Source: Oegoconia quadripuncta (Eukaryota; Arthropoda; Insecta; Lepidoptera; Autostichidae). From it: a stretch of 64,000 bases of DNA. The notes beneath the pieces were generated by a model. The model saw only the letters and a list, made by a program, of their open reading frames with translations. It did no database searches and was not told where the DNA came from. Of the stretch, positions 1 through 64,000 are shown piece by piece (within the stretch, counting starts at the first letter, position 1; every line of letters begins with the position of its first letter). Location: NCBI GenBank assembly GCA_949316235.1, contig OX438758.1:17517194-17581193 (forward strand), in the 5' to 3' direction. The translations under genes were made by a program, and so were the position numbers.

Positions 1-13
1 TACGGTAAATACC

Positions 14-622
14 TTGTCACAATTTGTGGAGAAACCCCTCCAGGAACATTGGCTTATGGTTAAACGATTATTGCGATATTTAAAAGGAACGTTACCTCAC
101 GGTATTTCATACCGAGATATAGAGGGTGATACAAATAGATTTGCTGCCTACAGTGATGCAGATTACGCTGGAGACACTATGTCACGACGCTCCACGTCTG
201 GATCAGTTTTCATCAGTGCAGGAGGTGCGATTATGTGGACTAGTAGAAAGCAGAGAAGTGTTAGTCTGTCTACCACAGAAGCTGAGTATATAGCGGCGAG
301 ACAAGCTGCACAAGATGTAGTCTGGTTGTCCAGACTAATTATGGAGATTACTGGGGAAGTCTTCCGCCCAACCCTGTTTGTACCCTGTTTGTCGATAACC
401 AGAGTGCAATAAAGCTGATAAAAACCCACAGTTTCACTACAAAACTAAACATATTGACACACGCTATAAGTTTGTCAGAGAACTATACTACGAAAATAAA
501 CTTTGTGTGGAGTATGTTCGTAGTAGTGAACAATATGCGGATATATTTACCAAGGTCCTCTCAAAGGATCGACTACAGGATCTCCAAAACGCTGTTGGGT
601 GTGTTTCCCAAGCGACTATCTA
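14..622 (+). pseudogene. Ty1/copia-type retrotransposon pol 3' end (RNase H), frameshifted
   Basis: The first open frame (14-412) holds the classic copia RNase H segment: a YSDADYAGD block with its catalytic aspartate near residue 48, an S-T-T-E-A-E-Y block with the catalytic glutamate near residue 89, then the WLSRL helix. The frame is broken where an 11-bp tandem duplication (371-381 and 382-392) shifts it, so the expected DNQSAI block continues in another frame. A second shift of one base lies near 419-424. The remaining C-terminal part (tract KHIDTR, then YADIFTK) ends at a TAA near 622. RNase H removes the RNA template during reverse transcription. The window begins inside the gene, so upstream protease, integrase and RT are not visible. 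The copia assignment is strong; the copy is dead at the protein level. Confidence 0.9.
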
Positions 623-722
623 ATTAGATGGAGTACAACGAGGTGTAGGGAGGGTATTGGAGATGAAACCTCTTACATACCTTATTTATTTATAGTTTTA
701 CTTTTCTTATTAGAAGCATAAA

Positions 723-974
723 ATTCATAATAATGTTATTCAGTTGAAGCAGAGTTCATTTATATCATTCATAATAATGCTATTCAGTTGAAGCAGAGTT
801 AATTTATAACATTCATAATAATGTTATTCAGTTGAAGCAGAGTTCATTTATATCATTCATAATAATGCTATTCAATTGAAGCTGAGTTAATTTATAATAT
901 TCATAATAATGTTATTCAGTTGAAGCAGAGTTCATTTATAACATTCATAATAATGCTATTCAGTTGAAGCAGAC
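723..974 (+). repeat. 44-bp tandem repeat, six units, in the probable copia 3' LTR
   Basis: Units start at 723, 767, 811, 855, 899 and 943, exactly 44 bp apart, each opening ATTCATAATAATG and continuing TTCAGTTGAAGCAGAGTT. Alternating variants (GTTATT/GCTATT and TTCATTTATAT/TTAATTTATAA) suggest growth as 88-bp pairs. The array lies about 80 bp past a plausible LTR start near 643 (TGTAGGGAGGG), just downstream of the pol stop. The LTR end is not identified. Confidence 0.85.
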
Positions 975-1163
975 TTGTTTTTTTAATATGACTCAATGTT
1001 TTCCTCGTAATTATATTTCATTATTATGACTATACTTTTAGGTTTTGATTTTGTATTCTCTAAAATAAGATAAATTTATTTGTCATTCAAAATTTTGCCT
1101 AATTATATCATACGTAATGTGTGTACATAATATTTAACTTGGTGAATTTGGAAATAATAGATA

Positions 1164-1650
1164 CTGGTTCCAACACTGACTTACGGGAGTGAATGCTGGG
1201 TATGGCAAAAGAAGAATGAAAGTAGAATAAATGTAGTGGAAATGAGATCATTGAGAAGTATGAATGGGGTGACTTTGAAAGATAGAGTCAGAAATAGTGT
1301 AATTAGCGAGTTAAGCAGTGTGAATGAAGACGTAGTGACAAAGATTGAAAAAGGTTTTGGACATGTGGAGAGGATGAATGAAAGAAGACTTACGAACGAG
1401 ATATACAAAGCGAATTTGGATGGTAGTGTTGGTAGGGGAAGACCACGGCGAACGTACCATGATCAAATCGGGGACGTCTTAAAGAAAGGCCAAGTCGAGA
1501 GTACCCTAAACCGACGAGCATGTATGAACAACCTTATGAGAGTGAAGGAAGCAGAAGAGGTGTGTCAGGATCGTAGCAAGTGGAAGTCTGTGGTCTCTGC
1601 CTACCCCTATGGGAAACAGGCGTGATATTATGTATGTATGTATGTATGAA
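1164..1650 (+). mobile_element. RTE-like LINE, 5'-truncated C-terminus plus TATG tail
   Basis: An open frame from about 1164 to 1624 encodes the last ~150 residues of a non-LTR reverse transcriptase: TLTYGSECW, a MRSLR block, [23 protein letters not shown] and a closing [16 protein letters not shown] before TGA. This order is typical of an RTE-like LINE family abundant in Lepidoptera. The stop is followed at once by a short TATG microsatellite (about 1629-1650), the usual way such elements end. The RT catalytic domain is missing, so the copy is dead on arrival. A 68-bp piece of the same end occurs at 11467. Confidence 0.85.
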
Positions 1651-2317
1651 AGAACGAGTGTATATACCAAAAAAGCCGATCGCATTTTTATTTTTTACCA
1701 TAAAAATCCTATGAGACTGCAGCGATCAAAACGAATCAAACGACACCATGCACTTCGACATCGGTCAAGCGGTTTAGGCTACAGGAGGTAATATAGAAAT
1801 CTACATACATACACTCGAAATACATTACCCTCCTTTGAGCAGTCGGGTAAAAAGCCTTAAAAGGCCTTGCTGATATGCCTTCTGTCTGGATTAATCCACG
1901 CTACGCCACTGTGGGCTGATCACAACAATTTTTTCTTCTGCAGGCTATATAATTCCACTACTAATCCTTCCCATCCTTTTTGGGTTTTACCCATTATCTT
2001 TTTGCAAAAAATTAGGAACAAATAATATCATTCGTAAAATCGTTTAGCAATGTTTTCTTTTTTCAGTGCAAAACATTTTCAATTTAACGGTAGCATCTAC
2101 ACGTTACCTCCACGGTGTAGCACAGGCGCCGAGGGAAGGCAATTTATCTTAATAAGCACCGGTCTCCGTATTAGAATTAATCAGGCGCGATGCATTAATC
2201 GCACCTTTTAATTTTACCTGAAGATTAAATGTGCAACCCATTTATAAAGAGACGATAAATGCTTTTTAATCTTTTTCCAATAGAATATTGGGTGGAGTTA
2301 TAATAATAGAATACATT
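1651..2317. other. No gene seen; degenerate interspersed repeat
   Basis: The segment 1671-1835 (CATCGGTCAAGCGGTTTAGG, then CATACATACACTCGAAA) resembles repeated sequence common in lepidopteran intergenic DNA, and related wording recurs near 59280-59330. No coding signal or RNA gene is seen in the rest. Confidence 0.3.
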
Positions 2318-2592
2318 ATCATCATCATCAATCCGTAAACATCCCACTGCAGGGATATAGACCTTCCCTCACATTGAAGGAGTATGGGCTGGCCGAATGC
2401 GGGTTGGTGACTTCACATTCTTCACCTTCGATTTTTTTTACATTTTCAAGCAAAAAGCAAATAAGAGCAATCGTATAAATGCACATAAATAAGTAAAATT
2501 TAAAACTCATTGGTGCGTGGCCTGTCTGGGAATCGAAACCGGACCTCCCAAATTGGGAGGCCGCGTCTTAACCGCTGAGCCACCGACGCTCT
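2318..2592 (-). mobile_element. tRNA-derived SINE, family A
   Basis: Read on the minus strand, the element begins at 2592 with GAGCGTCGGTGGCTCAGCGG, which contains an A-box-like Pol III promoter, followed by a degenerate B box (GGTTTCGATTCCC). The body carries the lepidopteran phrase 'CCCGCATTCGGCCAGCCC' in the opposite sense, and the element ends in a GAT-repeat tail at 2318-2331. A second copy lies at 14692-15012 in the other orientation. Confidence 0.8.
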
Positions 2593-2717
2593 ACAGACAC
2601 AGATGTACAGATTATAATAGAATACAATTACAAAAATAATAATAAAACTAACGTGTATGTATAATAAAAAGAACTAACACATTTGGTTGGTTAATTATTC
2701 TAAATATGATAACTTTG

Positions 2718-3036
2718 TTTTTTTTTTAACTTGACTTCAATCACACCTGATGTTAAGTGAAGATGAGGTCGAAGGTGGAGGCGTACTGACCCGGAAACCC
2801 TAACACATTTGGAGGACTGGATATCTTATCTCTGACAACCGGAACACAACAATGCTATTAACATTGTTGCTTGGCGGCAGATTTAGATAAGATGGTGGTA
2901 GCTAGCCAGGCGGACATTTTAAAATGCCCTACCACCAATCAAACCGAGTAGTTAAACATGTACCCCGCTGGCGAGAGAACCCACGACCTCCGAATCGTAA
3001 ACCCAATGTTATTTACATTGAGCCACGGAGGCGCTT
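2718..3036 (-). mobile_element. tRNA-derived SINE, family B (near full length)
   Basis: On the minus strand it starts with GCGCCTCCGTGGCTCAATGT (A-box region), passes GGAGGTCGTGGGTTCTC (mutated B box) and GGGTACATGTTTAACTACTC, and ends GATTGAAGTCAAG followed by poly-A (poly-T at 2718-2727). Better preserved B boxes (GGGTTCGATC) occur in the copies at 22.0 and 47.0 kb. Nine copies or fragments make this the commonest repeat here: 2.7, 12.5, 13.7, 22.0, 45.5, 47.0, 52.2, 56.4 and 58.3 kb. Confidence 0.85.
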
Positions 3037-3151
3037 AAAATTAATGTAGTTAAATTAATTTAGTAAATTTAAAAAGTTAAATTGGTAAATTAAGTTACTG
3101 TAAATCTAAAGTACTCGAAACCTTCGCTTAAACAAATTTATGAGTGAATGT

Positions 3152-3309
3152 TGTGGGAGGCGCTGGTTTTATAATTAAACCACATAAAATAATTTAGGAC
3201 TGTATATTGGTAATTAAATTGATAGGGTTACAGAGAGTTGCTTAGCCGATCGCGGCTGACGTGTGACTAAAGTACTTACTTATATGTAGGTATGTGCTTG
3301 TCTCGTACA
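3152..3309 (+). repeat. 158-bp interspersed repeat with TG...CA ends (solo-LTR-like), copy 1
   Basis: Runs from TGTGGGAGGCGCTGG to CTTGTCTCGTACA and is nearly identical, with the same length, to 11296-11453; similarity stops sharply at both ends. TG/CA termini and sharp boundaries suggest a short solo LTR. No clear target duplication is seen, so a MITE or other short element is not excluded. Confidence 0.6.
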
Positions 3310-5459
3310 TAATTGGGGACGGCAGAAAAAGATACATAAAATACAAACATATCTAAATTATACAATGTTATCTTATTTTTTAATTTTTTGAATAAATATA
3401 ACTTGAACAATATATACTGTTTCTATTCTCTTATTGTAATATCCCCACCTTTTTAAGTAACTGGATACAATAACGCACATACACATAAAATTTTAATCTG
3501 TATTACAAAGAACTGGAAGTAAATATTGTTATTTATTTTACTTATAATCCAACTGCATACTAAGTAACTGGATATAATGCAATGTAGGTACATATATTTT
3601 ATTATTTCACTAATTTTGTAGCTGTATTTCCAAGAATTGGAAATATATATTCTTACTTACTGACTTTTCTTAAAGCAACATCTATTAAAGGTAAGTGTTG
3701 AATTTTGAACCTTTCTGCTTGTCTAAACAGAATGTAGTTATGAATGTAATCCTATGAATCCAAAGAAGTTAGATGTTTATAATTAATTTGCATTGATACA
3801 TGAATCTTAGGAAGGTTACAGCGTAAAACATATTCTACAGTGATTTACTCATCTAGTGAAATCTAGTGAGGCCTAAACAAGCAGAAATGCCTTATTACAG
3901 AAATCATATAAATCAACAGCTATCTATATTATCTCATCTGTGAATTATAGAAAACAAATTTATACAGTTTATCAACACTGTTGCAATAATATCCAATACC
4001 TACTTACAAACTTATCTATACTTCTTTTACTTTCAAGTTTAGTTTTTTACATGCTAACCGTACAAGTGGTTTCTTTCTTTATTTATATTTATCTCTAATT
4101 GGTAAGTATAAAAAAGGGAAACAAGATGAGCATCAAATCAGACTTATTGTCTATATCTATTTGTTGCTAGCAATTACTTGAACACTAGGCAACAATAGGT
4201 TTAACAAACTTGAAAATAGAAGTTTGTGCCATACAAATAACAAGGTGCTAACCAGCTGTTAACCAAGTAATAACAACAGAAATTTTTAAAGTACAATAAT
4301 AGGATGTTTTGTGCCTTGCACTGTAATTGAACCTTATGAATAATACACCATATACACCATAAAAGGTACAATTTAAATCTAATTTAATGTAAGAAACATA
4401 ATTTTGACACCTGCGCCATTATAAATTTTATGAATAGTTACCACATTACAAGACTGGCTATCGTCGCACCAAGCGTTAGGATTTATGACTAAAAGCCTTA
4501 TATAATATTAAAACTAAATATGAAACGAAATGTCTCATAGTAAGAATCAATGTTGTAATAGCAAATTTAACTTTGAGGAGCCCTTACACATATTATATGA
4601 ATTGAAAGTTTGTTCATCATTTTTATTAGCCACGTAACACGGTTACCTTAAGAATCTCAGCTGAGATAGCAATGTCTGTATTTTACTAAGTGAATAATCT
4701 ATTAAGTATAAAAATTGTGGTTCGTTCCACTGTAACTCGTAATTTCAATTTACCTTCAAAAATTGATTTTATTCTGTGGGCTACTTAGACTGACTGAAAA
4801 CTTGACAGGTTCTACCTTTAGCCCGGTCACCATGAATTCAGAAAACAGATACAAGTGAATATTGACAGTGAAATCAAAACTCAAACCTTAACATTGCCAT
4901 CACTACCTATCAATATGTATGTAGGTATATAAATAACAGCTATAACCCTTATGAGATACACTGATAAACCTATTAAGTCAATAAGTATGGAATTGTGTGT
5001 GCTTATATTTTTATACTGTAATGGCATTAAATTTTAATAAACTGTAAAAAAATTGTTTGACACAACCATTTAATTCTAATGTCAGTGGGGAAAATCCCAT
5101 GAAATATTAGTTAACCAAGATTGTTGTATAATCATTCTTGCTACTACAACAATGGATCCTGTTGGATCAAACAATTGACTTACCTAAGTATAAATACTCA
5201 AAGATGCGTTTTGTTTAAGTTTCCAATACATATTGATATGGAAATTTTATATTTAAGGTGTAGATATGAACATTGTATTTAACACCTAAAGTTTTAACAC
5301 GAGAAATTTCATTTTCACACAAATCAATTTCCATTAGGTTTAGAGATATTTTTAATAGATTGTTATTATTGTTTGAACACCATCCATTGAGAAACATCAA
5401 GGTTTGACAACTCGATTAATTGTTTTTATTAAAAATAACATAAAACAATCCTTAATTCG
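3310..5459. other. AT-rich intergenic DNA, nothing recognised
   Basis: About 2.1 kb with only short ORFs and no RT, transposase or exon-like signal. Around 3455-3640 a weak pattern recurs (AAGTAACTGGATA at about 3454 and 3562), suggesting an old degenerate duplication. Confidence 0.5.
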
Positions 5460-5517
5460 GACAACTGGATCCATAAGTTGGATAGTAACCATACATAAGA
5501 GATTATTTATATTTCAT
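5460..5517 (+). repeat. 58-bp perfect direct repeat, left copy flanking the virus-like ORF
   Basis: Begins GACAACTGGATCC and ends ATTTATATTTCAT; identical over all 58 bp to 6836-6893. The two copies bracket the nucleoprotein-like frame and nothing else. This is long for a target-site duplication but has the right layout for one. Confidence 0.85.
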
Positions 5518-5561
5518 TTATATTTCAATATAATGCAAAAATTGACGGCATTGATATTACC

Positions 5562-6749
5562 GTGAAATCCGTTGTTGAAAAAATTAAAGCCCAAAAAATT
5601 CAGATAAATTTTCTAATCTGTACTCCAATAGTAGAACTAATAACATTGTTTAGGTCATTCTATGACGAAGTACGAACTGGAGTTACCAGATTTCGTGTAA
5701 GGGAATCAGTTGCCAGGAAAGGAGTTAAGAGGACAAAAGAAGGTAAATTGATTCCCACCACCAAACAATCTGAAAACACTCAAAACATATCACAGTATGG
5801 GTTAACAAACCAGCATATTGCCCTTTTACAAGGAGTGACTTTGGCTCCTGAGAGACGAACAGGGGTGTTAAGAAGTCTAGGTCCATTAACTCAGGCGATA
5901 TTGCTCATTATGGAAGACAAGTTTTTCGATAAATTGAAATCCGCTATGAGTAATAGTTTACAGATGTTGCCTATGGCTTCTGAAATTATTGCGTCATTCA
6001 AGGAAGCTAATCACCCCGGTAGTGTATCTGGCGTCATGAAGGAACTTGGAGATATATTACTGTTAACCACTTCAAGATCCACACAAAAGATTTACTTCCC
6101 ATTACTTCTTTTTTACAACTTTTGGCAAAGAAAAGGTGATTTGCAGTGGAGTTTCTCTGGAGCTCCCATGTTAAAGTTTTACACGGATTTTATTACAACT
6201 AATGATTTGAAGTTCAAAATGAGGAGCGGATCTGATATGCTCAAAACATCTGAGGTTGTATTCCATGCGATGTTTGGAACATATTTAGAGAATTTAAATG
6301 TTCTGGAAAAAATCACTAATAAAGCTAAATGGCACAATAGAAAGGAAGTAAATGCAGTGTTCCAAAAGCGGGGAGAAAAAGAACAAATAGTGTTCAGCCC
6401 CATCGTATTTAAGTATGTATCGAAGATGTCTCAAGCATTGTTGACTAAATCTCTTGGTAATATTGATCCTATGTCTATAAGTAGACCATCGTTCACTGGG
6501 TTTCGTAAAAGGACCTTTACTCAAGAATTCCTTACTTATATAACGACAGGGAAGAGTGCATTAAACTTCACGAGTGAGCCCACTCAATTGCAATACGCGC
6601 TTAAGAAATTAAAAGATGAATTGTTGAATGAAAAAGATAAATTGACAAATGTTGGAACTAATAAATGGGAGACTAAGACAAGTAGTGGTGAATGGGTAAA
6701 ATGTGACTTTGTTCCTGAAGAGGGGAATCTTTTCTTTTATGGTAATTAA
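5562..6749 (+). CDS. Endogenous viral element: probable orthomyxovirus-like nucleoprotein
   Basis: This is a single uninterrupted 395-residue frame, much longer than chance in such AT-rich DNA. The frame is open back to 5499, but no ATG opens it; the start given is a GTG, so the N-terminus is probably missing. Visible in order: a very basic segment (residues ~37-69), GLTNQHIALLQG (80-91), a hydrophobic helix (~108-117), EANHPGSVS (148-156), a leucine-rich stretch followed by IYFPLLLF (177-184), and a mixed-charge C-terminus ending in an acidic/aromatic tail. No signal peptide or membrane segment stands out. The order of the middle motifs and the overall size suggest to me an RNA-binding nucleoprotein of Orthomyxoviridae, perhaps the quaranjavirus/thogotovirus side; that family call is by eye. 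In a virus such a protein coats the genomic RNA. No intron or nearby host exon is seen. An open frame implies a recent insertion or retained function. Confidence 0.55.
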   Translation: MKSVVEKIKAQKIQINFLICTPIVELITLFRSFYDEVRTGVTRFRVRESVARKGVKRTKEGKLIPTTKQSENTQNISQYGLTNQHIALLQGVTLAPERRTGVLRSLGPLTQAILLIMEDKFFDKLKSAMSNSLQMLPMASEIIASFKEANHPGSVSGVMKELGDILLLTTSRSTQKIYFPLLLFYNFWQRKGDLQWSFSGAPMLKFYTDFITTNDLKFKMRSGSDMLKTSEVVFHAMFGTYLENLNVLEKITNKAKWHNRKEVNAVFQKRGEKEQIVFSPIVFKYVSKMSQALLTKSLGNIDPMSISRPSFTGFRKRTFTQEFLTYITTGKSALNFTSEPTQLQYALKKLKDELLNEKDKLTNVGTNKWETKTSSGEWVKCDFVPEEGNLFFYGN

Positions 6750-6835
6750 ATTTTGTTTACTGTATAATTATAATGTTTTTTATCTTTTGACTAATATTTT
6801 GTAATTTCCAATCTATAGTTTTGTGTCATTGTAAA

Positions 6836-6893
6836 GACAACTGGATCCATAAGTTGGATAGTAACCATACATAAGAGATTATTTATATTTCAT
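6836..6893 (+). repeat. 58-bp perfect direct repeat, right copy
   Basis: Identical to 5460-5517. It starts 87 bp after the stop of the virus-like ORF. No long poly-A precedes it. Confidence 0.85.
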
Positions 6894-8778
6894 GTAACAT
6901 ATTTATGTCGCCGTAAATGTAATCAACGTATGTATTACATAGTATAACAAAGACACCAAATGGATATTGATTTGTAGTAGTTAATAGCTAGCTCATAGAA
7001 AGAAGAAGAATTTGAGCTAAACCCTATTAATGGTTTTTAATTTGGATGAGCTGTACATCCGTTTGTGGACAGCTTCTCCATAAAATATTTTGTAATGTAC
7101 CATGAGATACATTTAGTTACCTTTATTTGTTAGATTTTTTTTGAATATCTTCTATAGTAAGATCTAATATATTTTTTGCAGATTGAATATTATGGAGAAT
7201 GTTAATTTATTTTTTGTACACATGGTCCATTCAGCAAAGTTTTACTATTTTTATTTATTACTGGGTGAAGTGGTAAAAAGTATACCTGACCATATCTATT
7301 TAATCATATGTCTAAACGCCTATATAAATCCCATGGCATAGTTTAATGTACTACCTCTTCTATAATACTTCTATATATTTGCAAAGGACTGGGATTAATT
7401 AAATATCTTATTGTGCAGGCATTGCAGGGCACATGAAAGTGAATCACCAATTCACATTTTTCAACTAGACTTACGTGACCACTGAAATTACTTGTATTAC
7501 AATGGCTATATTTATCTGCACACTGTATATTAACATCTGTAACATATTCAAACATGTATAACATAAATACAAGCCTCCAGAAGCAACAGTAGTTTGTTCA
7601 TACAATAAATTATTAAGGAACAAGTTCCAAGCCAAAGGTTGTCTAATTCTATTCTTTTAAATTCTTTGTCTGTTGATTTGACATCAGATGGAGGATGGAC
7701 CGTTCAACAATCGTTATTTCTCTGAAATTATAGTAAATTAGATTGTAATGTTTTCTACAACACAAGTTAATCTCATAGTATAGACATTTTTTGTTGAATG
7801 GACACGAAATTGTTTAAGTTTATTTGAACAATGACCAATGAACGGTGTTCACGGTTTGTTCACTGAACATTTTGCATTACCTTTTATCTGTTAAATCAAA
7901 CGATATTAAAAATTCGACTACCAGAGTCACAAAGAGACCAAGTATGTCATTTAACTACCTTGTTCATCAAACAATTTTACTTTTAGGTACAGTCGGAAGT
8001 GAAACATTATCGCACTTACTTATGGTTAACACTACCTGCTTCAATGCCTGTTGAACATTTTTCTGATGCAGGGGCATGTTTGGTCCTACTTCACAAAATA
8101 TTGCAGTTAAACATTTACCTGCATTTATTAGGATATTTATTTAAACATGTTTACACAATTTATTTGTTGTGCCAAATTCGACCCGCTAATAAAGTGAGAC
8201 TAACCTAAATTTATCACATTAGTGCAGCTGGTGGCTCAAAACATAAGTACACCTAAGTAGACTTTTCTGCTTACGGTGATAGTTACCAAGCTTCCATGAA
8301 CCACCCTTTTGGACCAGGCTGCCATGAGTGACAGTCTCGAGTACAGTTGCTCGCATTTCTAGAAATGTTAAAAACATGCATAAGCCAGACGAACTGCCAC
8401 TGAGTTTTATATGGAAGCATCTTGTTGATCGAGCAGTCATTACAATATAGGTACAAATTATAAATACATTCCAGGCTTTTACAGGGACCTTCATGCTTTG
8501 CAATGCATCTAAATGTTGTTTAGCTTTAGAAATAAATTCTGTGAAGGCATGAGCAGTGCATTTAGTGATTGGTTAAATTTCTAACAGAACATAAATTTGT
8601 AATAATTTTATTTTTATTAATATAGTGCTGTTTTAGTAGTTGGAGGGCTTAATAATAATTTTATGCTAAATGTTTTAATAAACCTGAGGCCTCTCCTTCT
8701 AAATAATGGAAATTATCACACTGTGATAACGTTACTTTTGTGGATTACACTTTGAAATAAGTGAATAATAGCCACCTA
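6894..8778. other. Downstream part of the minus-strand gene at 9 kb? Candidate exons only
   Basis: No repeat family is recognised. On the minus strand two stretches look exon-like: about 8515-8290, after an acceptor-like TGCCTTCACAG, where two overlapping frames are open (one with HLDALQSMKVPVKAW, one with NDCSINKMLPYKTQWQF); and about 7542-7345, after GTTACAG, a cysteine-rich frame with KYSHCNTSNFSGHVSL ending in TAA. Splice phases could not be joined with confidence to the exon at 8785. Confidence 0.25.
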
Positions 8779-8784
8779 CCTCAC

Positions 8785-9180
8785 CTGAGCACTTGTAATT
8801 ATATATTGGTGGTAAGCGCTGGAATCCTCCAGTCTGTTCAGTTTACAATACTCTGTGTATGGAACGAAGGCTAGACCGTGACCGGATTGGCCATTATTAC
8901 CTGAACTGTGACATAATACCTCTTCAAACTTTGCTGGTGTGAACATGTATTTTTTCTCCGTTATTGAGAAATCCTCTTTACTATCAGGATCTAAAACAAA
9001 AATGTTTACATGAACCTCGGCATAAAGCTGGAAGGAAGCCACCAAGCAATCTTTCTTCACTTTGAACTCACTATGCGTGGAGACCTTTAATTTGGCATCA
9101 GCTTCAAATAAATTATAAATACGTGCTAGGGTTCTTTCAGCCTGACCCCGGGCAAATACGATACTCTGAAGCTTAGGCAT
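8785..9180 (-). CDS. First coding exon of an unidentified host gene
   Basis: The frame starts with ATG at 9180 (protein begins MPKLQSIVFARGQAERT) and runs ~132 residues to a consensus donor, CAG|GTGAGG, at 8785/8784. A second good donor, GAG|GTAGGT, lies 5 bases further and would add two residues in another phase. The frame is also open upstream to 9333 with in-frame ATGs, so a longer start is possible. Composition is that of a soluble, mixed-charge protein: RTLARIYNLFEAD, KKDCLVASFQLYAEVHVNIF, then GHGLAFVPYTEY. No transposon similarity is seen, codon use is varied, and a CpG-rich patch lies just upstream, all favouring a host gene. I do not recognise the family; the strand pattern faintly recalls a MATH/TRAF-like beta-sandwich, too weak to assign. 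Confidence 0.45.
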
Positions 9181-9339
9181 TTTGCTTGGAAATATGCAAA
9201 GCCACACACAATGCTTAGTATCTAGGTATTCCATACACAAATATAATATTTTTCTAATGTAGGTAACTAATTTTCTAGGCACAACTTTCATACAAATTAC
9301 AATAACACAGTATAACACGCAACGCAGGTTCACTCCCTA

Positions 9340-9660
9340 TGAACTGTCTCACAAATGAATAAGATGGCGGCGAGTTCATGCAACACTGTGCAAGCGCACG
9401 TGGCCCAACAGCAAACTTAAAGTTGTCGATTCGCTGCAGTTCGCGATGTTTCGTAGACAAGTTGGCGTCCCGCTTGTACCCGCTGAATCTCGCGGCCGTC
9501 TCTGTTGTTCGGCATCGCCTAGTCTCGCCGGTATGTAGGCTGTCTCTATTGCTCCTGCTGCGGTCCGCTATATGGTACTCCTCGGTAGTTACTGTGAACC
9601 CCGAAGAATGTGTCTACGCAAAGTTATTTCGTGTAGTTGCGTAATTCTGCACCTTGAAAG
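9340..9660 (-). promoter_or_regulatory. CpG-rich putative promoter/5' UTR region
   Basis: This stretch is rich in CpG (for example GATGGCGGCGAG at 9364, CTCGCGGCCGTC near 9488, CTCGCCGG near 9525) against AT-rich surroundings. It sits directly upstream of the minus-strand exon at 9180. A 33-codon ORF begins at an ATG at 9377 on the minus strand and could act as an upstream ORF. No TATA box is evident. The plus-strand open frame 9378-9644 is probably a by-product of the base composition. Confidence 0.4.
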
Positions 9661-10256
9661 AAAGCACGGGGCACATGCTCAGGAATGCGCAAAATGAATG
9701 AACACATCAATGTCCCATATGAATGTCTTTAGCGACTATAAGTTTTTATTAATTATTCGTTGTTTTATACGTTTATTACTTTATTGCATTGATTAATTTA
9801 ATTATAATGTCCACCAATAATATTTATATAGAATAAGATTTTTTCACTCAGGCGTAGGTATATTAATTATTTATACGTGCAAACGTTTATGCACATAGTT
9901 AATGTCCACCAAATTATATTTTTTATCTTGCACTCGCGCGTGTAGTTTTAAGATGCAAACGTTTATGCACTTAATAGTTCCACATAATAAAGTTATTTGG
10001 CACTCACATAGGTACACTATATAGTTCCTTATGGAACATTTATCAGTCCGTATCACACAAAGTGCGACCCATTGATTGTTTATAGCAACAACACGAACTG
10101 TTCTTAATGGACAAGACGTTGGTATTTTAAAAATGACACCCATAGCAGCGTCTCTTTGTGGTAAGCGTACAGACTGAATTACCACAAAGTTTGATAAGCA
10201 CCCATAGCAGCGCAAATACCCTGTACAAAACAGTACGTCACTTTGTCTCTAATATA
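9661..10256. other. No gene supported; short direct repeats
   Basis: TGCAAACGTTTATGCAC occurs twice (about 9878 and 9953), as does CACCCATAGCAGCG (about 10137 and 10198), with an inverted TTTGTGGTAA/TTACCACAAA pair between the latter. A 114-codon minus-strand ORF (9871-10215) has no recognisable motif. Confidence 0.35.
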
Positions 10257-11107
10257 CAGGGCGTCCCAAAGTTATGGGACATGAAGGGGAAGTACCTTAA
10301 ATATCGTAGATAGTGAATTTTGCTCAAAGAAGACTTTATGTTATTTTTAAAAGTTAGTAATTCTGCATTCATAGATTTTCTAAAAATTATTTGCTTCGGC
10401 TGGGAATCGAACCGACTCAAATGTGAAAAAAAAAACACCCTACTTTTATGATGCCAATCGAAAGAATAGCTAAAAAATAATAACTCTGCCTAAGTAACAT
10501 AGTATTTTAAAAGAAAGGAACAACGTGAAATTAATCATTTTAATCAAATAAAAAACATACATGAAACTGCCGTAGTCAATTAAGTAGGTATTTTTTTGTA
10601 AATTAATTAATTAAATGCTCAAAATGTGATCCCTCTTGTCTTACGCAAATCGCCAATCTTTTAATGAGCCCGCTGCCTGTTGATTTTCTAATCATTTTAT
10701 GGTGAACACTCGATGTGATATGGCACAATTCTGTTTGCAACTCGCCTACGTTCTCGTATCGCTTTTTGTATAGCATATCTTTCACGTATCCCCAAAAGAA
10801 GAAATCTAATGGTGTGAGGTCCGGGGATCGTTATTTTATGTTGTTCCTTTCTTTTAAAATACTATGTTACTTAGGCAGAGTTATTATTTTTTAGCTATTC
10901 TTTCGATTGGCATCATAAAAGTAGGGTGTTTTTTTTTTCACATTTAAGTCGGTTCGATTCCCAGCCGAAGCAAGTAATTTTTAGAAAATCTATGAATGCA
11001 GAATTACTAACTTTTAAAAATAACATAAAGTCTTCTTTGAGCAAAATTCACTATCTACGATATTTAAGGTACTTCCCCTTCATGTCCCATAACTTTGGGA
11101 CGCCCTG
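10257..11107. mobile_element. Foldback TA transposon with 268-bp terminal inverted repeats
   Basis: The element is 851 bp, flanked by TA on both sides (10255-10256 and 11108-11109), starts CAGGGCGTCCCAAAG and ends with its reverse complement. The inverted arms are 10257-10524 and 10840-11107 and differ at only a few bases. The ~315-bp centre holds the last part of a transposase gene on the minus strand. Each arm carries a Pol III B-box-like GGTTCGATTCCCAGCC. TA flanks and the transposase motif place it in the Tc1/mariner superfamily; it is non-autonomous. Confidence 0.88.
10603..10827 (-). pseudogene. Transposase C-terminal remnant inside the foldback element
   Basis: The minus-strand frame reads SPDLTPLDFFFWGYVKDM, the signature around the third catalytic residue of a mariner/Tc-type DDE/D transposase, here ending in an aspartate-containing block, and continues through a helical tail to HFEHLIN and a stop at 10603. 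The frame is open for about 75 codons but lacks the first two catalytic aspartates and the DNA-binding domain. A nuclear cut-and-paste enzyme would be encoded by the full-length parent. Confidence 0.8.
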
Positions 11108-11295
11108 TATAACTTAAAGCTTGTGTGGATATAAATTATAAAAGTTCACTACACACACGGCGATACACTTGCTTAACACACGTGCTGACTGCAACAGCGC
11201 AAGATGGTGGAACTTAAAAATGAGCCACACGTACACACGACCAGCCTTACGAACCCCCTGGCCCTGATAAGTTACTTTTTCGAAGGACCAATTTA

Positions 11296-11453
11296 TGTGG
11301 GAGGCGCTGGTTTTATAATTAAACCACATAAAATAATTTAGGACTGTATATTGGTAATTAAATTGATAGGGTTACAGAGAGTTGCTTAGCCGATCGCGGC
11401 TGACGCGTGACTAAAATACTTACTTATATGTAGGTATGTGCTTGTCTCGTACA
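11296..11453 (+). repeat. 158-bp solo-LTR-like repeat, copy 2
   Basis: Same 158 bp as 3152-3309 with a handful of substitutions, same orientation, TG...CA ends. Flanks are AATTTA and AATGTA, with no clear target duplication. Confidence 0.6.
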
Positions 11454-11466
11454 AATGTATCAAAAG

Positions 11467-11534
11467 GGGGGTGTCAGGATTGTAGTAAGTGGAACTTTGT
11501 GGTCTCTGCCTACCCCTACGAGAAACAGGCGTGA
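11467..11534 (+). mobile_element. RTE-like LINE 3' terminal fragment (68 bp)
   Basis: Encodes QDCSKWNFVVSAYPYEKQA followed by TGA, the same C-terminal end as the copy at 1164-1624. It is an extreme 5' truncation. Confidence 0.75.
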
Positions 11535-11710
11535 CTTTATTTAATAAAGTTATTTCGTAATTAATAAAGGTAAATAAAACACCTTTATTAAGTACGAAAC
11601 TAAACTATTAAACTAAGGGACTGTCCACCAAAAAAACACGTTGCACGTTTTGCCGACCCCAAATAAATTGGGACTACGTCAAGCAGATCATGATGATGAT
11701 ACTTGCACGG

Positions 11711-12217
11711 TTTCACGGCGATAGGCTTACCCCACGTATACAATGTATTTAGAAATTGTATACCGTGAATGTTGTTTCAAGCATTAATCTAAACGCTTTA
11801 GTTTGGGATATCAAAGATGGGCTGGCTTACCCTTCGTATACAGTATATTTCGAAATTGTATACAGCGGATGTTGTTACAAGCATTAATCTCAACGCTTTA
11901 GTTTGGGATTTCAAAGATGGACTGGCTTACCCTTCGTATACAGTATATTTAATAATTGTATACAGCGGATGTTGTTTCAAGCATTTATCTAAACGTTTTA
12001 GTTTGGGATATCAAAGATGGGCTGGCTTACCCTTCGTATACAGTATATTTCGAAATTGTATACAGCGGATGTTGTTACAAGCATTAATCTCAACGCTTTA
12101 GTTTGGGATTTCAAAGATGGGCTGGCTTACCCTTTGTATACAGTATATTTCGAAATTGTATACAGCGGATGTTGTTTCAAGCATTAATCTAAACGCTTTA
12201 GTTTGGGATATCAAAGG
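11711..12217 (+). repeat. 100-bp tandem repeat, about five units
   Basis: The marker TCAAAGATGG recurs at 11811, 11911, 12011 and 12111, exactly 100 bp apart, with a diverged unit before and a broken one (TCAAAGGTTG) at 12211. Alternate units share variants (GGATATC/GGATTTC and TTGTTTC/TTGTTAC), so the array seems to have expanded as 200-bp pairs. Open frames across it (11817-12101, 12117 onwards) arise from the repeats. A related non-tandem sequence lies near 39265-39350. Confidence 0.9.
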
Positions 12218-12492
12218 TTGTGAGTTTACGTATATAAAGCCATTCTATGTATTTGGAAATAAAAGGACAAAGGCCAAGTATCCTGCGTACACATCAGGTC
12301 AAAAATTAATATTCAAAGAAAGCAATTCTCGTTTACGATACGACGTATACAACATTTATGTATTGCGTACCACAGTTGTGCGTAAAACGTACAACCTCAA
12401 GTGTACGGCTAACAAAATTTTATATGGTCCATTACCGAGAAGTGCAGGGTTGGGTTCGAGATGGGCATTCTTGGTTGATATGAAAATAATTA

Positions 12493-12640
12493 TGTTTTTT
12501 TATGCACAACGGGTTAGGCTTTGCCCTGAATCACACCTGATGTTAAGTGGAGATAAGGCCGAAGGTGGTACCGACTCGGAAACCCTATTTTATTTGGGAG
12601 ACTGGCCATCTTATCCCTGACAACCGGAACATAGTTCCCA
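12493..12640 (-). mobile_element. SINE family B fragment, head missing
   Basis: Contains the family 3' part: poly-A side ATGCACAACGGGTTAGG, AATCACACCTGATGTTAAGT, GCCGAAGGTGG and CTTATCCCTGACAACCGG. The tRNA-like head is absent. Confidence 0.75.
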
Positions 12641-12665
12641 CATTTACACACATATTAGGTCTTTA

Positions 12666-13064
12666 CCTATGAAATTGGAGATTTCTTTCTTCGTTAATCA
12701 TAATGTACCAACTCCTACAATTCTATAGCCATTTCCAAATTTGTTTTTTATTAGGAAAACAGAATATATTTTCAAGGTTTCGCATGAAATATTTTTTAAT
12801 GTCTGAGCTAAATCACATAATAAAAAAAACTTGACCACAGCTAATTTCATGAGCTTCCCATATTATTTCTTAGATTCGCAGAAACTTTTATAAAGCGGTT
12901 ACTTTTAAAAATTAACACTGCCTATATTTAACTTAATGTTATCCGATGATACACACAAAGTTTAGCTAAATTTGGATTTGCCGTTCCCAAAAGAATTTCA
13001 AAAATGTTTGTATGGAGAAAACAGTCTTAATGAAATTCTTCACACAAAACGACAATTTCATAGG
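12666..13064. mobile_element. TA-flanked MITE (mariner-like), intact copy
   Basis: The 399-bp element has 12-bp perfect terminal inverted repeats (CCTATGAAATTG) and TA on each side (12664-12665, 13065-13066). No coding capacity. A second copy lies at 22914-23708. Ends and TA target suggest mobilisation by a mariner-type transposase. Confidence 0.8.
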
Positions 13065-13066
13065 TA

Positions 13067-13671
13067 GGTTCATACGGTATAAAAGCATTGAGTGTACTGT
13101 GAGTATCACGCTTAGCAGCCGTATTAGGTAATAATATTTGCGATAACTTGCCCCTTAGCTCGCTTGCGTTCCATCGCCAAATTTGTTACCACGTAAGCGC
13201 CCTAGAAGTAAATTATGGTAACTCGATACATATCGTGCTTACGTCTTTACATCGCCGTTAAAACGTGCACGGTCCGAATCATGATAAAAGCATTTAGTGT
13301 ACTGTGAGTAAGGATAGTGTACATCCAAGACTCCTGGCAATTTCCTGCGCTGCATGTCAACACATTTGTGGCCGGCACTGTGGCGGACATCGGAACAAAT
13401 ATACCATATAGGATTCCGTACACTGGGTGAGGTTGATTTTATTAACGGATTTCTTGTGCAAACACAATACGGGCTAAACGTCGAACCTTCTTTTATTGAC
13501 TTCGTTTCTTTTTATTTGCGTATTGGCTTTGCTGGTATAATGTTGAAAAATTAATTTTGAGATATGCAGTGTGTAAAATCACTTTTGAACTAGGTGGAGC
13601 GACGATCTGGATAAGGCTTAAATGAGGATGGAAGATCGCCTGTGATGACGTGCTTTGAAGAAGGTATAGAC
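13067..13671. other. No gene; short repeats
   Basis: AGTGTACTGTGAGTA occurs twice (about 13089 and 13295). The piece AGCTCGCTTGCGTTC near 13158 matches the end of the GCATAAT element at 21.2-22.0 kb, so a fragment of that family is probably present. Confidence 0.35.
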
Positions 13672-14078
13672 CTAGGGGTACATGTTTAGCATTCGGTTTA
13701 GTTGATGGTAGAGCATTTTAAGTGTCTGCCTGGCTAGCTACCACCATTTTAGCTACTCAGAATTAGTCTCGAGTCTCTCAGAATTAGTCTCGAGTCTCTC
13801 AGAATTAGACTCGAGTCTCTCAGAATTAGTCTCGAGTCTCTCAGAATTAGTCTCGAGTCTCAGAATTAGTATCGAGTCTCAGAATTAGTCTACAGCCTTA
13901 GAATAAGTCTTAAGTCTCAGAATAAGTCTCAAGTCTCAGAATTAGTCTCAAGTCTCAGAATTAGTCTCAAGTCTCAGAATTAGTCTCAAGATTGTAAGAG
14001 ATAGATGGGGTTCCCGGGTCAGTACTCTTTCACCTTCGGCCTCACTAAACATCAGGTGTGATGGAGGTCAAGTGCTAA
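13672..14078 (+). mobile_element. SINE family B copy interrupted by a minisatellite
   Basis: The left part (GGGGTACATGTTTAGC ... GCTAGCTACCACCATTTTAG) and the right part (GGGTTCCCGGGTCAGTACTC ... CATCAGGTGTGATGGAGGTC) are consecutive segments of the family B consensus, separated by a tandem array at about 13755-13990 in place of the family's middle. The tRNA head is missing. Confidence 0.75.
13755..13990 (+). repeat. 17-19 bp minisatellite (CTCAGAATTAGTCTCGAGT)
   Basis: About 13 units of CTCAGAATTAGTCTCGAGT and shortened relatives. The first units are 19 bp with a TCTC doublet; later ones are 17 bp and change CGAG to CAAG, showing a directional gradient of divergence. Confidence 0.9.
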
Positions 14079-14691
14079 AGGTAATTCTTTTTCGTAACCA
14101 GTTACAAAACTGGATACGCGATATTTTCCGTCCATTTTTATTACCATTTATGAATTACACAATCCAGATCGACATGTCCTATTTATAGAGCTTATTTACG
14201 GCGGTCTTAGGCATTATAAGAATATGACTTTCATCGCTTTGTATTCAACCTATTTCAAATTTACGAATAAATTAATTGATATTCAATGTTACAAATAGCG
14301 CCAAATGTTACGTAAATTTATCAGCGAAGGAAATAATCTGCAAGAGTATTTTCCTCATTTCTAACCTTAGTAATAGTAGAGTCTCTATAATCAGCTTCGA
14401 AAATGGACATAACCTTCTCGAACCAGTTATTAAGCAAATAAGTAGTCCCAATTCATAACCAATCTTTTTTGTCTAACTTTAATAGTAAATTTTGTCGCCA
14501 ACCATCAAAGTCGTAATGGTTAGGTTTCAATTTTTAAAAGCTGAAGCTGAGTTAGATGATATTCTCGAATTTGGAACAGGCAGCCAAATAATCCACTTCG
14601 ATACCGGGACACACATTCGGACAAAGACTGGGGATACGCTCACATACACACACCCGTCGAAAATCTAAATTATTAACCAATATAATCGTAA
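14079..14691. other. No gene or recognised repeat
   Basis: AT-rich sequence with a 60-codon chance ORF; nothing further is seen. Confidence 0.4.
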
Positions 14692-15012
14692 GAGCGTCGG
14701 TGGCTCAACGGTTAAGACACGGTCTCCCAATTTGGAAGGTCCGGGTTCGATGCCCAGGCAGGCCATGTACCAATGACTTTTTAAATTTAATTTAATTATT
14801 TATGTTCATTTATGCGACTGCGCTTAAACGGTGAAAGAAAAACATCGTAAGGAAACCGACCTGCCTAAGAAATCAAAATTCTAACTAATGTGAAGTCCCC
14901 AACCCGCACTGGGCCAGCGTGGTGGACTATGGCGCATACTCCCTCATTAGAGGTATTACGAGGGAAGGCCTATATCCCTGCAGTTGGATGTTTACGGGCT
15001 GATGATGATGAC
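14692..15012 (+). mobile_element. tRNA-derived SINE, family A, full length
   Basis: Starts GAGCGTCGGTGGCTCAACGG with A box TGGCTCAACGG and a well preserved B box GGGTTCGATGCCC 45 bp later, followed by a tRNA-unrelated body and a terminal GATGAT tail (about 15000-15012). Spacing and boxes fit an internal Pol III promoter. It is the reverse-orientation partner of 2318-2592. Confidence 0.85.
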
Positions 15013-15318
15013 AATCGTCCAGTTAAAAAACTGATTACAAAAATAGTTACTTTGGTAACTATTTCATTATATAACATATATGGTCGACATTGCATTTTAA
15101 GACTACATGTCTAATCGTATTTGAAAAATGGAAACAATACTTTCATATTCGTAAAGAGAGTTTTGACCAATCCAGTTTAATTACCAAGTGGTTACGAAAA
15201 TAGTTACCAATATAAACTACGAGATCCTGAACTTATCACGTTCATGACTTCTTGAAGGACACTCAATAAATATATAAATTTGGAAAATGTTAACAAACTG
15301 AAACCAGTGTTACATCAC

Positions 15319-15350
15319 TGTAACCCTTTCACTACAGTGAAAGGGTTACA
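15319..15350. repeat. Perfect hairpin: 14-bp stem, 4-nt loop
   Basis: TGTAACCCTTTCAC and its exact reverse complement are separated by TACA. It is one of several short perfect inverted duplications in this window with very small loops (others at 20725 and 59937). Confidence 0.9.
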
Positions 15351-15481
15351 ACCCATGCTGAGTTGGAGACCTTTCTGACTCCACCTTGCGACACCGACAA
15401 TTAGATGGCAAACACAATGTTCACTTTTCGTATGTCTTGACTGTGTATTTAGAGAGTTTTTTTTCGTATGGGGCATGTAAA

Positions 15482-15712
15482 TAAATAAATATTTCGGACA
15501 CTTACACCAATCATTTAGTCCCAAACTAAGCAAAGCTTGTGCTATGGATACTAGATAACGGAGAAACATACATAAACATTGATATAAACATCCAAGACTC
15601 GGGAATAAATGTTCGTATTCATCACACAAACATTTACCCCTCGCGGAATTTGAACCCGCAACCGTTGGTTTCGCTGATAGGGCCACTATCCACTACACCA
15701 ATCGGTCGTCAA
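15482..15712 (-). mobile_element. tRNA-derived SINE, family C
   Basis: On the minus strand: GACGACCGATTGGTGTAGTG (A-box region), AACCAACGGTTGCGGGTTC (B box), then ATGTTTATATCAATGTTTATG and GCTTTGCTTAGTTTGGGAC to GTGTCCGAAATAT. Closely matches 56707-56935. Other pieces lie at 37397 and 58863. Confidence 0.8.
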
Positions 15713-16436
15713 AATCGTCGTCATGTCAATCCTAGTTAACACAGGCTGTGTAATACTAGCACCTGATTGTGTCATGAGATAGGTTTTCTTTCTTTCAAAA
15801 AATCCAATTTAAAACCGGTAATGAAAATGTTGTCAAGTAAACCAGATTCTTAACATAAATTAATTATGAAAATAGTTATCAAAGTGGACAAATTCCTATT
15901 ATTTTCATTACGTCTTATAAGACACTCTGTATGTGGGTATCTGATATACAGACACAACAACCATTTTCAATAACCCAACAGAACATCAGGAAATTGATTT
16001 CAGCCATCAATTTCGGAATACTGAATGACAATACCTGCATAATGTAAAATATTCCATATTTGTAACGATGTATTGTTGAACAAAGCTGATACGAGATGGA
16101 GGAAATTATAATGAAATTGCAAGGGAAAACTCAGCTCAGTTATGGTTGATATCACGACTCGCATTAAAATAATAAATAGAAATATTACTGACTGACATAG
16201 CCCAGCGGAGTAGTAAGTTAAAGTGGCAATGGGTTCTAAGCTATAGCCATAAGAACTGATGAGAATAAGAATATGAATAGTTTATTATGAACGCCACAAC
16301 ACGATGCAAAAACAAAGAAGTAGTAAATTATAGCTAAAATACAAATACAATTATGAATAATATCCCGACAATGCTGTCACTGTTGCGGTGTGCACAAATG
16401 GGTTGGCGCACTCAGCTCATGCTGCGACGAATCATA
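15713..16436. other. No gene seen
   Basis: AT-rich DNA without repeat or coding signal that I can support. Confidence 0.4.
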
Positions 16437-17718
16437 GCGATGGTCTGGTCAGGAAATTACGCCATTATGGTATTGCGGGCCGTGCCCTCGAACTCTTAGA
16501 ATCGTACTTGTGTAATCGAGTTCAGAGGGTGGATGTGAATGGTGAGAGATCGTCAGGGTCTGCCGTTTGCATAGGTGTTTCACAGGGCTCAATTGTCGGG
16601 CCGTTCCTGTTTCTTGTTTATATTAATGACTTACCAAATTGCATAAACGGCAACCATGAGATAACAATATTTGCTGATGACACTTCTTTACTATTCAAAG
16701 TTAAAAGAAAACAGACATCTCTTGACGACGTAAATAATGCTATCTCTAAGGTGGTTGAGTGGTTCACAACAAATAATCTACTCCTTAATGAGAAAAAAAC
16801 CAAATGTATAAAGTTTTCACTACCAAATGTCAAACAGGTAGCCACTAAAGTGTTAGTAAAAAACGAAGAGTTGGAGCTTGTGGACCCTACTTTATTCCTA
16901 GGTATTACATTGGATAAAGGACTGCAGGGTCCACACATCGATAAGTTAGCGAAGCGCCTCAGTTCTGCAGTGTTTGCGATTAAAAAAATACGTTATTTAA
17001 CCGATGTGGATACCGCGAGGTTGGTCTATTTCAGTTATTTCCATAGTATACTGACCTACGGCATTCTGTTGTGGGGAAATGCCGCGGACATAAATTGTAT
17101 CTTTGTTCTGCAGAAACGAGCGGTTCGCGCGATTTACAAACTGGGCCCCAGAGTGTCTCTTAGGAATAAATTTAAAGAAATTAATATTAACATTAGCATC
17201 GCAATATATTTACGAAAACTTAATGTATGTAACAAAAAATATAGAATCGTTTAAGAAAAATAGTGATATACATAATGTAAATACCAGATATAAAAATAAA
17301 CTTGCTGTTCATGTCAGCCGTTTACACAAAGTCACTAAGTCATTTAAGGGGCAATGTATACGCTTTTATAATAAGGTTCCAGTGGACATTCAAAATTTAC
17401 CTTTAAATAAATTCGAAACCATCATAAAACAGACATTATTTACCATAGGCTATTATAAAATTTCTGACTATCTGGATGATAAGCAAGCATGGACATAGAC
17501 CGCTCGGCGATATTCAGCCTAATTATACAATGTAATATAATTGTAACCCAAACTTATTTAAAAGAGCAACCCTTGAGTTTCTTGCTCGTTCTTCACTGGG
17601 GAAACTGCTTTGCGAATGAGCAATAATGTCAATAATTTTAATATTAAGATAAAAAATGTGACGTTTTCAAGTGATAATCTTTATCCTACGAAATAAATAT
17701 TTTTTGACTTTGACTTTG
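16437..17718 (+). mobile_element. Jockey-like LINE, 5'-truncated, frameshifted RT, with 3' UTR
   Basis: The RT frame (from ~16437 to 17252) starts inside the palm (HSDGLVRKLRHYGI) and includes SQGSIVGPFLFLVYIND and the catalytic FADDTSLL box, then the thumb and connection with FLGITLDKG and YGILLWG. A one-base deletion near 17185-17190 moves the C-terminus to another frame, which runs through CIRFYNKVP and GYYKISDYLDD to the stop at 17498. A 3' UTR of ~200 bp ends in a short TTTGAC repeat (17700-17718). The fingers domain, endonuclease and ORF1 are lost. Related copies: 35540-35790 and the split copy at 40650-44447. Confidence 0.88.
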
Positions 17719-18639
17719 GCTGGTTTTCAGTGTCCCCAAATGCCCAGTGACACACGGACGCCACGTGAGGCACAATAATGAGCAGAAATGAGATGACGGG
17801 TGGGGCATTAAAGTTCTCCGTTGTGCATAAAAAAACTATACCGTAGGAAAACAGAACCATTATCATTTTATATAATTTTCCAACCTACATGCACATGCAC
17901 ACTCACACCTCACCGCAATACACACGCATATACACACACAGGCATACATTTTCATATAAATCATCCCAATCCCAACTATCCCAACTAATATTATACTTAC
18001 ATGGGAAAGTTTGTGTGTGTGTATGTACGTATGTATGTTTTGTTACCTCTTTACGCCTAAACGGCTGGATGGATTTGGATGAAATTTGATTGGTGGACAG
18101 ATTAGGACTGGATTAACATAGGATTTTTTTTTTAACATTTTTTAACATAGGCATAGGGGGAGGTATCCTAAAGATACATTTTTTAATAATTTATTTTGCA
18201 ACATTGTCGGCGTGTATACCCCTGTAAAATTTCAGCTTTCTAGTACTAAGAGCCTCTGAGCTAAGCCGCGGACATACTGGCAGACAGACATGTCGAAACT
18301 ATAAGGGTCCCTTGTTGACTACGGGAACCTTAAAAAAGACATTAATTTCATAAATGACCCAACTTTTTACTCCATCATCAACACAATCTGAACTAGAAAC
18401 CTTTGCTGACACAATAATAAACAATAGATACTCTGTGTAGAATAGAAACTCTTTTGTACACGTATCAAATGCCGCCACATGACCCACTAACCCTCTCGGC
18501 ATGGTATGTCCTTATATGCTCACGGAAGCGTCACTTCTGAAAAAAGAGGTTCATCATTCGACTGTACTTTTATGTTTGTACCTCGACATGTACACTTCTA
18601 TTGTTTGATAACTATACATTCCTATTTTCGAGTCAAGTT
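17719..18639. other. No gene; probable decayed Helitron-like segment
   Basis: Positions ~17988-18270 begin ACTAATATTATACTTACATG and include GGATGGATTTGGATGAAATT and GAGCTAAGCCGCGG, wording shared with the mini-Helitron at 51384-51575, but no clean CTAG end is visible. A GTGT/GTAT microsatellite sits at 18010-18040. Confidence 0.35.
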
Positions 18640-18810
18640 TATTTTATTGGACCAAAAATTTTAGCACTCTCTGTGGCGTTAAGGAGGTCATCAAAGGTGC
18701 AGCTGTCGGGACACGCGGAGCTAGACAATAAATAGGTGATCCATTGTCTGCCTGCAGACTCCACATTCGCACTGATCACTCCCGCCATCGGAGTAGCCCC
18801 ATCTGCACAG
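18640..18810 (-). pseudogene. LINE C-terminal zinc-knuckle remnant
   Basis: The minus strand encodes SDGGSDQCECGVCRQTMDHL, the cysteine/histidine motif that ends many jockey/R1-type LINE polyproteins, followed by stops and a terminal ...AATAAAATAAACTTGACTC. Several in-frame stops show decay. Confidence 0.6.
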
Positions 18811-19104
18811 ATTATCTGAATACATTAAACATTTAGAAATCCCCCGACAACAACATTGATTATATCGCCCAGCTATAGACTAGACTAAAGGATAGTTTTA
18901 GAAGTTAAATATTACGAAACGATTTAATTTAAATATAAAAAAAAATATTAGAAAACCGTCGAAAGACTGTTGTTAACTGGCACTAGCGGAGCTTTTATAC
19001 TTTTTTATGAGCGTATCTAATATTTTGTTTTTATAAAAAAAAATTAATAGACATTCTATTTTTATAAGTCACATTTGAAAGGCAAGATTTTCGGTGTATC
19101 GTTA

Positions 19105-19290
19105 AACATTTGGTGTCAGAAGTATTTTTAGGACTTCAAGTTTCTTTGTGAAAACGAAAAAACGAGTAAATGAAATATGGTGAAGTATAGTGCTAGTGTG
19201 GAGAAGATAAATGAGACTGCGGATGCTACAGCGCCTGCGTTGTTTTTCCGGCAGCAGTATATTATAAATTTTTTCCAGAGGCGGAGGTCA
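19105..19290 (+). mobile_element. LTR retrotransposon 5' region: primer-binding site and gag start
   Basis: ATTTGGTGTCAGAAGT (about 19110-19125) resembles the tRNA primer-binding site just after the 5' LTR in many insect Ty3/gypsy and BEL elements. About 55 bp later an ATG (19178) opens a frame beginning MVKYSASVEKINETADATAP, gag-like in place and composition, which stops after ~50 codons. The upstream LTR end would lie near 19108 but its start is not defined. GC-rich sequence to ~19700 may be further decayed internal sequence. Confidence 0.4.
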
Positions 19291-19935
19291 CTTCGCGCAC
19301 CAGTACACGCTCGTCCGCTGCACAAGAAGGACTAGCATGCCGAGTGCAACACGCAAACGCTCGGGACATATTGAGACGGAACATATAGAGCATAGAGGGC
19401 ACCATAGAGACGCGTGGAACTAAGTAAGAGTGGATTGCGATACTTCTCCCGCCATAGCGGGTCGCTACACTCTTCCCAATACGTGCAGCGTTAGTAGATC
19501 CAAATAATTTAATAAGAACAAGCAAGTACAAAAACTCTACCTCACTCAGTTACCTAGAGTTGCGAGCCACGCGTGTGCAGCCTGCCACAGCAGGCAGCAA
19601 CTGCAGTGGCGTCGGAGCTCCTACAGGCTTTCAGCAGCGCTGGTGCCTAGAACACTCATAGCGGCCGAGACACCCCCCAACCATACCTTGTTGCCTTATA
19701 GAGGACACACAGAAGTCGACTAACCTTGCTGAGAGGCGAGACAGAGGGACTACCACCCGCCGCCATATGTCTGCCATCGATTCTTATACCGACACTAATC
19801 ACGCACTATTTTTAGTTAGCGTAAGTACAAGACTCTTTTATCCAACTGGCAAACGTCATTGCGGACCTAGGAGCGAGCAAAAAGAAAACTCACAATCAAA
19901 TCGGACCACGTATGTTACGTACAAACAAAGACTGG
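19291..19935. other. GC-rich stretch without a supported gene
   Basis: CpG-rich sequence (for example 19425-19465, 19560-19680) with only short open frames on both strands; probably the decayed interior of the LTR element that starts at 19.1 kb. Confidence 0.3.
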
Positions 19936-20050
19936 ACACACACACATGCGCACCACACACGTGCGCGCGCACGCACGCACGCAAGCACGCACGCCCCCGC
20001 ATGCAAGCACGCACGCCCCCGCACGCACGCCCCCGCACGCACGCACGCTC
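19936..20050 (+). repeat. CA/GCAC/CGCACGCC simple repeat
   Basis: A compound microsatellite moving from ACAC through GCGCAC to CACGCCCCCG units. It generates spurious histidine/arginine-rich open frames on both strands (19767-20144, 19856-20038). Confidence 0.9.
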
Positions 20051-20724
20051 CGGAGATAGTGGAACCTTACTGAAGCCGGTTGTTTTGTCAACAGTACCTA
20101 CATTATTTCTTGGCTTAGTGACAGCAGGCCTAATTCTTTATTAGCCCCAAACAGAAAGCCGAATTTAAATTGGAATTACAAGTATATACAAAATATATAC
20201 AAACTAAATATTTATTACATAGTATTAAAAAAGATATGTTGATATTAAATCTGGAAAATATTCCGCCACTAACACCATGGTTTCCGTCGCTGTATGGCGC
20301 GTGGCTCCGCCTTGACGTGTGACAGACAGACATGGTACAACATGTTGACTACTGCACGTTTTTAAGAGGGTTTAATGGCCCAATGGCCAGAATTAACGAC
20401 CATAAAAAAATTGGCCGCTTTTATCAATAAATTGAAATTTTTGAAAATTACCGTAATTAAAGCTACGACATTTATCGGTATAGTACTGTATGAGTTACTA
20501 AACTCAGACATGTAGGAAGTTATACAGAGATTCATTTGCTGGATCGATTTTTTTATGATGATATATTTTGACGAATTCTAGGTTGTAATTTTAGCTTTGT
20601 CCTTGGACAACTTGTGTGTGATGTGATTGGTCTTCGGTCGGACGATTGTAAAGGAACGGCTTTGCAGTGTAAGCTAGGGGATTTACAGATCACATTTGTT
20701 TAACAGACGTAATCTACCCTTAAC

Positions 20725-20760
20725 ATTTTCTCTTTGAACTAGCGAGTTCAAAGAGAAAAT
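20725..20760. repeat. Perfect hairpin: 16-bp stem, 4-nt loop
   Basis: ATTTTCTCTTTGAACT and its exact reverse complement flank AGCG. Nothing suggests a terminator here; the perfection points to a recent inverted duplication. Confidence 0.9.
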
Positions 20761-20934
20761 TGTTTGGTCGCTACCAACCTATACAATCTAGCGATGTTCA
20801 GCTATATCTGTCACGGCCGGTTCTTAGATGTAAGCTTTCATAATAGTAGGCCAATTGGTGGCAGTCCAGCAACCGTACCACGTAAAATTTTTTGCTTAGG
20901 CACCACGTAACCCAAGGAGATAAACGTCTAATGG

Positions 20935-21110
20935 ATAGATCATAATTTTCCTGCCCTTATCCTACTCCAGGTGGGGTCGGCACAATATGTTTTTCTCTTC
21001 CACTCTCCTTAGCCGTCATCTCCGTACTCACCCCTGTCACACGCATATCATACCCACACCTTCTTGGTCTTCCTCTGCCTCTGTATGGAGGGATACATAC
21101 ACATCCACAA
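20935..21110 (+). repeat. LINE-derived interspersed fragment
   Basis: The text CCTTATCCTACTCCAGGTGG, then CCGTCATCTCCGTACTCACC and CTTCTTGGTCTTCCTCTGCC is a familiar lepidopteran dispersed sequence, interpretable as the reverse strand of a LINE 3' region. No frame is open. Confidence 0.45.
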
Positions 21111-21164
21111 CGTTTAATGGTAATGGATAGATGTTTATCAAAAATGATTATCCTTTTCTACGGT

Positions 21165-21980
21165 ACTTACGCGGTACCAAATTTAGGGGTGCCCCTTTTT
21201 TCGCATAACATTTTCTGCCCTAATATCGAATAGCATAAGATGTTTAGAACAATAGTCACTCCACATAATGGTTTTTTGGCATAATGGTCTTCACGCATAA
21301 TGTATTCTTTGGCATAATTATTATTTGCCCTAATTGTGTTAAACTGTAACTTTGTTTTCCATAAATTTTAAAGTCATAATATCTTAACGCATAAACTATA
21401 GAAGTAGTAGGTAATTATTATACCGAGAAATGAAACTAATACAATAAATCATGGTGTTTAATGACATTGATTATTGATTGTTAATAATAAAGAATCATTA
21501 TTCAAGACCAGCATTGAATATTATGATTTATTTTTCATAATATTTTCTAGTCGTTTGGACTTGTCTGTATATTTCCTTTTCTTTGGAAGTGATGGTGCTC
21601 CAATTACAATTTTTTCAATTTCGGCCGTTTAATGCCTGATTTCTTGGATAATTTGAAACAAAAACGTTATAAAGTCACAATGCCTTTGGGTTAGGTTAGG
21701 TTAAAACTTTAACGACAAGAATTTTTTTCATACTTTTATATTAACAAGAAATTATGCTTAAATATCGTTATACGACAAACCATTATGCTTTATAATTTTA
21801 TGCTTTTAGATGCGAAAGAATTTTAGGTGTCAAAATATTATGCCGAATTAGCGTTGTGCGAAAAGATGATTATGCCAAAACCAGTTATGCATTTCGAAAT
21901 TATGACTTTTAATTTTATGAGACCCAATATGGACCCCAAATTTAACAATCGAACGCAAGCGAGCTGAACGGCAAATTATT
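21165..21980. mobile_element. DNA-transposon-like element with mirrored GCATAAT arrays
   Basis: The left third (21200-21400) contains about eight GCATAAT/GCATAA-type motifs in plus orientation (near 21200, 21233, 21261, 21277, 21293, 21310, 21373, 21386). The right third (21740-21910) contains a similar number reading ATTATGC (near 21750, 21780, 21796, 21837, 21868, 21883, 21898). Outermost sequences match as inverted ends (AAATTTAGGGG at left, CCCCAAATTT at right). In the middle the minus strand shows a short peptide, EIEKIVIGAPSLPKKRKYTD, before a stop. The layout is that of subterminal transposase-binding sites around a deleted gene; the superfamily is not recognised. Confidence 0.5.
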
Positions 21981-22009
21981 AGCCATAGAATGCCAAAATG
22001 TTTACGTAG

Positions 22010-22350
22010 TTTTTTTTTTTTTAATTTATGCACGACGGGTTCGTACTTGACTTCAATCACACCTGATGTTAAGTGAAGATGAGATCGAAGGTGGAAGCGT
22101 ACTAACCCGGAAACCCCAATACATTTGGGGGACTGGCTATCTTATCTCTGACAACCGGAACACAACAATACCATTAACATTGCTGCTTGGCGGCAGATTT
22201 AGATAAGATGGTGGTAGCTAGCCAGGCGGATATTTTAATATTCCCTACCACCAACCAAACCGAGTACTTAAACATGTACCCCGCTGGGGATCGAACCCGC
22301 AACCTCCGAATCGTAAACTCAGTGTTGTTTACATTGAGCCACGGAGGCGG
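22010..22350 (-). mobile_element. SINE family B, full length
   Basis: The best preserved copy: poly-T (poly-A tail) at 22010-22022, body, and at the other end the B box GGGTTCGATCCCC (reverse of 22284-22296) and A-box region TGGCTCAATGTAAACAACAC, ending GCCTCCG at about 22348. Its ATGCACGACGGGTTCG segment next to the tail is a family hallmark. Confidence 0.88.
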
Positions 22351-22487
22351 TTAAGGTAGGTACTTGCTATCCTAAGTCAGTGGCCTATATAGGCTGGCTT
22401 GAAACGACCACCACCAGTTTGACTCAAAGATACACTAACCACGTAAACACTTGTATGGTACCAGGTTCCAGATTTATAATGGTTAAT

Positions 22488-22590
22488 TTTTCTATCATCA
22501 TATCAGCCGAAAGACATCCACTTCTGGACAAAGCCCTCCTCCAAAGCTCTCCAGAACGATCGGTTCTGGGCTGTCCGCATTTTTTTTATA
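22488..22590 (+). repeat. Interspersed LINE/SINE-derived fragment
   Basis: ATCAGCCGAAAGACATCCAC, GGACAAAGCCCTCCTCC and AGAACGATCGGTTCTGGGC form a phrase seen in many dispersed lepidopteran copies. No coding frame. Confidence 0.4.
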
Positions 22591-22913
22591 TTTGCTATAA
22601 ATCGGAATGTCCTAGGTTTAAGCCAACACCTTTTATACCATTTATTTCTACACACAGAAAAAACAACCACAATACAAGAAACTAAAACAGAGGTGGCAAT
22701 GACTAAGCTAGGTAATACAATGAGTGCGTGTGTGGGGGATAGTCTCAGTAAACACTGAGTGAGATAAATCGCTCAGTACTGGTTTTCCGCCTGCCCTCGG
22801 CATATTATGTTACAAGTACATCTTTGCAGTTATGAAAGTTAAGCGATAGCCACGGGATTGTAGATGTAGACAGCTTTTTTTTACAAGAAGTATTGGGTAT
22901 TTACCTATGAAAT

Positions 22914-23562
22914 TGAAGATTTTTTCTTCGTTAATCATAATGTACCAACTCCTACAATTCTATAGCTATTTCCGAATTTGTTTTTTATTTGGAAAACAGA
23001 ATATATTTTCAAGGTTTCGCATGAAATATTTTTTAATGTCTGATCTAAATCACATAATAAAAAAAACTTGAACACAGCTCTTTTCATGAGCTGTGCCCAT
23101 ATTATTTCTTAGATTCGCAGAAACTTTTATAAAGCGGTTACTTTTAAAAATTAACACTGCCTATATTTAACTTGATGTTATCCGCTAATACACACAATGA
23201 CCTTATCGACATTCACTGCGACACTGTGTCTAAGTTTTACAAAACTATTAGTAGAAGCCTCAATACTTAGCTAATATATCATTGTTTAAACGTTACACAT
23301 TCCCTCAACAACATACATAATATATTATACTCTCTAGTTACCATTTCACTACCTTAACACCGCAACTTGGCACGGAACTGCTCAACCAATCAAAGCTTAA
23401 TAGAGGTAAATTTAGAGTAATAAGTTCTTGTTTTACTGTTATCTGATTTTAAAGGTTTTTGCATGATGTGTTCACCTATAAAAGGTTGTACATTTAAATT
23501 TAATACCAACTACATTAATTGTTAAATGGACTATGTACTAGTGTAACAACTGTTGGTGATCC

Positions 23563-23594
<32 letters not shown>

Positions 23595-23708
23595 ACACAC
23601 AAAGTTTAGATAAATTTGAATTTGCCGTTCCAAAAAAAAAATCAAAAATGTTTGTATGGAGAAAACAGTCTTAATGAAATTCTTCATACAAAACGCCAAT
23701 TTCATAGG
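22914..23708. mobile_element. TA-flanked MITE, copy 2, interrupted by a LINE fragment
   Basis: Same ends as 12666-13064 (CCTATGAAATTG inverted repeats, TA at 22912-22913 and 23709-23710). Subtracting the insert and one copy of its target duplication leaves ~390 bp matching the intact copy. Confidence 0.82.
23198..23590 (+). mobile_element. 5'-truncated LINE inserted into the MITE, with 12-bp target duplication
   Basis: The insert is ~393 bp and ends in an AAAT-repeat tail (about 23562-23590). It is flanked by TAATACACACAA at 23186-23197 and 23591-23602. The uninterrupted MITE copy at 12.95 kb has this target only once. The sequence is a 3' UTR without coding. Confidence 0.85.
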
Positions 23709-23710
23709 TA

Positions 23711-24478
23711 AGGACCTAATACATAGACTATTTTCATTTACAAACATCCACGTAATTTTGGACCAAACGCACCGCTCTTTTAGAGTCAGGGGATAAAAAT
23801 ACATACATATATTGTGGCACATAACCGCATTGACTAATGGTAGCGCCAGCCGGCTCACTCGCGCAGGTGATACAAAATTGATGTACCCTAATGTCACACG
23901 GAAAAATGAAAGTCTTCTATCATAAATATCAGCTTTTGGCAATTTATGACCTAAGCTACGGGTACGATATTCCTTTACGAGGATTCTCTATAGAAAGGAT
24001 TTATGGTGGGGCAGTATCTGTATGAGAGGAAGCTGCGGACCAGCAGTGGTCATGTAAGATTTGTTAATGTTGAAGACAATACTTTTGAGTATATTAGCAA
24101 AATGGTCTTTTCAGATCAACTAATTCACCAAGACTGCATAGCAAAATGATCTTTTAGCGGAAATGCAAGCAAAATTACTTTTAACATCACATATTTCAAC
24201 AAAACGTAAGCAAAATGATCTTTCAGCAGACTGCATCAATTAATTCAACTGAACTGCAAATGCTTGTTTGAGACTAATTAATATAGCAGAATTGCATTCC
24301 GTTTCGAACTTTTTTGCTTTGTTTTACTGTTTTGGACTGTCTGACCTGATAGTAGAGGAGTGGTCCGAAATGATACGCGTTTCCAAAAGTTTCGCATGGT
24401 GTTTGGACAAGGTGTTAATAACCTTGACTATACAGAGCTACAGCAAAGTTACCACTTTCTTGGTACAAAAACTCGGCC
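23711..24478. other. No gene seen
   Basis: Contains a loose run of GCAAAATGATCTTTT/AGCAAAATG-type motifs at 24090-24215 (about four), but no defined repeat or gene. Confidence 0.35.
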
Positions 24479-24562
24479 TCGCAGTGCATAGAGACAACGC
24501 GACAACAAGCATGCTGAGTATCGCAGTGCATAGAGACAACGCGACAACAAGCATGCTGAGTA
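24479..24562 (+). repeat. 42-bp perfect tandem duplication
   Basis: Two identical 42-bp units (24479-24520, 24521-24562) beginning TCGCAGTGCATAGAGACAAC. The length is a multiple of three, so ORFs on both strands simply carry a repeated peptide. Confidence 0.92.
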
Positions 24563-24844
24563 CAAAGACTGAGAAGGATTACATATATTTTTTTTCTTTT
24601 ATGATTAACTGTATACGCTTTTGACCACAATCTCACCTATTGGAAAGTGACGAAGTGAAAGCCTATTCACTCTTCAATTGGAACCAAAAGGAAGGATCGG
24701 GAAGTAGGTTTTTATTGTGAGACCACTTTTTTTTCTTACAATCCCGTATTAAAAAATAAATAAAATAAAACTTCTTTATTTCAGACTTTGGGTCCATGTT
24801 TTGTTAGTAACAATTTACCCTTAACCTATGTTAGTTTTTATTTT

Positions 24845-26578
24845 TCATTTTACAAAAATGCGAAAACTTCGATGCTGTGACATCCAGTGCTTTGTGTAGC
24901 GACTGTCCAGCCTATCAGCAATGACTGCCAGGAGGCTGTTGGTGCTGCCGCGCAGCCTGTGCAGCGCCGCGGCAGCACGTGCGCGGAGCACGGCGTGAAA
25001 GCCATCTACTCGCGCGTCCGCGAACATGCCCGAGGCGCTACACCAGCGCGGCAGCCCCAGCAGCGCCCTGAATGCATTATTATATTGTACCCTGAGGGCG
25101 CTCAGCGATTTTTTCCAATAATCAGTCCACAGATTACAGGTGTATAAAGATGTGCAATAAGCTTTAAGTAAAGTAACTTTAACCTGCGCTGAGCAGTGTC
25201 TTAATCTGTGGATTATCATGTTAGCCCTAACCGCTAGCGCCCGGCGCTCCCTTTCCACATCGGCATCGTCCCTCAAATCCTCAGTCACAATGTGTCCTAA
25301 GTATTTGAAAGACGACACCCTGCTTAAGGGTGTATCATTCAACGTGATTACAGGTACATGAGGAAGGTATTTATTACAAGCTTTGAAAACCATAATTTCA
25401 CTTTTAGATGAATTGTATCTTAATCCATGTTTAGCAACATACTTTTCACATACCCCTATTAGCTTTCTCAGGCCACTAACCGATGGGCACAGCAACACCA
25501 TATCGTCCGCATAGCTTATGTTGTTAACACATACGTTGTCAATATAACAGCCGACATGCAGGCTGCTGAGCCCAGAGATTAGTTCATTGATATAGAGATT
25601 AAACAGGGTGGGGGAGGTAAGTCCTCCCTGTCTAACCCCACATTTTAAACCATAGACTTCCGATACTTCATTGTTCCATTTAACAACATTGGTTTGATTA
25701 GAATACCAGAACTTAAGTGTTAACAGTAAATCACTGGGAAATTGACAGTTCTCCAGCTTATCCCATAGCAGATCATATTGGACCAGATCAAAGTCCTTGC
25801 TGAGATCCAGGAAGCATGCATACACAGGAGTTTGCCTATTCGTATAATATTCTACAGTATGTTTCAAACATAGCACTGCACTTTCTGTAGAGAGGCCCGG
25901 CCTAAAGCCAAACTGTGCATCCTGTAGCTGAACATATTTACTTAATTCATTATTAATAAGACTGTCCAGAACTTTGGCTATTATAGTCGCTAAAGAAATA
26001 GGTCTGTAGTTAACCTTAGATGAGATGTCACCAGATTTATTTTTTATGATGGGTACGACTATAGTTTTAGTTAGACCAGCAGGGAGATATGAGTGGCTTA
26101 TACATATATTAAATAGTATATACAAAACTCTAGGCAGGTGAGGTCCAGCATGCAACAAGTGTTCGATGCTGAGACCATCATGGCCGGGTGATTTGCCTCT
26201 CTTCATCTGATTTATCACTTTTGTGATTTGCTTACTCGAGAATTTTGACTTATAATCACCATCCACAGAGGTTCCAGCACCGCACATCCGCATTGGCTGG
26301 CATGGCAATGGGCTAACTGTAAAATGGTCTTTAAATAATTCAGCAATGCCCTTAGCATCTGTCACTCCCTCTACGCTTACAGGCAGGCCCTGACGAGAGT
26401 TAAACCTGCTGGTACTTTTCCAGAAACTACGGAAGTCTTTTTTATCATGCTGTTCTGTAAAAATTTCCATTCTAATTTTTTCCTGATTTTGCTGGCACAA
26501 TTTCAACCTGGATTTAAACAGCCTTCGGGATGCACACATTTCATCATATACATATCCAGATGATGGCTTACCCAGCAT
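24845..26578 (-). CDS. LINE reverse transcriptase (CR1/L2-like), 5'-truncated, long open frame
   Basis: A 577-residue frame with no internal stop; coding similarity continues upstream to ~26635 (EAHRGARLGFQQW). In order: linker with FRSFWK (~residue 49), GKSPGHDGLSIEHL (~128), NYRPISLATI (~189), FGFRPGLSTESAV (~222), FLDLSKDFD (~260), GVRQGGLTSPTLFNLYI (~313), the catalytic ISYADDMVLL (~355) and FKYLGHIVTED (~427). The protein would copy LINE RNA at a nicked target in the nucleus. One oddity: the motif around the first catalytic aspartate reads SKDFD where SKAFD is usual. The endonuclease is absent. Downstream on the minus strand an AATAAA and a TTTTA-rich tail end the element near 24750. The bracketed element is ~24750-26640. 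Confidence 0.9.
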   Translation of the reverse strand: MLGKPSSGYVYDEMCASRRLFKSRLKLCQQNQEKIRMEIFTEQHDKKDFRSFWKSTSRFNSRQGLPVSVEGVTDAKGIAELFKDHFTVSPLPCQPMRMCGAGTSVDGDYKSKFSSKQITKVINQMKRGKSPGHDGLSIEHLLHAGPHLPRVLYILFNICISHSYLPAGLTKTIVVPIIKNKSGDISSKVNYRPISLATIIAKVLDSLINNELSKYVQLQDAQFGFRPGLSTESAVLCLKHTVEYYTNRQTPVYACFLDLSKDFDLVQYDLLWDKLENCQFPSDLLLTLKFWYSNQTNVVKWNNEVSEVYGLKCGVRQGGLTSPTLFNLYINELISGLSSLHVGCYIDNVCVNNISYADDMVLLCPSVSGLRKLIGVCEKYVAKHGLRYNSSKSEIMVFKACNKYLPHVPVITLNDTPLSRVSSFKYLGHIVTEDLRDDADVERERRALAVRANMIIHRLRHCSAQVKVTLLKAYCTSLYTCNLWTDYWKKSLSALRVQYNNAFRALLGLPRWCSASGMFADARVDGFHAVLRARAAAALHRLRGSTNSLLAVIADRLDSRYTKHWMSQHRSFRIFVK

Positions 26579-26640
26579 GACCCACTGCTGGAACCCAAGC
26601 CGGGCCCCCCTGTGAGCTTCGCTAACATGTTTTATGATAA

Positions 26641-27546
26641 TAAATTATAAAGGTGATTATTAGCTGATTTTATTCACCACGATAGAATCAAATTGAAGAC
26701 ATGCATGAACATCATCAATATTATTATTATTTCGTCAGAAAGAAGGTAAAGATATATACCTAGCGGTACCGATATTCTTCTATTAAAATCAAAGTTCTTC
26801 TTCATACTGTACAGTTTAATTTTAATAGAAGAACATGTCTAAGCGATGATAAAAATTAGAAGCCACAAATTAAATAGATTAACGAGAAAATAGACCGTCA
26901 TGGAAATATAGAAATAACAAAAGTATCACATAATTTTACAATATCATTTCAAAGGATTCGTCAAGAAAGCCATACGACAAGGAGCCATCCGAGCGCCAAA
27001 GTGAGCAACACCTACACGTAATTGACGGAACTCGAGACGAAGTTTCGTTATTTCTCACAGAAGTACAGGTATACTGTATGTCAAAGGGTTTTCTCTTTGA
27101 AAACGTTAATTATAAGACACTGAATACACGAAAGGGAAAACGAAAATCCTTGTAATGGGGCAATAACGCGTGACGCGAGACAACGCGACTTCGGGCAGGA
27201 AATTGGGGCACGTGACATGAGTACCGCGTACGTACCGAGCAGATACAAATCCCATGCCAAAACTCATTGAAAGCGCTATATTCAGCTTCTTTACAAAGAT
27301 GTCTTTATGGAAGACGTTATTTCTATTACCAGTGTCGTACCCGGATAAGAGTGTAGTTCCCGGCTAAGAAACACCCGTCCTTCGATGTCGTAAAAGGACA
27401 TTAAGGGATTCATAATGTATGCTTTTTTACTCCTTCTTATCACTTGTAATGTGATGCGCCCCTAACCACTGAGCTGTCTGGTAGTAGTACAATGAAGGCT
27501 TCATTTTCTATATTTTAAAATTAGTTATTTTGTATTAAAATTACAA
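26641..27546. other. No gene seen
   Basis: AT-rich spacer between the LINE and the Helitron. An inverted pair (TTCTTCTATTAAAATCAAAG near 26774 and TTTAATTTTAATAGAAGAAC near 26815) forms a small foldback. Confidence 0.4.
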
Positions 27547-28387
27547 TCTAAATATATAAAGGAAGAAACTGACTGACTGACTGACTGACATATCAACGCA
27601 CAGGCCAAACCGCTGGGTCTAGAGTTTCCAAATTTGGCACGTAGGTTCCTTACGAGGTCTAGGGGAGCACTAAGAAAGGATTTTTCAAAATTCACCCTTT
27701 AAGGGGGTGAAACAGGGGTGGGAAGTTTGTATGAAGAAACAGTATAACTTGGACATTTCGACTATTTTCGACTCGAAACTTCGCAAGAGTACTCCTAGGA
27801 ACAAATAAGCTAATACGTGTTTTGAGATTTTTCGAAAAACAACCCCCTGGGTTGTGAAATGGGGGTTAAAACCGTAAAATCGATATTGGTGTCGTTATTT
27901 AGGTTTTATGGGATGTTGATTTTGAAAATGACATTTATTTTAAGCCAACCCTCTAGGGGTGAGATAGGGGTGGGGGATGATACCAAAAAAGTCTATATTG
28001 GTGTCGTTATTTAGGTTTTTTGGGACGTTGATTGCGAAAATGACATTTATTTTGAAGCTAACCCCTTGGGGTTAGAGAATGCGATAAGGGTGAGTTGAGA
28101 TTTTTCGAAAAACAGCCCCCTGGGGTGTGGAATGGGGGTTGAAACCATAAAATCGATATTGGTGTCGTTATTTAGGTTTTTTGGGATGTTGATTATGAAA
28201 ATGACATTTATTTTAAGCCAACCCTCTAGGGGTGAGATAGAGGTGGGGGATGATACCAAAAAAGTCTATATTGGTGTCGTTATTTAGGTTTTTTGGGACG
28301 TTGATTGCGAAAAGGACATTTATTTTGAAGCTAACCCCTTACGGGTTGCGATAGTGGTAGGGGTTAAAATCACAAATTCAAATTGGT

Positions 28388-28795
28388 GTCGAAGTCGAAG
28401 AGTCAAAGTCGAAGAGTCAATGTCGAAGATTCAAATTCGAAATTCAAAGTCGAAGGCTCAAAGTCGAAGGCTCAAAGTCGAAGGCTCAAAGTCGAAGGCT
28501 CAAAGTCGAAGACTCAAAGTCGAAGGCTCAAAGTCGAAGGCTCAAAGTCGAAGACTCAAAGTCGAAGGCTCAAAGTCAAAGGCTCAAAGACGAAGGCTCA
28601 AAGACGAAGGCTCAAATTCGAAGGCTCAAAGTCGAAGGCTGAAAGTCTAAGGCTCAAAGTCGAAGGCTAAAAGTCGAAGACTCAAAGTCGAAGACTCAAA
28701 GTCGAAAGCTCAAAGTCGAAGGCTCAAAGTCGAAGGCTCAAAGACGAAGGCTCAAAGTCGAAGGCTCAAAGTCGAAGACTCAAAGTCGAAAAGTA
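28388..28795 (+). repeat. 14-bp satellite AAAGTCGAAGGCTC, block 1
   Basis: About 29 units of AAAGTCGAAGGCTC with variants (GACTC, GACGAAG, TTCGAAG). Because 14 is not a multiple of 3, all three frames cycle through similar lysine/serine/arginine-rich peptides; these are not genes. Confidence 0.95.
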
Positions 28796-29245
28796 AAATT
28801 CATAGTCAAGGTCATGTCAAAGTCATAGTCAAAATCATAGTCAAAGTCATAGTCATAGGCAAAGTCATAGTCAAAGTCATAGTCAAAGTCATAGTCAAAG
28901 TCATAGTCAAAGTCATAGTCAAAGTCATAGTCAAAGTCATAGTCAAAGTCATAGTCAAAGTCATAGTCAAAGTCATAGTCAAAGTCAAAGTCATAGTCAA
29001 AGTCATAGTCAAAGTCATAGTCAAAGTCATAGTCAAAGTCATAGTCAAAGTCATAGTCAAAGTCATAGTCAAAGTCATAGTCAAAGTCATAGTCAAAGTC
29101 ATAGTCAATGTCAAAGTCATAGTCAAAGTCATAGTCAAAGTCAAAGTCGTAGTCAATGTCATAGTCGAAGTCATAGTCAAAGTCATAGTTAAAGTTTTAG
29201 TCAAAGTCATAGTCATAGTCAAAGTCATAGTCATAGTCAAAGGGG
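28796..29245 (+). repeat. 12-bp satellite AAAGTCATAGTC, block 1
   Basis: About 37 units. A period of 12 keeps a frame open on the minus strand (Thr-Met-Thr-Leu repeats), which is an artefact. The border with the 14-bp block is abrupt and both share the root AAAGTC. Confidence 0.95.
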
Positions 29246-30016
29246 TGAATAGAATTTCCAAATTTGGCACGTAGGTTCCTTACGAGGTCTAGGGGAGCAA
29301 TAAGAAAGGATTTTTCAAAATTCACCCTTTAAGGGGGTGAAACAGGGGTGGGAAGTTTGTATGAAGAAACATATAACTTGGACATTTCGACTATTTTCGA
29401 CTCGAAACTTCGCAAGAGTACTCCTAGGAACAAATAAGCTAATACGTGTTTTGAGATTTTTCGAAAAACAACCCCCTGGGTTGTGAAATGGGGGTTAAAA
29501 CCGTAAAATCGATATTGGTGTCGTTATTTAGGTTTTATGGGATGTTGATTTTGAAAATGACATTTATTTTAAGCCAACCCTCTAGGGGTGAGATAGGGGT
29601 GGGGGATGATACCAAAAAAGTCTATATTGGTGTCGTTATTTAGGTTTTTTGGGACGTTGATTGCGAAAATGACATTTATTTTGAAGCTAACCCCTTGGGG
29701 TTAGAGAATGCGATAAGGGTGAGTTGAGATTTTTCGAAAAACAGCCCCCTGGGGTGTGGAATGGGGGTTGAAACCATAAAATCGATATTGGTGTCGTTAT
29801 TTAGGTTTTTTGGGATGTTGATTATGAAAATGACATTTATTTTAAGCCAACCCTCTAGGGGTGAGATAGAGGTGGGGGATGATACCAAAAAAGTCTATAT
29901 TGGTGTCGTTATTTAGGTTTTTTGGGACGTTGATTGCGAAAATGACATTTATTTTGAAGCTAACCCCTTACGGGTTGCGATAGTGGTAGGGGTTAAAATC
30001 ACAAATTCAAATTGGT

Positions 30017-30412
30017 GTCGAAGTCGAAGAGTCAAAGTCGAAGAGTCAATGTCGAAGATTCAAATTCGAAATTCAAAGTCGAAGGCTCAAAGTCGAAGGC
30101 TCAAATTCGAAGGCTCAAAGTCGAAGGCTCAAAGTCGAAGACTCAAAGTCGAAGGCTCAAAGTCAAAGGCTCAAAGACGAAGGCTCAAATTCGAAGGCTC
30201 AAAGTCGAAGGCTGAAAGTCTAAGGCTCAAAGTCGAAGGCTAAAAGTCGAAGACTCAAAGTCGAAGACTCAAAGTCGAAAGCTCAAAGTCGAAGGCTCAA
30301 AGTCGAAGGCTTAAAATCGAAGGCTCAAAGACGAAGGCTCAAAGTCGAAGGCTCAAAGTCGAAGGCTCAAAGTCGAAGACTCAAAGTCGAAGACTCAAAG
30401 TCGAAAAGTAAA
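30017..30412 (+). repeat. 14-bp satellite, block 2
   Basis: Same repeat as 28388-28795, with shared variant units in the same order (for example the AAAGTCTAAGG unit), confirming duplication of the whole block. Some units are missing and others added. Confidence 0.95.
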
Positions 30413-30985
30413 ATTCATAGTCAAAGTCATGTCAAAGTCATAGTCAAAATCATAGTCAAAGTCATAGTCATAGGCAAAGTCATAGTCAAAGTCATAGTCA
30501 AAGTCATAGTCAAAGTCATAGTCAAAGTCATAGTCAAAGTCATAGTCAAAGTCATAGTCAAAGTCATAGTCAAAGTCATAGTCAAAGTCATAGTCAAAGT
30601 CATAGTCAAAGTCATAGTCAAAGTCATAGTCAAAGTCATAGTCAAAGTCATAGTCAAAGTCATAGTCAAAGTCATAGTCAAAGTCATAGTCAAAGTCATA
30701 GTCAAAGTCATAGTCAAAGTCATAGTCAAAGTCATAGTCAAAGTCATAGTCAAAGTCATAGTCAAAGTCATAGTCAAAGTCATAGTCAAAGTCATAGTCA
30801 AAGTCATAGTCAAAGTCATAGTCAAAGTCATAGTCAAAGTCATAGTCAATGTCAAAGTCATAGTCATAGTCAAAGTCATAGTCATAGTCATAGTCAAAGT
30901 CAAAGTCGTAGTCAATGTCATAGTCGAAGTCATAGTCAAAGTCATAGTTAAAGTTTTAGTCAAAGTCATAGTCATAGTCAAAGGG
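30413..30985 (+). repeat. 12-bp satellite, block 2 (longer)
   Basis: About 47 units, some ten more than block 1, the extra ones being perfectly homogeneous. The end variants (AAAGTCGTAGTCAATGTC, AGTTAAAGTTTTAG) match those of block 1, so growth happened inside the array. Confidence 0.95.
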
Positions 30986-31464
30986 GTGAATAGAATTTCC
31001 AAATTTGGCACGTAGGTTCCTTACGAGGTCTAGGGGAGCAATAAGAAAGGATTTTTCAAAATTCACCCTTTAAGGGGGTGAAACAGGAGTGGGAAGTTTG
31101 TATGAAGAAACAGTATAACTTGGACATTTCGACTATTTTCGAATCGAAACTTCGCAAGAGTACTCCTAGGAACAAATAAGCTAATACGTGTTTTGAGATT
31201 TTTCGAATTCAACCCCCTGGGTTGTGAAATGGGGGTTAAAACCATAAAATCGATATTGGTGTCGTTATTTCGGTTTTATGGGATGATGATTATGAAAATG
31301 ACATTTATTTTAAGTTAACCCTTTAGGGTTGAGATAGGGGTGGGGGTTGATACCAAAAAAGTCAATATTGGTGTCATTATTTAGGTTTTTTGGGACGTTG
31401 ATTACGAAAATGCCATTTATTTTGAAGCTAACCCCTTGGGGTTAGAGAATGAGATAAGGGTGAG

Positions 31465-31920
31465 TTGAACACTTTGAACCCACCGGGTATGCCATATCAC
31501 AGACTTTTACTACGTGTGGGTGCACCTGTTATGTTATTGAGAAATTTAAAGCCACCCAAACTTTGTAACGGTACTAGGTTGCAAGTCAAGGCTTTGCACC
31601 GGAACGTAGTAGAGGCCACTATTTTAACAGGACCTGCTCAGGGAGAAACAGTGTTTGTACCGCGTATTCCATTAATACCAAATGATCTTCCCTTTGAATT
31701 CAAAAGGCTTCAGTTTCCACTAAAGGTCTGTTTTGCCATGACAATAAATAAGTCGCAGGGGCAAACTCTCAAATTCGCCGGAGTAGACCTACGACAGGAC
31801 TGTTTCTCTCACGGTCAGTTCTATGTGGCATGCTCCCGTGTAAGTTCACCTCAAAGTTTGGTTCTATTGCTACCACCTTCAAACATGGCAAAGAATGTTG
31901 TTTATAAGGAAGTACTTTAA
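31465..31920 (+). CDS. Helitron helicase (PIF1-like) C-terminal remnant
   Basis: A frame of ~151 residues. Features in order: LNPPGMP (start of the conserved C-terminal block), LRVGAPVMLLRNL, LCNGTRLQV, a variable strand region with FVPRIPLIP, then FAMTINKSQGQTL (helicase motif VI-like region) and FYVACSRVSSPQSL. This is the end of the 5'-to-3' helicase domain that unwinds DNA during rolling-circle transposition. The natural N-terminal Rep domain and helicase Walker motifs are missing; the frame begins at the junction with the satellite module near 31455-31464 with no proper start codon. The TAA at 31918 lies ~230 bp before the Helitron 3' end. No internal stop, but it cannot work alone. Confidence 0.88.
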   Translation: MNTLNPPGMPYHRLLLRVGAPVMLLRNLKPPKLCNGTRLQVKALHRNVVEATILTGPAQGETVFVPRIPLIPNDLPFEFKRLQFPLKVCFAMTINKSQGQTLKFAGVDLRQDCFSHGQFYVACSRVSSPQSLVLLLPPSNMAKNVVYKEVL

Positions 31921-32410
31921 TAAATATAAACCAGAATTTTTCAGAAAGGTCTTTTAATGGATCCATGTCTTAATCCATTTACCTGGCAAAACATCAACAT
32001 GGTTCCACATACCTGTTATCTGCCCAGGGTCTTTTCCTGTTTGAGATAAACTCTACATGGTAATTTTTCTGCTGAATGTATTCCCGTGGGAAAGTAATAA
32101 AGTGTTGATTCATGTAGTCTACGCGGACGAAGTCGCGGGCAGCTGCTAGTATTACTATAAATATACCAACACCATATTTCCACCACCGAATATTTTCGCT
32201 AAAAATATTCGTTGGTGGTTTTGTGAAATCGAACCGGGTCGGCTTTATGAACTCATTGCCGTGAAGCCCTAGGTCAAAATTGACAGTTACTGTTGGAGTC
32301 CATTCTCATGAGTAAGTCAATAAGGGTGCGGGACTCAGATGAGGAGAACAGGGGAGCGAGCAGCGGCATAGCATAATAATATACAGAAGAGGCATAACAC
32401 GCGTCGCGCT

Positions 32411-32985
32411 GACTAAAATGCGAATTGACTAAAATGCGAATTGACTAAAATGCGAATTGACTAAAATACGGATTTAATAAAATGCGGATTGACTAAAATA
32501 CAGACTGATTTTAATCAGTCTGTATCTAATCTGCAGACAAGACTAAACTTGGAGACCGACTAAACTTGGAAACCGACTAAACTTGCAGACCGACTAAAGT
32601 TGCAGACCGACTAAACTTGAAGACCGACTAAACTTGAAGACCGGATAACTTGCAGACCAACTAAAATGCAGACCGACTAAACTTGGACACCGACTAAATG
32701 GAGACCGAGTAAATTTGGAGTCCGACTAAACTTGGAGACCCACTAAACTTGGAGACCGACTAAACTTGAAGACCGGATAACTTGCAGACCAACTAAAATG
32801 CAGACCGACTAAACTTGGACACCGACTAAATGGAGACCGAGTAAATTTGGAGTCCGACTAAACTTGGAGACCCACTAAACTTGGAGACCGACTAAACTTG
32901 GAGACCGACTAAACTTGGAGACCCACTAAACTTGGAGACCGACTAAAATACAGACTGACAAAAATATAGACTGACTAAACTACAA
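32411..32985 (+). repeat. 17-18 bp minisatellite (GACCGACTAAACTTGGA)
   Basis: Starts as TGACTAAAATGCGAAT units (32411-32500), passes a perfect hairpin (32498-32525) and becomes GACCGACTAAACTTGGA units. A block of about 132 bp containing GAAGACCGGATAACTTGC is itself duplicated (near 32636 and 32768). It lies 260 bp beyond the Helitron end. Confidence 0.9.
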
Positions 32986-34299
32986 TAGGCCTTCCAACAA
33001 CAGTGGTTGTGTGGCAGAAATAGAAACTTTACTTAACTACGTACGTTTAGGATTAAATAGAATAGATACGTTTTTTTATCACATTTCCTTCCGCTTGCTT
33101 TAGCGCTGGAAGGTTAGTAGGACAATGCGTAGGCGGCTATTCAGCTATTTCCATAGTACCATTTGATTCCATAAAGACAAGCTATTTACCACAGATTACT
33201 TTGTGGATTTCCTATTTTGTGTATATTGTCATAATTCATTACCATTAATTTTATTCACTATCATTTCAATGTATTGGAATATCATCTATCACAATAATAA
33301 GGCGGCCTTGTACTAGTCAGTAATAAGTGACATGAAAATTTCGTCTTTTTATAGTCATTTCGAAGATTAAGGAAACTAGTCCTCACTCCATCACTAATTA
33401 AGACATTTGTTGCCATGTGAATTTATAATTGGTTAGTGGATTGCATTCTAATCATAGAACCATTGTCGAATAGAAAATATATTCCCAGGTCTACACTCAT
33501 AACGTTTAACAACAAAAATGGTCCTTGCAATCACTCTCATTTAAAAATCGAGATAGTCCCTCATCTCAACAAAAGTCACATCCCTATTAACTTAAGCAAT
33601 AGGTGATTTGATACCCCTAGAAGAGGCCCGCCGTCACATAAAAGGATTACACGGGTATCGCATAATAAGGATTAATATTAGTTATGATATATAATATACA
33701 TACCTCTCAATACCTCAACTGACGTGCACTACACCACAAGGTAACCAATTTCCTTTACGATAACATAAATATTTGCCCCATATTTGTGGTGGTGATCTCA
33801 AGGAAGCCACGCGATTTCCAGCTTCTCCAGAGCTCTTATCCAGCCCCTACTACACCTCAGCTCCTCGTCTGTCCAGGTTGCGAAAAGGACGGTGCACATC
33901 TAATGGCCTTTTCAAAAAAAAGATGATTGTGTTAGGCCAATAAAAATGCATTCAATTCGGTCAATAGAGTTCGCTCTCTTTCTATTGAATGAGGTAAGCA
34001 AAAATTTTCCGAAGATTTACCAGTATCTCCATTCATGTTATAGTCAACCTTCATAAACATAATATTTTTGCCTTTCGTCTATTAAATCAAAATTAAATCA
34101 ATCAATCAACCAATCAAGTACACTATAATGCACAAAATTTTACAATACACTTCTTAAGTTTAAGGTAGACTGTTTTGTCAGATCTATAAAATATCAAAGC
34201 CCATTTCTAGGCGATGATTTGCGAACTCAATTTCTATATGGGAGCTCTACATCCTGGAGTCTACAGCAAAACACAAATGATTGACTGTTTTAGCATCCA
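32986..34299. other. No gene supported
   Basis: Mostly unique AT-rich sequence. 33790-33905 (AGCTTCTCCAGAGCTCTTAT, CCTCGTCTGTCCAGG) is less AT-rich and may be a reverse-strand LINE remnant, unproven. Confidence 0.35.
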
Positions 34300-34745
34300 A
34301 TATTAAAGTAGATGACAGTTTTACCCTCCTAGGTTCCCCTATCTTTGATATTTCATTCCATTTCCAAACTCAAATCATTTTCGAACAGACTTCTAGAAAT
34401 AAATTCACATTATGCTTCGACCTTAATAAAATATTGCCTGATTGTTCCAAAATTCACATATTTATTACACTTTTGTCCATTTTGGAAGCATGACAATGTC
34501 TTATTTTCAATAGATAATAAAATAAGGTCACAGTTGAAAACTATATTAAATCTAAATTTGCCCAATGAGTTCTGAATTCAAGCCATCTTTCTCATCAGAC
34601 ATGGTGGGATTGTGTTTCGCAAAATTTCTGATGTCATCCGTTCACAGCACTATTGATTTAAAAATCCCAGGGCCTGCTTCAAACTATGAGATAGCACGGC
34701 TGAACGACACTCGAAGCGCTTGGCTTGCCCCGGTAAAAATTTACC
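34300..34745 (+). pseudogene. Decayed retroelement RT C-terminal region
   Basis: Across shifting frames the order DDSFTLLGSPI, then NSHYASTLIKYCLIVPKFTY, LLHFCPFWKH, DNKIRSQLKTILNLNLP, and lastly SARLNDTRSAWLA-like text follows the region after the RT domain in a class of insect LINE-like elements (an LLG.PI box, a SHYA...L.K.CL..PK..Y..R..P.WKH block). At least two frameshifts are needed, so it is long dead. Confidence 0.5.
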
Positions 34746-34856
34746 TCTGAATACTAAATTACAATGAGACTGGAATGATCTGTTGAGCAAAAGAAAATAA
34801 CATTTTTTAATTTCAATTAAACTTCACCCTGTATAGGTAGGTGATCATATATTCAA

Positions 34857-35056
34857 CTAGCTTTCCACCCGCGATTTCGTCCGCTTGGAAGATTTTATCA
34901 AAATCGGTTCAGAAAAAAAAATAGCCTATATGTTAATCCAAGTCCTAATCTGTCTACCCACCAAATTTCATTCAAATCCGTCCATCCGTATAGCCGTAAC
35001 AAATATACCTACATACATACAGACCACACAAACTTTCGCATTTATAATAGTTGGGA
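34857..35056 (-). mobile_element. Mini-Helitron (200 bp)
   Basis: On the minus strand it starts TCCCAACTATTATAAATGCG after an A and ends CGAAATCGCGGGTGGAAAG then CTAG before a T. It contains the GGATGGACGGATTTGAATG box shared with 51384-51575. No coding. Confidence 0.75.
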
Positions 35057-35539
35057 TTGGAAATAACACCTCTGACCACCATTACGTAAACCCCAAGTTG
35101 TTTACACTGATATGTACGTGCCCTCCGAATCCGGTACAAATTAAAGCGACTAAATGAAAATCGATTTTAATCGGTAGAATTTTTTTTTTATTTTCTCTGC
35201 TTTAATAACGTTGAAGCATACATCCCATTCAGCGGCTGTGCAGCCAATTACAAGACTAATGATACTGCGAATGTCAATGTGGAGATATGGATCAATGATT
35301 TTGTTCCAATTTACAGAGTCGATTACTCTCGTGGTGCATGCCAAATAAGAAATATATAAATTATGCTAGTTGTTAACAAAAAAATTACTTATTATAAAGA
35401 AGTTCTTGTGCAGCATTTCAAAAGTATAAAGGGAAAAATACTTAAGGGGAAGTTGATTACAGTATTTTTGAACCACGACGTTCGATCATCAACATAATTC
35501 AGCACAGAACGTCCACCGCTAAAGGCCACAATATATTAT

Positions 35540-35790
35540 AGTGTCAATAAATGTGCCAAAGGCTATAATAAAATTTTTGACGATTTAGATGATAAGAATG
35601 CATGGACATGAACCGCGATACCCTATCTATTATTTTCTTTTTTTTCTTTGTCGAGTCATAAGTTGTAAAAATATTTATTTAAAAAGAGCAACCCCTGAGT
35701 TTCTTGCTTGTTCTTCTCTGGGGAGTCTGCCTCGTGAATGAGCGATAATTGTATGCCATTACTGAAATAAAACTTTTTGAGTTTGAGCTT
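35540..35790 (+). mobile_element. Jockey-like LINE 3' fragment
   Basis: Encodes GYNKIFDDLDDKNAWT then a stop, matching the C-terminus at 17498, followed by the same 3' UTR phrases (AAGAGCAACCCCTGAGTTTC) and ending in TTTGAG-type tail text at 35776-35788. Confidence 0.75.
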
Positions 35791-37296
35791 AAACATAGGC
35801 CTCCCATGTCCAGAGCAACCGATTGAAAGCGGCTCACATTCTGCAGCTTTCTGCGACCTTCTGCGTATGAGTGAACTTGCGCTTCCTATGCCCACATTTC
35901 AGTGCTGTAAGTCATTACTGGTAACATACATTGATTGAGTGATTGAGTGTTTTCCGAAAAAAAAATATATTTGAGGTTGTCTGTTTAATTAGGTGATATT
36001 ATTCGGTACAGTGTTTTCGAAAGTTAGTCGATATTGCGTTCCTTCGAAGATGAGTTACCGTGATTCATGATTATGTGGCGCAACATTATGGACCAACGTA
36101 ATAATGACTTGCAGTTCATAACGAACCCTCAACCAAAAACATCTGCTAACTTAGAAAATCCATCATCACAACTAAAATAATTTCAGTATTTCGCATACCT
36201 ACTTCGACAAATAATAATTCTCAAAATAACCCAATATTTTTCCGCAAAATTTTCACACGTTATAGGTACTTCAAAATTCGAAAATTTCGAAGTGGCAATC
36301 AATATACTGTGGCATCGGTCCAAATGCAAACTGAGCTGGTCATATTTCAAAGGATATATAGTGCCTCTACTCAGAGTTACGTCGCTAAGTTAGAAACTTC
36401 GCATAAACTTGGGAGTTACCATGAATTTTTCTAGTATTGAGATTGGTATTACTATTTCATTATATATCCAAACCTAGGGTCCGTATGATAGAACGACGCT
36501 TAAGTCTGAATATTATTTGGAATCTCTGTCTCGCCGCAATCATGTTTGTTTCACATGTACATAAAAAAGAGAATTCCAACAAAATCGAAAAGTGGATTGC
36601 GAATAGGGGAAATAAAAGAGAAAAGGAAAAAAAAAAACCAGACCAGGCTGGTTTCTTTTATATATTCAATTTCCCGCTAATCATGCCGACGACCGGTTCT
36701 AATCCAAAAGGATCTCCTCATCTCTGTGTCCTCTCTTTCCTTTTTATAATTCCGCGGGTCAAGTATCTCGGCGCGCCTGTAAAATTTTCGAAAATACCTG
36801 CGGTGTTAAAAACGTTTATAGATACTCTTCTACTGGGTGTATTTGTAATCTGTGAAAAGCTATAGCTACGGGAATATATTATCTATGGATATAATGAATG
36901 AACACTACTACAGCTATAATACAAAAAATCAGAAAAATGTTACGAGTTGTAATATGTAGGTATACCTATGTCCACGATATAATTGGTATTTTTACGGAAA
37001 GTACAGATTTATTTCATGTTTTTCTTAAAAAAACGGGTAATTCAATAAATTGTTATGAGAATTGGAAGCTCTATGGCCAGGTTCCTAAGCCTGTTCTAAT
37101 AAAAAACAGTAGTTGGAATTCTATGCCTATACTCCCACCCACAGAGAAAAAAAATATTTTCGCAAATACAGACTAAATATCATAGCCAACATGACATGGC
37201 GCACATTATTGGATGCGGAATTTAATAGAGAACAAGTTCAAACACAGTCCAAAGGAATTGGAACTCTATAATCATTACAATTGAGAGTTGAAAGTC
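35791..37296. other. No gene supported; possible LINE fragment at the left
   Basis: 35795-35955 (CATAGGCCTCCCATGTCCAG, then CTGGTAACATACATTGATTG) looks like another LINE 3' end with a TTGA tail. The ORFs at 36437-36865 and 36898-37176 have no recognisable domain and low-complexity composition. Confidence 0.35.
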
Positions 37297-37309
37297 GGGT
37301 GTACCGCCG

Positions 37310-37370
37310 ACACCGATCGGTGTTCGCGAGTGTTGAAGGTATAAAAGTATTTTGGACACCGATCGGTGTC
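37310..37370. repeat. Two copies of a GACACCGATCGGTGTC palindrome
   Basis: A 14-bp palindrome at 37310-37323 and a 16-bp one at 37355-37370, joined by TATAAAAGTATTTTGG, which partly recurs as TATAAATATTTTGG just after. The palindrome resembles an inverted fusion of the family C SINE head (CCGATTGGTGT) that follows. Confidence 0.6.
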
Positions 37371-37396
37371 GGCGTCCGCCTACAGGTATAAATATT

Positions 37397-37458
37397 TTGG
37401 AAACAACCATTGGTTTCGCTAACAGGGTCACTATCCACTACACCAATCGGTCGCCATA
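37397..37458 (-). mobile_element. SINE family C head fragment
   Basis: Reverse of GGCGACCGATTGGTGTAGTG ... GTTAGCGAAACCAATGGTTG; only the tRNA-like A-box half is present. Confidence 0.7.
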
Positions 37459-37820
37459 ACATGTATTCATAGTTTTAAGAAAAAATAATTACTTGAGCAT
37501 TGTTACTGCCCCTACGTCATACGCAGCAGCGTCAGCATGTATGAATTTAACTGCAATTTCTCTGCCATGAGATATTGCCTTCCTTTAAATTTTATAAGAA
37601 TTTGAGACAATTAATGTGACATTTAGCGACTGTTCATTGGAACCATGGCCGAATAAAATCAAAAAAAAATTGATTACCCATACAAAGTAAACGATTCTGA
37701 AATACTATTGAAGTCCAACAATTTTCGGCTGAATTCGGCTATGGTTTCTAGTGAAAAGTTGTTCGTAATCATCATCGCAACTTTTTCGATCGAATTCAAC
37801 TATGGTTCTTCGAGCTTCTT

Positions 37821-37971
37821 AAAATTCTTTAATGTTTTATATAAATATATCGAGACTTGGCCATCGCACTAAATAATTGAATTTACATGTGTTTTCAGGC
37901 GATTGAATTTACACGTATTTTCAGGCGATGGCCAAGTCTCAATATATTTATATAAAACATTAAAGAATTTT
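37821..37971. repeat. 151-bp foldback: 47-bp arms with one mismatch
   Basis: Arms 37821-37867 and 37925-37971 (AAAATTCTTTAATGTTTTAT ... CCATCGC) are reverse complements. The loop contains two near-identical 26-bp direct repeats (GAATTTACATGTGTTTTCAG and GAATTTACACGTATTTTCAG). It could be a MITE, an inverted duplication or a hairpin RNA source. Confidence 0.88.
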
Positions 37972-38439
37972 AATATTGATATGCGTCACTATAAGATGCT
38001 GTTAATTATTACGTAACAACTTAATGCTTCGAGTACGGAGATTCCAGACACAATTGATTTTCAATTGTTATGGACCACGATCGTGGTCTTAGAGACTGGA
38101 CGTATTAAGACAGAAAGTCGCTTAAGTAGAGACTGAATAAATTAACAACCGACTTGGTATTACATGGATCTCACAACTTTTTACCGCAGAACAACTGAGT
38201 TGCGAGACTTGGTTTTTTTGCCAAGTATTGTTTTTGATGGGATCTCATTTCTTTTTGTATTTTGTAGATACTTAGGTACTTAAAGTATCAATATTTAATT
38301 TATTTAAATTATTTATCCGAACAACGTCCAAATTGTAAGCAAATAATATCAGTAAACCAATGAGAGTAGCCTTTAGTCGTCAAACTAATATAGCAATCGA
38401 AATTATCAATGAAAATCGCAAACTTATAGGTAAGAATTC
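37972..38439. other. No gene seen
   Basis: Contains a 16-bp palindrome GACCACGATCGTGGTC near 38074; otherwise nothing recognisable. Confidence 0.4.
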
Positions 38440-38640
38440 TGGGCACATCCGAACAGCATTGGGTCGCTCGCGCGTATGAGCGCGGCTGCTGCTCGCTCGG
38501 CGACATTCACCTTTCCGCGCGCCCCGCCACTGTCCCCGCCCCGCGCCCTCGCGCTAGCACCGCGCAGCGCGTAGTAACGGCCCGCGCTCACTCGCTAGCA
38601 TCGCAGCGCGTGGTATATAATTATACAACCTTACGCACTC
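38440..38640 (+). promoter_or_regulatory. Isolated CpG-rich patch with TATA box
   Basis: About 200 bp with strikingly high CpG (CGCTCGCGCGTATGAGCGCG, CGCGCGCCCCGCC, CCGCGCAGCGCG) in AT-rich surroundings. A duplicated motif (CGCTAGCACCGCGCAGCGCG and CGCTAGCATCGCAGCGCG) is followed by GTATATAATTATAC (about 38612). No gene starts downstream; it may be a transposon promoter or an orphan promoter. Confidence 0.35.
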
Positions 38641-38767
38641 GTAATAAGTACGAATACGCACGTAGGTACGTTTTTTGCATTAATAAATAATTTAATACAC
38701 GTGTTTTCATCACCGGAATACCCATTTTTTGCTCGATTTGGCAGGGGCACTACCATGCGCCTATATT

Positions 38768-38815
38768 TATATGGGACTAGCTTAAATCCGCGGCTTCGCA
38801 CGCAATAATAATAAT
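38768..38815 (-). mobile_element. Helitron 3' end fragment
   Basis: On the minus strand GCGAAGCCGCGGATTTAAG then CTAG before T, the 3' hairpin and terminus of a Helitron. The 5' end is not found. Confidence 0.5.
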
Positions 38816-39370
38816 TGCCGTAAAATAAAATATTGAAAAATTTAATTAACTGAAGACTTGGCTGTATGGGCTTAATTTTCTTTGCTGTCTTTTCTAGATT
38901 TTTTAGTTTTTCCTTGATTCATACACCAAACACTACTTATATTCCAAATTTGAAGCTTCTAGGTCTGCTAGAAGTGCCTTAGAATTTTGATGATCGGTGA
39001 GTCAGTGACTGACAAAATTAAGAAATTTGACCCCTTATAATTCTTAAAATACTGGTTCAAATTGAATGAAATTTTAAATATACGTGTCTTTACAATGCCT
39101 GCATAGTTACTGAAAATTTCAGTCTTCTATTTTTATCCACAACGAAGTTACAGGGGGTCGAAAATGGTCTGAATTGCTTCGAGAAAAGGATGGTACGGCC
39201 GTGACGCTTTTTTGCTCGACTTGGTGGGGGCACGGCCGTGCCCCCAGATTTCATAAGGTGAACCATGGATGTTGTTTCAATCATTAAACTTTTAATGTTT
39301 GGAATACCCAAGCATTATTGTTTGGGATATAACTGACCACTCCATTTGGGATAAAGGTCGTGACGTTACG

Positions 39371-39859
39371 TATGTATATATATTTAAAAAAAGTTTTGAG
39401 TTTCTATTCATTCTTCTCTGGATAGTAATAAGTTTATTCTACAAAACATTTTTGTTTTTATTTGAATAATATTGATAAAAATCACAACATTTTAATCAAA
39501 AATAGTAATCCTAGTTTTTATGCATCCAATTATCTTAACAACGCTACAAATTCAATCTCCGTACACAAGATAGACACTCCACGAAAACAAAAGGCAAACT
39601 TTCAGCATCAGATTCAAAATTGAAACTTCAATTTAATCCACGCCACTAAAAGGCTTTGTCTCTTCGAATGGTGAACAAAAATAAGTTGTCAAATGGCTGC
39701 CTTCGAAAAAGGGACAGAAGTCAAACCCTCGCTCACATTGTCTGAAGAGAAACAAAACAAAAATGCAAGACGAGTTCGCGACACAAGCACAAACAATGAG
39801 CGGCAGTCAGCTTGAGAAGTTGGACGGGAAAAAATTCAGGGATTTCGTCTCTTGTATTA
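39371..39859. other. No gene supported
   Basis: AT-rich spacer. Just before it, at 39260-39370, lies an interspersed sequence related to the 100-bp satellite at 11.7 kb and to 59350-59470. Confidence 0.35.
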
Positions 39860-40440
39860 TAAAATTTTCTTCTTCTTTATTCTTTATTGCACATAAAAAA
39901 CATGTTGACAATCAGTCGGAAATATTGTACAAAGGTGAGCTTATCTCTAATAGAGATCTCTTCCAGCCAACCTCAGTGGTGGTTAGAGCATTGTGCGGGA
40001 CGGTGAAGAAAAAGTGCAGTTACGGAAGGACAAATATACTATACATATAGATATATAATATAATATGTTATTTACATACATACACTACTAGAATACAGAA
40101 ATACACTTAGTTATAAAATTACACGTGATTATTAGTAAACTATATAATATAAATAAATAAATATCACATATATAAGTACATAATTATATAAATATATATC
40201 TTAAATCATGATAGAATGATAGTGCTCTTTTAGCCTCTTCTTGAAAACTTGGACGGAGGGACTCTCTCGGATCTGTGCAGGAAGCTTGTTCCACAACTGT
40301 GCAGCTCGTACTGTGTACGATTTAAAAAAGAAATTGGAATTTGACAAGGGATAGGTTAGGGTTTTAGTTAAGCAAGGACGTCTGGATCGGGAAGGAGGAG
40401 GTAACAGGGTGAAACGGGAACGGAGCGAATTTTATTTGGA
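39860..40440 (-). mobile_element. LINE C-terminus and 3' UTR
   Basis: The minus strand encodes FFFKSYTVRAAQLWNKLPAQ and then VFKKRLKEHYHSIMI before a stop near 40205, the typical last helix pair of a LINE RT protein. A 3' UTR follows to ~39865, where GTGCAATAAAGAATAAAG marks the polyadenylation region. Confidence 0.7.
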
Positions 40441-41044
40441 GTCTCTGATTATAAAATTATACAAAAGTGGCATTTTGGAAAGGTTTGAATTCTTTGAAGA
40501 CATCTCTCCACATATATTTTGCGACCTAGTTCGAGACTCTGACCACTATACCGAAAGGTCGCGATATGTTTGTACGATGAATCCGGACACGTGTCGGGTA
40601 CATGTTATGGATGTTTTCATTTATAATAAGTATGAAACTAATATATTCCGCAGCATATGCCGTCTGGAAGATTAGACAGCTAACAGATGTGGCTACTGCA
40701 AGATTAGTTTACTTTAGTTACTTCCACAGTATCATGTCATATGGTATTTTGCTTTGGGGACGAGCAGCTGATACTGAAAATATTTTTATTTTGCAAAAGA
40801 GGGCAGTCCGCGCAATATATAATCTGCGTCGATATGACTCTCTGCGGGACAGGTTCAAAGAAATAAATATTTTAACTGTTCCTTCACAATTTATTTACGA
40901 GAATATTATGTACACAGAGTGCCCTCATATAACTGACCAGCTTGCAAAATTTTCTAAGTCAATGCCGACGTTTTGGTTCTGAGAGTTTATAATAAGCCAG
41001 TCAACTTCAGAAATAGATCGGTAATTTCAACGCACCTGTCGGAA

Positions 41045-41106
41045 CTGTTATGCCGTAGTGGTTAGGATTGTGGTCTGTAACCAGTGAATCAAGGATCGAA
41101 TCCTAC
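41045..41106 (+). other. tRNA-like module 1 inside the Tc1-like element
   Basis: TGCCGTAGTGGTTAGG (A-box-like, 41051) and GGATCGAATCC (B-box-like, 41093-41103) at tRNA-like spacing, with a plausible anticodon arm between. The acceptor stem is not convincing, so this is not a functional tRNA gene call. Confidence 0.45.
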
Positions 41107-41830
41107 TAGTATCATCAACTTTTTTTATTTGTTGTGTTAATCAGATAAATCATTGCATTGAAAAAGACACACAACGGTGTCCGGAAATTATATTTATTGT
41201 TCGGAACATAATTTCTGCGGAATCAACTGCTCTGTGATATATTTGTTAGAAAGTAAAAAACAATTACATGTGTTAACATTTATTTACTATATAATAATAA
41301 CCTTGTCACACAAGAACACATCTTAATCCGTCTTTAAGTAGTGTAATTCTATATAATACCTACTTATTTACAAGACATGGTTACATCAAGTTAGAATCAA
41401 GTTTATTCGACTGGGGTTTTAATTTATTTAATTGTAGTAGGAGTAGAATGTGGGATGACCAGTTTTCAAAACAATAAACAGTTTTTTCCTCCAGGTTATT
41501 ACTTTCTCCAGACTGAGTAGGTAAACTTATTTCTAAATCCAACCCAATCAACGAAAGAATGCATTAATTCCATACCAACACTACTTATTATTATTTTTAG
41601 GACATAACGCACAATGTTTTAGTTATTTGAGAAATTTTAATATTCGATATAGACAGACCGTTTAAAAAAGTGTAGTGAATAAACTTGCTATGTGAATAAC
41701 ATTAAACATCACTAACACTTTACATTTTTTTTTGGATTTAACCTATTCGCACAGATAATTCCACAGTTATACTTCACAGTCACCGAACAAAGAATATACA
41801 ACATTTTTGAGTGGCATAGATTTATATTGG

Positions 41831-42944
41831 TCAATAGCGTAACGGGCCACCTTCACGATCAATAACTTGCTGCAAGCGGCCTCTCATTTCGGTAACCATT
41901 GTCCAACAAACATCTTTACCACGTAATGACTCCCATGTGGAAGTCACTAGATTATCTAGATTTGATCTAGATCTGACATCAGATGAGTCCCAATTGAGAG
42001 TCATCAAACCCCATAAATTTTCAATGGGGTTTAAATCGGGACTTTTGGCAGGCCAATTGATAACTGTGATATTATTCTGTGTTGAGAACCAATCACGCAC
42101 AATACCAGCGCGATGCACTGCACAGTTATCTTGGACAAAATAAATGTGTTCGTTCGGATAGTGGATGCGCACAGTTGGTAACATTACGTCACGTAAAACT
42201 TCTAAATATGATTCACTATTGAAACGACCACCCACTTCAATTAATTCACCAGGTCCCATGGAACTCATCCACCCCCAATATCCCAACGTTATTCTACCAC
42301 TTAGTCTATTTGGCAGAATGTTAATTTCATTATAACGCCCTCCTCTTCGACGCCATAAAATCTTGCGGCCGTCCTTATCTGATCTAAACGTTTTCTCGTC
42401 CGTGAAAATAACAACGTTGTTTTGCCAGTCAAAATCTAAATATTCTTGAGCAAACCTCATTCGATTTTGGCGGTGATTGGATGACAAAGGAATTTTCCTT
42501 GCTGGTCGATACGGTTTAAAGCCTGCGATGTGTAAGTGTTTCCTTACAGTCTTCATTGCTATTCCGTGCAATACAGCAGTTGATCGCGTTGTCGAAAATG
42601 GATCCTCAGTATGCCTAGCCACGATCTCCTGGTGACGAATAGAAGCTGACGTAAACATTTTCGGAGCTCGGCCGGGACGTTCACGCTGCAAGTCCCCTGT
42701 TTCGCCATAGCGTTTAAGCCATAACTTTACCGTATTTCTCTGTGAACAATTAATAAACTGACTATAAGATCGATCACAGCAATACTTAGATTTATCATTT
42801 ACCTATGCAACAAAGATTATAGTAAATGTGAAATTATGTGTTTGTTACCGTTATATGGAGGCTTCTTGCAATTTCACTGATGGAAACATTTTGTTCATAT
42901 AAAACAATTATTTTTGATTTTAGTAAATCCGTTAATTGAGGCAT
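41831..42944 (-). CDS. Tc1-like transposase, two exons, apparently intact
   Basis: Exon 1 is 42849-42944 (ATG at 42944; 32 codons), intron 42740-42848 (109 nt, donor GTAAC, acceptor TTCACAG, phase 0), exon 2 is 41831-42739 (302 codons plus stop). The total of 334 residues is normal for a Tc1 transposase. The N-terminal helix-turn-helix spans the splice (SISEIARSLHIT joined to RNTVKLWLKRYG), which supports the intron; without it the DNA-binding domain would be cut off. The basic linker GRAPKM and the catalytic triad follow: FTDEKTF, YFVQDNCAVH and SPDLNPIENLW, with 35 residues between the second Asp and the Glu (DD35E; classical Tc1 has 34). The enzyme would bind the 29-bp ends and move the element by cut and paste into TA. 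No stop or frameshift is seen. Confidence 0.92.
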
Positions 42945-43154
42945 TGCGAAATCAAAAAAAAACTTAGAAGAGTAAACAAAGATATGATAAGCGTAGTCAA
43001 TGCGAGTGAATAGACTGATAGAACGGACTGACTGTATTAGTAGTCATTTCATTCGAGCATATCGTCTTTTATCATATACCCACCTTCTTAACTTATTGTA
43101 AATAGCGTCACAACAAAATAGTATTGATTAAGTATTTCACTGCAGCCTACAGCT

Positions 43155-43218
43155 GAACAGCTGGCTCAACGGCTTGCAAAGCAACATATCGAATCACAGG
43201 TGAAGGTTCGAATCTCAT
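43155..43218 (+). other. tRNA-like module 2 inside the Tc1-like element
   Basis: TGGCTCAACGG (43162-43172) and GGTTCGAATC (43205-43214), a good A/B-box pair with normal spacing. Confidence 0.5.
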
Positions 43219-43627
43219 GATATTCACAAAATATTGTTTTTGTTTGACACATTCATTTAAATATGTTGACCATGCATATTGATGAAATAAAAACAGTAGA
43301 TATCCATCCTCTCGACATTTTGTCAATCAAAGCCACGAAACTTGTTTAATGAAGTGTTTGATATTGCTTCCGCGTGGTGGCGCTAGTGTGAGGTTATTTC
43401 TCCGCAATAATGACCGGCGTCATCTTGTGGTTTATTTTAATTTACAGAAATATTACAAATACGCATATTAAAATAAAAATTAACAAACGATATTTTGTAA
43501 ATTTACCTCAAGAAATCTATTGTGCGTTTGGAAAATAATTTTCAAGTTTATCAGATGATGATAACGATAAGACGCCAAAAACCTATTAGAGATACAAAAA
43601 AGAGAAATGTATTTTTTTTATATTAAA

Positions 43628-43690
43628 GCTCGGATTAGAACCAATGACCGAACCGTTTTCTTTCTGAGCACAGAACCAATACACCAATTA
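43628..43690 (-). other. tRNA-like module 3 inside the Tc1-like element
   Basis: On the minus strand TTGGTGTATTGGTT (A-box-like, 43687-43674) and GGTTCTAATCC (B-box-like, 43642-43632). Confidence 0.45.
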
Positions 43691-44447
43691 TCACATATGG
43701 AGTTGTGCGAAATTAACTAATACTATCGAATAGCAATTCTAACAGTAAGCGATTTTCTACCGGATTGCATTCATCTTAAAGATCAAATTTCATTGACACG
43801 TTTATTCGTGTAATGTTTGTTATACATTTCTAAATCTACACGTCGTAAGCGCCGCACTGGCAAACAGGTTGGCTGGTCAGTTATATGAGGGCAGTGTCTG
43901 TACGTACGAAAAAATATTTCTGCATTCCCAAAAAATAGCGATAAGCATAACTTAAATTTGAGACATAAGGACAAATTAGCCACCCCTATGTTCAGACTGA
44001 GCAAAGTTAATACATCATTTATGGGACACTGTATACGCTTTTATAACCTTATACCTGAGAATATCATTAATCTAAATGAAAAACAATTTAAAAACCATGT
44101 CAAAACAACATTAACAAAAAAAGGTTATTACAAAATTAGTGACTACCTAAATGACAAAAACGCTTGGTATACTTCGCCCAGCTCCCCAAAATTATAAAAT
44201 TGTATTAGTTGTATACTTTTATATATAAAAAAAAAGAGGAGAAAAGAAAATGATCCTGTGGGTTTCTTGCGCCGCTTCTTTTCCCACAGATGATTTCCCT
44301 TTCCGAAGCGGTGGTAGCTTGGACATACTGACTGACCGAAAAATGCTTAGCCCTATTTTTATTTCCAATAGATTTAAATTGACATTCAACATATGATATC
44401 ATGTATCTTACGTTGAAATAAAATGCTTTGAGTTTGAGTTTGAGTTA

Positions 44448-44992
44448 TCATAGCATTCCCACACATCTCAAAGATCAACCATTCAATAGCTTTAAAAGGT
44501 ATTTACAAATGTGGCTTCTGCAATATTCCTTCTATTCCATTAAAGAACAATTGAATGCATGCTGATTTTCTTGGTGTCAAAATTGTATTTGTATGTCACG
44601 ATAAAGACTGATTAGAAGGATTTTATTGTAATAACACCTAATGTAATGTACCCTATTCAAGAGCAAATAAATCATATTCTATTCTATTCTTTTTAAACGT
44701 GATTAAAACTAGTGTTTTGTTATCAAATTCCCCCTGTTTCATACAGTGTGCTTTATTTTGTATACAAGCTTATATTTATGGCTACAGAAAATAAAATAAA
44801 AATAAGTTACTGTTATGTTTCCGCTTAATTATTTAACCAATTAAGGAATGATACACATCAAAAATAGGACCCTATATTTAATAGCCGGAATCGATTCTAT
44901 ACATGCTTCTGACCAAACTAATTTCAGGTTATTTGGGTAAACAAACAATGACATAATAAGAATTGAGTACTTCAAAGTTATTACTATACATA
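44448..44992. other. No gene; LINE tail
   Basis: 44590-44693 ends with GAGCAAATAAATCATATTC and a TATTC repeat, consistent with another 5'-truncated LINE 3' end. The rest is unremarkable. Confidence 0.4.
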
Positions 44993-45430
44993 TATAGATA
45001 GATAAACCGTTTATTTGTATCTCCAGTCACACACATACCATATGTTCCAAAGCAATTGGATAAACATATTTTATAACAATTCATAAAAGTAACATCAGGA
45101 TACGCTAGAGTATGTGTGTGCTACAGCCGTACAAATGGGTCCTAGCGCAGTGTACATAATTGCTCAGAGAGCATAACACTGATTTTCAGCTATTACCCAC
45201 GAGGAGACACTGGTACAAAAGAGAACAACCAGACACACATATTTTACTGTGCGCGTCAGTGAATAATGTCACGTAGGTATATGTGTATTCAAATGCAGGT
45301 ACTCAAATAGATACAGATACACTGTCGGTAGATTGGAATAAATAAGTAAATAAATATGCGAATTAGCTTACATAAGATTGAGACAACGACATACATTCAT
45401 AATTAAGATTCAATAATAAAAAACAATACT
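44993..45430 (-). mobile_element. LINE 3' UTR family E, copy 1
   Basis: Near-identical to 50818-51262. Read on the minus strand it ends ...GGAGATACAAATAAACGG and a TATC tail (44993-45003). Phrases such as CTGATTTTCAGCTATTACCC recur at 60.2 kb. Confidence 0.75.
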
Positions 45431-45471
45431 ACATACTAATTATGTCACCAACACCGTCCACCACAACTTAA

Positions 45472-45625
45472 CTTTTTTTTTTATGCACGACGGTAAGAAC
45501 CCGTCGTGCATAAAAAAAAGGTCAAGTGACCTCAATCACACCTGATGTTAATTAAAGATGAGGTCGAAGGTAGAAGCGTAGTGACAAGGAAACCTCAACA
45601 CATTTGGGGATGATATACCAACTAA
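45472..45625 (-). mobile_element. SINE family B fragment with a tail hairpin
   Basis: Family B 3' part. Its poly-A-side end is folded into an inverted duplication: TTTATGCACGACGG and CCGTCGTGCATAAA around a 7-nt loop (about 45473-45519). Confidence 0.75.
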
Positions 45626-45954
45626 TAATATACCAACTTGTAATATACCGTAAGAGCAACCCATTTGTGTATCATTTAATTTAATTTACTTTATCATCCA
45701 CTTTATCCATACCTGTTTATTGTAGAGAAAAAAGTGACAAAAAAGGTTTTATACACATTACAAATCAAAGGTTTGCAATGCGAATCAACCTAGATTTCTG
45801 ATTACATATCTATGACCAACCTCCTGAAGGCACCAATGCGTGTACTAAATACATATATCAATATTGTTGAAGTTGCTGTTATATGATTTGACTAGCCGGT
45901 ACATGGGAGACCGAAAACCAGCATTAGTACGGCAAGTGGGCATCCCAAAGAGTT

Positions 45955-46475
45955 GATAATTACGCGACGTGCGCATGTGTAGGCACTCGGTAATATAATT
46001 ACGCGACATGCGCATGTGTAGGCACTCGGTAATATAATTACGCGACATGCGCATGTGTAGGCACTCGGTAATATAATTACGCGACATGCGCATGTGTAGG
46101 CACTCGGTAATATAATTACGCGACATGCGCATGTGTAGGCACTCGGTAATATAATTACGCAACGTGCGCATGTGTAGGCACTCGGTAATATAATTACGCA
46201 ACATGCGCATGTGTAGGCACTCGGTAATATAATTACGCAACATGCGCATGTGTAGGCACTCGGTAATATAATTACGCAACATGCGCATGTGTAGGCACTC
46301 GGTAATATAATTACGCGACGTGCGCATGTGTAGGCACTCGGTAATATAATTACGCGACATGCGCATGTGTAGGCACTCGATAATATAATTACGCGACATA
46401 CGCATGTGTAGGCACTCGGTAATATAATTACGCGACCGACGCATGTGTAGGCACTCGGTGATATAATTTACTGAC
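45955..46475. repeat. 39-bp minisatellite, 13 units
   Basis: Units of ACGCGACATGCGCATGTGTA + GGCACTCGGTAATATAATT. The core ACATGCGCATGT is a perfect palindrome. Variation is concentrated at CGCGAC/CGCAAC and CATGC/CGTGC. The 39-bp period keeps a 213-codon minus-strand frame (45845-46486) open across all units. Confidence 0.95.
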
Positions 46476-46984
46476 CAGGTATACAATAAATAACCTTGTA
46501 TATAGAAGCAATTCGCTGTAGATAATGTAATAATAAATCTCTCACTTTAGATCCCGTCAACAGCGCGAGGTAATTAATTTACCGCTGTTATTTAAGCGGG
46601 AATGCAAACACATACTATTCCTTATTCAAGTAAGCGTGTTGACACATGTTTTAATTTGCAGCCGAATGTGTTTGCCAGTCTGGACAAAATATTCGACTAC
46701 GTTAGCCCAGCCAGGGCTCTTCTGTAGTTACCTTCGAAAGTGCGTTCACACACACACACGCGGGTTGTAATTCTACTTCTTACACTGGCCACCAAATAAT
46801 TAATGTCTATATAAGTTTCTACATGTCTCAGTTTAGAAATTAATTAGTAACTCGAACAGTACTATACCATTTTTAATAAAATTTTTACTTTTCTATAGGC
46901 ACAATCACCAATTGAAATTGAGTACGAGAAAGTTTCGCATGAATAATAATTATTGCCAGAAACTCGATTAAATAGTGAAATTTC

Positions 46985-47195
46985 ACAGTTCACGAATCGG
47001 AGGTTACGGGTTCGATCTCCAGCGGGGTACATGTTTAACTACTCGGTTTGGTTGCCAAACAGCAATGTTAATAGCATTGTTGTATTTCGGTTGTCAAGAG
47101 ATAGCCATTCCCCCAAAGTTGGGGTTTCTAGGTCAGTACGCTTCCACCTTCGGCCTCATATTCACCAAACATCAGGTGTGATTGAAGTCAAGTTC
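46985..47195 (+). mobile_element. SINE family B copy with internal deletion
   Basis: Head with B box GGGTTCGATCTCC, GGGGTACATGTTTAACTAC, then directly CAGCAATGTTAATAGCATTG and the 3' end ACATCAGGTGTGATTGAAG. The middle (GCTAGCTACCACC region) is deleted. Confidence 0.8.
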
Positions 47196-50100
47196 ACTCT
47201 TTTAATTATTAAATCGATTTTGTGCTGTTCGAGTTACTGAATAGTTCCTAAACACAGACATGTAGAAAGTTGTATAAAGATTTACTCACCAGTGTATTTG
47301 CATGAAGATAGATAAGAGCATTCTGTAATTAAAAAGGCTGTAAAATAGATTTTAAAAGGCTCTATCCACAGTTAAAATCAATGAGGTCTGTGCTGCAATA
47401 ATTAAATTTTGTCCGCTCGTGTAACCGTCTGTAATGCACGTCGACATCCAATCCGGTTCATTATTAATTGTCTAATTTATAACCGTGTGTTAGTGGCGTT
47501 GCATACTGATTTGAACATAATACTGACTAATGATTCTAATAAAATCGTACATAAGTCACCATGCGGTGCAAAATTGCTCGTCTAATCAAATCAATTTTTT
47601 TAGATCGCAGTTACTTTATAAACCATACACTTGAATACTATAGTTACTTCTATTTTACATTGTTAAATTGAACCACCAGAAATTTACAAAACTTGCTTCA
47701 GTAAATTCTTGACTCGTTGGTGTAAATATCAAAATCTGTATATGCATACCTATAATATGTGAGAAGTTCCCTCAATTCCTCATAGATTCCATCATCAGAA
47801 CAGGATTATGATGAGCATGAAACCACCTTGAAAGTATATCCAGTTAAAAAAGATTTTCCCGAATCGAGTTATAAATGACTCGAGTTCGGAGGTAACAAAA
47901 AAAACCTAATTGATAACCTTCCTCTTGAAGTCGGTTAAAAATTGGTAGATCTCGTTTCAATAATAGAAAAAATTTAAAAGAAAATAACCTAACAGACATG
48001 GAGATGTCAATTAGAAACTAATATTTTACGATTACTAAAGAAAATAAAATTTTAAATCGAAACATACAATTCACCGCTGATACGTTATGCTGAAGCTGTT
48101 TTGAAGAAAAATTCTAGCCAATGGCTCACTGTGCCATCTATTTATTTCAAAATTTAAAACTAAAGGACTTATTTCTGAACGTACCGCATACGAAGAATAG
48201 TCCTCGCGATATTCAAATGAAGATAAATCATACAGGTTTTAATACAAAAACTTGAAAAGTTCACACAAACTTTCACAAACACAAATTTTGTCGTTACAGC
48301 AACAAAAATTCTTTCGAAACGAAAGCTTCTTCCAAAAAAAATACATAAAAGACCTACAAGGCTTGAAAACACCGGACGAGATGGTCCCTCAAGGTCGGTT
48401 ACCGAGAGCATTGTGTCTTCAAAAGATCGTAATGTCTCTTAATCTCCCGTCATCCAGGATACCATTTCGAGCCGTAATGATGTCATAAAATAAACATGAC
48501 GTTGCCAACTATCGTTGACCGGACACATTCACCATCCGGGTCCCAGAGACGAACTCTAATATTTATCTAGAGGGTGAAATCCACGAATGATTTAGTCAAG
48601 TCTGATGATAGTTATAATTGGTCAAGCGCATATTTACAGCCCCCTTTGTTTTCGTCAAAAAAATTCTCGTTTCGCTTCGTCAAGTATGTAAATATTTCCA
48701 ATTGTTCTAATAGGTCAAGCCTGTAAAAAGTTCTGATTCGTCGAGTATCCAATTTATTGAATATAAGTTGCTATAAAGAAAAACATAAAACGACAAATCC
48801 CACCGAAGGAGAGCACTCCTGTTTAAACAAGAAATTGTTAAGAAGCCATATCTTTTCCACTATCTTCAAAAAAATTAATGGAGTAAAACTCAGTAAAATG
48901 TGGTGCGCGTTCGCTACCGTACTACAAATGTATTGGAAGGATGAAATTTCAAGTTAAATATTCCAAATATTCTTAAAATTTTACATGAATTATCAAGATG
49001 ATGCTGTTTATTTTGATTTACGATGTGAATGGGCCTAGATTCGGTGATAGGTTAAACATTGACATAGAAAAAGACAACTTGATAATTTCAATAGGTAACT
49101 ATTAACATTATGGAAGATGTTACACAGTAAAACCTTTTGTTTGTCATCTTATAGTACTACTTTTTATTGTTTTTGCGTAAAAAATTCTTATGAGTAATAC
49201 GAACCTTTTATTTTAGGACAGGGCTTTGGTAATGGACAATGTTTTCTATAAACATTTTCAAATTTTAGTAAAATATTGTTATTTCCTATGTAATCAAATA
49301 GACTAAATGACGAAATAGCTTACGATGTTCTTCAGTAAGAACCACCGTTCCCTATCGATTTCGGAAAATGTTATGATCTGTCTAAATTGACTGGACATTG
49401 CTTTATGCAAAAGTGAAAGAAAAGGTACTCTTACACTCTTTGCGTACTTATATCTGAACGTACTAATGATCTGAAGTGGGTACCTAAATTCGGACCTGAA
49501 CAGGGTTGGATAATATCCTGGGGTGATTACATCAGTGTATTTCATTTCCGAAATTTCTTCGTTCGTGTATGAAAATAATTTTCATAGTTCCCGTTGTTTT
49601 CCCATGGGATTATCTGTTATTGTTATCTGCTGTTATTATCTGCTGTTATAAAATTCATGTGTAAACAGCTCATCTAGTTATTATTCCCTTTAAGGTAAAT
49701 TTGCTCAGAACTTTGTATATAATGACTGACTGCTTCCATTAGTGATTCAAAGTAATAAGTATTTCAAATCAGTCGTACTTTGTATAGTTTTTTAGAATTC
49801 AAATTACTTGTTATGTTAATTGTACCTACCGTTCTAGATAGATTTAAAACAACATAAAGGCGCTTTCGAGTTTTTGGGGCAACATTAGTCCTATGGTACC
49901 GGTGTTGTAGTAATAAGAATTGATGTTGCTTCCTGGTGTTAAGTGAGGAAAATTAGGAAGGTAATGCTAACACCTCAACCAATTGGAAAAAATGTTTTCC
50001 TTTTTTTTTCTTTTTTTTATCCATAAACATTATTTCAACAATCTCACTATATGACGCCTACGAAAACCTGTAAAGGTTTGTGTGTAGTGCGAATGAGGTC

Positions 50101-50210
50101 ACTGATCCGCCCCGCGATATTAATTATTACAAAAGACATGTAACGTAACTTAGATAAGCGAATGTAATTTCCCCTACCACTAAACAATTGAATGTTCAGT
50201 TGAAAGATAT
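47196..50210. other. 3 kb without supported gene or repeat
   Basis: Only short ORFs (for example 48252-48488, 48757-48957, 49303-49545) without domain motifs. A phase of unique AT-rich sequence, perhaps host intergenic DNA. Confidence 0.45.
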
Positions 50211-50590
50211 GAACGCATATATCGGATGAGTTTTGTACCGTAAGGAAAAGAATAGGGCATATTAGGTAAGTGAAATAGAAGGTATCGGCATAGGTAGTAT
50301 AAATTTCTTTTTCAAAACTATCATAAATTAACGCGTTAATTATGTCATTAGACGGTCGCGTTTGTAGCCCATTCCACATAATTACATCATTAAATTAAAT
50401 TAATAAAGAAAACTTTGACAAAATATGAGATCTAAATCAAATTCGCATGATAGGAACTCTAAGAATCACGTCAATCGTAATCAAACTGTGAAAGTCGTGT
50501 GCGTTTTAAAAAAAAAAATCAACTATGCCAATACCTTCTATTTCATTTACCTAATATTTTTTAACTCACCCGATATATACTTGGGTACCA
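50211..50590. repeat. Imperfect inverted repeat (~80-bp arms)
   Basis: 50215-50300 (CGGATGAGTT ... TATTAGGTAAGTGAAATAG, AAGGTATCGGCATAG) pairs with 50510-50590 (CTATGCCAATACCTTCTATT, TCATTTACCTAATA, AACTCACCCGATATAT). The left arm has a ~20-bp insertion. No TA or other target duplication was found. Confidence 0.6.
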
Positions 50591-50817
50591 GATGTACATG
50601 TTCTAGAGCGTAGTGAATTTTCCTTGCCAAAGAATATTAAAGTTTAGTGAATAGGAGAACTTTTAATGGGACTCCAGCGGAAGCATGCTGGAAACTAAAG
50701 CGGGAGGAAGATTCCAGTCTTCATTCTCCAAAACCTTGTTATTCGGTGTTACTCACACTTGGGAATCCACTGTTGTGACTTCTGGGTTTTTGTGCAACTG
50801 TGAGAGCGCTTGCACAG

Positions 50818-51262
50818 AAATATAGATAGATAGATCGTTTATTTGTATCTCCAGTCACACACATACCATAAGTTCCAAAGCAATTGGATAAACATATTTT
50901 ATAACAATTCATAAAAGTAACATCAGGATACACTAGAGTATGTGTGTGCTACAGCCGTACAAATGGGTCATAGCTCAGTGTATATAATTGCTCAGAGAGC
51001 AAAACACTGATTTTCAGCTATTATACCCACGAGGAGACACTGGTACAAAAGAGAACAACCAGACAAGCATATTTTACTGTGCGCATCAGTGAATAATGTC
51101 ACGTAGGTATATGTGTATTCAAATGCAGTATAGGTACTCAAATAGATACAGATACACTGTCGGTAGATTGGAATAAATAAGTAAATAAATATACGAATTA
51201 GCTTACAAAAGATTGAGACAACGACATACATTCATAATTAAGATTCAATAATAAAAAACACA
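50818..51262 (-). mobile_element. LINE 3' UTR family E, copy 2
   Basis: Same sequence as 44993-45430 with a few indels; GATA repeats (tail on the minus strand) at 50823-50834. Confidence 0.75.
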
Positions 51263-51383
51263 AAACGGATCACTATGTAGGAATATTTTGTTACAAACAT
51301 ATTTTTATGACAATGGTATAATACCTTTTGTAGGATTACAAAACAATTCAAAAGAAATGATAATAATGATTGGAGAGAGAAAA

Positions 51384-51575
51384 TCTAACTAATATTATAT
51401 ATATACGAAAGTTTGAATGTTGTTTGTTGCTCAGTCACGGCGAAACGGATGGACGGATTTGGATGAAATTTGGTATACAGGTAGAATATACTCTGGATTG
51501 AGACATAGCATATATAAATATATAGACATTTTTTATCCCGATTGTACGCAGGCGAAGCCGCGGGCGGAAAGCTAG
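51384..51575 (+). mobile_element. Mini-Helitron (192 bp)
   Basis: Starts TCTAACTAATATTATATA after A (51383) and ends GCGAAGCCGCGGGCGGAAAG then CTAG before T (51576). The 3' hairpin is the palindromic GCGAAGCCGC-type stem. Non-coding and mobilised in trans. Confidence 0.8.
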
Positions 51576-51603
51576 TAAAATATTTAAAATTATTACTGTT
51601 TAA

Positions 51604-51905
51604 CAGATCATAATCATTATTGTGTCAAATCAGTATATGGATGAGTGGAAGTCTACCACTGTACGTTTCTCAAGAAACTTCTTACCACGTACGACCACCC
51701 TGTGGAACGGACTTCCGGCAGCGGTATTCCCGAACGAGTACGACATTGGAACCTTCAAGAAACGAGCCTACACCTTCCTCAAAGGCCGGCAACGCATCTG
51801 TGACCCTTTTGGTGTTGCGGGTGTCCATGGGCGGCGGTGATTACTTTCCATCAGGTGACCCGCATGCTCGTTTGCCGCTCTCTCATATAAAAAAATATAA
51901 AAATG
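51604..51905 (+). mobile_element. LINE C-terminal fragment
   Basis: Encodes [38 protein letters not shown] and [18 protein letters not shown] followed by a stop near 51840, a very common lepidopteran LINE end. A short 3' UTR ends in an AT-rich ATAAAAA tail. Confidence 0.85.
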
Positions 51906-52164
51906 GATAGATTGTGTAAGAAAATAATTTTAAATTCTAAACTACTACATATCAGAATGAACAGATTGTATACTCGTAAGAAAAGATAGATTCACGAATA
52001 CAGAGTAGCATTGAGACAAATGTCGCTATTAGGTTCGTAAATGTTTAAGGCAATATAACAATTTTTTATTCTTACTCTTAAAGAAAGTCTACGTTGATGG
52101 TGGCGAGTTGACAATTCGTCTAGATTCCAATTCTTTCAGATACGAATCAGTACAAGTACCGCCT

Positions 52165-52473
52165 TTTAACCGCCTCCGTAGCTCTACGATTCAGAGGTCG
52201 CGGGTTGGACCCCCAGCGGGGTACATGTTTAAGTACTCGGTTTGGTTGGTGGTAAGGCATTTTAAATATCCGCCTGGCTAGCTACCATCATCTTATCTAA
52301 ATCTGCCGTCTAGCAGCAATATTAATAGCATATTTGTGTTCCGGTTGTCAGAGATAAGATAGCCAGTCCTCCAAATGTGTTGGGGTTTCCGGGTCCGTAC
52401 GCTTCCTTCGACCTCATCTTCACTTAATATCAAGTGTGATTGAGGTCAAGTGTTAACCCATTATGCATAAAAA
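52165..52473 (+). mobile_element. SINE family B, full length
   Basis: From ACCGCCTCCGTAGCTCTACG through GCGGGTTGGACCCCCAGC (mutated B box) to ATTGAGGTCAAGTGTTAACC, ATTATGCAT and poly-A. Confidence 0.85.
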
Positions 52474-53150
52474 AAACATAGTTTCGTACTTCCGCATACT
52501 ACAGAGATAAATTCAAGTAAGACGCGACATCACCCTTTGATTTTATATCAAACAGTACTGACTGATGTAAATCAGACTTACATAATTATAAAATTCTAGA
52601 CATGTCTGATAATGTATATTCCAAGGGTTGATAAGGTCGACAGGAGTACAATAGGTGAGGGTATTAACTACCCCCGTCTAATTATACCATCTAATTACTT
52701 ATTCCGATTATAAATCATCCCTCAAACGGGTTAATTTATTCATAAGCGAAACAATAAATAATGTTTGTTAGTCAATGTAAGAATTGGGACTATTATCGAG
52801 ATGACAACATTTAGAAGGCCAGAGGAATATCTGTGTCTGAGGATAGAAGGAGCATGATGGCGCAAAAGAAGGATATTGTTGTTAATCATCATATCTTTCA
52901 TTACCAACTGATTTTTATCTTCGCTAATGACACCAGTCGTTACCTGCGCCAAATCGCATGAGCAGTTTAGCAATATGATAAACATACTTTGCTTACATCA
53001 ACAGTTTCATCTTGAACATCTCCAAGTCCAATGTAATTTTCTTCGCTGGAAATACCATACCACAACCCACTAAAGTCATCTGCCAAGTGCCAATCTACAG
53101 AATTCTGGGATCCATTTTAGATGCTAATTTATGTTGGAAATCGCACTATA
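52474..53150. other. No gene seen
   Basis: AT-rich spacer; the 81-codon minus-strand ORF at 52740-52985 has no recognisable motif. Confidence 0.4.
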
Positions 53151-55143
53151 GGGTAAGGTTGCTATAATTGGACCACTTAACTTTGAATACTTGAAAAATC
53201 GAATTTATAACAAGTAGAACAAATGTTATCAATTGACCGAATGAACCTTCTGCTCATTTACAAATAACTAACATTTCAGATTTATTTAGCGACATACAAC
53301 GCCGTAAAATCGATGAAAAAAAAATTATGATAGGTTCCATGATTGAACCACCACAACCTTCATTGGACCACCGAGTTTTTATCATTGGACTTAAGATTTT
53401 TCGCCTACTGGTCCATTCAAGGTGCCTCTGGAAATACATGATAAAATGATATTAAAAATAAATAAACAAAAACATCTCTACGAGTCTTTAATCTTTTTTT
53501 GACATTAGCACTAGAATCAGTCTTAGAAGTCACTTATATAAAAATTAATACTTCTTAATTTTTGTTACGTACTAATAGCTATTATCAATTACAATTCAAT
53601 CAATAAAAGTCCTAAAAGAAAACGACAACGACATTCAACATATTTAAAAAGGGGCTCTGATTAGCCTGAATCCTACAACCTTGGGATCTTCAAAAGCAGG
53701 GTGGGTGATAAGGCATCTACTGAGATCGCGTGCTTTATCTTCGCCACATCGTTAATTTCCATCACGTGAGATTGTGGTGAAATGTTAATAAGAAAAAAAA
53801 TTACCATCAAAAAGTTTTGACTTGAGCCAGATAAAACACACTAAAACAACAATTTCACATACACTAATAATAGGTACGTAGATAAAATAATAACAAGTTT
53901 AAATCAATCAACAAAATATTAAAAAACAAATAACTTAATATTTTACACAAATAAAAAAATGTCAATAATATTCAAAATTATAGGTATGATTGAACCTTAA
54001 AATCTACAACAAAAAATGAGGTACAACTACTTCTCCAATACTAATACTAATAGGAACGCAGAACAAAATTATGAAAAAGTATAACCGCTAGTAAAGTAAA
54101 AGTTAGATCGCCTGTTGAGCCCGGTTTAGCAAAGGGAGAATAGCATTTCCCTTTGCTAATTAGTTTATGCCATCCAAGTCTTCTCTTTAACGTGGCTCTT
54201 GGACCTCCATATATTCTGGCTGCTTCATTAAGACCGACTTCTTTTTTTTTGCAAGGCTTGCAATGCTAACGTCATGCTGGTTTCATTCTATGCATAGTAC
54301 TCTCTTCTTTTTGCCATGCTAAAACAGAAACAATATTATGAAATAAAGCAGATACGACATTAACATAATATTTATTATTTTGATATAGTATATATACTGA
54401 TATGTATTCAGTTTAAACATTGTTTTTAATGATTGTCTGTACTATAAATAAGAAAAAGAGACTAATTTGTTTCATAAGTGCTTAAAAATATAGAAATAGT
54501 TTTTATTAAATTTTAATTTATTGTATTTGAATAAACGAAGAAGAAGAAGATATAACGCAATGACTTCAAAAATATCTGATAATCATTGGAAAAATACCAA
54601 TTTTTTATATCTATCACCTATATATTATATCAAATTTGATGTATATCTAATACATATTAATATTGAATATTTATTTTGAATAAACATTCAATATTAATAC
54701 CCGGAACATAAAAAATTGACATGTTGCCATGATTGGACCGGTTCAATGGTGGATCTCTGCGTCGGTCCAATGATAGCAAATTACCGTGACGTTACAAAAA
54801 TAATAATAATATAATTGAATAAAATTTTATGCAAGTTGTCATATAAGAATCAGCTACACTGATAAATGAACTACACTTATCAAAACATATACACAAATAT
54901 AAGTAACAAATCTCTACTTACATTTAGTAGTGTACCGCGTAAATTTTGTATCGGGAGCGCGCGAAACAGTCTGGAACACAACCCTCCGCGACAGAGCCCT
55001 CGGCAACACTGAGACTAGAGAGGGCGCGGTGCGGGGTCATATGCCGTGCGCCCAACGCCTACCGTTGATTTTTAAAATGAATACTTTCGGAAATAAGTAG
55101 GCGGTCCAATGAAAGTGCCGGTCCATTGATTGCAACCTTACCC
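53151..55143. mobile_element. Pogo-like (Tc1/mariner) transposon, degenerate, 1,993 bp
   Basis: Ends GGGTAAGGTTGC and its reverse complement, extended imperfectly to ~26 bp including GGACC, with TA on both sides (53149-53150, 55144-55145). The motif GGTCCAAT/ATTGGACC occurs about ten times, clustered at both ends (53175-53410 and 54735-55130), as expected for subterminal transposase sites. The minus strand carries a decayed psq helix-turn-helix. A CpG-rich stretch at 54950-55055 may be its promoter. Confidence 0.8.
54130..54330 (-). pseudogene. Pogo-like transposase N-terminal (psq helix-turn-helix) remnant
   Basis: GLNEAARIYGGPRATLKRR (about 54175-54232 on the minus strand) is a clear psq-type DNA-binding helix-turn-helix as in pogo/CENP-B-like transposases. 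Upstream an ATG-containing basic stretch (MAKKR-like) is separated by stops and a frameshift. No DDE catalytic domain could be read further along the strand. Confidence 0.7.
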
Positions 55144-55547
55144 TACTCATTGTATTTATATCAAATAATAATGCTCGTTTGCAAAATTTGACGAGTTTTA
55201 ACGGAAGACACATACATACATACAGTAACACACATACTTACTGTCGCCGCTGTTAGTTTCAGTTAAATTCAGTTAGAGTGCAAGTAATATATTGTTTTGG
55301 CTCGTAAATTAACGATTTTGAAGATTTGAGGGTAAAACATTGTCACCGAATTAGCTGTGGTAAGAGAGACGTTTGTCTAATTTTTATATTAAACTTTGTT
55401 ATTATAAAAAGTTATTAATGATTTTAAGTGTAAAAAAATACATTTTATAAGATAACAAACTATGAGCAGTTTTTAATCATATTTAAAATTTTGTTGTTCA
55501 GTTTTTATCACGGAATTAAGTGAGTTGTGTTATTTCCGACATCATGG

Positions 55548-55805
55548 ATGAAAATCAAAGTACAGGATAAAAATAGAAAATATAATGAAGCAGCATTAAA
55601 ATCGGCCATTGAAAGTGTATTAGAATCAAGATTGACTGTTTACATGGCATCAAAGGAATATAACGTGCCATGGAGTATCTGGATAACATGTTCTTTCTGC
55701 ACTGATCCATATTACACTCATTGCCAAAGTCAAATTATTGGCGATAGCCAAACTGTTTTCATGTGTGATAGTTGCAGCATTGATGACTCTAGTCGTGAAG
55801 AGTAA
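55548..55805 (+). CDS. Small psq-HTH protein with cysteine-rich tail (pogo-like deletion product)
   Basis: An 85-residue frame from ATG 55548. Residues ~8-40 (NRKYNEAALKSAIESVLESR ... YNVPWS) form a psq helix-turn-helix, the N-terminal DNA-binding part of pogo-like transposases and of some domesticated regulators. It then passes at about residue 43 into WITCSFCTDPYYTH-C ... FMCDSCS, a C-x2-C ... H-x-C ... C-x2-C zinc-binding pattern like the PHD-like C-terminal tail of insect pogo transposases, and ends in an acidic tail. The ~300-residue catalytic domain expected between is missing, yet the frame is preserved. An out-of-frame ATG sits 4 bp upstream (55544). It may be a chance deletion derivative or a retained DNA-binding protein. 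It lies outside the TA element ending at 55143. Confidence 0.6.
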   Translation: MKIKVQDKNRKYNEAALKSAIESVLESRLTVYMASKEYNVPWSIWITCSFCTDPYYTHCQSQIIGDSQTVFMCDSCSIDDSSREE

Positions 55806-55809
55806 AGAA

Positions 55810-56374
55810 TATATTTGAGTTTATTATTTAGTTTATAAAGTTAGTACTTACTTTTTTAATACATAAAATATTATTGTAATACATTTATTCCCACTTGGTC
55901 GGATTCCCAAAAGGACTACTATAAATCACAAAAACTTAATGTTTTGAAATTATATTTGATGTTATATAATTGTAGATAATGATTATGGATTATTCTGTGA
56001 TAAAAAAATATTATTATTCACCTAATTCTGTTGTATCACAATTAGAGTAGCGCTCTCACCGAATTAAAGTGATTATCACAGAAATACCCAAGTCATCGTC
56101 GTTTGAAATAATGCCTATTATACTAAGTCACTTGTTTAAAAATTAAGATTCCTATTACTCATTAGGTAAACAAGAGACTGATTGATGTTCCTACTTAAAA
56201 TAAAACGAGTTGATTAAGATTAACTAGTGTTTTCATCACAAATTCCGTTTTGTCACATAATTATATGAGTACACCCTACTATTATATTATTTACTTTATA
56301 CTTTCCATATTTTTATTATATAATATATATTTAAATTCAAATTATTTTTTTCAACTTAATTTTTTTTCCCTGCT
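55810..56374. other. No gene; short inverted motifs
   Basis: TTCTGTGATAA (about 55993) and TTATCACAGAA (about 56084) are inverted, and TCACCGAATTA occurs both at 55342 and 56058. These could be remnants of the ends of the psq element; no clean terminal repeat was found. Confidence 0.35.
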
Positions 56375-56441
56375 TAAAAAACCCCAACACATTTGGGCGT
56401 CTGGTTATCTTATCTCTAACAACCGGAACACAACAATGCAA
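56375..56441 (-). mobile_element. SINE family B fragment (67 bp)
   Basis: AACCCCAACACATTTGGGCG, TCTGGTTATCTTATCTCTAA and CAACCGGAACACAACAATGC match the family's middle. Confidence 0.7.
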
Positions 56442-56706
56442 CAAATTGATAAAAATATCAAATGACTGCATATAAACAGCATAAGTAACCAAATGTGACT
56501 TTTCTTTTTAATATTTTGAGGAAATTGTTCATAGAATCATAATAAAAGGGCAGATCTATCTAATTGTGCCTTTCCATTGAAAAAGTTTAACTAAAAAACA
56601 CACTTAGAAATTTTTATTAAATTATTTTCATGACATTTTTGGTTTTCTTATTTAAATAACTAAAACAAAACTAAACAAATCTTCGTCAAGAAAATGTCAA
56701 TATAAT

Positions 56707-56935
56707 TGGCGACCGATTGGTGTAGTGGATAGTCACCCTATCAGCGAAACCAACGGTTGCGGGTTCGAATGTTTGTATGATGAATACGAACATTTATTCC
56801 AGAGTCTTGGATGTTTATATAAATATTTATGTATGTTTATCCGTTATCTAGTATCCATAGCACAAGCTTTGCTTAGTTTGGGACTAGATGATTGGTGTAA
56901 GTGTCCGAAATATAAAAAAAAAAATTATATATTTC
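56707..56935 (+). mobile_element. tRNA-derived SINE, family C, full length
   Basis: Starts GGCGACCGATTGGTGTAGTG (A box GGTGTAGTGG) with B box GCGGGTTCGAATG 48 bp later, then the family body and a poly-A-containing end. It lies ~770 bp upstream of the OBP start codon. Confidence 0.85.
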
Positions 56936-56973
56936 TGGGACGACTTTAATTACCTTCCATTTTATATCACAAG

Positions 56974-57508
56974 CCTTTATTATTAATGATACAGACTATA
57001 CACTAGGTAGAGTAACGTTTGGAGGACGTATTATTTTTGACTAGCTTATCCTTTATTATGAATGATACAAACTATACACTAGCTAGAGAAACGTTTGGAG
57101 GACGTATTATTTTTGACTAGCTAGCCTTTATTATTTAATGATACAAACTATACCCTAGCTAGAGTAACGTTTGGAGGACGTATTATTTTTGACTAGCTTG
57201 TTATTTATTATTATAGGTACAGACTTATAACACTAGCTAGAGTAACGTTTGGAGGACGTATTGCTTTTGACTAGCTTATCCTTTATTTATTATTAATGAT
57301 ACAGACTATACACTAGCTAGAGTAACGTTTGGAGGACGTATTACTTTTGACTAGCTTATCCTTTATTTATTATTAATGATACAGACTATACACTAGCTAG
57401 AGTAACGTTTTGAGGACGTATTACTTTTGACTAGCTTATCCTTTATTTATTATTAATGATTCAGACTATAACACTAGCTAGAGTAACGTTTGGAGGACGT
57501 ATTATTTC
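56974..57508 (+). repeat. 76-81 bp tandem array, seven units, upstream of the OBP gene
   Basis: The marker AACGTTTGGAGGACGTATTA recurs with AACG at 57014, 57090, 57166, 57244, 57324, 57404 and 57485. Units also share GATACAGACTATACACTAGC and TTTTGACTAGCTTATCC. Spacing rises from 76 to 81 bp along the array. The last unit ends 194 bp before the OBP ATG. Confidence 0.92.
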
Positions 57509-57701
57509 CAATAACATAATTTGTCCTTTTCAAATAAGCGATAAGAATCACCATCCATATTATATCCGCAAATCATTTTACCGCAACCACTATCTATTGG
57601 TGAAATCGCGACAGCGGCCCGATTTAATCACCACAGAGCACCAACCGTTGCGAAATTATTGTTATTATTTCGTCAATATTTTACATGACAGAGCGTGGAA
57701 A

Positions 57702-59882
57702 ATGTTTGGCGTGGCGTTTAAACTTTTTTACGTGTTCGGAGTAATTTACTCGGCCTCTGCTGAAGAGAAGGGTGAGTGAAGAATTTTTTAAATTTGCAGG
57801 AGCGAAAACGAAAATTGTTTTAAAATTTCGCATTTGCGGTGCTCACTTTTAACCGTTTCGCAAAAAGATTAGAAGTTGACATACATACATAACGTCACGA
57901 TCATCATCCTAAATGGGGTAGTCAGAGATATAGAATTTACGTTTGGGTGTTCCAAATATTAACAGTTTAATGCTTCAAACAACATTCACTATTCACCTTT
58001 TGAAGTATATAGAAATGCACATGTGACATCGCCGTTGAAAATCTATAGTTGTTTTTAGGTGGAGCGTCCCTTAGTCCGCTTTTACGATACCCACGGGAAG
58101 AGACGGGTTTGTTCTATTCTTTTTAGGTGCCGAAACCTCACAGCACCGAAGTTGACACACCGAAGTTGACTTTAAAGCCAATTACGTCTTACAGTCCTTA
58201 ACTTTTGTGAAACAAAAAATAACGAGTGACCTTTTCACGACAATCTTGTGCAAGTGACTATTTTTATGCACAACGGGTTACCACTTGACCTCAATCACAC
58301 CTGATGTTAAGTGAGAGAGTAAGAAAATGAGGTCCAAGGTGGAAGCGTATTGACCCGGAAACCCCATCTTATTTGGGGGACTGGCTACCTTATCTCTGGC
58401 AAACGGAACACAAAAATGCTATTCAGATTTAGACAAGATGGTGGTAGCTAGCCAGGTGGACATTATACATTTGTCCTACTCGTGCCAAGTGCTCTGTATG
58501 ATACGAAATTTGCTTTTCTTTTGGTTGTTTTAAATTTGTTTTCTCAGTCTTATGTATCTTCATCCTTTTCCTCCATTACTGTACTGGTTGCATAGGAATA
58601 TCGGTAAAAAGGAACAAGTAATGGAAATAGATAAATCACCTCATTACCATACCAGAAGACTGTAAAACGTTGCCAAGATACAAACTTTGCCAATACACAA
58701 ACTCCTGTTTCTGTCACAAACTACCTATGTACGTACGCTGTATTTTTAATGCCCCTAATTTCGAACAATTTTATTTTTTGATCCATTTTTCAGAGAGGCT
58801 ATATTAATATTAGGTATTGAATTTATCTAAATATTAGCAAAACTTATCTACTCAGCTTTAAATAAAATATTTAGAACACTTACACCAATCATCTGCTCCC
58901 AAACTAAGCAAAGCTTGTACTATGAATCAAATACTACATACACAATGCTCTATCCTTCGTAGGTATTTTTTTTTAGATCTTGACCTGGCATATTGGGATA
59001 CATTTACTCGCAAAACCTCGGATTTCAACCTAAAACAATGGAGTTATTTCGTCCTATTTTTGATTAATTTAAGTTTTCATTTAGACATTTATATAACAGT
59101 GATACCTGGTTTTGAATTTCTTTTGTCGAGACCTATCATTTCATACCCATGTGCAGGAATTATTTTGTTGCTAAGTGTGACGTAATGACTAACTGGTCGT
59201 CCGCCATGTTGGACTAATCATGATGTCATATGATACTCCCGGGACTTCCCCAGACCAGTACGAATTTAACACCCCTTTTGTCTAAATCGGTGAGGCGTTT
59301 AAGCTGTAGGTGGTAATAAAGATACTTACATACAGACGCGTTGTATACATATTAGATTATTATATTACATGCATGCATAAGTCACGACCGTTATCCCAAA
59401 TGCGGTGGTAAGAGATATCCCAAACATAAATGCTTGGGTGTTCGAAACCATTAAAAGTCTTAGGCATACAGGTCTCCCACCTCGACCACGTATAGTATTG
59501 TCTAAATACAACAAACATATCTTGTGTTGTATGTATGGGTGAGAGAGTATTTGTATGCATGTGTAGGATGTGCGAAAGTGTGTGCTTGTGTGAATATACG
59601 TGAGTTTTTATGTCTGAAATAGATAAATGAAACCATTATTGTTGTCAATCTTTGTATATTGTAGTCTGACATGTATGTTTAGGAATTCTCATACAACATT
59701 ATATACGATTATGTATCTTTTCAGAAAGTCCTTTCTCAAGCATCGTCCATAAGACCTTGGTGGTTACTGCCCGTAGCTGTATGGAGCACATAAACGCAAC
59801 TGAAGCCGACCTAGAGTACATCCGGAACGATCCACCATACCCCGAAAAGGCGGCATGTATCATCAAATGCCTGTGTGAGAAG
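57702..59882 (+). CDS. Odorant-binding protein gene, exons 1-2 (partial)
   Basis: Exon 1 (57702-57771) encodes a secretion signal, MFGVAFKLFYVFGVIYSASA, and ends at donor AGG|GTGAGT in phase 1. Exon 2 (59725-59882) follows acceptor ATCTTTTCAG; joining restores codon G|AA, and the exon ends at GAGAAG|GTACC in phase 0. Together they give 76 residues with the hallmark of insect OBPs: the first cysteine in ARSCMEHINATEADL, 25 residues to the second, then exactly three to the third (CIIKCLC). An ATEADL helix between the first two cysteines is also typical. OBPs are secreted into antennal or other lymph and carry small hydrophobic ligands to receptors; some act in non-olfactory tissue. The later exons with the fourth to sixth cysteines were not found with confidence (see 62502). 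Intron 1 (1,953 bp) contains a SINE. The fit of splice sites, phase and cysteines makes this the most certain host gene here. Confidence 0.88.
58260..58493 (-). mobile_element. SINE family B copy within OBP intron 1
   Basis: Tail side ATGCACAACGGGTTACCACT, CTTGACCTCAATCACACC, GGTCCAAGGTGGAAGCG, up to GGTGGTAGCTAGCCAGGTGG. The tRNA head is truncated. Orientation is opposite to the host gene. Confidence 0.82.
58494..59724. other. Rest of OBP intron 1
   Basis: Contains a family C SINE tail (58863-58928) and at 59350-59470 an interspersed sequence related to 39260-39370. No other coding signal was seen. Confidence 0.5.
58863..58928 (-). mobile_element. SINE family C tail fragment
   Basis: Reverse of GCTTTGCTTAGTTTGGGAG-type text with GATTGGTGTAAGTGTTC, the 3' part of family C. 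Confidence 0.65.
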
Positions 59883-59936
59883 GTACCAAGAACTAAACAT
59901 TAAGATAACAATTTTTAGAACACCTATATTTATAAA

Positions 59937-59980
59937 ACCTGTAGGTATTGTTGGTTACGAAACCAACAATACCTACAGGT
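59937..59980. repeat. Perfect hairpin: 20-bp stem, 4-nt loop, 54 bp after OBP exon 2
   Basis: ACCTGTAGGTATTGTTGGTT and its exact reverse complement flank ACGA. It lies in the following intron. Confidence 0.92.
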
Positions 59981-60016
59981 ACGAACCCGAGGTATCCAAG
60001 CGGAGCAACATTATAG

Positions 60017-60017
<1 letters not shown>

Positions 60018-60063
<46 letters not shown>

Positions 60064-60720
60064 AGCGTTTATTTGTTACTCCAGTCACACACATACATTA
60101 AGTTTAGGTATAACAACAGAATATATCTATTAATAACTTATAACTAAAGCATGTGTGTGCTGCAGCAGGACAAATGGGTCACAGCTCAGTGTGTGAGATT
60201 GTAAAACACTGATTTTCAGCTATTACCCGAGGAGTATCATATGGTACAAGTGCGACACAAATCAGAAAAATCAACATTGCTGGATTAATGTAAATAATAT
60301 AAGATATATATATATAGATATGAAATATGCTTCTGTATGTGTGTTGTATGTAGGTAATTACGAGTATATTGGCATAACTAAACATTGTGTGATAAAAATA
60401 CAATAAATATATTAGCATAACGGAATAATATAAAAATACGAATAGAAGCAGGTATGTACGTAAGTAAAGCAGCAGTTTATCGTCTTACAGCAACAGCCAC
60501 CGCCTCGCGAGGTCTCCTTGGGGCCAACTCTAGCCAACAATATGTCCGTCTGTCTGTTAAGAGACCTCGTAACTCCGACATGTGTAATTGAATCTTGTGC
60601 ATTTGTAGTTATTCTATATTCAATGCTGTATTTTCCTTTTTTTGATGGACACATTATTTTTTTTTTGCTGAGGGTCCAAATGCCACAAAACGTTAGCAAC
60701 TTTCTACGATTCTCAATATA
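60018..60720 (-). mobile_element. LINE 3' end, family E, copy 3, with GATA tail
   Basis: On the minus strand: short coding-like text LLARVGPKETSRGGGCCCK (about 60480-60545), then the family E UTR (GGTAATAGCTGAAAATCAG, GGAGTAACAAATAAACGC) and a TATC microsatellite of ~11 units (GATA on plus, 60019-60062). The most diverged but longest copy of the family. Confidence 0.65.
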
Positions 60721-60734
60721 ATAATCTTTTTTTT

Positions 60735-60890
60735 TTCTCTACCCAAAGGTTGTCTGGTAGAAATCGCTTAATAGCGATAAGACCGCCTGGTTGTACAATT
60801 ATAATTTTTTTGAAACTATATTTAAGAAGTATATTGTAGAATTTTGTGCAATAAAGTGTACTTGATTGATTGATTGATTGATTGAATAAT
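60735..60890 (+). mobile_element. LINE 3' UTR with TGAT tail
   Basis: AAAGGTTGTCTGGTAGAAAT, the hairpin ATCGCTTAATAGCGAT, GACCGCCTGGTTGTAC and TTTTGTGCAATAAAGTG followed by a TGAT repeat (60866-60890) make up a very common lepidopteran LINE 3' end. Confidence 0.75.
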
Positions 60891-62501
60891 CGTCGATTCT
60901 ATTTAATTAATAGCATCTTTTACTATAGACATATTTTTTTCGGTATTCGCTATATTCAGTTACCCACAAAATTAATAATTTTATGCTCCTTGAAATAAAG
61001 ATTGACTCAAGCTAATAATGTGAAGGTGCGATTTATAGTTTATGCGAAACCCTGCGGGAGTTCAACTTGGCTGATTTGGCTGATTTTTAAATAATAATAA
61101 TTAAATAAAACCGCTCTGACGAGAAGCTATTTGGCGATACCTAAGCTATTTTATAGCACAGGAAGGGCTATTCTTATTAATCAACGATTAAATGGAAGAC
61201 AGCAAAAATATTGGGAACCGTTGAAAATTTTCAAAGCTCCACCAAAAAATACTCATATCCCTGCAGTCCACTGATGAATTATGAAATTTAGTTATTAGAA
61301 AATGGTGGACACAGTATCCATCATTTGACGTCCGTCGTGTCAAGATATACACTTAATTTTCGATTTTAAACTTTTTATTTAGGAAAGTTACAGTACCCTA
61401 TAAAACATTAAGTAAAGTAGCTATATATAGATCATAGACCAAATTGTTTCCACAGATAAAGATATTTATTAAAATCGCATGAATTATTTATTGTAATTTG
61501 TTGAAATTTGTAGTAGTATTCTTTATATTTTATTAGTGGTAGTAATGACAAAGGCAAAAGCTGTTTGCTTTCTTTATGCATTTATATATTAGACGGTTTT
61601 CGAAATCATCAATTACCCCAGATTTGTTTGGGTGCTGACTCAAGCTGGTTTGGTTAAAATTCTTTCAATATTTTAATGTATTTTTCACAAATATTTTCAA
61701 TTTAGAATTAACAGTTTCTTATAATTTTCACCATTTCATACGGTAAACATTTGCGTTATTTAAATAGGATTTTAGTTTATTTATTCACATAGTTTCACAG
61801 CACAAATGAGTGATATATTACAATAAAGTTTATACTCTAAAATGCATAGTATGCCAATTACGAAATCAAACAAATTACAAATTGTTGATTTTCAACAGCG
61901 AAGGGGAAAATACAGAGGAAAAGCAAATAGTCTAACTTCACATATATTATTAACTAATATAACACTCGTATTGTCTATTGTAACACTCGTTCGAGTAAGA
62001 TAGCCTTTATCTAACTCATTATGTCTTTGTATGACGGATCGCATTATGGCTAATAGCTCATAGCTCATGCTGAGATGGTAGCCTGACGCGTGCAAAATAT
62101 CATTTCAATCAGCCTCGAAAATCTAGTAGCAGCTAATATAGATTGATCATTTGAAATGCGACCGAAATTCGAAAATATTACGGCAGCATAAATGTCATGT
62201 CCAAACCTTGACGAACTAACCTAGATTGATCATTTAAATATCGCTGAAATGAAAATCAAAAACATTAAGTATTTTCCAGTTCGTTGGACCATATAATTAT
62301 TTATTTAGAACGCTTCTGGTCTATTGATGCTATGGAATGGGGTTTTGCGTTAGTAGGAAGAAATCTTTTATGGTGTTTGAAAGATCCGACTGTCTTGCTT
62401 TCTCTCTCTCTTCAATTTAAGAGCTGTGCTCTTGTCAGAGTCCTTTCCACACTTCTTTATCTTGCTTACTAAACGGATTTTAAATTCTACGTGTTTTTCA
62501 G
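60891..62501. other. Probable OBP intron sequence; nothing else recognised
   Basis: No exon in phase 0 with OBP cysteine spacing was found, although several acceptor-like sites exist (for example TTCAACAG near 61900). GATTGATCATTT occurs twice (about 62141 and 62223). Confidence 0.35.
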
Positions 62502-62597
62502 GCTTTAGACTATTCTGACAAATATCGTGAATTTCTACGCCGTTGCACAATTAATTTGGAGAATATGCGAAATTATTTCAGTTTTCAAAGGCAATGA
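62502..62597 (+). CDS. Candidate later exon of the OBP gene (doubtful)
   Basis: After a good acceptor (GTGTTTTTCAG) a phase-0 frame runs ALDYSDKYREFLRRC and 16 further residues to TGA. Phase matches the end of exon 2 and one cysteine is present, but an exon in between would still be needed to give the usual third-to-fourth cysteine spacing, and there is no fifth or sixth cysteine. It could be a real degenerate exon, part of another gene, or chance. Confidence 0.25.
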   Translation, partial: ALDYSDKYREFLRRCTINLENMRNYFSFQRQ

Positions 62598-63324
62598 TTA
62601 CTCGAAGTTCAAAGAAATAAATAAAAACAACAATAATTCTCTGTATGGCTGTCCAACAACGTTTCTCAAAATTTCTGTATAGAATGTGTAAGGCCTTTAA
62701 CCTCAGTTCTGGTATAGATCCTTTTTATGGTTCCTTAACCTCATATAGAAATCCACTTGTCTTTATTAATATTAATACTCTTGTGATGTTAAATTCATCA
62801 TGTAGAATATTTTTAGCATAAGACGTTCAATGTCATGTTATGTAAGTATAGTTGTAAAAGAATTTCAGATTTGTATTGATTCCAATGTCAGTAATATACT
62901 GACTAAAAGCTATATCTTTTAGTTGTAAATCGTTACTGTTACTGTACTTAAATAAAATAAATAGACGTCAGGTCAATACAAAACGTTTGGTAATTGGTCA
63001 CATCGAATTTATTGCATGTTAGATCAGATGCCATCCAGAAGGTGCCTCATGCACTATTGGTAGTTAAATAACGTTGATAAACAAAATAATGACATCAACA
63101 AAGTAAGTGTAAAAACTATTATAAACTATTAAAAACTATGTAATTAATTGTTGATAGAGTTGAGATTGAACGAGTTGAAATTGAACGAACGTATATGAAA
63201 ACTTACCGTTGAAATGCCTTTAAATAATATAAGAATAACGTTGTATGGTCAACGTTTCTTCAAGATTCGATAGACCATAGAGAATTGGCGAAACCTCCAC
63301 ACCTCAATGAGATGGGCATAGCAA
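62598..63324. other. No gene seen
   Basis: AT-rich sequence without repeats or coding signal that I can support. Confidence 0.4.
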
Positions 63325-63534
63325 TTGAGACTAATTAAAAGCCAATTAGATCCCAAGACCAGATGCCTTCCCAATTTGGGCGGTATTTCAGAAACTTTTA
63401 ATGCAAATAAAATACCCGATGCTTTACGAAGACAAGGAGAAATTTATCTGCACATGTGCCAGGGGATTCGTCAATTTAAAAATGCACAAATACTTGATTG
63501 CTTGAAACAACAATATTTGATAGTAGAAGCTTGA
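63325..63534 (+). CDS. Unidentified small open frame or exon
   Basis: A 69-codon frame ending in TGA; a strong acceptor-like GGTATTTCAG near 63393 could open a shorter exon reading NANKIPDALRRQGEIYLHM then CQGIRQFKNAQILDCLKQQ. The peptide looks helical and non-repetitive, and the two cysteines are 13 apart, which does not match OBP spacing (normally 8). No family recognised. Confidence 0.25.
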   Translation: MRLIKSQLDPKTRCLPNLGGISETFNANKIPDALRRQGEIYLHMCQGIRQFKNAQILDCLKQQYLIVEA

Positions 63535-63539
63535 CATCG

Positions 63540-63735
63540 ATGTTGAGTGATTCCTCACTGCCAGTAGGAGATCCATTACTGAATTATCTCAGGAGCACGA
63601 TAGGAATGAAAGTTTCTATGACAGTTGTAACGTCGGGGTCACCAAGTTCTTTTACTGGAGTGTCCTCTTTTTTTGTTTATCTTTGTTGTTTCTTATTGTT
63701 GTGCAATAAAGAATATTTTGTTTGTTTGTTAGTTT
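63540..63735 (+). mobile_element. LINE 3' end with TTTG tail
   Basis: The segment ends TTGTGCAATAAAGAATATTT followed by TTTG repeats (63718-63735), the same GTGCAATAAAG ending as other LINE tails here (60.85 kb, and 39.87 kb on the minus strand). No coding frame is preserved. Confidence 0.5.
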
Positions 63736-64000
63736 CGAATACTTGGAGATAAGTGAAGACATCGAAATTCAGTTCAATGAATGATTTATTAACAATTTCC
63801 TCACTATAAAAATGTCAAAGTGTGTCAAAATTAAATTTAAAATAGTAAACGCGTTTGCTTTGCAATTGCATTGCAATGCAATGTTGATCAAAGGTGAATT
63901 TCGGCCTGTTGAAGCCGCAAGAGTGTGCGCATGATTGTAGGGCTTATATTATGAATGCAAATACTGTTTTTTTAGAATGAGCTGTTCGGTGTATCTTTAT
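63736..64000. other. No feature recognised at the window end
   Basis: AT-rich sequence; the TTGCAATTGCATTGCAATGC stretch near 63861 is a small imperfect palindrome. Confidence 0.4.

Follow-up and report, generated by a model that had tools for sequence, protein, structure and literature searches.

A 5′-truncated orthomyxovirus nucleoprotein-like insert between 58-bp direct repeats in the lepidopteran Oegoconia quadripuncta, and its empty site on a second chromosome

RESULTS

Open frame, flanking repeats, and junctions

The window analyzed here is the 64,000-nucleotide stretch at positions 17,517,194-17,581,193 of contig C17 in the 622.6-Mb, 45-contig genome of Oegoconia quadripuncta; coordinates given without a contig name are window positions. 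The program-made list of open reading frames contains an uninterrupted forward-strand frame at 5499-6749, which comprises 416 codons plus a stop. A preliminary description of this DNA had correctly reported the frame as open but had counted 417 codons, and had not noted that its start lies within one of two flanking repeats. Codons 1 to 6 and one base of codon 7 fall inside the left repeat, and the first six codons are therefore host DNA. The earliest ATG is codon 138, at 5910, with none in codons 1 to 137, and the longest ATG-started part of the frame covers 5910-6749 (+; 279 aa).

The two repeats, at 5460-5517 and 6836-6893 (both + and both host DNA), are identical at 58 of 58 bp, as described previously, and their identity extends on neither side; the 61 nt at 98% reported by the repeat tool correspond to the 58 bp plus one mismatch and two matching bases. 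Within the window, a 26-nt probe from the repeat (up to 3 mismatches) found only these two positions, with 0 hits in 100 shuffles. The pair was also the longest of 9 isolated repeat pairs listed for 134 kb of two chromosomes in a survey of exact pairs of at least 20 bp spaced 200 to 8000 bp apart, from which co-linear duplicates had been filtered out.

Between the repeats lies an insert of 1318 bp (5518-6835, +), which holds 409 open codons. The longest frame among 2000 first-order Markov sequences simulated with the insert's composition was 191 codons, so the observed frame is far longer than expected by chance. The 5′ junction is marked by an exact 11-bp tandem duplication of TTTATATTTCA (5506-5527, +), with copies at 5506-5516 and 5517-5527. 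No other 11-bp tandem duplication occurs in 3152-8204, and one more, at 371, was found in window positions 1 to 11000; the first-order Markov expectation is 0.005 per 5 kb. We read the duplication as filler or junction slippage. At the other end, 86 nt follow the stop codon (6750-6835, +), ending in AAA, with a right edge set by the repeat, and this stretch is presumably viral 3′ untranslated sequence. A poly(A) or simple-repeat tail was not found at the 3′ end of the insert, where the last bases are GTAAA.

Identity of the encoded protein

Based on sequence relatives and fold comparisons, the frame very probably represents the C-terminal ∼82% of an orthomyxovirus nucleoprotein (NP), and the 1318-bp insert an endogenous viral element (EVE). 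Two unnamed 494-aa proteins, each from a ∼1.6-kb contig, have 82% identity to the window frame. By structure, the window protein best matches the NP of Coleopteran orthomyxo-related virus OKIAV200, with E = 4e-35 and 46% of 421 columns identical, and the NP of Hubei orthomyxo-like virus 2 shares 24% identity with the window protein (both from Foldseek alignments). The Flu_NP family (PF00506) matched 4 of 21 family members, with a best E value of 1.8e-4; a Pfam search of the window protein itself returned no family, Flu_NP included. When a profile of the relatives was compared with the PDB, orthomyxovirus NPs occupied the first four of five rows, at E values of 0.057 to 0.15 that are not significant alone. 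Foldseek searches with the predicted model listed orthomyxovirus NP or RNP entries in 50 of 50 PDB rows and 41 of 41 VIA rows. These fold matches are read at the family level only, because the model has a moderate mean pLDDT of 62 and most of the PDB rows have an rmsd near 10 Å. The sequence relatives, the Flu_NP matches, the profile-PDB rows, and the fold searches all support the orthomyxovirus-like NP that had been suggested from motif order.

The top phmmer match among 15 PDB sequences at E ≤ 10, an ascorbate peroxidase (E = 0.01), was rejected as a chance hit, being absent from the profile-PDB listing of the relatives. Among 15 pattern matches on IMG/VR viral contigs, none was a relative of the window protein, and Rfam gave no match in the window at gathering scores.

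Alignment of the window frame with the full-length relative P0001 (494 residues) begins at residue ∼86-89 and continues through the C terminus, where both proteins stop together. Homology to NP begins at ∼5520-5529, and the coding remnant at 5529-6749 (+) corresponds to P0001 residues ∼89 to 494 (the end), stop included, with no disabling lesion. By this alignment the N-terminal ∼85-88 of 494 NP residues are missing, since the viral part begins where the left repeat ends. Given the absent N terminus and the lack of ATG in the first 137 codons, the insert is the remnant of an NP gene and not a working viral one. The source is best explained as an orthomyxovirus of the insect lineage that includes OKIAV200, a virus placed in clade O7 with Dipteran OKIAV199 and Hubei orthomyxo-like virus 2 by Kaefer et al. 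(2019; PMC6932829). The OKIAV200 NP comes from a transcriptome virus, whereas the window copy lacks the N-terminal ∼85-88 residues and resides in host DNA.

An empty site on a second chromosome

Querying the genome with the left flank gave four rows: the locus itself, the right 58-bp copy, a match on C12 (83%, 75 bp), and C1:34717629-34717946 (99% over the whole query). The C1 locus aligns to the window as far as 5520 and then again from 6836; it carries the 58-bp sequence once, letter for letter (C1:34717889-34717946), and lacks the insert. Of the 15 bases beside the 58 bp, those on the left show a single difference between C1 and the window, and those on the right show no difference. Because C1 has the 58 bp once without the insert, the repeats are a real target-site duplication, in agreement with the preliminary description, which had looked to sister species for an empty site with one 58-bp copy. 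The empty site is instead present in the same genome, as a paralogue rather than an allele, and its boundaries agree with the repeats.

The paralogy reaches well beyond the repeats. The host segment at 3152-8204 (+), minus the insert, has a second copy at C1:34715597-34719261 (3665 bp). The shared sequence ends sharply on both chromosomes, and its alignment contains 8 gaps and, over 3659 aligned bases, 31 mismatches (98-99% identity). A MITE bounded by the short inverted repeat at 5319-5339 and 6955-6975 was considered as the insertion target and rejected, as the duplicated unit is the larger 3152-8204. The first 158 bp of the segment recur at 11296-11453, and by eye we saw no target duplication of the segment's own at either 3152-8204 or C1:34715597-34719261. 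The 3.7-kb segment may be a non-autonomous mobile element.

This arrangement makes an assembly chimera, or a fusion of contaminating viral sequence with host DNA, extremely unlikely: an exact host duplication brackets the insert, which a random join would not yield, and the insert lies inside a 20.6-Mb contig, contiguous with host DNA whose flanks are also present on another chromosome. Alternatively, the C1 copy may formerly have carried the insert, which recombination between the 58-bp repeats then removed, in which case the insertion may predate the segment duplication. Recombination of perfect direct repeats can leave exactly one copy, as this history needs, but it requires one additional event, and the short branch and absence of lesions described below point to youth regardless. 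We therefore consider prior loss from C1 very unlikely and take that copy as the site before insertion.

Age of the insertion and state of the frame

If a Heliconius mutation rate of 2.9e-9 per base and generation is assumed, the 31 differences in 3659 bases correspond to ∼1.5 million generations since the segment duplication, and the insertion, if later than that duplication, falls within roughly the last 1.5 million generations. Divergence is unequal between the flanks (left, 10/2366; right, 21/1311; p = 4e-4), and the date may therefore be skewed by gene conversion. Identity of the repeats by itself permits up to ∼8.9 million generations. In a neutral frame of this length, the mean wait for a disabling lesion is 1.4 to 3.0 million generations, calculated with an assumed mutation rate and assumed indel shares of 0.15 to 0.05. 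In a protein tree of 37 proteins and four pieces of the O. quadripuncta genome, where forks around the insert are weakly supported, the terminal branch of the insert is 0.068, compared with 0.12 to 0.45 for the other ten rows of its clade. The segment divergence and the neutral lesion wait thus bear out the young event proposed earlier.

The preliminary description had also argued that an open frame without ATG implies recency, selection, or translation from a fused start. That argument finds no support in this form, since the start codon is missing because the insert is 5′ truncated, and a young neutral insert would be expected to show such a frame. Its youth is enough to account for the absence of lesions: the neutral lesion wait is about equal to or above the upper age of ∼1.5 million generations, so an intact frame is no evidence of function, and selection was set aside as an unneeded cause. 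If the host had nonetheless adopted the truncated NP, as an antiviral protein or in some other capacity, selection might hold the frame open, and several features would accord with such co-option: the 409 open codons, retention of all 49 columns that are invariant among the other family members, and NP-like proteins on record from four named lepidopteran species. However, the open frame is expected without selection at this age, the first 137 codons lack an ATG, and the insert deviates at 4 of the 86 columns that are at least 90% conserved in the others (range among the other 20 rows, 0 to 14). We regard co-option as very unlikely, and most likely the insert has no present role.

Other NP-like loci in the genome

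A search of the host's own genome gave 10 rows at E ≤ 10; beyond the window, five rows at E ≤ 1e-3 represent four loci. One is a broken element ∼72 kb upstream of the insert (C17:17450704-17451056; 52/46% identity, two stops). By eye, this piece adjoins a reverse-transcriptase-like piece. Such clustering could mark a piRNA cluster. Two near-identical loci on C20, C20:45224341-45225132 and C20:46368948-46369559, lie 1.1 Mb apart, share 31% identity with the window's sequence, and have no stops in the matching part; their open stretches span 314 and 204 codons, respectively. The fourth locus, at 13.23 Mb on C20, has 29% identity and one stop. In the protein tree described above, which covers these loci except the last, the C17 piece and the C20 pair occupy branches separate from that of the insert, and NP-like sequences thus probably entered the lineage more than once; the C20 pair has a very long branch, for which the program issues a warning. 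Around the other NP-like loci we found no convincing pair of target duplications, the best exact pairs being at most 16 bp.

Other features of the window

Two ∼1.6-kb blocks at 27620-31112, each consisting of an array with a 14-bp-based unit followed by an array with a 12-bp unit (AGTCAAAGTCAT), are open in several frames on both strands; these simple-repeat frames are probably not genes. Repeats at 10250-11118 and at C1:34695369-34697499 and C1:34709763-34710626 are 98-100% identical between the two chromosomes; with inverted ends of ∼280 bp, they resemble a DNA transposon that was active recently. At 41834-42802 (−), a 323-codon open frame encodes a Tc3-like transposase (DDE_3, HTH_Tnp_Tc3_2) that is possibly recent.

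DISCUSSION

Route of insertion

The route that we favor as probable is one in which a host LINE reverse-transcribed viral RNA and inserted the copy. A LINE reverse transcriptase would have nicked the target, copied the viral (+) RNA starting at its 3′ end, and halted after ∼1.3 kb, leaving a 5′-truncated copy. The cDNA would have been joined to a second nick 58 bp away, producing the 58-bp duplication, and slippage at the joining step would have left the 11-bp duplication. The 5′ truncation, the duplicated target, and the slippage at the junction are consistent with a LINE acting by target-primed reverse transcription. Among the LINE hallmarks tallied at the insert, a target-site duplication is present (58 bp) and 5′ truncation is seen, and 6835 may be the true 3′ end of the viral RNA. 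Because the 3′ tail is missing, we do not claim LINE membership, only that the insertion works like the LINE mode. The window itself contains two frames with reverse-transcriptase domains, one with LINE-like relatives. For the reverse-transcriptase frame at 24848-26644, 623 relatives were found at E ≤ 1e-50, and among the 120 listed, every species-named one belongs to Lepidoptera (e.g., Cydia, Plutella, Mythimna, Spodoptera, and Bombyx).

The absent tail and the length of the duplication speak against a LINE. A poly(A) or simple-repeat tail is an L1-type trait, and some LINE clades do without it. With respect to length, an RTE insertion in a bird has a 13-bp duplication (PMC4844689). The main rival, which concerns the route only, is DNA repair: a double-strand break with ends staggered by 58 nt would have taken up viral cDNA made by some reverse transcriptase, and filling in the ends would give the repeats. 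We consider this less likely than the LINE route. Break repair would account for the missing poly(A) tail, the templated-looking 11-bp filler at one junction, and a duplication exceeding the usual LINE length. It would also match earlier insect EVEs without LINE hallmarks; Katzourakis and Gifford (2010; PMC2987831) stated that no insect EVE showed apparent target-site duplications or poly(A). Against break repair, exceptionally long target-site duplications have been reported for a LINE, R9 of rotifers. Moreover, 5′ truncation, an intact 3′ coding part, and two exact repeats together make up the usual picture of a LINE insertion.

Extending the LINE route, Lepidoptera might possess LINE machinery with a target stagger of ∼60 bp that copies viral RNA without poly(A), an idea we advance as speculative and rather doubtful. 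If true, such a route would evade EVE surveys that seek short duplications and poly(A), and it would account for insect EVEs that seem to lack the marks of retrotransposition.

Relation to known insertions

Orthomyxovirus EVEs are already known, and what is distinctive here is the unusually complete junction evidence. Such elements have been reported in ticks (PMC2987831), Photinus fireflies (PMC6191289), and Catajapyx (PMC6955108), which like the window insert are orthomyxovirus genes in arthropod genomes; the element from Catajapyx is a PB1 copy and the tree given for ticks shows GP, whereas the window insert is NP. The EVE type described in advance as rare is therefore only partly so, given its presence in ticks, fireflies, and basal hexapods and the four other NP-like loci in this genome. 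Unlike the insect EVEs of the 2010 survey, the insert has a 58-bp duplication that can be set against an empty site. Host-gene retrocopies with signs of LINE action have been described in Spodoptera frugiperda (PMC13251582) and share with the insert the character of lepidopteran retro-insertions with target-site duplications. Those retrocopies derive from host mRNAs and were sought with minimum lengths of ≥20 bp for poly(A) and ≥5 bp for the duplications, whereas the insert derives from viral RNA without poly(A).

The insert adds a young case to an orthomyxovirus lineage with NP-like proteins from at least four moth and butterfly species. How integrase-less RNA viruses come to enter the germ lines of insects is often inferred with no evidence from the junctions. 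Here a single genome contains the occupied site, the two copies of the duplicated target, and the empty site, which allows a base-by-base reading of the event and an upper limit on its age.
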